Source: Microcella sp. (GTDB lineage: Bacteria > Actinomycetota > Actinomycetes > Actinomycetales > Microbacteriaceae). From it: 46,439 nucleotides of DNA. Positions 1-46,439 of the stretch are shown here, in pieces. The notes below the pieces were generated by a model. It was not told where the DNA came from, made no database searches, and worked only from the letters and a program-made list of their open reading frames with translations. The stretch is taken from positions 1 to 46,439 of the forward strand of contig JAOASR010000099.1 of the NCBI GenBank assembly GCA_030158585.1, read 5' to 3'. The position numbers and the translations under genes were made by a program. Position 1 is the first letter of the stretch; every line of letters begins with the position of its first letter.

Positions 1-2
1 GC

Positions 3-110
3 TCAGCGCATAAAGCGAAGGATCAGCCGTTACACCACTTCCAGGGACTTGACCCGCTCGGCGACTTCGACGCCCTGGCCGACGCCCTCGAGGATGACGA
101 GCCCTTCTAG
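3..110 (+). CDS. C-terminal end of a protein starting upstream of the window (probable mobile-element protein, function unknown)
   Basis: Frame 3 is open from the window edge: SAHKAKDQPLHHFQGLDPLGDFDALADALEDDEPF*, acidic tail, stop tag at 108-110. Precedes the iteron-like repeat block. Confidence 0.5.
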   Translation, partial: SAHKAKDQPLHHFQGLDPLGDFDALADALEDDEPF

Positions 111-146
111 GGCGGCTTCGATACCGAGAGGGACACAGCATGGGAT

Positions 147-327
147 ACCCGCAACACCCGCATTACCCGCGATCTGCGGGTGTTGCGGGTATCCCTGCAC
201 TCGTCACCCGCAGAACACCCGCACGACACCCGCACCTAAACCGCCGCCCTGCGGTCGGCATGAGTGCACACCGGTCGACCGTGGTCGACTGTGGTGCATC
301 GGTGCGGGTGTTGCGGGTGTCGCGGGT
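147..327. repeat. Cluster of 11 ACCCGCA/TGCGGGT heptamers on both strands (iteron-like)
   Basis: Forward copies at 147,156,165(ACCCGCG),206,217,228; reverse copies at 175,184,303,312,321(CGCGGGT); mostly 9-bp or 11-bp periodicity. Includes a perfect 21-bp inverted repeat 142-162/175-195. Confidence 0.85.
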
Positions 328-608
328 ATCCGAAACGGGCAATCTCAGGATGGTCAGCCGACTCGACACGTCAGGTCGCCGCCGTCAGCTGCTCGAATCG
401 GGGGCGCACTCGGAGGTACACCCCGCCCCCGAGCGACCCCGTTTTCTTAAAGATCGCCCCTCAGCACCCCGCCCCCATCTGCCATTTTTACGCGGGAGTC
501 CCAGACATTTCGGGGGATTTCCGGCGATAGGCGGGGAAACGTCCCGATCGTTTCCGATTCGCGGGGATTCGCCCTAGTTCTTGTTCTTCCCCTGGGCACA
601 GCAAAGCT

Positions 609-623
609 GCGGCCCTTGGCCGC
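609..623. terminator. Hairpin GCGGCC-CTT-GGCCGC downstream of the small minus-strand ORF
   Basis: Perfect 6-bp stem, 3-nt loop, about 50 bp past the stop at 674; no clear U-tract. Confidence 0.4.
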
Positions 624-673
624 CTGCTGTGGACCTTAATCGAGGCCCCCGACATTTCGAGAGCGACACGGCA

Positions 674-1000
674 CTACTGCCCGAAGTTCGGTAGACACCG
701 CTCGTCCAGCTGTGCCGCGATATCCCGCAGCCGCTCTGCCAGCTGTCCCAGCTCGGCGCGGGTGTGCTCGCCCTCGTGTTCGATGCTGACCCAGTAGAGC
801 ACCGGCCCCCCGCCTGTCGCGGTGAGTGAGCCGCTGCCCAGTCCCTCGAGGTCGTCATAGGCGCTCGTGTGCACCCACTCCTCGGGGGGCGCGTCGTTGC
901 CACCGTGGTCGAGGTCGAAGCCGACGCACCACGGCACGGGACACTCGAACCGGTGCAGGCGCGACAGGATCGCCCGCGCCTCGTCGTCGATGTCGCTCAC
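674..1000 (-). CDS. DUF6907-like small protein (108 aa, GTG start)
   Basis: VSDIDDEARAILSRLHRFECPVPWCVGFDLDHGGNDAPPEEWVH...; CPxxWCxxxxxxH pattern resembles actinobacterial DUF6907; GTGA 4-bp overlap with the integrase stop. Confidence 0.6.
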   Translation of the reverse strand: MSDIDDEARAILSRLHRFECPVPWCVGFDLDHGGNDAPPEEWVHTSAYDDLEGLGSGSLTATGGGPVLYWVSIEHEGEHTRAELGQLAERLRDIAAQLDERCLPNFGQ

Positions 1001-2430
1001 GATGCCACCGCCGCGCCGAGCGCTCGGAGGTTGTCGTCGTTGACGAGCACGTATCGCTGCGTCGTCGTCGGGCTGGCATGGCCGAGGAACCTCTGCACCG
1101 CGAACACGTCGCGGTCGATGCTGTAGGCCCGAGTCGCGAACCGGTGCCGCAGCGCGTGCATTGACACACCCTCGGGCAGTAGGCCCGTGACGAGCTTCGC
1201 GACATAGGCCGCGCTCAGGTGCCCGCCTCGAGGGTTCGGGAACAGGTACCCCTCGCCGCGTGCGCGCAGGCTCGTGGCGAGCTCGGCAGTGAGCGGCACC
1301 CGTCGCTGTCGCGATCCCTTGCCATGCACGGTCAGCCACCATTGATCGTCGCCGGGCAGTCGCATGAGGTCGCGGGAGTGCACCTGTGCGACCTCGGCAC
1401 GGCGCAGGCCCAGCTCTGCCGCGAGTCGGATTGCCAGCCGCTCGCGCTCGGTGGCTTTCGCCAGCGCTGCCGATAGCTCGTGCTCGAGGGCGGGTCGAGG
1501 GCGGGGCTGACTGGCCGCGACTCGAGGCAGTGCCGCTGCGGGGCTGGCCTCGACTCTGCCCGTCGCCTCGGCCCACCGATAGAACGCGACGACCGCCGAG
1601 CGGTGCCCGCGCCGAGTCTCTGCCGCCCACCGCTTACCGCCCAGCCACTCGAGCAGGTCGTCGAGGCTCAGCTCGTAAGGTTCGAGGCTGGGATGCTCGC
1701 GCCCCAACCGCTCGAGCTGCGCGCGGCGCAGGCGCAGCGTCGAGGCGGGTCGACCCTGGGCGCGCTCGGCGCGCAGGTATGCGTGAATCTCGCGCGCCCA
1801 CTGAGGCGGGGCGCCGAGGTGCAGCGGGTGCACGGTGTCCTCGTTCGTCGGGTTGACCGCGACCCGCTGGGCGGTGTGCGCCCACCGGTAGAACGCGCGC
1901 ACGCTCGAGCGATGCGCCAGCCGCGTTGGCTCGCTCACCGGCAGAGCATCCAGCCACCCGCGCACCTCGACGCCCTGCACCTCCCAAGGTGCCAGCTGTA
2001 GCGCGCTCGCCATGCGCGACACGTGCTTCACCCGCTGCGCAATGGTCGCCGGGGCGATCCGCTGGCGCGCCTGCGCTGTCTCGAAGTCGTGCAGGGCATC
2101 CTGCCACCGAGCGTCGAGCGCGTACCGGCTCGGCGACGCTGGCGCAGGCATGGGGCTGACCTCGACGAGCGATGCCTGCTCGGCCCACCGATAGAACGCC
2201 CGCAGGGTGATGCGCTCACCCTTCACCGTGGCCGCCGACCCTCGGTGCTCGTCGAGCCACCGCCGCAGCTGCGCCGTCGTGACTGCTGACGGGGTGCCGC
2301 CGAAGTGGGCCGCGATCCGCCACAGCTGGCGCACCTGCCGAGCGACACTGCTCGCCGCTAGTCCCTTGTCGTGTTGATCCGAAGCGAACGCGCGTAACGC
2401 ATCCGACCACGTGACCGCTGTCTCTGTCAT
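997..2430 (-). CDS. Tyrosine recombinase/integrase with three tandem N-terminal core-binding-like repeats (477 aa)
   Basis: Start MTETAVTW with GAGGAG upstream. Catalytic motifs LGLRRAE, HALRHRF, LGHASPTTTQRY. Three repeats each ending in FYRWA (aa 79-83, 180-184, 283-287). Confidence 0.92.
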   Translation of the reverse strand: MTETAVTWSDALRAFASDQHDKGLAASSVARQVRQLWRIAAHFGGTPSAVTTAQLRRWLDEHRGSAATVKGERITLRAFYRWAEQASLVEVSPMPAPASPSRYALDARWQDALHDFETAQARQRIAPATIAQRVKHVSRMASALQLAPWEVQGVEVRGWLDALPVSEPTRLAHRSSVRAFYRWAHTAQRVAVNPTNEDTVHPLHLGAPPQWAREIHAYLRAERAQGRPASTLRLRRAQLERLGREHPSLEPYELSLDDLLEWLGGKRWAAETRRGHRSAVVAFYRWAEATGRVEASPAAALPRVAASQPRPRPALEHELSAALAKATERERLAIRLAAELGLRRAEVAQVHSRDLMRLPGDDQWWLTVHGKGSRQRRVPLTAELATSLRARGEGYLFPNPRGGHLSAAYVAKLVTGLLPEGVSMHALRHRFATRAYSIDRDVFAVQRFLGHASPTTTQRYVLVNDDNLRALGAAVAS

Positions 2431-2507
2431 GTCTCTGCCACTCCTCGCCCTGGGCATCGTGTAGTTGTGCGCGGGACTGTACGCCGCAGAGCGGCCGAGG
2501 GCAATTT

Positions 2508-2567
2508 CGTGGACTCCCGTGGACTCCCGGGGGGTCAAAAGCGGTCATTTGCGGTCACGAGCGGTCA
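2508..2567. repeat. Short phased direct repeats between int and att core (candidate arm-type recombinase/Xis sites)
   Basis: cgtggactcc at 2508-2517 and 2518-2527; GCGGTCA at 2541, 2551 and 2561, exactly 10 bp apart. Confidence 0.55.
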
Positions 2568-2646
2568 ACGTCCGTGGTAGCTTTTGCCCAGTAATTACAA
2601 GGAAAACCGCGTAGTTACGGGCATCCCGAACGGGGGCATGTCTCGA

Positions 2647-2691
2647 TCTTCCAAACTGATGGTGCGGGTTCGATTCCCGTCATCCCCTCCA
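2647..2691 (+). repeat. att core: 3' portion of tRNA-Gly(TCC) from anticodon loop to CCA
   Basis: tcttccaaactgatggtgcgggttcgattcccgtcatcccctcca: anticodon loop CTTCCAA, T-arm, 3' acceptor strand, CCA. Upstream sequence gives neither the 5' acceptor strand nor a proper anticodon stem. Confidence 0.8.
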
Positions 2692-2731
2692 TCGCCCTGA
2701 CAGGCGGCCAATGGCCGCGTGGCAGGGCGAT
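2691..2731. terminator. Hairpin directly after the tRNA 3' end
   Basis: ATCGCCCTG...CAGGGCGAT outer stem with perfect inner stem GCGGCC-AAT-GGCCGC. Confidence 0.6.
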
Positions 2732-2819
2732 CGTGTTGCTGCGAATCGAACCCTTGGGTGGGCACACGCCGCCGGAGGCTCCGCGCGTCGCGCAGCGGCG
2801 TGTGGAGGGGCGGTGGGGA

Positions 2820-2838
2820 CGATTCCCGTCATCCCCTC
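2820..2838 (+). repeat. Second copy of the tRNA-Gly 3' end (relic att site)
   Basis: cgattcccgtcatcccctc is identical to 2671-2689, 149 bp downstream. Confidence 0.8.
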
Positions 2839-2894
2839 TGCGTTCATGGCGTCGCCGCCTCTGCGGCGAACGCGTTCGGACTTCGCGCTTTCGG

Positions 2895-3272
2895 TCAGGC
2901 CTTGGCGACCTGCAGCACCGCCCACGCGATCAGGCCGTCGATTCTGCGCACGTCGGCGCTCTTGGCGAGGTTGATCTTGATGTGGCCGGCTTTCGTCCAG
3001 AGCTCGATCTCGGAGTTCCAGTCGAGCTTGCCCGCGTTCTCGGACGACCACATGTGGATCGAGGAGTACGGCAGCGAGTAGATCTCGACCTTCTTGCCGG
3101 TGATGCCCTGCGCGTCGCGCACGATCAGGCGCCGCGTGGTGAAGGTCGCCGAGTCGCGGAAGGTCTTGAACGAGGCGACCGCGGTCTCGCCCTCGACGAG
3201 GAGGGAGGCGACATCGGCGGGTACGGGGATCTCCTGCTGCAGGGTCCAGGTGAGGATGGGTGCTGTTTCCAT
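2895..3272 (-). CDS. PH domain-containing protein (bacterial PH family), 125 aa
   Basis: METAPILTWTLQQEIPVPADVASLLVEGETAVASFKTFRDSATFTTRRLIVRDAQGITGKKVEIYSLPYSSIHMWSSENAG; typical bPH pattern. ORF-track N-terminal extension to 3758 judged spurious. Confidence 0.85.
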   Translation of the reverse strand: METAPILTWTLQQEIPVPADVASLLVEGETAVASFKTFRDSATFTTRRLIVRDAQGITGKKVEIYSLPYSSIHMWSSENAGKLDWNSEIELWTKAGHIKINLAKSADVRRIDGLIAWAVLQVAKA

Positions 3273-3345
3273 GGGCCGATCCTGGCAGTCGCCTGCGACA
3301 TCGGCCGAGTACGACGGGCCATGCGCGCCGAAAGCGACTCGAGGC

Positions 3346-4908
3346 TCACTCCTCCGCGGGCAGCGGCATGGGCATCGGCTCGATCTCGATCGGCTCGGGC
3401 AGGGCGATGACGCCCTCGACGAGCGAGATGACCGAGCTCCACCAGCCCTCCTCCATCGGGTAGGCGTGGCCCGGCACGAGCCAGGCATTGCCGTCGGCAT
3501 CCCAGACGAGCAGGAGCGTCTGCTCGGCCTCGTCGAGCGTGACGACCTCGACCTCGGGGGCGGGCATCGGCTCGGGGGTGGGCTCGACGATCGGCGGGTC
3601 GATGGGCGTCGGCTCGCCCGGTTCTCCGGGGGTCGGCTCGAACGGGCTCGGCTCGCCTGGACTCGGCTCGATCGGTGCGGGCTCGATGGGCGCAGGCTCG
3701 ATCGGCTTGTCAGGGTCGACCGGGTCGATGGGGCTCGGCATGGGGTCGGGCGTGCCACCCGCGCCCGGGTCGGGCTGCGGCTGGGGCTCGGTCGTGGCGC
3801 CCTCGGTGCCCGACGTTCCCTCGCCGGCCGCGCCGGGCATCCCCTCGCTCGTGACGGCGCCGTCGCGCGCCATCTCGGCGATGCCGATCATGCCGCCCTG
3901 GTAGTCGGGGCCCGGGGCGCCGAACCAGCGTCCGTCGGCGAGGCGCGAGACCGCGTCGCGCTCAGAGACGGTGCCGTACGAGCCCTTCTCGACGACCTCG
4001 ACGGCGTGGCCGTAGGCCCAGGCGATCTCGCCGCTCGGGCCCCACGCGACCGACCAGTCGAGCGCGGTCGTGACGCCGTCGACGACGAGGTTCGCGCTCG
4101 CGACGGTCTGCCACTCGTCGGCCATGATGCGGATGTCCGACGCGTCAACGTCGAGACCGGTGGCGGAGAAGAGGGCGGCGGCCTCGCCGCGCGCCTCATC
4201 GTCGGTCGGCATGGCGCCCTCGACGGGGGGCGCGGGCTCGCACTGCTCGGTGATCGGCTGGTCGGCGGATCGCTCCTCGCCCTCGGCCCCGCCGGTCGAG
4301 CCGGGGCTCGAGCAGCTGAACCAGCCGCTCGCGGCCGGGTCGTTGAACCACCAGCTCGCCGTGCCGGCCCACGTGATCGTGAGTGCGGGGGCCGTGCCGT
4401 CTTCCGGGCCGATGACGTACGAGGGGTAGGCGTCGTCGAAGTAGCTCGAGCGCATCGCCTCGCCGGTGAGCTCGAACGCGCGCGCGAGCTCGTCGAGCGT
4501 GGCCTCGGGGGTTCCGGTTCGCTCGAGCGCGTAGACGCTGCCCGAGCCGCCGTCGGTCGAGAGGTCGTCGCCCGCGACGTACTCGTACTGCTTCCAGACG
4601 CCGATGCGCATGTCGCTCGACTCGGGCGCCGCGGCGGCGCCGAGGGTCGCCTGGTCTCCGGCTCCGGCGGCGGTGAAGAGGGGCGCGCGGGTCTGCCAGG
4701 GCTGCGCGATGACGAGCGAGCCAGCGGTGACGGCCGCGACGGCGATCAGGGCTCCGCCGCCGAGCTGCGTCACGCGACCGTGGTTGATGAGCCGCGGGGC
4801 GCGGCGACGCGCGGCGCCGGTGACCAGGGCCGGCGAGAGCTGCGGGGCGTCGTCTGCGGGAAGAGCGCGGCGGAGGCGGGCCTCCACGTCGTCGTGCGAG
4901 CTGTTCAT
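3346..4908 (-). CDS. Membrane-anchored anti-sigma-like protein with Pro/Glu-rich C-terminal region
   Basis: One TM segment (LGGGALIAVAAVTAGSLVIAQ) after a short cytosolic N-terminus, large extracytoplasmic region, downstream of an ECF sigma gene. Confidence 0.75.
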   Translation of the reverse strand: MNSSHDDVEARLRRALPADDAPQLSPALVTGAARRRAPRLINHGRVTQLGGGALIAVAAVTAGSLVIAQPWQTRAPLFTAAGAGDQATLGAAAAPESSDMRIGVWKQYEYVAGDDLSTDGGSGSVYALERTGTPEATLDELARAFELTGEAMRSSYFDDAYPSYVIGPEDGTAPALTITWAGTASWWFNDPAASGWFSCSSPGSTGGAEGEERSADQPITEQCEPAPPVEGAMPTDDEARGEAAALFSATGLDVDASDIRIMADEWQTVASANLVVDGVTTALDWSVAWGPSGEIAWAYGHAVEVVEKGSYGTVSERDAVSRLADGRWFGAPGPDYQGGMIGIAEMARDGAVTSEGMPGAAGEGTSGTEGATTEPQPQPDPGAGGTPDPMPSPIDPVDPDKPIEPAPIEPAPIEPSPGEPSPFEPTPGEPGEPTPIDPPIVEPTPEPMPAPEVEVVTLDEAEQTLLLVWDADGNAWLVPGHAYPMEEGWWSSVISLVEGVIALPEPIEIEPMPMPLPAEE

Positions 4909-4956
4909 ACCCGGTCTATGTCGAGCGGCGGCCGGATCTTTCGCGGGAGGTCGCGA

Positions 4957-5484
4957 TCAGCGCGGGGCGTCCGGCCGGGCATCTCCCGCATCGCGCGCCT
5001 GCGCGCGCTCGAGCGCCTCGGCGAGCGCCTTCTTCGCGCGGTGCAGGCGCACGCTCACGGCGTTGGGGGTGATCGCGAGGGCGACGGCGATCGACGCGAC
5101 GGGGATGTCTTCGAGCACGGCGAGGGCGAGCACTTCGCGGTCGCGGGGGCGCAGCTCCTCCCACGCCGTCGCGAGGGCGAGGTCGCCGAGCACGATGTCT
5201 TCGGTGCTCGGGGCCGAGTCGGGAGCGGCGAGGATCGCGAGCGCGCTCGTGCGGGCGACGTGCCGGCGCCGGTGGTTGGCGACCATGTACGAGGCGATGC
5301 GGTAGAGCCAGGGCAGCTCCTCGCCCGGTGTGACGGCGTCGCGCTTGCGCCAGGCGACCGCGAACACGTCGGCGGCGAGGTCGTCGACGGCGTCGCGTTC
5401 GACGCGGCGGCGAAGATACGCGCTCACTGCCGGGAGGTGGCGGGCGTAGACGGCCGCGAACTCGTCGGCGGTCGCGGGGGGCAT
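4957..5484 (-). CDS. RNA polymerase sigma factor, ECF/sigma-70 family
   Basis: MPPATADEFAAVYARHLPAVSAYLRRRVERDAVDDLAADVFAVAWRK...RPRDREVLALAVLEDIPVASIAVALAITPNAVSVRLHRAKKAL: region 2 and region 4 motifs. Confidence 0.93.
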   Translation of the reverse strand: MPPATADEFAAVYARHLPAVSAYLRRRVERDAVDDLAADVFAVAWRKRDAVTPGEELPWLYRIASYMVANHRRRHVARTSALAILAAPDSAPSTEDIVLGDLALATAWEELRPRDREVLALAVLEDIPVASIAVALAITPNAVSVRLHRAKKALAEALERAQARDAGDARPDAPR

Positions 5485-5599
5485 GGCGACAGTCTGCCGC
5501 CGGTGCCGCTCCTCCCCAGGACAGGAGCGGGCGCGTGTTCGCCCAGACTGTCGACGAAAACTCGCGACGGCGCACGAGGGTGGGACTAGGTTGAGCCGC

Positions 5600-8500
5600 A
5601 TGAGCGTCGCCCCACCCCGCGAGCCCCATTCCGATCTCGACGCATCCGGCGATCTCGAAGGGCCGGGCGGGGCGGCCGACGACGCTGCGTGGGCCGGGCG
5701 GGTGGTCTTCCCGCCCAGCTCGCTCGCTCTGCGCTGGACGCGCTCGTGCCCCGCCTGTCTGGCGCCGCTCGGCGGCCTCACCTGCACCCGATGCGGTCTC
5801 GACCTCGACCACCCCGCCGCGATCGAGCTCGCCGACGTCTCGACGCGCGCCGCCGATCTGCTGGATGCCCGGGTCGCCCTCATCGGCCGCCTGCGGCGCG
5901 CGAGCGCGCGGCCCTCGATCGCGGCTCACGCCGCGCTGCCCGATACCGTCGCGGCATCCTCCGGTGCGCGCGGCGAGGCATTGCCGACGCCGCCCGTTCC
6001 GCCCCCGGCGCCGCCGTCGCTCTCCGCCCCCGGCGGCGGCGAACCCGCCGGGCCCGCGTCCGCTCCGCTCGGTGACCCGCGGCGCTCGCGCTCGGGGGTG
6101 CAGATCGCGCTGACGGTCGTCGGCATCAGCCTGCTGGGCGTCTTCGCTGTCTTCGGGCTCGTCTACGCCTTCGTCGCGTACGGGCAGACGGTGCGCATGC
6201 TCATCGTCGCCGCCGGCACCCTCGCGGTGCTCGCGACCGCGGCGGCTCTCTCGCGCCGGGGCCTCACCTCGACCGCAGAGGGGCTCGCGGTGCTCGGCAC
6301 GATCGTGCTCGTGCTCGACGCCTGGGCTCTGCGAGCGAATGACCCGCTCGGGCTCGGCGACGGGCCGGACGCGCTCTACTGGGGCTGGGCGCTGCTCATC
6401 GTGGGCGCCGTCACCGCCGCCTGGGCGCGACTCGGGTCTCTCGGCGCCCCCGCGATCGGCGCAGCGGTCGTGACCCCGCTCGGTGCAGGGCTGCTCGCCG
6501 CGCACCTCGCGCAACCTCTCGATCTCACGCTCTCGTGGGCTCTCGGGCCTGGCACCAGCAGCGCCCTCGGCGCACTCGCGGCGTCGGTGGCAGCGCTCGT
6601 GCATCCACTGCTCTCGCGCCCCGACCGACCGGTTCTCGCGCGCACCACCGCAGCCGTCGCCCTTGTGGCGGCCGGCATCGCGACCATCACAGGCATCGTC
6701 GCCCTGGCCTTCGGTGTCGACGAGCCCTCCACGGCGCTGGCTCTCTCGCTCCTGCTGGCGACGGCCGCCGCCGCGCACGCCGGCGTACTGCTGCGCCGCT
6801 CCGCGGCCGTCGGCTCCGAGAGCGTCGTGCTCGCTCAGGCGATCGCGGTTCTCGGTGTCGTCACGGCTGTCATCGGCGCCGCCGTCGCCGGCGACCGACT
6901 CGACGAACGCACCGGGGCCGCCGTCGTGCCCGTCGTCGTGGCGACCGTTCTGGCCGCCGCTCTCGAGCAGGCGCGCACGCGCCGCACGGCATCACCCCGC
7001 CGACCGGCGATCTCGGCGGCGCTCCTCGCCGCGGCGGTGCTGGCCGCGGCGAGCGCAGGCGTCGCCGCCATCATCGGGCTCGGGGCCGCGCTCGAAGCGG
7101 TGCTCGCGGTCGGCGCGCCCCTCGGCGTGACGGTCACGAGCATCGTCGTGCGGCCTGAGCCGATCGTTCCCGCCGCTCTGGCGGCGCTCGCGCTGGCGGC
7201 CGGCATCCTCGCCGCGAACTGGTTCGCGCTCGGCGTTCTGCGTTCTCGCGCACGGGCCCTGACTCCCCTTGTGGGCGGGCTCGCCGTGGCGAGCCTCCCG
7301 CTTCTGGGCACGTGGATCGCCATCGTGACCGCCTCTGCACTCGTCGCGCTCGTCGCCGCGATCGCGCTCCACCGCGTCGTGCACGTGCCCGATCGCGACG
7401 ACCGGCGCGCTCTCGTGGCGGGGCTCGCGCCCGTCGCGATCGGTGGCGGCTTGCTCGCGCTCTGCGTCGCGCCCGCCGTCACGGGCGCCTGGATCATCGG
7501 CGTCGCCGTGGCGCTCGTCATCATCGCCGTCTGCCGCGCGCTCCCCGCTCGGCAATGGGTGCGCGCGCTCGCGGTCGGTGGCGGAGCAGCCATCGTCATC
7601 GCGAGTGCGGCGCCGCTCGCCGACGACCTGCGAGGCGCCGGAGTCGCTGCGCCGACCGAGGCAGTCATCATTGCGCTCGGAGCTCTCGTGCTGCTCGTCT
7701 CGGCCCTCGGGCGACTGGGCGACCGGGAACGGCGAGCGGCGTCAGCCGTCGCCGTCGCACTCACCGCAGCCGGTGCGGTGACGCTGACCGATCTGGCGGG
7801 TCTCGGCATCGGAGCTCCCGACGCCGCAGGCGCGGGAACCGTAGCGCTCGCGCTCGGCATCGCCGTGGCCGCGCTCGCCGTGGCGGTGCTGCAGGCAGCG
7901 GGCCCCAGCGAGAACGTGCGCGCGCGCCGGCTCGAGGCACTCGCCGCCGCGGCTCTACTGCCGATCGTCGTCGCACTCGGCGTCGCTCAGGCCTCACTCG
8001 CCCTCGAGACCGACCGCGGAGTCGCCGTCGTGCTGCAGCTGCTCGCCCTCGCGGTCGTCAGCGCGGTGAGCCTGGCGGCCCGGCTGCACGGCCGGGATGT
8101 GCCGCGACGACGGCGCGCGACCGATGCGGTCACGGGCGCACTCGTCGCGCTGCTCGTGCTCGAGGCGAGCGTGCCAGGGCCCGGATCGGCGGAGGGCCCG
8201 CTCGCCCTTCTCGTCGGCGCCGTCGCCGTCCTCCTTCTCGCGGTCGACCGCGACGGCCTCGCGGCGTCGGCATCGGCACGACGCCACCTCGGCTGGGCGG
8301 CCCTGGCTCTCGCCTCCCTCGCTCTGTGGACGCAGCTCACCCGTGCGGAGCTCACCGCGCCCGAACCGTTCGTGCTGCCCGTCGCGGGCGCGCTCATGCT
8401 CATCGCCGCCTGGATCGGGCGCGCGCGCGGCCGTGAGACCACCGGTGTGGCGGCCCTCGTCGGTGGAGCGCTCGTCCTCGCCGGCGCGCCGATCGCCCTG

Positions 8501-9301
8501 GCGAGCGGCGACGAGCCGCTCCTCCGTGGAGGGGCCATCGCGGTGGTCGCCCTCCTGCTCGCGCTCGCCGCCGTTCACCGACGCGACGCGCTCGAGGCTC
8601 GCCTTCCGACGATCGCGACCGCCCTCGTGGGGGCGTCGCTGGTCTCGTTCGCCGCCCTCGCGGTCGCGACCGTGCCGGCTCTCTCCTCGGGCGGGCGCGA
8701 CCCGCTCGATCAGATCCGCGCCGTCCTGCTGGTGGTCCTCCTCGCCGGCGTCGGTCTCGGATCCTGGTTCGCCGCCCCCAGCCGCGAGCGGTCGATGCTC
8801 GCCGCGGGCGGGACCGGCCTCGCCTCGCTGAGCGCCGGCGCCCTGGGCCTCGCCGCCGTCGTCGAGCCGGTCGAGCTGCTCAGCCTCCCGGTGGCGCTCG
8901 CCGCTCTCGCCATGGGCGTCATCGCGCTCGAACGCGATACGGCGGCCCGCAGCGGCCTCTGGCTCACCCCCGGGCTCGTCCTGCTGCTCGTGCCATCGCT
9001 CATCGCCGTCGATGTCTCGCCCGACCTCTGGCGCATCGTCGCTCTCGGCGTCGTCGCGCTCGCGGTGTTCGTGGGCGGCGTCGCCCGCCGCCTCCGGTCG
9101 CCGGTTCTCGTCGGTGGTGCTGTCCTTCTCACGCACCTCGTCGTGCAGAGCTGGCCGCTGCTCGAGCGCGTCGGCGAGTCGGTCGAGTGGTGGCTGTGGC
9201 TCGGTCTCGCCGGCGTCGCGGTGGTCGCGATCGCGGCCCGCTACGAGCGCCGGCTGCAGGATGCTCGCGCTCTCGTGCGCCGCATCCGCGACCTGCGCTG
9301 A
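5600..9301 (+). CDS. Giant polytopic membrane protein with N-terminal zinc ribbon (SCO7613 C-terminal domain type), 1233 aa
   Basis: CPACLAPLGGLTCTRCGLDLDHP zinc ribbon then many Ala/Leu/Val-rich TM segments; ATG 5600 preceded by TAGGTT. Confidence 0.8.
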   Translation: MSVAPPREPHSDLDASGDLEGPGGAADDAAWAGRVVFPPSSLALRWTRSCPACLAPLGGLTCTRCGLDLDHPAAIELADVSTRAADLLDARVALIGRLRRASARPSIAAHAALPDTVAASSGARGEALPTPPVPPPAPPSLSAPGGGEPAGPASAPLGDPRRSRSGVQIALTVVGISLLGVFAVFGLVYAFVAYGQTVRMLIVAAGTLAVLATAAALSRRGLTSTAEGLAVLGTIVLVLDAWALRANDPLGLGDGPDALYWGWALLIVGAVTAAWARLGSLGAPAIGAAVVTPLGAGLLAAHLAQPLDLTLSWALGPGTSSALGALAASVAALVHPLLSRPDRPVLARTTAAVALVAAGIATITGIVALAFGVDEPSTALALSLLLATAAAAHAGVLLRRSAAVGSESVVLAQAIAVLGVVTAVIGAAVAGDRLDERTGAAVVPVVVATVLAAALEQARTRRTASPRRPAISAALLAAAVLAAASAGVAAIIGLGAALEAVLAVGAPLGVTVTSIVVRPEPIVPAALAALALAAGILAANWFALGVLRSRARALTPLVGGLAVASLPLLGTWIAIVTASALVALVAAIALHRVVHVPDRDDRRALVAGLAPVAIGGGLLALCVAPAVTGAWIIGVAVALVIIAVCRALPARQWVRALAVGGGAAIVIASAAPLADDLRGAGVAAPTEAVIIALGALVLLVSALGRLGDRERRAASAVAVALTAAGAVTLTDLAGLGIGAPDAAGAGTVALALGIAVAALAVAVLQAAGPSENVRARRLEALAAAALLPIVVALGVAQASLALETDRGVAVVLQLLALAVVSAVSLAARLHGRDVPRRRRATDAVTGALVALLVLEASVPGPGSAEGPLALLVGAVAVLLLAVDRDGLAASASARRHLGWAALALASLALWTQLTRAELTAPEPFVLPVAGALMLIAAWIGRARGRETTGVAALVGGALVLAGAPIALASGDEPLLRGGAIAVVALLLALAAVHRRDALEARLPTIATALVGASLVSFAALAVATVPALSSGGRDPLDQIRAVLLVVLLAGVGLGSWFAAPSRERSMLAAGGTGLASLSAGALGLAAVVEPVELLSLPVALAALAMGVIALERDTAARSGLWLTPGLVLLLVPSLIAVDVSPDLWRIVALGVVALAVFVGGVARRLRSPVLVGGAVLLTHLVVQSWPLLERVGESVEWWLWLGLAGVAVVAIAARYERRLQDARALVRRIRDLR

Positions 9302-9462
9302 CCCGCGTCGCTGGCCCGGCGGCCGGGCAGCAGCGCGGCAGCCGGTCGGCCTGGGAGCCCCGTGGGAGTCCGCTCCACGGCCGAGCGCCCCGGCCTACCG
9401 TGGGAGGAGCGATCGTCACGAACGACCGCCCCCACCGATCGACGACACGAAAGGACCACGCC

Positions 9463-9951
9463 ATGACCGACGTGACCTCGGCCCCCGAAGCGACCACCGA
9501 CCCCGACATGGTCTCGGGCGTCGCCCAGTACCTCTCCCCCGTCGTCATCGACCTCAACGCTCTCGCCCTCGAGGGCAAGCAGGCCCACTGGCACGTGCGC
9601 GGCCGCAACTTCATCGGCGTGCACGAGCTGCTCGACACCCTCGTCGAGCACGCGCGTCAGTACGGCGACATCGCCGCCGAGCGCATCGTCGCCCTGGGCC
9701 TCCCTCTCGATGCGCGCACGACAGCGATCGCGAAGAACACCACGGTGCCGCCCGTGCGCGCCGGCTTCGCGCAGAGCGACGACTTCATCGCCGACGTCAT
9801 CGCCGGCATCGACGCCGCGCTCGTGAGTCTGCGTGCCGCGATCGAGGGCCTCGAAGAGATCGACCCGGTCAGTCAGGACCTCGCGATCGCCATCACGGCC
9901 GATCTCGAGAAGGACCGCTGGTTGCTGTTCTCGCACATCGCGGAGGCCTGA
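9463..9951 (+). CDS. dps: Dps family DNA starvation/ferritin-like protein
   Basis: Contains LEGKQAHWHVRGRNFIGVHELLDTLVEHARQYGDIAAERIVALGLP ferroxidase motif. Confidence 0.95.
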   Translation: MTDVTSAPEATTDPDMVSGVAQYLSPVVIDLNALALEGKQAHWHVRGRNFIGVHELLDTLVEHARQYGDIAAERIVALGLPLDARTTAIAKNTTVPPVRAGFAQSDDFIADVIAGIDAALVSLRAAIEGLEEIDPVSQDLAIAITADLEKDRWLLFSHIAEA

Positions 9952-9981
9952 GACAGGGCCACCCCCCGACCTGCGCGCATG

Positions 9982-10012
9982 ACGGCCGCGACCCGCACCG
10001 GGTCGCGGCCGT
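9982..10012. terminator. Terminator hairpin after dps
   Basis: ACGGCCGCGACCC-gcacc-GGGTCGCGGCCGT perfect 13-bp stem, 5-nt loop. Confidence 0.8.
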
Positions 10013-10071
10013 GGTGTGTGCCGGCACGGTGCGGTCGGGAACGTGATGCCGCCCGGGCCGTGGCCGACGAG

Positions 10072-11559
10072 CTAGGAGCGCGCCAGCTGCGGCAGCGCGG
10101 CGTGGGTGACGCGGCCGCCGAGGAGGGTGAGGGCCACGGGCATCGCGCGCAGAGCATCCCCCGATGCGGTCAGCGGATCGCTCTCGACAGCGATCAGATC
10201 CGCGCGCTCGCCCACCGCGACGAGCGTGCGCGTCGAGGCGGCGAGCGCCTCGGGCACCGAGATCGCCTGCTCGCCGTGGAACGGCTCGCGGCCATCGCGT
10301 GAGCGCGTCGTCGCCGCGGCGATCGCGACCCACGGGTCGAGCGGGGCCACGGGCGCATCAGAGCCCAGGATCACGCGGGCTCCGGCGTCGAGCAGCGAGC
10401 GCAGCGCGAAGGCGCGGCCCGTGCGCCCGGGCCAGTATCGCTCGGCGACGTCGCGGTCGTCCATCGCGTGCTCGGGCTGCACGCTCGCCGTCACACCGAG
10501 CGCCGCGAACCGGGCGAGATCGGAGTCGTGCAGCAGCTGCGCGTGCTCGATGCGACCTCCGCGCCCGAGCTTCTGGAACACGTCGAGCGCGACGCGGTTC
10601 GCGCCGTCGCCGATCGCGTGCACGGCGAGCTCGAATCCCGCCTCCGAGGCGCGGGCGAGCAGCGGGTGCAGGTCGCACGGCGGCACCGTGAGCAGGCCGT
10701 AGGGGTGCTCCGACTCTTCGGGGTAGGGGTCGCAGCAGTAGGCGGTGCGCGTGTTGAGCGAGCCGTCGGTGATGACCTTGAGCGGGCCGACCGAGACCGT
10801 CTCGCTCACGACCGCGCCCGAGTGCAGGCCCTCGCCGATCGCGCGCTCGAGGTGCTGCGGGTAGACGCCGAACTCGACGCGCAGACCGTCGAAGCCGCCC
10901 GCGACGCGGCGCTTCCAGTCGTCGAGGTTCCAGCGCATCTCGAGGTCGACGACGCCGACCACGCCGCGCGCCGCTGCCTCGCGCGCCGCCTCGCCGACCC
11001 ACTGGTCGAGCACCTCGTCGGGGGCGCCGTCGAGGTGACGGGTGACGGCGAACGCGGCCTCTTCGCGCAGCAGACCCGTCACCGCGGCCGTCTCGAGCGC
11101 CTCGTCGGGCAGCTCGGCGCCGTAGCGGGCGAGCGCGGCCGAGTTCAGCCAGGCGCAGTGGACGTCGGCGCTCACGAGCACCACCGCGTGATCCGGGGCC
11201 GCGGCGTCGAGCAGCGCGGCCGTCGGGGCATCGGGCCACAGGCCGTCGCGGAAGCCCCCGCCGACGATCGTCTCGCCCGGTGCGGCCCCGGCAGCGGCAT
11301 CCGCCACCCGCTCGGCGGCCTCGCGAGCGCTCGTCGCCGTCGACAGGTCGAGGCGGCGGCGGTGCTGCGCCCACTGGGTGAGGTGCACGTGCTCGTCCCA
11401 CAGGCCCGGCAGCAGGTAGCGGCCCTCGAGATCGACGACGCCCTCGCCCGCCGCGATCGTGCCGGCGGGGTGGATGCCCGTGATGACGCCGTCGGCGATC
11501 GTCACGTCGATCGGCGCGTGTCCGCCGAGCGGTCGGGCGTCACGAAGGGCGCGGATCAT
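10072..11559 (-). CDS. Amidohydrolase family protein (YtcJ-like)
   Basis: LEGRYLLPGLWDEHVHLTQW, HAIGDGANRVALD, RIEHAQLL, LGSDAPVAPLDPW motifs. Confidence 0.92.
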   Translation of the reverse strand: MIRALRDARPLGGHAPIDVTIADGVITGIHPAGTIAAGEGVVDLEGRYLLPGLWDEHVHLTQWAQHRRRLDLSTATSAREAAERVADAAAGAAPGETIVGGGFRDGLWPDAPTAALLDAAAPDHAVVLVSADVHCAWLNSAALARYGAELPDEALETAAVTGLLREEAAFAVTRHLDGAPDEVLDQWVGEAAREAAARGVVGVVDLEMRWNLDDWKRRVAGGFDGLRVEFGVYPQHLERAIGEGLHSGAVVSETVSVGPLKVITDGSLNTRTAYCCDPYPEESEHPYGLLTVPPCDLHPLLARASEAGFELAVHAIGDGANRVALDVFQKLGRGGRIEHAQLLHDSDLARFAALGVTASVQPEHAMDDRDVAERYWPGRTGRAFALRSLLDAGARVILGSDAPVAPLDPWVAIAAATTRSRDGREPFHGEQAISVPEALAASTRTLVAVGERADLIAVESDPLTASGDALRAMPVALTLLGGRVTHAALPQLARS

Positions 11560-12175
11560 GGAGTCTCCTCATCTCGTGGGCGAGCCCGGTGCTGGCGTAC
11601 GGCCCGTCGGCCTCGAGCTCGCCGACGATGCGGTCGACGACCTCGGGGGTCTTGTTCTGGCTGAGCTTCGCGCGCGCGTCGAAGCGGGTCACGCGCAGGC
11701 GGATGCCCACCGTGCCCTTCGCGATGCGCGCACTCTTCTCGGGGTCGAGGTGCAGGCCCCGCGGGGCGTCGACGTGCTGCTCGAAGTGGTCGGTGAGGTG
11801 GCTGAGCACGCGCAGGTTCTCGTCGTCGCTCAGGATCTCGGGGGCGCCGTAGAGGTGGGCGGTGACGTGGTTCCAGGTCGGCACGATGTCGCCCTCGGCG
11901 TACCACGACGACGAGATGTAGCCGTGCGGCCCCTGCACGATGACGAGCACCTCGCGCGCACCGAGCTCGTGCAGCTGCTCATCGGGGCGGCCGACGTGGC
12001 TCACGAGCACGATGTCGTCGCCCGTCGAGGCCTCCTCGTCGAGCAGGAACGGGTAGTGCGAGGCGACGATGCCCCGCTCGGGCACGTGCGACACGATCGT
12101 CGCCCACGGGTTCTCGCGCACGAGCCGGCGCACCTCGTCGGGCTCGGTCATGAAGAAATGGGGTGAGTGGCGCAT
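11540..12175 (-). CDS. FMN-binding PaiB-type protein
   Basis: HFFMTEPDEVRRLVRENPWATIVSH...HYPFLLDE...VIVQGPHGYISSSWY...VPTWNHVTAHLYG typical of PaiB. Confidence 0.93.
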   Translation of the reverse strand: MRHSPHFFMTEPDEVRRLVRENPWATIVSHVPERGIVASHYPFLLDEEASTGDDIVLVSHVGRPDEQLHELGAREVLVIVQGPHGYISSSWYAEGDIVPTWNHVTAHLYGAPEILSDDENLRVLSHLTDHFEQHVDAPRGLHLDPEKSARIAKGTVGIRLRVTRFDARAKLSQNKTPEVVDRIVGELEADGPYASTGLAHEMRRLHDPRPS

Positions 12176-12181
12176 GAGACC

Positions 12182-13252
12182 TCAGACCTGGCAGCTCGGG
12201 CAGTAGTAGAGCTTGCGAGCGGCCGCGAGCTCCATGACGATGTGCGTGCCGCAGACCCGGCACGGCAGGCCCTCGCGCTTGTAGACCCAGTGCCGGTCGG
12301 CGCGGTTGCGCAGCGCGAGACGACGGGCCTCCTCGTCGAGGCCGTCCATGGTCAGCATCTGACCGGTGTCGACGCCCACGCCGAGAAGGTAGCGCCAATC
12401 GCGCCACAGGCCCCGAATGACATCCTCCGGCAGGCTCGCGCCGAGCGCGTGCGGGTCGAGGCGCGCGCGGAAGAGGATCTCGGCGCGATAGACGTTGCCG
12501 ATGCCGCTCACGACCGACTGGTCCATGAGCAGCAGGCCGATCGGCACGCGGCGGCGACGGATGCGCTCGAGCATGCGCTCCTCGCCCGCCTCGGCGTCGT
12601 CGATGAGCGGGTCGGGCCCGAGCTTGTCGATGACCTGCTGCACGCCCGCGACGTCGAGAACCTCGCACGCGGTAGGCCCGCGCAGGTCGGCAACGGCTCG
12701 GTCGGAGAGCAGGCGCACGCGCACGGCGCCGATGGGCTCGGGCGGGAACCCCTCGAGCGCCGCGTCGTCGAACGCGCTCTCACTCTCCTGCTCGGCCATG
12801 CGCAGCCGCGTGCGGCGGGGGGCGCCGATCGAGGCGAGCGACTCCTCGTTCGCGCCGACGACCGTGGTCGGGGCGGCTGCGTCGTCGTCAACGGATGCTC
12901 CGCGCATCCCCGTCTGCCCCATGCGGCCGGCCGGCATGCCGGGTTCCGCCGCGATGCTCTCGCTCGCGGAGTCTGATGGGTCGTTCGCCGCCGGGCGCGC
13001 GGTCGCCGACGCGACCGCGCCGTTGAAGTCCCACGCGCCGTAGATGCCGAGGTGGACGCGCAGCCACACCGCATCGTCGAACTCGAGGAACATCTGCTTG
13101 CCGACGGCCTTCGCGTCGGTCATCGTGCGGCCGTCGATGAGCGAGGCGCCGTCGGCGAAGCGCCCCTGCGGCGACGAGGCGCTGATGCGCTCGCCGACGA
13201 AGTGCCGCCCGAACTGGCGGGCGATGCGATGGACGGAGTGACCCTCGGGCAC
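12182..13252 (-). CDS. Fpg/Nei-family DNA glycosylase/AP lyase with long internal linker
   Basis: MPEGHSVHRIARQ N-terminus, SGIGNVYRAEILFRARL helix-two-turn-helix, CRVCGTHIVMELAAARKLYYCPSCQ zinc finger. Confidence 0.95.
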   Translation of the reverse strand: MPEGHSVHRIARQFGRHFVGERISASSPQGRFADGASLIDGRTMTDAKAVGKQMFLEFDDAVWLRVHLGIYGAWDFNGAVASATARPAANDPSDSASESIAAEPGMPAGRMGQTGMRGASVDDDAAAPTTVVGANEESLASIGAPRRTRLRMAEQESESAFDDAALEGFPPEPIGAVRVRLLSDRAVADLRGPTACEVLDVAGVQQVIDKLGPDPLIDDAEAGEERMLERIRRRRVPIGLLLMDQSVVSGIGNVYRAEILFRARLDPHALGASLPEDVIRGLWRDWRYLLGVGVDTGQMLTMDGLDEEARRLALRNRADRHWVYKREGLPCRVCGTHIVMELAAARKLYYCPSCQV

Positions 13253-13255
13253 GGT

Positions 13256-13741
13256 CTAGACGACGTCGTGGCCGGCGATCGCGCCGGTCGACTCGTACTC
13301 GGCGAGCTGCGCGATGCGGCGGGCGTGGCGCTCCTCGCCCGGGAAGGGGGTGGCGATGAAGACCTCGATGAAGCGCAGCACCTCGTCGACCCCGTGCTGG
13401 CGGGCACCGATCGCGATGACGTTGGCGTCGTTGTGCTCGCGGGCGAGGGTCGCGGTCGCCTCGCTCCAGACGAGGGCGGCGCGGGCGCCGAGCACCTTGT
13501 TGGCCGCGATCTGCTCGCCGTTGCCCGAGCCGCCGAAGACGATGCCGAGCGCCTCGACGCCCTGCTCGAGGTCGCGCACGACGGCGCGCGCGGCGTTGAT
13601 GCAGAAGCTCGGGTAGTCGTCGAGCGGGTCGTAGTCGGCGGGGCCGTGATCGAGCACCTCGTGACCGAGGCTCGCGACGTGCTCGCGCACCGTGCGGCTG
13701 AACTCGAGACCGGCGTGATCAGTGGCCACGTGAATGCGCAT
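13256..13741 (-). CDS. rpiB: Ribose-5-phosphate isomerase B family protein
   Basis: MRIHVATDHAGLEF...DYPSFCINAARAV...GIVFGGSGNGEQIAANKVLGARAALVW; TAGAAT -10 motif 7 nt upstream of ATG. Confidence 0.92.
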   Translation of the reverse strand: MRIHVATDHAGLEFSRTVREHVASLGHEVLDHGPADYDPLDDYPSFCINAARAVVRDLEQGVEALGIVFGGSGNGEQIAANKVLGARAALVWSEATATLAREHNDANVIAIGARQHGVDEVLRFIEVFIATPFPGEERHARRIAQLAEYESTGAIAGHDVV

Positions 13742-13845
13742 GACCTCGATTCTAGAGCGCCGCAAAGCGGGTCGAAGGTCCCTGGTCGCGGCCGACGCCC
13801 AGTGAAAAGCTGAGCGCACATCCGATCGACGAAGGAGTCATCACC

Positions 13846-14622
13846 ATGGCCCGCACCTACCTCATCACCGGCTCCGCGAGCGGCATAGGCGCCGCCACGG
13901 CCGCCCTTCTCACCAGCCAGGGTCACCGCGTCATCGGCGTCGACGTGCGCGACGCCGACATCATCGCCGACCTCACGACGCACGAGGGGCGCGCGGCGCT
14001 CGTCGACCACGCTCGCGAGCTCAGCGGCGGCACGCTCGACGCGGTGATCGCCAATGCGGGGCTCGCGACCGAATCCACCGCCACGGTCGCGGTGAACTAC
14101 TTCGGGGCGCTCGCGACGCTCGAGGGGCTGCGGCCTCTGCTGAGCGGCTCGGATGCTCCGCGCGCGGTGGCGACGGCATCCATGGCCTCGCTCTTCCCGG
14201 TCGACGACGAGCTCGTCGACGCATGCCTCGCGCACGACGAGCCCGCGGCTCTGCACCGCGCGAAAGAGCTGCTCGATGCCGGCCAGGGCGGTCTCATCTA
14301 CGGATCGACGAAGCGCGCGCTCGTGCGCTGGATCCGCAGGAACGCGGCGACCCCCGAGTGGGCCGGGGCGGGCATCCCCCTCAATGGCATCGCCCCGGGC
14401 GTCATCGCCACGGCCATGACCGCGCAGTACACCGAGACCGACGAGGCGCGGAAGGCCATCCTCGACATGGTGCCCATGCCCCTCAACGGCATCGCCGAGG
14501 CCTCGAGCGTCGCGCACCTGCTCGCCTACCTGACGAGCGTCGAGAACACGCACCTGTGCGGCCAGGTCGTCTTCATCGACGGCGGCAGCGACGTCGTGAT
14601 CCGCGGCGAATCGACCTGGTAG
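13846..14622 (+). CDS. SDR family oxidoreductase
   Basis: TYLITGSASGIGAATAALL, NAGLA, YGSTKRALVRW; GAAGGAG RBS. Confidence 0.95.
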   Translation: MARTYLITGSASGIGAATAALLTSQGHRVIGVDVRDADIIADLTTHEGRAALVDHARELSGGTLDAVIANAGLATESTATVAVNYFGALATLEGLRPLLSGSDAPRAVATASMASLFPVDDELVDACLAHDEPAALHRAKELLDAGQGGLIYGSTKRALVRWIRRNAATPEWAGAGIPLNGIAPGVIATAMTAQYTETDEARKAILDMVPMPLNGIAEASSVAHLLAYLTSVENTHLCGQVVFIDGGSDVVIRGESTW

Positions 14623-14658
14623 CGAGCGCTGCGCCGGATGCTCGGCGCGAGCCCGGCG

Positions 14659-15006
14659 TCAGGCGAAGTAGATCTTGCGCAGCGTCTCGAGCACTTCCCA
14701 CTCGGTCTCTTCGCCGTCATCGAGGCGGCCGACCGAACCTGGAAGCAGCTCGGTCTCCAAGCCGTCCTCGCGGCGAAGGATCGCCCGGCCGCGCAGCACG
14801 ACGAAGATCTCTTCGACCTCGACGTCGGTGACGATGCCGGGCGTGAGCTCCCAGACGCCGACCTCCCAGTCGTCGACCTCGGTAAGCGCGAGCGAGCCGA
14901 CGAGCGGCTCGCCCTCGACGACCTGATCGGGGTCGACGGGCTCGAGCTCGAGCTCAAGGGTCAGGGCCTGCAGAACGGTGGGCGCGTCGAGCGGCAGCGA
15001 GGTCAC
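14659..15006 (-). CDS. Cupin domain-containing protein
   Basis: VGVWELTPGIVTDVEVEEIFVVLRGRAILRREDGLETELLPGSVGRL cupin motifs; start GTG at 15006 tentative. Confidence 0.8.
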   Translation of the reverse strand: MTSLPLDAPTVLQALTLELELEPVDPDQVVEGEPLVGSLALTEVDDWEVGVWELTPGIVTDVEVEEIFVVLRGRAILRREDGLETELLPGSVGRLDDGEETEWEVLETLRKIYFA

Positions 15007-15192
15007 GAGTCGAACCCTAGTCGGGCGGCTCGCCGGGGCCAACCACTGTCACCTGCGGTCGACGCAGAGTGAGGTGCCCAGTTTGAGTGAATCGTCTTCG
15101 TTTTCCGAACATGGCCCTCCCCCTCTGCCCAGCGGGTGCAGCCGCTGGTGTCATCATCGGGCGGAGTGCCCGAACCCCGAGGAGTGTTTTCC

Positions 15193-16395
15193 GTGTCTGT
15201 CTACGAATCAACGAGCTTCCGTCGGAGCATCCGCGGATACGACACCGACGAGGTGGATGCTCGTTTCACGGAGATGGAGCGGCGGCTCAGCGAAGTGGCG
15301 CGCGAGAATCTCGAGCTCAACGATCGACTGTACGAGCGGGAACGCGAGCTGCAGAAGACCCTGAGAGACCTCGCCGTTGCGCAGACCACGCGCCCGCGCT
15401 CCACGTTCGCGGACCTCGGTGGCGAGTTCGAGTCGACCCTGCGCATGGCAGAAGAGCAGGCCCGACAGATTCGCGAAGGCGCCCAGAACGAGGCGACTGA
15501 GACGATCATGTCGGCGAGGGAGGATGCCGGAAGGCTTCGCGACAGCGCCATGCGCGACGCCCAATCGCTCCTCGTCGAGAGCCAGCGTCGATCCGAGACG
15601 CTGCAGAGCGAGGCCGAGGCCATCAACGCCCGCGCTGAGCTGGAGAGCGCCGAGCTCGTCGCGAAGGCGAAGCTCGAACTCAGCAGCGCCGAGCGCGCCG
15701 CCACAGCCCAGGTTCTCAAGGCCGAGAAGACCGCATCCGCGATCATCGCTGCAGCGACCCGCGAGGCGCAGGAGCTGAAGGAGCGCACGGAGCAGACCGT
15801 GCGCGAAGCCCTCGACTCGATCGCCGAGGAGCAGGCGAAGCTGCGCGAGCAGGAAGCCGAGTTCGAGTCGCGCCGCACCCAGGTCGAGGAATGGATCCTC
15901 ACCTCGGAGGCGTCACAGCGCGAGAAGGACGCGGCCGCAGAGCAGCGCCGCGCGCAGATGGACGAGGAAGCGCAGAGCGTGCTCGAACGTGCGCACTCCG
16001 AGGCCGACGACCACGTGCGCTCTGCCGTGGACCGCGCGACCACGCTGCGGGCCGACGCCGACGCTCGCGTCACAGCGGCCGACGCCCGGGCGCGCTCGAT
16101 CATCAACGAAGCCCAGCTCGCCGCCGACACGATGGTGACTGCGGCGACGTCGAAGGCTCACAGCCTGGCGCAGCGCACTGATCAGCTGGCCGCCGAGATG
16201 CTGCGAGAGGCCGAGATGCAGCTCGCCGAGGCTCGCCATCGCAAGTCCACGATCAATCACTTCGTCGACGACGTGCGTGAGATCTTGAGCGCCGACGTCA
16301 TCACCGCAACGATCGACGACGCGGAGACGCGGATGGTGCAGACAGAGACCTCGGGCCAGGGAAGCCGAGCGCGAGCGCTCGAGGCCGCCGACTGA
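15193..16395 (+). CDS. DivIVA-domain coiled-coil protein (400 aa, GTG start)
   Basis: SFRRSIRGYDTDEVDARFTEMERRLSEVARENLEL followed by a long heptad-rich coiled coil; GAGGAG upstream of GTG. Confidence 0.85.
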   Translation: MSVYESTSFRRSIRGYDTDEVDARFTEMERRLSEVARENLELNDRLYERERELQKTLRDLAVAQTTRPRSTFADLGGEFESTLRMAEEQARQIREGAQNEATETIMSAREDAGRLRDSAMRDAQSLLVESQRRSETLQSEAEAINARAELESAELVAKAKLELSSAERAATAQVLKAEKTASAIIAAATREAQELKERTEQTVREALDSIAEEQAKLREQEAEFESRRTQVEEWILTSEASQREKDAAAEQRRAQMDEEAQSVLERAHSEADDHVRSAVDRATTLRADADARVTAADARARSIINEAQLAADTMVTAATSKAHSLAQRTDQLAAEMLREAEMQLAEARHRKSTINHFVDDVREILSADVITATIDDAETRMVQTETSGQGSRARALEAAD

Positions 16396-16456
16396 GTGCC
16401 GGAAGCGTTGCCCTGCGGCCGCCCAGGGCGATCGTCGGGGGCGAGAAGGTAGAGAC

Positions 16457-16837
16457 GTGATGACCCAGAACATTCGCGTGAGTTTCCGGAGGGCGCTCGC
16501 CGGCTATCACGTCGGCGACGTGAGGCGACTCCTGTCAGCCCTGGAACTTCGAGCCGCGGAGTCGGAGTCGGAGATCGCGGGCCTGCGAGCCCAGCTGGCC
16601 GAAGCGACGGTCGCCGTGGACTCGCTCAGCGCCGAACTCGCCCTGCGACGTGTCGAGTGCGTGACGCTCAGAGACGAGGCTGAGCGCGCCCGCGTCGCTC
16701 TGCGAGTCCTCCGCATCGAGCGCAACTCCCTTGCCGAGCGCTCAGAGCCCACAGATCTGGCTGACGACGCGCGCCGTACTGCACCGGCGCCGAGCGCACA
16801 CCTTCTCGTCCACGTCGCCGCTGCGATCGAGGCGTGA
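16457..16837 (+). CDS. Short DivIVA-like coiled-coil protein (126 aa)
   Basis: IRVSFRRALAGYHVGDVRRLLSALELRAAESESEIAGLRAQLAEA parallels the FRRxxxGYxxxxV motif of the preceding gene. Confidence 0.7.
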   Translation: MMTQNIRVSFRRALAGYHVGDVRRLLSALELRAAESESEIAGLRAQLAEATVAVDSLSAELALRRVECVTLRDEAERARVALRVLRIERNSLAERSEPTDLADDARRTAPAPSAHLLVHVAAAIEA

Positions 16838-16886
16838 CCGGCTGACGGCCGACGCCGCATGCCGATGCCGGCGACGGCCCGCCCAC

Positions 16887-18308
16887 TTACGAGTCGAAGC
16901 CCAGCCCGACTGCGTCGAGGGTGCGAAGGAACAGATTGCGTCGCCCCTCGCGGTGGTCGGCGCGGTCGAGCGCCCACCGCACCGACTGCACCGCCGGGTA
17001 GGTCGCCGGCTCGGGCGGGAACGGCATCGGGATCTGGTTCACCATCGCCAGGCTCGTGCGCTCGGTCTCGAGCCCCGCGAGCTGGTCGAGCATGACGTTC
17101 GCGGCGAAGCGGGTCGCGGCGACGCCGAGCCCGGTGAAGCCCGCCGAGTAGGCGACGCGACCGCCGTGCGCGGTCGCGTGGAAGGCGCAGAACCGGCTCG
17201 AGGTGTCGATGACGCCCGCCCAGCGGTGCGTGAAGCGCAGCCCCTCGAGTTGCGGGAAGGTCGTGAAGAAGTGGCTCGCGAGCTTCTCGAACGAGGCGCG
17301 GCGGTCGTCGTACTCGGGCCTGATGCGCCCGCCGTAGTGGTAGATCGCGTCGTACCCGCCCCACAGGATGCGGTTGTCGGCCGAGAGCCGGTAGTAGTGG
17401 AACTGGTTGGCCGAGTCGGCGACGCCCTGGCGGCCGCTCCAGCCGATCGAGGCGAGCTGCTCGGTCGTGAGCGGCTCAGTCATGAGCACGTAGTCGTACA
17501 CGGGCACGGTGTGCAGGCGGTAGCGCTTGAGCAGCGACGGGAAGGCGTTGGTCGCGAGGGCGACGCGATCGGCGCGCACGACGCCGCCCGACCTCGTCGA
17601 CAGCTCCACAGCATCCGGCTCGGCGCGCAGCGCTGTCACGGGCGAGCTCTCGAAGACCTCGACGCCCGCCTCGAGGCACGCCCGCAGCAGCTCGCGCCCG
17701 AGCTTGCCGGGGTGCGCGAGGGCGGTGTCGCGGGTCGAGAGCAGGCCACCCTGGTAGGTGGGCGACGCGATCTCGCGCTGCATCGCGGCGGCGTCGTAGA
17801 AGCGCTCGGTGTCACCGTCGTGCGCCTCGGCGAGCTCGCGCACCTGGTACTGCTCGGTCGCGACGGCGAATGAGCCGACGCGCTCGAAGTCGCACTCCCA
17901 GCCGCGGTCGCGCATGGTCACCTCGATGTCGTCGAGGTTCTGCATGCCCATGCGATCGAGCGTCTCGAGCTCGTCGGCGAAGCGCTGCTCGCCGTTCTTC
18001 GCGCCGTGCGTGAGCGTCGCCTCGACGAAGCCGCCGTTGCGACCGGACGCGGCCCAGCCGATCCGCTTGCCCTCGAGCAGGATCACGCGCGCGTCGGGGT
18101 CGCGCTCCTTCGCGAGCAGAGCCGTCCAGAGCCCCGCGTAGCCGCCGCCGACGACGGCGAGATCGGCGCGCTCGCGCGTCGCGAGAGCGGGGCGGCTGAT
18201 GCGCGCGGGCAGGTCGTCGAGCCAGAAGACCGAGAGCTGCGAGCTCGCCAGCGACGCGTCGATGACTCGCAGGTCGGGCCGGTCGCGTTCGAATACGGTG
18301 GTCGCCAT
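16887..18308 (-). CDS. FAD-dependent oxidoreductase (DAO/PuuB-like)
   Basis: [47 protein letters not shown] Rossmann/FAD motif; [17 protein letters not shown]. Confidence 0.93.
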
Positions 18309-18326
18309 AACGCAAGGATGCCACAC

Positions 18327-18344
18327 GTTGTCCACTTGGACAAC
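18327..18344. promoter_or_regulatory. Palindromic operator candidate GTTGTCCA-CT-TGGACAAC
   Basis: Perfect 8-bp inverted repeat in the divergent region; minus-strand TTGTCC lies 17 bp from CATCCT, which is 6 nt from the ATG of the FAD gene. Confidence 0.65.
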
Positions 18345-18408
18345 AGTGGCGCGACTGGCGCGACCGGCGCGAGCACCGAGCACTGAGCACCGACGAAGGG
18401 ATGCTGCG

Positions 18409-20307
18409 ATGGAGCAGACGCTGCAGGCCGCGATCGACGACGCCCGTCTCTCCACCACGACCGAGACCGACTGGGCCCGACTGCAGCAGCGCTTCGCCCG
18501 CGAGCTGCCGCGACTGACCAGTCTCTTCCGCGAGGTGTACGGCGACAGCGACCGCACCGATCGCGAACTCGAGCTGCTCGTCGCGCAGCTCGCCGCGAGC
18601 TGGCAGGCCCGACCCGCTGAGCTGCGCACCCTCGACGCCGCCCGCGAGGCCGACCCCGACTGGTTTACCTCGAACCGCATGCTCGGCGGCGTCATCTACG
18701 TCGACCGGTACGCGACCGATCTGCGCGGCGTGAGCGCGCGCATCCCCTACTTCCAGGAGCTCGGGCTCACCTACCTGCATCTCATGCCGCTCTTCCTCGC
18801 CCCGGAGGAGAACAGCGACGGCGGGTACGCCGTGTCGAGCTACCGCGAGGTGAGCCCCGCGCTCGGCGACATGGCGCAGCTCACGGCGCTCGCGTCCGAG
18901 CTGCGCGAGGCGGGCATCGCGCTCGTCGTCGACTTCATCTTCAACCACACCTCGAACGAGCACGAGTGGGCCCGGCGGGCACTGACCGGCGAGAAGGAGT
19001 TCGAGGACTACTACTGGGTGTTCGACGACCGTGAACTGCCCGACGCCTTTGAGCGCACGGTGCGCGAGATCTTCCCCGACGACCACCCCGGCTCGTTCGT
19101 GCCGATGCCCGACTCCCCCGATGGCGCGCGCACCGGGCGCTGGATCTGGGCGACGTTCCACACCTTCCAGTGGGATCTCAACTACTCGAACCCCGCCGTC
19201 TTCCGCGCGATGGCGGGCGAGATGCTCTTCCTCGCCAACCAGGGCGTCGACATCCTGCGCATGGATGCCGTCGCGTTCATCTGGAAGCAGCTGGGCACGC
19301 AGTGCGAGTCGCTGCCCGAGGCGCACCTGCTGATTCGCGCGTTCAACGCGGCCCTGCGCATCGCCGCCCCGGCCGTGCTGTTCAAGTCCGAGGCGATCGT
19401 GCACCCCGACGAGGTCATCCAGTACATCTCGCCCGAGGAGTGCCAGCTCAGCTACAACCCGCTGCAGATGGCGCTCATCTGGAACTCGCTCGCCACGCGC
19501 GACGGCCGTCTGCTGCAGCAGGCGCTCGAGCGTCGGCACGCGCTGCCCGCCGGCACCGCGTGGGTCAACTACGTGCGCAGCCACGACGACATCGGCTGGA
19601 CCTTCGCCGATGAAGACGCCGCCGAGCTCGGCATCGACGGCTACAGCCACCGGCGCTTTCTGAACAACTTCTTCGTCGATCGCTTTCCGGGATCGTTCGC
19701 GCGCGGCGTGCCCTTCCAGGACAACCCGAAGACGGGCGACTGCCGCATCTCGGGCACGACGGCATCGCTCGCGGGGCTCGAAGCGGGCGATGCAGGGGCG
19801 ATCGATCGCATCGTGCTGGCCCACAGCATCCCCCTCTCGACCGGTGGGGTGCCGCTCCTGTACCTCGGCGACGAGGTCGGGCAGCTCAACGACTACACCT
19901 ACATCGCCGACCCCGCCCACCGCGACGACAGCCGCTGGGTCAACCGGCCGCCGTATCCGGCCGAGCTGTACGCGCAGCGCCTCGACGTCACGACCCCGGC
20001 GGGGATGCTCTACGCGCGCCTCACGCGCCTCATCGCCGTGCGCCGCGAGACCCAGGAGTTCGCCGGCGGCACCCTCATCGCGTTCGACGCCCGCAACCCC
20101 CACGTGATCGGGTACCAGCGGCCCGGGGCCGGCACGCGCGTCGTGTGCTTCGCGAACGTCGCCGACGACCCGCAGACGGTGACGGCCCTCACGCTCTCGG
20201 GCCTGCCCGCGACGGGCGACGATCTCATCGGCGGCGGCACGATCGACCTGCGCCGCGACCTGGCGATCCCCGCGCACGGCATCGTGTGGATGCGCGTCGC
20301 CTCCTAG
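18409..20307 (+). CDS. Amylosucrase-like alpha-amylase family (GH13) protein, 632 aa
   Basis: N-terminal helical region plus [75 protein letters not shown]. Confidence 0.9.
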
Positions 20308-20325
20308 GGGCCGTCGCGATCAAAC

Positions 20326-20340
20326 TGCTACGATTGCTAC
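20326..20340. promoter_or_regulatory. Direct repeat TGCTAC-gat-TGCTAC upstream of the TA pair
   Basis: Two identical hexamers with 9-bp periodicity just upstream of the antitoxin RBS. Confidence 0.45.
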
Positions 20341-20355
20341 ACCGAGGGAGGCGCC

Positions 20356-20604
20356 ATGGCTGAACGACTTGCACACCGCGACCTGCGGAATCGCAGTTCC
20401 GAGATCCTCCGCACGGTCGCGGCCGGGGGCTCCTACGAGATCACGAATCACGGCCGGGTCGTCGCACTGCTGAGCCCGCCGGCGCCCGACGGGTCACTGC
20501 GCATCCGACGAGCGACCAGCGCGCGCCCCTTCGCCGAGATCTCGCGGTCGCGCGCCAGTGAGAGCACGACGTCGGCGCTCGAGGCTCTCCGCGACGAGCG
20601 ATGA
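20356..20604 (+). CDS. Type II antitoxin, Phd/YefM-like
   Basis: LAHRDLRNRSSEILRTVAAGGSYEITNHGRVVALLSP; GGGAGG RBS; ATGA overlap with the PIN gene. Confidence 0.9.
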   Translation: MAERLAHRDLRNRSSEILRTVAAGGSYEITNHGRVVALLSPPAPDGSLRIRRATSARPFAEISRSRASESTTSALEALRDER

Positions 20605-20990
20605 GGATCTACCTCGATACGTCGGCAGCGGCGAAGGTGCTCGTCGACGAGATCGAGTCAGACGCGTTGACTGCTTATCTCGATCGCGCAGACTCCGGCC
20701 GTGAGATCGTGTCGAGCGCCTTGCTCGAGACAGAGCTGCGTCGGCTGGCAGTGCGGCTGGATCTCGCGCAGGCGTCGGTCTCCGAACTCCTCGCTCGCGT
20801 CGACCTCGTCGACCCTTCGCGGTCGATCTTCCATGAGGCGGGTGTGCTTCCGGGCGCGAACCTGCGCAGCCTCGACGCACTGCATCTCGCCACAGCGCTT
20901 CGTGCTGAGGCAGATGTTCTTGTCGCCTACGACACTCGGCTGCTCGAAGCGGCGCGAGCCCTCGGCCTCGCCACCGATTCCCCCGCCTGA
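20601..20990 (+). CDS. vapC: PIN-domain toxin, VapC family
   Basis: MRIYLDTSAAAKVLVDE...SSALLETELRR...LRSLDALHLATAL...LVAYDTRLLEAAR conserved acidic residues. Confidence 0.93.
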   Translation: MRIYLDTSAAAKVLVDEIESDALTAYLDRADSGREIVSSALLETELRRLAVRLDLAQASVSELLARVDLVDPSRSIFHEAGVLPGANLRSLDALHLATALRAEADVLVAYDTRLLEAARALGLATDSPA

Positions 20991-21092
20991 GCGCGCTGGC
21001 CGCGATCTCCCCTCTGCCCGGCGGGCCGGAATAGGCTGTCTGAGTTCGACCACGAGTCGAGCATTCCCCTGTGTGCCGAAGGAGGCCCCGCT

Positions 21093-23636
21093 GTGCCCGG
21101 AGAGAACCTGACCCGCGCCGAAGCTCAGGAGCGCGCGTCGCTCGTCCAGACCGAGAGCTACGACATCGCTCTCGACCTCACGACCGGCGATGAGGTGTTC
21201 CGGTCGACGTCGACCGTGGTCTTCACCGCCACCGCCGGCGCGAGCACGTTCATCGACGCGATCACCCGCACGGTGCACAGCGTCACGCTCAACGGCGTCG
21301 AGCTCGACGCGGCCGCCATCGCCGACGGCACGCGCATCCGCCTCGATGGCCTCGCTGAGCGCAACGAGCTCACGGTCGTCGCCGACCACGAGTACACCAA
21401 CACGGGCGAGGGCCTGCACCGCTTCGTCGACCCGGTCGACGGCGAGGTGTACCTGTACTCGCAGTTCGAGGTGCCCGACAGCCGCCGCGTCTTCGCGGTG
21501 TTCGAGCAGCCCGACCTCAAGGCGACCTTCCGCTTCACGGTGACGGCGCCCGTGAACTGGGTCGTCGTGTCGAACTCGCCCGTCGAGTCGCGAGAGGACG
21601 CCGGCGACGCCGCCACGACCGTCTTCGCGACCACGAAGCGCATCTCGAGCTACATCACCGCGATCGTGGCCGGCCCGTACCAGAGCGTGCACTCCGAGCT
21701 GCAGAGCTCCGACGGCCGCACGATTCCGCTCGGCATCTTCGCGCGCGCCTCGCTCTTCGAGTACCTCGACGCCGACTACATCTTCGACATCACGCGCAAG
21801 GGCTTCGAGTACTTCGAGTCGCGCTTCGGCGTCGCGTACCCGTTCGAGAAGTACGACCAGCTCTTCGTGCCCGAGTTCAACGCGGGGGCCATGGAAAACG
21901 CGGGCGCCGTGACCTTCACGGAGACCTACGTGTTCCGCTCGAAGGTCACCGACGCGATCAAGGAGCGCCGCGTCGTCACGATCCTGCACGAGCTCGCCCA
22001 CATGTGGTTCGGCGACCTCGTCACGATGAAGTGGTGGAACGACCTGTGGCTCAACGAGTCGTTCGCCGAGTGGGCGTCGACGATCGCCACGGCCGAGGCC
22101 ACCGAGTGGCACGAGGCGTGGACGACGTTCCAGGCCATGGAGAAGAGCTGGGCCTACCGCCAGGACCAGCTGCCCTCGACGCACCCCGTCGTCGCGACGA
22201 TCAACGACCTCGAAGACGTGCAGGTCAACTTCGACGGCATCACGTACGCCAAGGGCGGCAGCGTGCTCAAGCAGCTCGTCGCGTGGGTCGGCGAGGAGGC
22301 CTTCTTCGCGGGCGTCTCGGCGTACTTCCAGAAGCACGCGTGGGGCAACACCGAGCTGCGCGACCTGCTCGTCGAGCTCGAGGCCGCGAGCGGGCGCGAG
22401 CTCACCTCGTGGAGCGAGAAGTGGCTCGAGACGGCCGGCGTCAACACGCTGCGCCCCGAACTCGCGGTCGACGACAGCGGCGTCATCACGTCGTTCGCCG
22501 TGCTGCAGTCAGCAGCGGCCGACTACCCGACGATCCGCCCGCACCGCATGGCGATCGGCTTCTACGACCTGGTGGATGGTGCGCTGACGCGCACGCACCG
22601 CCTCGAGCTCGACGTCGATGGCGAGCGCACCGACGTGCCCGAGCTCGTGGGCCGGAGCCGCCCCGGGCTCATCCTGCTCAACGACGACGACCTCGCGTAC
22701 GCGAAGATCCGCCTCGACGAGGCCTCGCTCGCCGTCGCGATCGAGCACCTCGCCAAGATCGAGAGCCCGCTCGCGCGCGCGATCGTCTGGGGCTCGGTGT
22801 GGGATGCCACGCGCGACGCCGAGGCCGCTCCGCGCGACTACGTGCGCCTCGTGCTCAACAACATCGCAACCGAGACCGAGTCGACGACGATCCGCACGAC
22901 GCTCACGCAGCTCACGACCGTCGCGCGCCTCTACGTCGACCCGGCGCACCGCGCGCAGACGATCACCGAGGTCGCCGACGCGCTGTGGGCTCTCGCCCAG
23001 GGCGCCGAGGCGGGCAGCGACGCGCAGTTCCAGTTCGTGAAGTTCTTCGCGAACATGGCGGCGACGCCTGCTCACGGCGACACGCTCGCCGGGCTGCGCG
23101 ACGGCTCGATCGGGCTCGACGGGCTCGCGGTCGACACCGACCTCGAGTGGGAGCTGCTCGAGGGCCTCGCCCTCGTCGGCGCGATCACGCCCGCCGAGAT
23201 CGACGCGGCGCTCGCGAACGACAACACCTCGAACGGCCAGCAGGCTGCGGCGCGCGCCCACGCGGCGTTCGCCGATGAGGCGAGCAAGGCCGCGACGGTC
23301 GAGAAGCTGCTGACCGACGACACCGTGCCGAATGCGATCGTGCGCATGGCGACGATGGGCTTCCAGCACGTCAACGACCCCGCAAGCCTCGAGGGCCTCG
23401 TCGGCCGCTACTTCGACGCGCTCGTGGGCGTGTGGGAGGGCCGCAGCTACAAGATCGCCGAGTACCTGATCCTCGGCCTCTACCCGACGCCGCTCGCGTC
23501 GCTGCGCCTCGTCGACGCGACGCGGGCCTGGCTCGACGCGAACGCCGACCAGCCGGCCGCGCTGCGACGCATGGTGTCGGAGAACCTCGCGGGCGTGGAG
23601 CGAGCGCTCGCCGCTCAGGAGCGCGACCGCGCGTAG
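21093..23636 (+). CDS. pepN: Aminopeptidase N (M1 family)
   Basis: GAMENAGAVTF and HELAHMWFGDLVTMKWWNDLWLNESFAEW; AAGGAGG RBS and GTG start. Confidence 0.97.
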   Translation: MPGENLTRAEAQERASLVQTESYDIALDLTTGDEVFRSTSTVVFTATAGASTFIDAITRTVHSVTLNGVELDAAAIADGTRIRLDGLAERNELTVVADHEYTNTGEGLHRFVDPVDGEVYLYSQFEVPDSRRVFAVFEQPDLKATFRFTVTAPVNWVVVSNSPVESREDAGDAATTVFATTKRISSYITAIVAGPYQSVHSELQSSDGRTIPLGIFARASLFEYLDADYIFDITRKGFEYFESRFGVAYPFEKYDQLFVPEFNAGAMENAGAVTFTETYVFRSKVTDAIKERRVVTILHELAHMWFGDLVTMKWWNDLWLNESFAEWASTIATAEATEWHEAWTTFQAMEKSWAYRQDQLPSTHPVVATINDLEDVQVNFDGITYAKGGSVLKQLVAWVGEEAFFAGVSAYFQKHAWGNTELRDLLVELEAASGRELTSWSEKWLETAGVNTLRPELAVDDSGVITSFAVLQSAAADYPTIRPHRMAIGFYDLVDGALTRTHRLELDVDGERTDVPELVGRSRPGLILLNDDDLAYAKIRLDEASLAVAIEHLAKIESPLARAIVWGSVWDATRDAEAAPRDYVRLVLNNIATETESTTIRTTLTQLTTVARLYVDPAHRAQTITEVADALWALAQGAEAGSDAQFQFVKFFANMAATPAHGDTLAGLRDGSIGLDGLAVDTDLEWELLEGLALVGAITPAEIDAALANDNTSNGQQAAARAHAAFADEASKAATVEKLLTDDTVPNAIVRMATMGFQHVNDPASLEGLVGRYFDALVGVWEGRSYKIAEYLILGLYPTPLASLRLVDATRAWLDANADQPAALRRMVSENLAGVERALAAQERDRA

Positions 23637-23671
23637 ACAACGCAGACGGGCATCCGCGGATGCTCTGCTCG

Positions 23672-23705
23672 CCCGAGGGCCTCGTCACGCGACGGGGCCC
23701 TCGGG
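23672..23705. terminator. Terminator hairpin between pepN and mscS
   Basis: CCCGAGGGCC...GGCCCTCGGG perfect 10-bp stem. Confidence 0.75.
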
Positions 23706-23738
23706 TCGTTCAGCAGCCCCGTCGCTAGGCTGGACGTG

Positions 23739-24776
23739 ATGGACACCTTCGACTGGTCAGCCCTCGGCGACGGCGTCTACGCCTGGTATCTGGCGTGGCG
23801 CGTTCCCCTGCGCATCCTCGGCGTCATCGTCGGCGCCGTTCTGCTGCGCGCGATCCTGCGCGCGTCGATCAGGCGCGTCGTCGACCGCGTCGTCGGCAGC
23901 GTCAAGAAGGCGCAGGCGGTCGAGCACACGGTCGAGCTCACGGCCTCTCCGCTGCACGCCGTGCGTGTCGTGCAGCGCACGCGCACGATCGGCTCGGTGC
24001 TCAACAACCTCGTGACGTGGACGATCGTGTCGATCGCCATCGTGCTCGTGCTCAGCGAGCTGCAGTTCTCGGTGACGGCGCTCATCGCCTCGGCGGGCAT
24101 CCTCGGCGCGGCCCTCGGCTTCGGCGCCCAGAACGTCGTGAAAGACATGCTCAACGGCCTGTTCATGGTGTTCGAGGATCAGCTCGGGGTCGGCGACATC
24201 GTCGACCTCGTCACCACGCAGGGTCCCGTCTCGGGTGTCGTCGAGATCGTGGGCGTGCGCGTGACGCAGGTGCGCGACGTCAACGGCACGCTCTGGTACG
24301 TGCGCAACGGCGAGATCACGAACGTCGGCAACAAGTCGCAGGGCTGGGCGCGCGTCATCCTCGACATCCCCGCCCCGTACACGGCCGACATCGACGCAGT
24401 CGAGAAGGCGATGCTCGACACCGCGCAGGCGATGGCGAACGACCCCACGTGGCGCCGCAAGATCCTCGAGAAGCCCGAGGTGTGGGGCATCGAGTCGATC
24501 TCGGCCGAGGCGCTCGTCATCAGGCTCGTGGTGAAGGTTCGCTCGGGCGATCAGTTCGACATCGCCCGCGACCTGCGACGTCGCATGAAGATCGCGCTCG
24601 ACGACCTCGGCGTCGCGCTGCCCGCGCTCAACCGCCTCGTGCTCGACGGGCTCGACGCGAAGGCGCCGCGCAAGCCGGCGGGCAGGCCGGTCTCGCGGGC
24701 CGCTGGCGCGACTGCGGCGGATGCTCCCCCGACGTCGTCCGAGGATGAGACCACGCCGTCGAAGGCGGCCGACTGA
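23739..24776 (+). CDS. Mechanosensitive ion channel family protein (MscS)
   Basis: ASAGILGAALGFGAQNVVKDMLNGLFMVFEDQLGVGDIVDL pore/beta-domain motif; GTG 23736 is an alternative start. Confidence 0.95.
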   Translation: MDTFDWSALGDGVYAWYLAWRVPLRILGVIVGAVLLRAILRASIRRVVDRVVGSVKKAQAVEHTVELTASPLHAVRVVQRTRTIGSVLNNLVTWTIVSIAIVLVLSELQFSVTALIASAGILGAALGFGAQNVVKDMLNGLFMVFEDQLGVGDIVDLVTTQGPVSGVVEIVGVRVTQVRDVNGTLWYVRNGEITNVGNKSQGWARVILDIPAPYTADIDAVEKAMLDTAQAMANDPTWRRKILEKPEVWGIESISAEALVIRLVVKVRSGDQFDIARDLRRRMKIALDDLGVALPALNRLVLDGLDAKAPRKPAGRPVSRAAGATAADAPPTSSEDETTPSKAAD

Positions 24777-25189
24777 TGGCCGACCTCACCCTCGGTGCCA
24801 CCGGCGGGCCGACCGACCCGATGTTCGAGCAGGTCGGCGGACACGCGACGTTCGATCGCCTCGTGCGCGCGTTCTATGCGGGCATCGAGAGCGACCCGGT
24901 GCTGCGCCCGATGTACCCCGACGACGACATGGAGGGCGCCGTCTGGCGACTGACCGCCTTTCTCGAGCAGTACTGGGGCGGGCCGACGACGTACAGCGAG
25001 CAGCGCGGGCACCCTCGGCTGCGCATGCGGCACATGCCGTTCAAGGTGAATCCCGATGCGCGCGACCGCTGGCTCACGCACATGCGCGCTGCGCTCGACT
25101 CGCTCGCGCTGCCGCCGCTGCACGAGGAAGCGATCTGGGACCACATGCTGCGGGCCGCGCACGCGATGGTGAACACGTTCGAGGAGTGA
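24776..25189 (+). CDS. Group II truncated hemoglobin-like globin
   Basis: FEQVGGHATFDRLVRAFYAGIESDPVLRPMYP...FLEQYWGGPTTYSEQRGHPRLRMRHMPF; overlaps the mscS stop. Confidence 0.95.
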   Translation: MADLTLGATGGPTDPMFEQVGGHATFDRLVRAFYAGIESDPVLRPMYPDDDMEGAVWRLTAFLEQYWGGPTTYSEQRGHPRLRMRHMPFKVNPDARDRWLTHMRAALDSLALPPLHEEAIWDHMLRAAHAMVNTFEE

Positions 25190-25224
25190 TGGTCGGTGCG
25201 GTGCCGCCCCGCTAAGGTCTGGGC

Positions 25225-25515
25225 ATGAAGTACCGCAGTGGCCTGGTGATCGTCGCGATCGCGCTGTCGGTCGGCGGATGCTCCAGCTCCGCTGACCGGT
25301 GCACCGAGAGCTTCGATGCCGAGGTCATCCCGAGCGCCGAGGGCTACCCGTCGCGCGTCGCGGCTGTCGAGGCCTGGGCAGCGGACGGCCCGGCTCCCGA
25401 CTCGGGATGGACCGAGACCTCGACCGGCGCGACGGCCGGCGACTGGGTGGTCACGACGGTGCAGACCGCCGATGGCGGTTGGCTCGTTGAATCAATGCGC
25501 TGCGCGGTGGGGTAA
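25225..25515 (+). CDS. Small putative lipoprotein
   Basis: MKYRSGLVIVAIALSVGGCSSS lipobox; TAAGGT -10 motif 6 nt upstream of ATG. Confidence 0.75.
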   Translation: MKYRSGLVIVAIALSVGGCSSSADRCTESFDAEVIPSAEGYPSRVAAVEAWAADGPAPDSGWTETSTGATAGDWVVTTVQTADGGWLVESMRCAVG

Positions 25516-25535
25516 CCCGTCCGCTGTCCTTCTGA

Positions 25536-25576
25536 AAGTGCGGACCGGGTGAATCATGCTCGCGCGATCCGCACTT
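25536..25576. terminator. Inverted repeat between convergent genes
   Basis: AAGTGCGGA...TCCGCACTT perfect 9-bp stem, 23-nt loop. Confidence 0.4.
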
Positions 25577-25634
25577 ATCGAAGCGCCTACCCGAGAAGTA
25601 CCCAGGCCCACGCTGTGGCAGACGGAGTGCGCGG

Positions 25635-26483
25635 CTACCCCGCGCGCTGCAGCACTCGGCGCGCGTGGCGCAGCACGGGCTCGTCGACCATGCGGCCCTC
25701 GTGCGAGAAGACTCCCCCGGCCCCGGCCCCGACGTCCGCGGCCGCCTCGAGCACGCCGCGCGCCCACGCGACCTCGTCAGCCGAGGGCCGGTACGCGGCC
25801 CTGATCGTCTCGACCTGGCCCGGGTGGATGCACGCCGTTGCCGCGAAGCCCTGCGCGACCGCGTCGCGCGCCTCCTCCTCGAGACCGATGAGGTCGGCGA
25901 TGTCGAGGTGCACGGCGTCGATCGCGGCTTTGCCGTGCCCGCCCGCGGCGAGCAGCACGCGCGCTCGGGCGTGCCGCGCGACGTCGCGATAGCGGCCGTC
26001 GGGCCCGCGGCTCGAGGTGCCGCCGAGCGAGGCGACGAGGTCCTCGGCGCCCCACATGAGCGCGACGACCGTGGGTTCAGCCGCAAGGGCCTCGGCGGAA
26101 AGCACGCCGGCCGCCGTCTCGACGAGCGCGACGATCGCGCAGCCGCTCTCGGCGGCGAGCACTGCGGCTTCCTCGGCCCGCTCGGCCTTCGGCAGCATGA
26201 GCAGGCGGTAGCCGGTCTCCGAGACCGCGGCGACGTCGAGCGCGTGGTCGACCGAGCCGGCCGCGTTGACGCGCACGATCGTGCGGGTGGGGTCGAGATT
26301 CGAGGCCCGCAGCGCCTCGCGCGCGCGCTCCTTCGCGGCCGGCGCCACAGCATCCTCGAGATCGATGATGACCGCGTCGGCGCGGTCGCCGGCCTTCGCG
26401 AAGCGCTCGGGGCGGTCGCCCGGCACGAACAGGATCGCCGGGCCGAGCGCGAAAACCGCGCCGCCGACAGCCTCCGAGCTCAT
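25635..26483 (-). CDS. citE: HpcH/HpaI aldolase/citrate lyase family protein (CitE-like CoA ester lyase)
   Basis: LGPAILFVPGDRPERFAKAGDRADAVIIDLEDAVAP...RVNAAGS...LIGLEEEARDAVAQGFAATACIHPGQ. Confidence 0.93.
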   Translation of the reverse strand: MSSEAVGGAVFALGPAILFVPGDRPERFAKAGDRADAVIIDLEDAVAPAAKERAREALRASNLDPTRTIVRVNAAGSVDHALDVAAVSETGYRLLMLPKAERAEEAAVLAAESGCAIVALVETAAGVLSAEALAAEPTVVALMWGAEDLVASLGGTSSRGPDGRYRDVARHARARVLLAAGGHGKAAIDAVHLDIADLIGLEEEARDAVAQGFAATACIHPGQVETIRAAYRPSADEVAWARGVLEAAADVGAGAGGVFSHEGRMVDEPVLRHARRVLQRAG

Positions 26484-26980
26484 GGGGCGTGCCCCTCGCG
26501 CCACACGAGCGTCGAGCGAGTCGCCGTCGCGACGACGACGCCCTCCTGGTTGCGTCCGGTGTGGCGCAGCGTCACGATGCCCTGGCCGGGCCGCGAGCCC
26601 GAGAGCCGCTTCGCCTCGACGAGCGTCTCGCTGTAGAGAGTGTCGCCGTGCCGCATCGGGTGCGGGAAGGCGACCTCGCCGAAGCCGAGGTTCGCGACGA
26701 TCGTGCCCTGGGTGAGCTGGGCGACGGATGCTCCCACGAGGGTCGAGAGCGTGAGCATCGAGTTCACCAGCCGCTCGCCGAAGGGCTGCTCGGCCGACCA
26801 CGCCGCGTCGAGGTGCAGCGACTGCGTGTTCATCGTGAGGGTCGTGAAGAGCACGTTGTCGGCCTCGGTGAGCGTGCGACCCGGGGCGTGCACGTAGGTC
26901 GCGCCGACCTCGAACTCGTCGAACCAGAGGCCGCGCTGCACGATGCGGCGGCCGGCCGGCTCGCCGCCGCCGGTGCTCAC
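26480..26980 (-). CDS. MaoC family dehydratase
   Basis: FDEFEVGATYVHAPGRTLTEADNVLFTTLTMNTQSLHLD; ATGA overlap with the citE-like gene. Confidence 0.92.
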   Translation of the reverse strand: MSTGGGEPAGRRIVQRGLWFDEFEVGATYVHAPGRTLTEADNVLFTTLTMNTQSLHLDAAWSAEQPFGERLVNSMLTLSTLVGASVAQLTQGTIVANLGFGEVAFPHPMRHGDTLYSETLVEAKRLSGSRPGQGIVTLRHTGRNQEGVVVATATRSTLVWREGHAP

Positions 26981-28121
26981 GCGAACCCCAGCTCGCGGGC
27001 GATGATCATGAGCTGCACCTCGGTCGTGCCCTCGCCGATCTCGATGACCTTCGAGTCGCGGTAGTGGCGGGCGACGCGGTACTCGTTCATGAATCCGTAG
27101 CCTCCGAAGATCTGGGTGGCGTCGCGGGCGTTGTCCATCGCCGCTTCGCTCGCCACCATCTTGGCGATGCTCGCCTGCTTCTTGAAGGGCTTTCCGGCCA
27201 CGAGTCGGAACGCCGCGTCGTACGTCGTCAACCGCGCCTGGTGCACGCGCGCCTCCATGCGCGCGAGCGTGAAGGCGATGTGCTGGTTCGCCCCGATCGG
27301 GCGACCGAAGACCTTGCGGCTCTTCGCGTAGGCGACCGCCTCGTCGAGGCAGCCCTGCGCAGCGCCCGTGCCGAGCGCCGCGAAGGCGACGCGACCTTCG
27401 TCGAGCGTCTGAATGAAGTTGGCGAACCCGCGCCCGCGCTCCCCCAGCAGGTTCGCCTCGGGCACGCGCGCGCCCTGGAACGTCAGCGGGTGCGTGTCGG
27501 AGGCGTGCCAGCCGACCTTGTCGTAGGCGGGCTCGACCGTGAAGCCGGGCGTGCCCGACGGCACGAGGATCGCGCTGAGCTCGGCCTTGCCCTTGTCGTC
27601 GCGCCCCGTCACCGCCGTGACGGTCACGAGCTCAGTGATGGGCGTGCCCGAGTTGGTGATGAACTGCTTCGAACCATCGATGACCCACTCGCCGGCCTCC
27701 AGGCGCGCGGTCGTGCGCGTCGCGCCCGCATCGGAGCCCGCCTCGGCCTCGGTGAGCCCGAACCCGGCGAGCGCCTCGCCCGAGGTCAAGCGCGGCAGCC
27801 ACTGCTGCTTCTGCTCCTCGGTGCCGCTGCGGAAGATCGGCATCGCGCCGAGCCCGACACCCGCCTCGAGAGTCACGGCGATCGACTGGTCGACGCGCGC
27901 GAGCTCCTCGATCGCGAGGCACAGCTCGACGTAGGTGCCGCCCTGCCCGCCGTACTCCTCGGGGAACGGCAGCCCGAACAGCCCCATCTCGCCCATCTGC
28001 GCGACGACCGCCATGGGCAGCGTCTTCGTGCGGTCGGCCTCGTAGGCGACGGGGTCGACGACCTCGTTCGCGAACTCGCGCACCATGCTCTGCAGCTCGA
28101 GCTGCTCATCGCTGAATTCGA

Positions 28122-28125
<4 letters not shown>
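26977..28125 (-). CDS. Acyl-CoA dehydrogenase (FadE19-like, probable isovaleryl-CoA dehydrogenase)
   Basis: [63 protein letters not shown]. Confidence 0.94.
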
Positions 28126-30247
<2,122 letters not shown>

Positions 30248-30251
<4 letters not shown>

Positions 30252-31852
30252 ATCCGGAAGAGGCCGAAGGCCGGGTCGGGCAGCGGCGCGCGGCTGCAGA
30301 CGTCGAGGGCGAGGCCGAGCACGGTGCGAGTGTCGGCGGGGTCGATGATGCCGTCGTCCCACAGGCGGCCGGTCGAGAAGTAGGGGCTGCCCTCGGCCTC
30401 GTACTGAGCGCGGATGGGGCGCTCGAACGCCTCCTGCTCCTCGGCGCTCCACGCGTCGCCGAGCTGGTCGCGGCGCACGGTGCCGAGCACGGCGGCGGCC
30501 TGGTTGCCGCCCATGACCGAGATGCGGGCGTTGGGCCACATCCAGAGGAAGCGCGGCGAGTACGCCCGCCCGCACATCGAGTAGTTGCCGGCGCCGAACG
30601 ATCCGCCGATGACGACCGTGAGCTTCGGCACGCGCGTCGTCGCGACCGCGGTGACCATCTTCGCGCCGTGCTTGGCGATGCCGCCCGCCTCGGCGTCGCG
30701 GCCGACCATGAAGCCAGAGATGTTCTGCAGAAACAGCAGGGGCACCCCGCGCTGGTCGCACAGCTCGATGAAGTGCGCGCCCTTCGCGGCCGACTCGCTG
30801 AACAGCACGCCGTTGTTGGCGACGATGCCGACGGGGTGGCCGTGGATGCGCGCGAACCCGGTCACGAGGGTGTCGCCGTACTCGCGCTTGAACTCGTGCC
30901 AGCTTCCGCCGCCGTCGACGAGCCTCGCGATGACCTCGCGCACGTCGTACGGGGTCTGCACGTCGGGCGGGATGACGTCGTAGAGCGTGGCCTCGTCGAC
31001 GGCGGGCGAGATGCTCTCGCCGACCTCCCACGCGGGCGCGGCGGGCGGCGGCACGGTGGCGAGGATGTCGCGCACGATGTCCAGCGCGTGCCGATCGTCA
31101 TCGGCGAGGTGGTCGACCACGCCCGAGACGCGCGCGTGCGTGTCGCCGCCGCCGAGCTCCTCAGCGCTCACGACCTCGCCGATCGCGGCCTTCACGAGCG
31201 GCGGGCCGCCGAGGAAGATCGTGCCCTGATTGCGCACGATCACGGTCTCGTCGCTCATCGCGGGCACGTACGCGCCGCCCGCCGTGCACGACCCCATGAC
31301 GGAGGCGATCTGCGGGATGCCCGCCGCCGACATCCGCGCCTGGTTGAAGAAGATGCGCCCGAAGTGATCGCGGTCGGGGAAGACCTCGGCCTGCAGCGGC
31401 AGGAACGCGCCGCCCGAGTCGACGAGGTACACGCACGGCAGGCGGTTCTCGAGCGCGACCTCCTGCGCCCGCAGGTGCTTCTTGACCGTCATCGGGAAGT
31501 ACGTGCCGCCCTTGACCGTCGCGTCGTTGCTGATGACCAGCACGTGGCGGCCGTGCACGAGGCCGATGCCGGCGATGACGCCCGCGCCGGGCGCCTCGTC
31601 CTCGTAGAGGCCGGTCGCGGCGAGCGGGGCAAGCTCGAGGAAGGGGCTGCCGTCGTCGAGCAGCGCGTCGATGCGCTCGCGCGGCAGGAGCTTGCCGCGC
31701 GCGACGTGCCGCTCGCGGCTGCGCTCGGGGCCGCCGAGGGCCGCGGTCGCGAGGCGAGCCTTCAGGTCGTCGACGAGGGCGCGCATCGCGGCGGCGTTCG
31801 GGCCGCTGCCCTCGGCCGTGCTCGTGGTCGCAGTCGTCTCGAGGGTCGCCAT
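30248..31852 (-). CDS. accD1: Acyl-CoA carboxylase beta subunit, methylcrotonyl-CoA carboxylase type
   Basis: Carboxyltransferase motifs [60 protein letters not shown]. Confidence 0.94.
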
Positions 31853-31916
31853 CGACCGCTCCTTCTCGTCGAGGGCTTGTGGCCCTGCTACGGTGCTGGG
31901 GTCTCGCCGCCGTTCG

Positions 31917-31958
31917 GTTAACGACCGCTCACCGATTCAGGTTAGTGATCGTTCACCG
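31917..31958. promoter_or_regulatory. Two direct copies of an 18-bp operator-like element between accD1 and tetR
   Basis: gttaacgaccgctcaccg (31917-31934) and gttagtgatcgttcaccg (31941-31958), 14/18 identical, 24-bp spacing. Confidence 0.65.
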
Positions 31959-31977
31959 GCCTGTCTACACTGGCGGC

Positions 31978-32595
31978 ATGACGGCGACGACGGATGCTCG
32001 TGCCGGGGCTTCCCCCGAGCTCACGACCGCGCGCGACCGGGCCAAGGCCGAGCGCCGCGCGACTCTGCTCGCGGCGGCGGCGCAGCTCTTCGCCGAGCGC
32101 GGATTCCCGCGCGTCTCGCTCGACGAGCTCGGCGCCGCGGCCGGCGTCAGCGGGCCCGCCGTCTACAAGCACTTCGTGAGCAAGCAGGCGGTCCTCGCGG
32201 CGATCCTCGTCGGGGCGAGCGAGGGGCTGCTCGCGGGCGGTCGGGCCGTCATCGCCTCGGCCGGGGTCGACGCCCGCGCTGCGCTCGAGGGTCTCGTCGC
32301 CTTCCACGTCAACTTCGCCCTCGCCAACGCCGACGTCATCCGCGTGCAGGATCACGACCTCGACTCGCTCGCCGACGACGACCGCCACACCGTGCGGGCG
32401 CTGCAGCGGGAGTACGTCGAGCTCTGGGTCGATGTGCTCGCGCGGCTGCGTCCGGCAGACGCGAGGGTCGCGCTGCGCACGCGTGCGCACGCGTGCTTCG
32501 GGCTCATCAACTCGACGCCGCACAGCTCGCGCGTCGGGGCACGGGCTGCGCGGAGCATCCTCGAATCGATGGCGCTCGCCGCTTTGACGGCGTAG
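31978..32595 (+). CDS. TetR/AcrR family regulator
   Basis: RATLLAAAAQLFAERGFPRVSLDELGAAAGVSGPAVYKHFVSKQAVL HTH; TACACT 6 nt upstream of ATG. Confidence 0.94.
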   Translation: MTATTDARAGASPELTTARDRAKAERRATLLAAAAQLFAERGFPRVSLDELGAAAGVSGPAVYKHFVSKQAVLAAILVGASEGLLAGGRAVIASAGVDARAALEGLVAFHVNFALANADVIRVQDHDLDSLADDDRHTVRALQREYVELWVDVLARLRPADARVALRTRAHACFGLINSTPHSSRVGARAARSILESMALAALTA

Positions 32596-32631
32596 CCGCG
32601 CGCTGCGCTGGCGTCGCGCGCCGATGCCCCG

Positions 32632-32655
32632 GCGCCCCGCGCCCCGCGCCCCGCG
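32632..32655. repeat. Tandem CGCCCCG heptamers (3 copies)
   Basis: gcgccccgcgccccgcgccccgcg. Confidence 0.6.
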
Positions 32656-32764
32656 AGTGTGCCCGAAAGTTGCGAATGGGTCGAAACGTTCCGGCGCAGG
32701 TGCAACTTTTCGGCTCACGTGCGGTCACGGCGCCGGCGAGGAGCACCAGCGCTCGGGTCTGCGG

Positions 32765-32813
32765 CGAGATCACGCTCCTGTTTCGGTGATCTCGTCACAG
32801 AGTCGTGATCTCG
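32765..32813. repeat. Inverted plus direct copies of GTGATCTCG
   Basis: CGAGATCAC 32765-32773, GTGATCTCG 32786-32794, GTGATCTCG 32805-32813. Confidence 0.65.
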
Positions 32814-32823
32814 CGGAGGCAGG

Positions 32824-32854
32824 CGGCGGGCGGCGGGCGGCGGGCGGCGGGCGG
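32824..32854 (+). repeat. CGGCGGG heptamer tandem repeat (4 copies), G-quadruplex candidate
   Basis: cggcgggcggcgggcggcgggcggcgggcgg between convergent tetR and bkdC. Confidence 0.75.
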
Positions 32855-32904
32855 AGGCAGGACCCAGGGCGGCGCGCAGGCCCGCGCGCCACCCCGAGCC
32901 CGAG

Positions 32905-34377
32905 TCAGACGAGCGCGAGCACGCTCGCCGGGTCGCGCAGAATGCCGCCGATGTCGGTCAGGAACCGCGACCCCTGCTCGCCGTCGACCATGCGGTGGTC
33001 GAACGAGACGCTCAGCGTCATGACGTCGCGCAGCGCGATGCCGCCCTCGAACTCCCACGGCAGGCGCCGCACGGCCCCCATCGCGAGGATCGCCGCCTCG
33101 CCGGGGTTGATGATCGGCGTGCCCGCGTCGACGCCGAAGACGCCGATGTTGGTGATCGTGATCGTTCCGCCCGTGAGCGCCGACGGCGGCGTGCGGCCCT
33201 CGCGCGCGGTCTCGGCAAGCTCGCGGATCGCGTCGGCGAGCTGCGGCACCGTCTTCGCCTGCGCATCGCGGATGCTCGGCACGAGCAGCCCTCGCGGCGT
33301 CGCCACCGCGATGCCGAGGTGGATGTCGCGCAGCTCGACGATCTCGTTCGCCGCCTCGTCCCACCGCGCGTTGAGGCTCGGGTTGCGCGCGACCGCGAGG
33401 CACAGCGCCTTGCTCACGAGCGCGAGCATCGAGGCGCGCTGCCCGCGGGCCTTGAGCCGAGCGACGAGCTCGCTCGCGGCCGTCACGTCGATCGTCAGGA
33501 ACTCGGTCACGTGCGGCGCGCTGAACGCGCTGCGCACCATCGCCTCGGCCGTGGCCTTCCGCACGCCCTTGATGGGGTGCCGCACCTCGGCGGGGCGGCT
33601 CTCGACCGACCCGCCGATGCGGTCGACGTCGCGGTCGGTCGCGATCGAGGGGGCGGATGCCGCGGCGCGGCCATGCTCGGCGAACCGGGTCACATCGGCG
33701 CGCGTGACCTGGCCGTCGTCACCCGTACCGTGGACCTCGGAGAGGTCGACGCCGAGGTCGTGCGCGAGCTTGCGGACGGGCGGCGTCGCGAGCGCGGCGC
33801 CCCGCCGGGGTGTGCCGCCGCTGCTTCCGGGGCCGCGCGGGCCGGCGGGCTGCTCGGCCGGGCGCTCGGGGCGCTCGGGCAGCGAGCGCGCGCGACGCTT
33901 GGGGCGGCGCCCCGACTCGACGGCGGGGCCGTAGCCGACGAGCACCGCCTGACGCTCGGCGGCGGGCTCGGCGACGTCGGCTGCGGCGGGCGCCGAGGCA
34001 GAAACGGTGTCGGCGGGCGCCGCATCCGACTCGACGACGGCGGGCGTCGATACTGCGGCCGCGGGCGCGGCGTGCGCCGCGGGCGCCGCGGCGGCGGGCG
34101 GCTCGGCGCCGACGCTCGACGCGAGCGCAGCATCCGATGCCACCTCGATCGAGACGATGGGGGCCCCGACCTGCACGGTCGTGCCGGGCTCGGCGTGCAG
34201 GGCGGCGACGACTCCCGCGAAGGGCGACGGCAGCTGCACGACGGCCTTCGCGGTCTCGACGTCGGCGAGCGTCTGGTTGAGCGTCACGCGGTCGCCGACG
34301 GCGACGTGCCACTCGACGATCTCGCTCTCGGTGAGGCCCTCGCCGAGGTCGGGGAGGCGGAACTCGTGCACGGCCAT
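32905..34377 (-). CDS. bkdC: Dihydrolipoamide acyltransferase E2 (branched-chain 2-oxoacid dehydrogenase type)
   Basis: FRLPDLGEGLTESEIVEWHVAVGD...DVETAKAVV lipoyl domain, ATPPVRKLAHDLGVDL peripheral-subunit-binding domain, SFDHRMVDGEQGSRFL catalytic motif. Confidence 0.94.
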   Translation of the reverse strand: MAVHEFRLPDLGEGLTESEIVEWHVAVGDRVTLNQTLADVETAKAVVQLPSPFAGVVAALHAEPGTTVQVGAPIVSIEVASDAALASSVGAEPPAAAAPAAHAAPAAAVSTPAVVESDAAPADTVSASAPAAADVAEPAAERQAVLVGYGPAVESGRRPKRRARSLPERPERPAEQPAGPRGPGSSGGTPRRGAALATPPVRKLAHDLGVDLSEVHGTGDDGQVTRADVTRFAEHGRAAASAPSIATDRDVDRIGGSVESRPAEVRHPIKGVRKATAEAMVRSAFSAPHVTEFLTIDVTAASELVARLKARGQRASMLALVSKALCLAVARNPSLNARWDEAANEIVELRDIHLGIAVATPRGLLVPSIRDAQAKTVPQLADAIRELAETAREGRTPPSALTGGTITITNIGVFGVDAGTPIINPGEAAILAMGAVRRLPWEFEGGIALRDVMTLSVSFDHRMVDGEQGSRFLTDIGGILRDPASVLALV

Positions 34378-35387
34378 CAGCGGGCCCCTTCCAGGAGGGC
34401 GGCGCTGTGCGAGCTCGCGCGGCCGAGCGCGCGATCGACGCCGTCGAGGATGCGGTCGAGATCGGGCAGGAAGTGCTCTTCCGCCCGCGCGCTCGGGTAG
34501 GGGGTGTCGAAGCCCGTGACGCGCACCGGCGCCGCCTCGAGGTGCAGGAAGCAGCGGTCGGTGATGCTCGCCGCGATCTCGGCACCGAGCCCGCCGAACT
34601 GTGCGGCCTCGTGCGTGATGACGAGCCGGCCGGTCTTGCGCACGCTCGCCTCGACCGTCTCGAGGTCGAGCGGCGAGAGCGAGCGCAGGTCGATGACCTC
34701 GATCGAGACGCCGTCGTCGCTCGCGGCGATCGCGGCGTCGATGGCGGTCGCGACGAGAGGCCCGTAGGCGACGATCGTGACGTCGGTGCCCTCGAGCACG
34801 ACGCGCGCCTTGTCGAACGGGAAGGTCGCGCCGTCGTCGACCTCGCCCTTCGTCCAGTAGCGACGCTTGGGCTCGAAGAACAGCACGGGGTCGTCGCACG
34901 CGATCGCCTGGCGGATCATCGTGTGCGCGTCCTGCGGGGTCGAGCACGTCACGACGCGCAGCCCCGCCGTGTGCGCGAAGTACGCCTCGGGTGACTCGGA
35001 GTGGTGCTCGACCGCCCCGATGCCGCCGCCGAACGGCACCCGGATCGTGATCGGCATGCGCACGGCGCCGCGCGTGCGGTAGTGCAGCTTCGCAACCTGG
35101 GCGACGATCTGGTCGAAGGCGGGGTAGATGAACCCATCGAACTGGATCTCGCAGACGGGGCGGAACCCCCGGTACGCGAGCCCGATCGCCATGCCGATGA
35201 TGCCGGATTCCGCGAGCGGCATATCCATGACCCGGTCGGTGCCGAAGTCGCGCTGCAGGCCGTCGGTGACGCGGAAGACGCCGCCGAGCCTGCCGATGTC
35301 CTCGCCCAGCAGCACGACGCGGTCGTCATCGGCGAGTGCGCGGCGAAGCCCCGAGTTGACGGCCTTCGCGAGAGTGAGCTCGGTCAT
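34377..35387 (-). CDS. bkdB: 2-oxoacid dehydrogenase E1 beta subunit
   Basis: LLGEDIGRLGGVFRVTDGLQRDFGTDRVMDMPLAESGIIGMAIGLAYRGFRPVCEIQF. Confidence 0.95.
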   Translation of the reverse strand: MTELTLAKAVNSGLRRALADDDRVVLLGEDIGRLGGVFRVTDGLQRDFGTDRVMDMPLAESGIIGMAIGLAYRGFRPVCEIQFDGFIYPAFDQIVAQVAKLHYRTRGAVRMPITIRVPFGGGIGAVEHHSESPEAYFAHTAGLRVVTCSTPQDAHTMIRQAIACDDPVLFFEPKRRYWTKGEVDDGATFPFDKARVVLEGTDVTIVAYGPLVATAIDAAIAASDDGVSIEVIDLRSLSPLDLETVEASVRKTGRLVITHEAAQFGGLGAEIAASITDRCFLHLEAAPVRVTGFDTPYPSARAEEHFLPDLDRILDGVDRALGRASSHSAALLEGAR

Positions 35388-36538
35388 TCCGCGCCTCCCT
35401 CGAGCTCGCCGATGCTGCGGAGGTACGCCTCCTGCTGCGCGCGCTGGCGCTCGAGCCCCGCATGCGGCTCGGCGTACACGTGCTCGAACACCGACAACGG
35501 AGCGGGGTTTGGCAGCGCGAGGCAGCCAGCGCGGAACTCGGCGGCGACCTCGTCGGCCTTCGCGGCGACGGATGCTGCGCGCGCCTCCGTCAGCACGCCC
35601 CGTTCGCGCAGATAGGCCTCGACGCGCGTGATCGGGTCTTTCGCGGCCCACTCGGCCTTCTGCACCGGATCGACGTAGCGACTCGGATCGTCGGAGGTCG
35701 TGTGCGGCCCCATGCGGTAGGTCACGGCCTCGATGAAGGTGGGGCCGTCGCCGCGGTGGGCGCGCTCGAGGGCGCGGCGGGTCGCGGCGAGCACCGCGAG
35801 CACGTCGTTGCCGTCGACGCGGATGCTCGGAATGCCGAAGCCCGGCGCCCGCTCGGCGATCGGGCGTTGCGCCTGCAGGCCCACGGGCTCGGAGATCGCC
35901 CACTGGTTGTTCTGGCAGAAGAAGACCACGGGCGCGCCGAACGAGGCGGCGAAGACCATCGCCTCGTTGACGTCGCCCTGCGTCGTCGCCCCGTCACCGA
36001 AGTAGGTGACCGTCGCAGTGTCGACGCCGTCGTGGCGGCAGCCGACCGCGTAGCCGACGGCGTGCAGGGTCTGCGCCCCGATGACGATCTGCGGAGTCGC
36101 CATGTTGACGTCGTAGGGGTTCCAGCCCGACTGGGCGGTGCCCCGCCACACCTCGACGATCGCGGGCAGAGCGACGCAGCGGCAGTAGGCGACGGCGTTC
36201 TCGCGGTAGCTCGAGAAGACGAAGTCGTCGGCGCGCAGCGCGCGGGCCGAGCCGACCTGAGCGGCCTCCTGGCCGAGCAGCGGCGGCCAGAGCCCGAGCT
36301 GGCCCTGGCGCTGCAGGGCCGTGGCCTCGACGTCGATGCGACGCACGACGACCATGTCTTCGTAGAGGGCCGCGAGGTCGTCATCCGAGACATCGGAGAC
36401 GAAGGGGTCGTAGAGCGGATCAGACTGGCGCCGGCCCTGAGGGTCGAGCAGCTGCACGAGAGCGTCGGGAGGCGCGGGAAGCTCCGCCTCGAGTCGTTCG
36501 TCGGACACTGCATGTTCCGTGGACACAGTCGTACGCAT
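35384..36538 (-). CDS. bkdA: 2-oxoacid dehydrogenase E1 alpha subunit
   Basis: VTYFGDGATTQGDVNEAMVFAASFGAPVVFFCQNNQWAIS thiamine diphosphate motif; ATGA overlap with E1 beta. Confidence 0.95.
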   Translation of the reverse strand: MRTTVSTEHAVSDERLEAELPAPPDALVQLLDPQGRRQSDPLYDPFVSDVSDDDLAALYEDMVVVRRIDVEATALQRQGQLGLWPPLLGQEAAQVGSARALRADDFVFSSYRENAVAYCRCVALPAIVEVWRGTAQSGWNPYDVNMATPQIVIGAQTLHAVGYAVGCRHDGVDTATVTYFGDGATTQGDVNEAMVFAASFGAPVVFFCQNNQWAISEPVGLQAQRPIAERAPGFGIPSIRVDGNDVLAVLAATRRALERAHRGDGPTFIEAVTYRMGPHTTSDDPSRYVDPVQKAEWAAKDPITRVEAYLRERGVLTEARAASVAAKADEVAAEFRAGCLALPNPAPLSVFEHVYAEPHAGLERQRAQQEAYLRSIGELEGGAE

Positions 36539-36755
36539 CGCATCTCCGATCCGCCGCGCCTCGAGCGGGTGTGCCGAGAGCGGTCGATCCTCACAGCCGT
36601 CGGCCGGTGGGCCGCATGACTGACCGGGGCACCGTTGCCCCGAGTTGCCTCGACGGTAGTTGGGGCGCGCGTCGAAGACAAGGGCGACCCGCCGAGCTGT
36701 GGAGAGCGGCGCGAGCGCAGATGCGCGCCGCGGCGGCGGCGAGAAGAAGCCGGGC

Positions 36756-37424
36756 TCAGCGCCCGAGCGACCAGCCCGCCTGCTTCACGAGCACGTGCCC
36801 GCGCCGCGTCGTGAAGCGCAGCCATGAACCCGAGGCGTACTGCTGCACGGGGTCGTCGCCGAGAAATCCGAGACTGAACGCCGCGAACCCGGTGCCGGCG
36901 GGCACGTGGTCGAGGCCTTCGATCGGGCGGCCCCACACCTCGGTGCGCACACGGTGCACGAGGTCGGAGCCGAGCCCGTCGGGCACCGCCGTCGCGACCT
37001 CGTCGATGCCCGCACGGGCGGCGCCCTCGAGCACTGCGGGATCGAGCGGCTGCATCGCCTGCCACCCGGCCCTGGGCGGCGAGATCGCCGCCCAGACGAC
37101 CGTCGCGACGGGGGCGGGGAGGGCGATCGCGATCGGGCCGTCCGTCGCGGTCGCGAGCGCAGCATCCACCCGCGCCAGGAACGAGCGGATCGGCACGACC
37201 TCGTCGAGCGGGCCGCCCTCGGCCGCGAGCGTGCGCAGCCCGAGCACGGTCGGCCCGCGGTCGAGCAGGCCGCGCGGGTGCAGCACCGCGACGTAGACGG
37301 CGAGCACTCCCCCGTCGAGGATCAGGCGCACCGAGGCGTTCTCGTCGAGCCGCGCGGCGCGCCCCAGGAGGGTCTGCAGGTCGTTCGCGCCGGCCGCGTC
37401 AGGAAGGGAGAGGATGCTCGACAT
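36756..37424 (-). CDS. Conserved hypothetical protein
   Basis: MSSILSLPDAAGANDLQTLLGRAARLDENASVRLILDGGVLAVYVAVLHP...; full-length ORF, divergent from tesB by 19 bp. Confidence 0.75.
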   Translation of the reverse strand: MSSILSLPDAAGANDLQTLLGRAARLDENASVRLILDGGVLAVYVAVLHPRGLLDRGPTVLGLRTLAAEGGPLDEVVPIRSFLARVDAALATATDGPIAIALPAPVATVVWAAISPPRAGWQAMQPLDPAVLEGAARAGIDEVATAVPDGLGSDLVHRVRTEVWGRPIEGLDHVPAGTGFAAFSLGFLGDDPVQQYASGSWLRFTTRRGHVLVKQAGWSLGR

Positions 37425-37443
37425 CGCTCCCTAGACTACGGGC

Positions 37444-38331
37444 GTGACCGACGCCCCCGCCCCCCACGACCCCGTCGCCGCGATGCTGCAGGCGCTCGAC
37501 CTCGCCGACACGGGCGCGCGCACGACGGAGGACATCTTCACGGCCCCGAGCCAGTGGATGCCTCAGGGCCGCGTCTTCGGCGGACAGGTCATGGCGCAGT
37601 CGGTGCTCGCGGCGATCCGCACGGTCGAGGGCGACCGCGCGATCCACTCGATGCACGGGTACTTCCTGCGGCCCGGCGACGTCAACGAGCCGATCACCTT
37701 CTCGGTCGATCGCATTCACGACGGCCGCTCGTTCTCGACGCGGCGCACCCAGGCGTATCAGAAGGGCGTGCCGATCCTGTCGATGATCGCGTCGTTCCAG
37801 GACGACGACCCGGGGCTCGAGCACCAGGCGACGATGCCCGAGGGAATCCCGCAACCGGAGGACCTGCCGAGCACGCGCGAGGTGCTCGAGCAGCTCGATC
37901 ACCCGGTCGCACGGTTCTGGGCGACCGAGCGCCCGTTCGACCTGCGGCACGCTCCCGGCCACCTGTACTTCGGCAGCGGCAGCGAGCAGGTCGCGCACCA
38001 GGCCGTGTGGCTGCGCGCTCTGAGCCCGCTGCCCGACGACGCGAACCTGCACCGCGCGGCCCTCGCGTACGCGAGCGACTACTCGATCCTCGAGCCGATC
38101 CTGCGCCGGCACGGCCAGTCGTGGGCGACGCCGGGGCTCAAGATGGCGAGCCTCGACCACGCCATGTGGTGGCATCGTGCGGCGCGCGTCGACGAGTGGC
38201 TCTGCTACGTGCAGGAGTCGCCGAACGCGATCGGCGGCCGCGGCCTGTCGATGGGCCGCATCTTCACGCGCGACGGGGTTCTCGTCGCGAGCGTCGCGCA
38301 AGAGGGCATGGTGCGCATCCCGTCTGCATGA
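37444..38331 (+). CDS. tesB: Acyl-CoA thioesterase II
   Basis: QGRVFGGQVMAQSVLAAIRTV...SMHGYFLRPGD...SLDHAMWWHR double hot-dog motifs; GTG start. Confidence 0.94.
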   Translation: MTDAPAPHDPVAAMLQALDLADTGARTTEDIFTAPSQWMPQGRVFGGQVMAQSVLAAIRTVEGDRAIHSMHGYFLRPGDVNEPITFSVDRIHDGRSFSTRRTQAYQKGVPILSMIASFQDDDPGLEHQATMPEGIPQPEDLPSTREVLEQLDHPVARFWATERPFDLRHAPGHLYFGSGSEQVAHQAVWLRALSPLPDDANLHRAALAYASDYSILEPILRRHGQSWATPGLKMASLDHAMWWHRAARVDEWLCYVQESPNAIGGRGLSMGRIFTRDGVLVASVAQEGMVRIPSA

Positions 38332-38347
38332 CGGCGGATGCTCGCTC

Positions 38348-39316
38348 TCAGCCGCGCGCTCGTGCGGCCTTCACGACGCCCTCGATCGAGTTCCACAGCG
38401 CGAGCGCCGCGATGGCGATCGCCACGCCGACCGCCGCCGACTGGCCGAGCTCGATGAGCCCCTGCTCCTCCTCGAATGACGAGGCGAAAGCCGGGTTGAT
38501 GACCGAGTCGGTCGCGACGAGCACGACGAGCGGCACCGCGGCGGCGACGTTGAGCACGATGTTGGCGACGGCGGCGCCGAAGGTCCAGCGACGGCGCTGG
38601 TAGAGCATGACGACGAGCAGCAGCTCGGCGGCGCTGATGACGATGATGTACGGGATCCACCACGACCACAGCGCGGGGTCGAGAACCGGAACGACCGCTC
38701 CGCTCGCATCGCGCACGGGCGAGGCGATCGCCTGCCCGACGACGAGCACGACGATGATCACGAGCCCGAGGATCCCGCCGACGAGGTCGCCCACGCCGAC
38801 CTGCGGGCGGCCGGTCGCGGCGGGCAGGTCGTCGGGGCTCCAGCGTGAGAGCGGCGTCGCTCCCGAGGGCGTGCGCTCGATGATGGCGAACACGACGGTG
38901 ACCCAGAACACGATGCCCACGGCGACGCTCACGGCCGTGCCGAGCACCCCCAGCACGATGTCGACGGGCTCCTCGCCGGCGAGAGCCCGCGCGATGACGA
39001 TCGCGCCCGCGACGATCGGCAGCACGATCGAGAGCAGTACGACCGTGAGCCGCCGCCACTCGAGGAAGTGCGTCGGCCCGATGAGGTGCAGCGGCGTGCC
39101 CGCGTACTCGGCGGCGAGGCGGTGGGGGTCGCCGAGCGCGAGCAGGGCATCCCGTTCAGCGGTCTCGGGCGGCGCGCCGGCGGCGACGCGCGCGTCGATG
39201 TCGTCGGCGATCGACGCGCGCAGCTCGGCCGAGACGTCGGCGCGCGACTTCTCGGGCACGTGATGCACGACCGTCGTGACGTAGCGCTCGGCGAGGGTCT
39301 CGGGGGTGGCGGTCAT
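38348..39316 (-). CDS. HAAS/permease-prefix-type membrane protein
   Basis: ERYVTTVVHHVPEKSRADVSAELRASIADDID...LGDPHRLAAEYAG then several TM segments; downstream of a PadR gene. Confidence 0.8.
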   Translation of the reverse strand: MTATPETLAERYVTTVVHHVPEKSRADVSAELRASIADDIDARVAAGAPPETAERDALLALGDPHRLAAEYAGTPLHLIGPTHFLEWRRLTVVLLSIVLPIVAGAIVIARALAGEEPVDIVLGVLGTAVSVAVGIVFWVTVVFAIIERTPSGATPLSRWSPDDLPAATGRPQVGVGDLVGGILGLVIIVVLVVGQAIASPVRDASGAVVPVLDPALWSWWIPYIIVISAAELLLVVMLYQRRRWTFGAAVANIVLNVAAAVPLVVLVATDSVINPAFASSFEEEQGLIELGQSAAVGVAIAIAALALWNSIEGVVKAARARG

Positions 39317-39321
39317 GGCGA

Positions 39322-39678
39322 TCAGTGCTCCTTCTCGGTGGCGAGGCGCCCGAGGGCGTCGGCGAGGCGGTGGGATTCGGCGAGCAGGCGCTGGGCGAGC
39401 GCGTCGCCGGCGGGGCTCGTGCGGTAGACCTTCCGTGGGCGCGCTTCGGCGGTGCTCCACTCGCTCGTGAGCAGCCCCTGCGACTCGAGGCGGCGCAGCA
39501 GCGGGTAGAGCGTGTTGGCCTCGACGTCGATGCCCGCCTGCTCGAGGTGCTCGAGCAGCGCGTAGCCGTAGCCGGGCGACCGCAGGGCGAGGAGGCTCGC
39601 GAGCACGACGGTGCCGCGGCGCAGCTCTTGGAAGTGCCCGGCCTCGAGCGTGGCGTCGACGTCGCCCGGTGTGCTCAT
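39322..39678 (-). CDS. PadR family transcriptional regulator
   Basis: ELRRGTVVLASLLALRSPGYGYALLEHLEQAGIDVEANTLYPLLRRLESQGLLTSEW. Confidence 0.95.
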   Translation of the reverse strand: MSTPGDVDATLEAGHFQELRRGTVVLASLLALRSPGYGYALLEHLEQAGIDVEANTLYPLLRRLESQGLLTSEWSTAEARPRKVYRTSPAGDALAQRLLAESHRLADALGRLATEKEH

Positions 39679-39917
39679 GCGCCACACGATACTGTGCGTC
39701 ACACACCATGGTCAACGGGTCCTTGGTCCCGACGTCGCGCGATGTCGGGGCCCCGCGCCCGCGCTGCGGTTCGCTCATTCGGAGTCGGCGACGTGGAACG
39801 CGGCACGTCGGGGCCGCGTCACGGCGTGTCGCCGAGCGCATCCGGCCGGCGACGCACGACGGAAGCAATCAGGAGCGCGGGGTGCGGCCCGCGACGTGAG
39901 GTGCTGCGTGAGAGGCG

Positions 39918-40346
39918 CTACGCGCGCGGCGAGAGGTGCTCGTGCACGGCGACCCAGCGGCCCTCGCGCCGCGCGAAGACGATCGTCTCGCGCTCGGTCA
40001 CATCGTCGACCTGGCCGCCGAGCTCGATGCGCGAGTCGACGGAGTGCGTGAAGATCGCCGTGTCGCCGAGCAGCTGCACGCGCCGGTCGCTCGACCGGCA
40101 GCCGTGCACCCGGAAGCCGTCCTCGCCCTCCCACTGGGCCCACAGCGCCTCGTACTCGGCGCGGCTCTCGAGCCGCCGGTCGGCGGTGTGGAAGACGAAG
40201 GTCGCATCCTCCGCGAAGCCCCCGAAGTACTCAGCCGTGCGGTGGTGCGCGAAGTCGTCGACGATCGCGTCGGCGGCGGCGAGCACCGCGTCGACGACTG
40301 ACTGGTCGGCGGCGGAATCGACCGCGTCGCGGCCGGCCGCGCTCAC
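39918..40346 (-). CDS. Nuclear transport factor 2/DUF4440-like (SnoaL fold) protein
   Basis: [33 protein letters not shown]...[22 protein letters not shown]. Confidence 0.85.
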
Positions 40347-41341
40347 TGCGCGCTCCGGCGTCGAGCCATGACCGAGAGCAGCTCGTACGCCGTGTGGGCG
40401 GCCGCGATGCCCGTGATCTGAGCGTGGTCGTAGGCCGGCGCGACCTCGACGATGTCGGCGCCGACGAGGTTGACGTCAACGAAGCCGCGCAGCACCGCGA
40501 GCAGCTCACGACTGGTGAAGCCGCCCGCCTCGGGCGTGCCGGTGCCGGGCGCGAACGCGGGGTCGAGCACGTCGATGTCGATCGAGACGTAGACGGGGCG
40601 ATCGCCGACGCGCGCCTTCATGCGTTCGATGACGCCCGACGCGCCCAGGGCATCCATCTCGGTCGCGTGCACGATCTGGAACCCCAGATCGCCGTCCTCG
40701 GTGAGGTCGTCGGCCGTGTAGAGCGGCCCGCGAATGCCGACGTGCAGGCACGAGTCCTTCGCGAGCAGCCCCTCCTCCGACGCGCGGCGGAACGGCGTGC
40801 CGTGCGTGTAGTCGGCGCCGAAGTACGTGTCCCACGTGTCGAGGTGCGCGTCGAAGTGCACGACCGCGATCGGCCCGTGCACGGCGTGCATCGCGCGCAG
40901 CAGCGGCAGAGCGATCGTGTGGTCGCCGCCGAGCGTGAGCAGCTGCGCTCCCCCGACGAGCACCTGCAGCGCACTCGACTGGATGCTCGCCAGAGCCTCC
41001 TCGATGTCGAACGGGTTCGCGGCGATGTCGCCGCCATCGACGACCTGCTGCGTCGCGAACGGCTGCGCATCCTGCGCGGGGTTGTAGGGCCGCAGCAGCC
41101 GCGACGACTCGCGGATGTGAGACGGCCCGAACCGCGCCCCTGGCCGATAGCTCACACCCGTGTCGAAGGGCACGCCCAGAATGACGACGTCGGCGCGATC
41201 GACCTCGTCCCAGCGCGGCAGCCGCGCGAAGGTCGGCGCCCCTCCGTAGCGGGGCACCTGGGTCGCGTCGACCTGGCCGATGTTGCCGTTCGCGATGACG
41301 CGAGGGATGTGCTGCTCCACGGGGAACCTCCTGAAGTTCAC
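40343..41341 (-). CDS. speB: Agmatinase/ureohydrolase family protein
   Basis: [74 protein letters not shown] metal-binding motifs. Confidence 0.95.
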
Positions 41342-41417
41342 GACGTCGATGCGGGATGCCCGGCGCGAGCGGGCAGGAAGCCGGGGGCGGTCTGCGGGCC
41401 GCCCCCGGGCATCCGGC

Positions 41418-42977
41418 TCAGCCCGCGCGGCGGGCGGCGGCCTTCGCGGCCGCCGAGCTGTGGTCGGTCTCGATCGGCTGCAGCGGCGCCTCGCGCTCGG
41501 GCACGCCGCGCGGCCCGTCGGCGGGGAACACGTACGCCGGCTCGGGGAAGATCACGAGCGCGCCGATGTAGAGCACGGCGGCCGCGACGATCGCGACCAC
41601 CAGGCTGATGTCGGCGCCTCCCGCGAGTCCGCTGAGCGGGCCCTCGATCACGGGCGGGTAGTAGGCGAAGAGGAGGCCGAGCACGGCGGCGCCGATCCAG
41701 GCGACCATGCCGCGCCAGTTCACGCCGTGCGAGAACCAGTACCGTCCGCCGGTCTCGCCGCGGTTGAACACCTGCAGGTCGGCGCGCGAGAACGAGCCGC
41801 GGCGCACGAAGTAGCCGATCGCCATGATGATCATCCACGGCGTCGTCGTGACGATGATCGCGCCGACGAAGGCGTTGACCACGCCCAGGAGGTCGAGGTA
41901 CAGGCGACCCAGGAGGATGAAGAGGAACGCGAGCACTCCGATGAAGATGGTGGCCTGCACCCGGTTGAAGCGCGGGAACACCGACGAGAAGTCGAGGCCC
42001 GTGCCGTAAAGCGACGTCGAGCCCGTCGAGAGCCCGCCGATGAATGCCACCGCCATGAGCAGCACGGCGTACCAGAGCGGCGACGCCTGGATGAGCGCGA
42101 ACACGTAGTCGGCCTCGCCGGCGACGATCGTGGCCGTCGCGACGCCGAACAGGAACGGGATGAGCGTGAGGCCCTGGCCGAGCGCCGTCGCCCCGAAGAT
42201 CTTGCGCGCGGGCGTCGAGGCCGGGATGTACCGCGACCAGTCGCCGAGGAACGCGCCGAACGACACGGGGTTCGACATGACGATGAGCGCCGAGAGGATG
42301 AAGGTCGGCCAGAAGCTGCCGAGCAGGTACTCGCCCGTGCCCGAGTAGGAGGGGTCGAAGGTGCCCGAGAAGGCGACGAAGGCGAGCAAGAACAGCGCCG
42401 AGTTCGCGATGACCGCCGTCTTGTTGATGAGCAGCATGAACTGATAGCCGTAGACCACGACCACGATCACGATGAGGCCGATGACACCGTAGATCGCGGT
42501 GCGGAGGCCCACGGAGTCGGGCACGCCCCCGAGGCGGTTGAGTGCGCCGACGAGTGCATCGCCGCCGACCCAGACCGAGATCGAGTAGAACGCCACCGCG
42601 GTCAGGAGCGACAGGAACGAGCCGACCACACGGCCCCGGACGCCGAAGAACGCGCCGGACGAGACGGCGTTGTTCGTGCCGGTCTTGGGCCCGAAGAGCC
42701 CCATCGGCATGAGCACGAGGATGCCGAGCGCGAGGCCGAGGAGCGTGGCGGCGACGGCCTGCCAGAACGACAGGCCGAACGCTATCGGGAAGGTGCCGAG
42801 CAGCACCGTCGCGAACGTGTTGGCGCCGCCGAACTGGATGCGCATGAGGTCGCGCCAGGTCGAGGTGCGGTCGGCATCGGGAACGGTATCGATGCCGCGC
42901 TGCTCGACCTCCGTCGCCCGCGGGCGAGGGTTGAGGGCGACATCGGAGTGGTCGACAACGACTCTGTTGTCCGTCAT
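41418..42977 (-). CDS. NCS1 family nucleobase:cation symporter/permease
   Basis: Polytopic; [58 protein letters not shown]. Confidence 0.93.
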
Positions 42978-43061
42978 GAGAAGGGTCCTTCGACTCGGGG
43001 TGGGAGGAACGATGGGCTGACTATAGACCGCGATATGACTCATGTGCAAAGGTTCTTGACC

Positions 43062-43727
43062 ATGAGGATAGAACGTGTCGTCGACCTGTCCGTGCCTCTC
43101 ACCGCCGAGACGCAGGTGTATCCAGGTGACCCCGTCGTGTCGTTCGCACCGCACAGCTCGGTCGCGGTCGACGGCTTCAACCTGCTCTCGGTCACCATGG
43201 GGTCGCAGAGCGGCACTCACGTCGACGCCCCCTACCACTTCGACGACGCCACTCCCCGCATCGATGAGCTGCCTCTCGAGCGGTTCGTGGGCGAGGGCGT
43301 GATGGTGGATGCTCGCGACGCGGGTGAGCGCGGCCGCATCACGACGGCGCACCTCGCCCCGGCTCTCGATCGTCTGCGGCCCGGCGTGATCGTGCTCCTG
43401 CACACGGGCTGGAGCGACCACTACGGCACCGACCGCTACTTCGAGCATCCGTACCTCGATCGCGAGGCGTGCGCGCTGCTGCTCGAGCGCGGCGTGCGCA
43501 CGATCGGCATCGACGCCATCAACCTCGACGAGACGCCCGACGACAAGCACCCCGGCGAGGGCTTCCCCTGCCACCACCTCATCGCCGAGGTCGGCGGCGT
43601 CATCATCGAGAACATGACGAACCTCGCGGCGGTGCGCAGCGAGACTCCGCTGGTCTCGGTTCTGCCGCTGAAGTTCATCGGTGCGGATGGCGCACCCGTG
43701 CGTGCGGTGGCCATCGAGAGCGACTGA
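43062..43727 (+). CDS. Cyclase family protein (KynB-like metal-dependent hydrolase)
   Basis: VVDLSVPLTAETQVYPGDPVV, SQSGTHVDAPYHF, FPCHHLIAEVGGVIIENMTNL; ATG 43034 is an alternative start. Confidence 0.93.
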   Translation: MRIERVVDLSVPLTAETQVYPGDPVVSFAPHSSVAVDGFNLLSVTMGSQSGTHVDAPYHFDDATPRIDELPLERFVGEGVMVDARDAGERGRITTAHLAPALDRLRPGVIVLLHTGWSDHYGTDRYFEHPYLDREACALLLERGVRTIGIDAINLDETPDDKHPGEGFPCHHLIAEVGGVIIENMTNLAAVRSETPLVSVLPLKFIGADGAPVRAVAIESD

Positions 43728-44314
43728 TGGCGCGCAATGTCGGCGTCGTGCCGCAGGATAGAGGCATGCCCAGCGACGTGAGGATCGGTGCCCGACTGCG
43801 CGCGGCGAGGCTCGCGCGGGGGCTCACCCTCGAAGCGGTCGGCGCCGCCGCGGGCATCAGCCAGGGCTTCGTGAGCAAGCTCGAGCGCGACCAGGTCTCG
43901 CCCTCCGTCGCCTCGCTCGTCGCCATCTGCGAGGCCGTGGGCCTCAAGGTCGGTGAGCTGTTCGAGCCACCGCCCTCGCAGATCGTGCGCGCCGGCCAGG
44001 GCGCGCCCATCAACTTCGGTGGCGAGGGGGCAGAGGAGTTCCTGCTCACCCCGGGCTCGCAGACCGACGTCGAGGTCATCCGCTCGCTCATCGGGCCGGG
44101 CGGCACGGCGGGCGACGACCTCTACAGCCTCGACTGCGACGTCGAGTTCGTCTACGTGCTCGCCGGCCGCCTCACGATCGTGCTCGGCGACGACGAGCAC
44201 GAGCTCGGCGCGGGCGACTCGATGACCTTCCGCGGGCGCGACCCGCACACCTGGCACAACGCCTCGGCCGACGAGCGGTGCGAAGTGCTGTGGGTGCTGG
44301 CGCCCGCGACCTAG
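43727..44314 (+). CDS. XRE-family regulator with C-terminal cupin domain
   Basis: IGARLRAARLARGLTLEAVGAAAGISQGFVSKLERDQVSPSVASLVAICEAVGL HTH plus cupin FVYVLAGRLTIVLGDDEHELGAGDSMTF; start may instead be ATG 43766. Confidence 0.93.
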   Translation: MARNVGVVPQDRGMPSDVRIGARLRAARLARGLTLEAVGAAAGISQGFVSKLERDQVSPSVASLVAICEAVGLKVGELFEPPPSQIVRAGQGAPINFGGEGAEEFLLTPGSQTDVEVIRSLIGPGGTAGDDLYSLDCDVEFVYVLAGRLTIVLGDDEHELGAGDSMTFRGRDPHTWHNASADERCEVLWVLAPAT

Positions 44315-44367
44315 TCGCGCGCGAGCATCCGTCTCTCGTCGTCGAGTCGACGCGCAGCGGCGACCGG

Positions 44368-44832
44368 TCAGGTGCGGCGTCGGAAGGCGACCGGCTCCTC
44401 GAGGTACGGCGCCCACAGCGAGCGCTCGCGGTCGCTGATGCGGCGGGGTGCGCCGGTCTGCTCGTCGACGAGCACGAGCGTCGACATCGCGCGCGCGAAC
44501 ACCGCGCCCGGCTCGGCCCCGAGGGGCGAGCAGATCTCGTAGCAGACGTCGAGGCTCGCGCCCCCGAGGGCGCCGATCCAGAGCTGCACGTCGAGCGGGT
44601 CGCGCAGGTGCGGGATCGGCGCGAGGTACTCGACCTCCTGCCGCGCGATGAGGCTCTGCGCGCCCTCGTCGATGTGCAGCTCGGGCAGCGGAGTCGCCGA
44701 GGCGCCCCGGCCGCGCCAGAACACTTCGATGCGCGCCTCTTCGAGCAGGGTCAGCAGGCGGGCGTTGTTGACGTGCCCGTAGGCGTCGAGGTCGCTCCAC
44801 CGCAGCGCGATGGGCACATGGATGCGCGTCAT
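44368..44832 (-). CDS. Acyl-CoA thioesterase (4HBT/YbgC-like)
   Basis: ALRWSDLDAYGHVNNARLLTLLEEARIEVF hot-dog fold motif. Confidence 0.93.
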   Translation of the reverse strand: MTRIHVPIALRWSDLDAYGHVNNARLLTLLEEARIEVFWRGRGASATPLPELHIDEGAQSLIARQEVEYLAPIPHLRDPLDVQLWIGALGGASLDVCYEICSPLGAEPGAVFARAMSTLVLVDEQTGAPRRISDRERSLWAPYLEEPVAFRRRT

Positions 44833-44852
44833 GCGCTGCTCGCCGCCCTGAC

Positions 44853-46439
<1,587 letters not shown>

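Follow-up and report, generated by a model that had tools for sequence, protein, structure and literature searches.

Which function can be assigned to a block of short repeats near the beginning of a Microcella contig, and to which genetic element does it belong? The window analysed here (46,439 nucleotides) is the entire contig C99 of a 2.1-Mb MAG assembly with 188 contigs. An earlier note, made from the letters alone, had described an eleven-copy array in this place and had offered an iteron replication origin, a partition site or a repressor/relaxosome site as its possible function. Taking together the evidence given below, we consider it quite probable that the array (142-331) is the iteron replication origin of a mobile island integrated at a tRNA-Gly(TCC) gene; of the offered options the origin is strongly favoured, on account of the helicase tail and the Prim-Pol gene upstream and of the homologues with arrays 3′ of their genes.

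The array comprises eleven copies of the hexamer ACCCGC, which span 147-327 and are grouped, as had been claimed, into three forward, two reverse, three forward and three reverse copies. The first group (147-171, plus strand) has its starts at 147, 156 and 165, the second (175-190, minus strand) at 176 and 185, the third (206-234, plus strand) at 206, 217 and 228 and the fourth (303-327, minus strand) at 304, 313 and 322, giving start-to-start steps of 9, 9, 11, 9, 21, 11, 11, 76, 9 and 9 bp. The heptamer ACCCGCA named in the earlier note is exact in nine of the copies, while the two at 165 and 322 read ACCCGCG. The perfect 21-bp inverted repeat with a 12-nt spacer was found as well (142-195, arms 142-162 and 175-195). 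When the whole window was simulated 40 times with a second-order Markov model, the top cluster of ACCCGC per 190 bp had 4 copies compared with the 11 observed, and the top cluster of any hexamer had 8. The array is therefore real, with a copy number far above chance, and it is not a simple repeat of variable length, an objection that had been raised in advance. Open frames cross the block, none of which we judge to be gene-like. The iteron groups on either side of the 67-bp spacer face inward, and this spacer has 33% AT versus 29% for the whole window.

The gene in front of the array is interrupted by the assembly. Positions 1-54 (plus strand) are the right end of an insertion sequence (IS) of the IS256 family, with what are apparently the last transposase codons (LSA and a stop) followed by the terminal inverted repeat, and the assembly breaks here. 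The same 54 bp also open contig C128 and, reverse-complemented, close contig C102, with differing flanks; they are identical to a stretch of the Microbacterium plasmid pYJNG, and similar ends occur in other plasmids, where they are annotated as IS256 family. Two other interpretations of this start were rejected: that it is an integrase attachment region, as a start common to three contigs might suggest, since the 54 bp are the IS end, and that the element belongs to IS110, as an annotated IS110 transposase just upstream in pYJNG might suggest, by comparison with IS256 ends. The IS is followed by an 8-bp target-site duplication, CGCTCGGC (55-62), and contig C10, which terminates in the left end of the IS, carries the identical 8 bp beside it. 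The IS end in the window and the end of C10 likewise share an imperfect terminal repeat, AGTCCC...AGTGGTGTAAC, while the flanks of the other two right ends read TGGAGGAG and CCGTGCTC, unlike CGCTCGGC.

Joining the two IS flanks with one copy of the duplication gives an open frame that continues in frame through ...SHSKLWRVVSADRADALGDFDALADALEDDEPF to the stop at 110. The window thus holds the 3′ tail of a replication helicase gene of the island (55-110, plus strand, ending in ...GDFDALADALEDDEPF and the stop codon 108-110), and the remainder of this gene lies at about 43-1560 of C10 (minus strand), where the frame runs into the IS left end. Because the duplication is common to both sides, the IS ends match and the join is in frame, the array can be placed directly 3′ of the helicase gene, starting (142) 32 bp past its stop; the contigs are not physically joined in the assembly and the connection is deduced from these three features. 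The statement that the array follows the end of an element protein gene therefore holds for 55-110 only, because 1-54 belong to the insertion sequence. The helicase has a Walker A motif (P-loop) of the sequence GEQGTGKST. No significant Pfam, PHROG or NCBIfam match was found for it, and searching proteins with only the tail of the gene was uninformative, the query being too short. Its start is overlapped on C10 by a Prim-Pol gene (1557-2309, minus strand, 250 aa, PF09250 with 6e-35). In a family-wide search for Prim-Pol this genome gave one copy, which is this one, at the far end of C10 from an intact tRNA-Gly gene.

This intact tRNA-Gly(TCC) gene (C10, 17624-17695) lies by a second, different integrase gene and next to tRNA-Pro. 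In the window, an att repeat of 43 bp (2647-2689, plus strand) is identical to the tRNA-Gly(TCC) 3′ end and marks the right boundary of the island, and five relatives have the empty site, in which tRNA-Pro and tRNA-Gly are followed by the sequence found right of the att repeat. From the intact gene, the att repeat and the empty sites we take C10 and C99 to be the two ends of the island; as far as can be told from the sequences, what occupies tRNA-Gly is either a single island or islands in tandem. The two different integrase genes (C10, 16050-17444, and window, 997-2538) are both transcribed inward from the tRNA-Gly repeats, and an island with a different integrase at each end may be composite or may represent two tandem islands. 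Between the replication genes and the integrase gene of C10 an operon for a sugar-type ABC transporter is found, together with a SIS-domain regulator and a tyrosine phosphatase (L009, 4251-11255); the transporter operon is possible island cargo.

Downstream of the array two genes of the minus strand precede the att repeat. The first (674-1000) is convergent with the helicase gene and encodes a DUF6907-like protein of 108 aa (PF21848, E=8e-4, which is under the curated cut-off). The second (997-2538) encodes the tyrosine integrase with three SAM-like N-terminal domains (PF00589 with 1.5e-17, three PF02899 stretches, phrog_1 integrase). Relatives of this integrase from the same genus match its C-terminal half only. 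Both proteins are unlikely binders of the array. Direct and inverted short repeats between convergent genes would also suit the operator of a cooperative repressor that acts on these genes or on helicase expression. However, the array is situated at the 3′ ends of both flanking genes with no obvious promoter, its eleven copies over 180 bp exceed ordinary operators, and such arrays recur at the 3′ ends of primase-helicase genes (see below), so that we give the operator the smallest chance of all the alternatives considered.

Lambda-type integrases use arm sites, which are short sites in direct and inverted groups. The 9-11-bp-spaced iterons resemble such arms and the integrase gene is the nearest large intact gene, and hence arm-type or excisionase binding sites for this integrase had to be considered. 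The array lies, however, 2.3 kb from the att repeat (2647-2689) and not within the few hundred bp expected for such arms, and no ACCCGC arrays lie near the integrase relatives found in three genomes from the same genus. Moreover, a 50-bp module consisting of iteron group 4 and CGGGCAATCTCAGG (300-349, plus strand) is also found near a different integrase on C10, in two copies with 92% identity (15451-15500 and 15735-15784). We therefore regard arm sites as very improbable. Within the inferred island the two C10 copies are oriented opposite to the copy in the window. They belong to two 284-bp direct repeats (C10, 15440-16000; L009, 12440-13000), each of which opens with an ACCCGC triplet and CGGGCAATCTCAGG, and the integrase beside these repeats carries an Lsr2-like DNA-binding domain. 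The triplet modules of C10 adjoin this other integrase, without an adjacent primase gene, and may be remnants of the origin of a second island. A pattern scan of genome contigs for the module common to C10 and C99 gave only chance-like matches from unrelated phyla. Downstream of a related integrase in another genome (L060, 5861-5954; G408:C61) four 24-bp palindromic repeats, GGGTACGTCTsGCGTACC, were observed; they were rejected as a counterpart of the array, being different and palindromic, and are likely a different operator or origin.

If the array is the origin that belongs to the helicase, similar arrays should be found beside homologous genes, and the earlier note had asked whether relatives keep the genes and lose the array. 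Comparable arrays of short iterons are present 3′ of the gene in 10 of 13 further homologues, namely in nine Streptomyces plasmids, pFP11 and pFP12 among them, and one viral contig (L132). In five of the Streptomyces plasmids 11-14 iterons of the GCGTCA or CGTCCC type lie directly 3′ of the helicase gene in both orientations, and in four more, including pFP11, 9-14 iterons are found one small gene further 3′, where the simulation maxima are 6-8. The homologue encoded on L132 has 31% identity over 478 aa (E=4e-27) and is followed, 13 bp past its stop, by ACCCGC iterons. No such array was found within 360 bp in the Microbacterium phage Zeta1847, the archaeal plasmid pH6Ac and one large Streptomyces plasmid; pSTS2 (L282), of which the 360 bp downstream were also looked at, was left out of the count of 13. 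The recurrence of the arrays thus extends to most relatives, while the iteron sequence mostly differs from ACCCGC among the ten array-bearing homologues. A position that is kept while the sequence changes is what would be expected, judging from these comparisons, for a co-evolving initiator and origin. A blastn search of the array against phages and plasmids gave no significant match.

The Streptomyces plasmids with theta-type replication loci resemble the island in that their helicase gene has a Prim-Pol gene in its vicinity and is followed downstream by 9-14 short iterons of both orientations; the window helicase has 40% identity to the protein of pFP11 and about 30% to that of pFP12 and the array-adjacent group. 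They are, however, plasmids, and their iterons are of other types (GCGTCA or CGTCCC, for example), whereas the element of the window is a tRNA island in the chromosome, whose iterons read ACCCGC and whose helicase gene carries an IS. The RepA proteins of pFP1, pFP11 and pWTY27 bind their own iterons (PMC3583192). For pFP11, this published iteron-binding RepA is not equated here with the homologue matched by the window helicase.

We also looked for ACCCGC iterons in the viral contigs of IMG/VR. Doublets of ACCCGC that are opposed outward at a distance of 52-82 bp were found in 21 contigs, and none was found in the inward arrangement used as the control. In about 15 of these contigs the array lies within about 32 bp of the end of an ORF that is long or truncated by the contig, and those ORFs beside the doublets which could be classified are primase-helicases (D5_N/DUF5906 and phrog_29234); an earlier triplet scan had given cases with Prim-Pol (L132) and DUF927 (L094). 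The apparent prevalence of ACCCGC in these phages is partly ascertainment, as the hexamer was the bait of the searches, and is no proof that it is the commonest iteron. The phage primase-helicases (D5_N, DUF927, Prim-Pol and phrog_29234) share with the window ACCCGC copies at 9-11-bp spacing, mostly within about 30 bp of the stop. They differ in that their arrays mostly consist of three reverse and three forward copies directed outward from an AT-rich stretch, and most of the proteins are not close homologues of the window helicase. In 18 of 19 cases the comparison spacer exceeds its own locus in AT content, mostly by a wide margin, while the spacer in the window has the composition given above and lies between inward-facing groups, an arrangement for which no match was found in IMG/VR. 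By this comparison the window array appears not to be a member of this geometric class and would only work like it. Within the Microbacteriaceae, D5_N genes (6 of 117 genomes) have no ACCCGC arrays at their 3′ ends, and family-wide triplet scans gave mostly repeats of one strand which are apparently coding. In one other Microbacteriaceae genome (L235, G062) a D5_N primase-helicase gene is followed, after one small gene, by short repeats of the GGCACCC type in both orientations.

These surveys also bear on two other types of repeat. The main rival of the origin is a partition site, a centromere for a ParB-like protein or a ParA partner: clustered short repeats suit centromeres, and the Streptomyces plasmids with homologous helicases carry a ParA gene and a small partner gene beyond the array. 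However, those parts of the island that were examined yielded no ParA gene, and the constant neighbour in the phage set is the primase-helicase, with its stop mostly within 32 bp, which makes a partition site improbable in our opinion. Repeats of the clt type, by which an FtsK-like conjugal translocase (TraB/TRS) recognises its DNA in Streptomyces plasmids and AICEs, were considered since TraB recognises repeated 8-bp motifs and the clt loci of pJV1 and pWTY27 contain short GC-rich direct repeats (PMC3583192). No FtsK/TraB gene is found among the ORFs examined on the island, which is incompletely assembled. Arrays of the same hexamer stand behind replication helicase genes in viral contigs, which are not expected to conjugate, and we think there is very little chance that the array is a clt locus.

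The replication origin remains the preferred assignment, and its best reading, by analogy, is an origin of the kind known from SaPI and SCCmec elements and from the Streptomyces theta plasmids. The island has a P-loop helicase and a primase, the iterons are directly downstream, and the position of the array is conserved beside homologous genes. SaPI iterons flank an AT-rich stretch, which the spacer of the window is not. As in the SaPI Rep/ori and SCCmec Cch2 modules, the helicase gene is followed directly 3′ by the iterons, while helicase family, host phylum and iterons are other ones. In SaPI and SCCmec elements the helicase uses its C-terminal domain to bind iterons that lie directly behind its own gene (PMC7581432). 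For two C-termini, of the L132 homologue and of one phage analogue, the predicted folds have a winged-helix topology. The matches of one whole-protein model in the PDB include the SaPI5 primase-helicase and its dsDNA complex, with low TM-scores, and those of the isolated L132 domain are weak and not significant.

We propose that the C-terminal winged-helix domain of the helicase would bind the 9-11-bp-spaced ACCCGC iterons, that helicase assemblies would load at the array, possibly two of them in opposite directions, and that the neighbouring Prim-Pol would prime synthesis after excision of the island. The IS has been inserted later; it splits the helicase gene from the proposed origin and swaps the acidic tail of the helicase. 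Since it lies about 16 codons ahead of the helicase stop, beyond the apparent winged-helix region (...SHSKLWRVVSAD), the DNA-binding domain is not obviously destroyed, and the origin in the window may be active or moribund.

Iteron origins that lie next to the gene of their own replication helicase are an already known kind, to which the window adds an example. The less expected part is that one hexamer is found beside different helicase classes, and in a literature search no paper on ACCCGCA origin iterons was found. It is conceivable, though rather doubtful, that ACCCGC at about 9-bp spacing is an origin "code" common to several classes of mobile-element primase-helicases (D5_N, DUF927, phrog_29234 and the actinobacterial Prim-Pol/helicase) in distant hosts and read by one type of C-terminal winged-helix domain. 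If this were true, origins could be located throughout genomes, and one element might be able to use that of another. The recurrence of the hexamer makes a testable prediction on the DNA read by these C-terminal domains. For the island itself, the analysis names a likely initiator and a likely origin of an otherwise anonymous actinobacterial element, and it suggests a way to spot the replication origins of integrated islands and phages, which is to look just past the stop codons of their primase-helicase genes.
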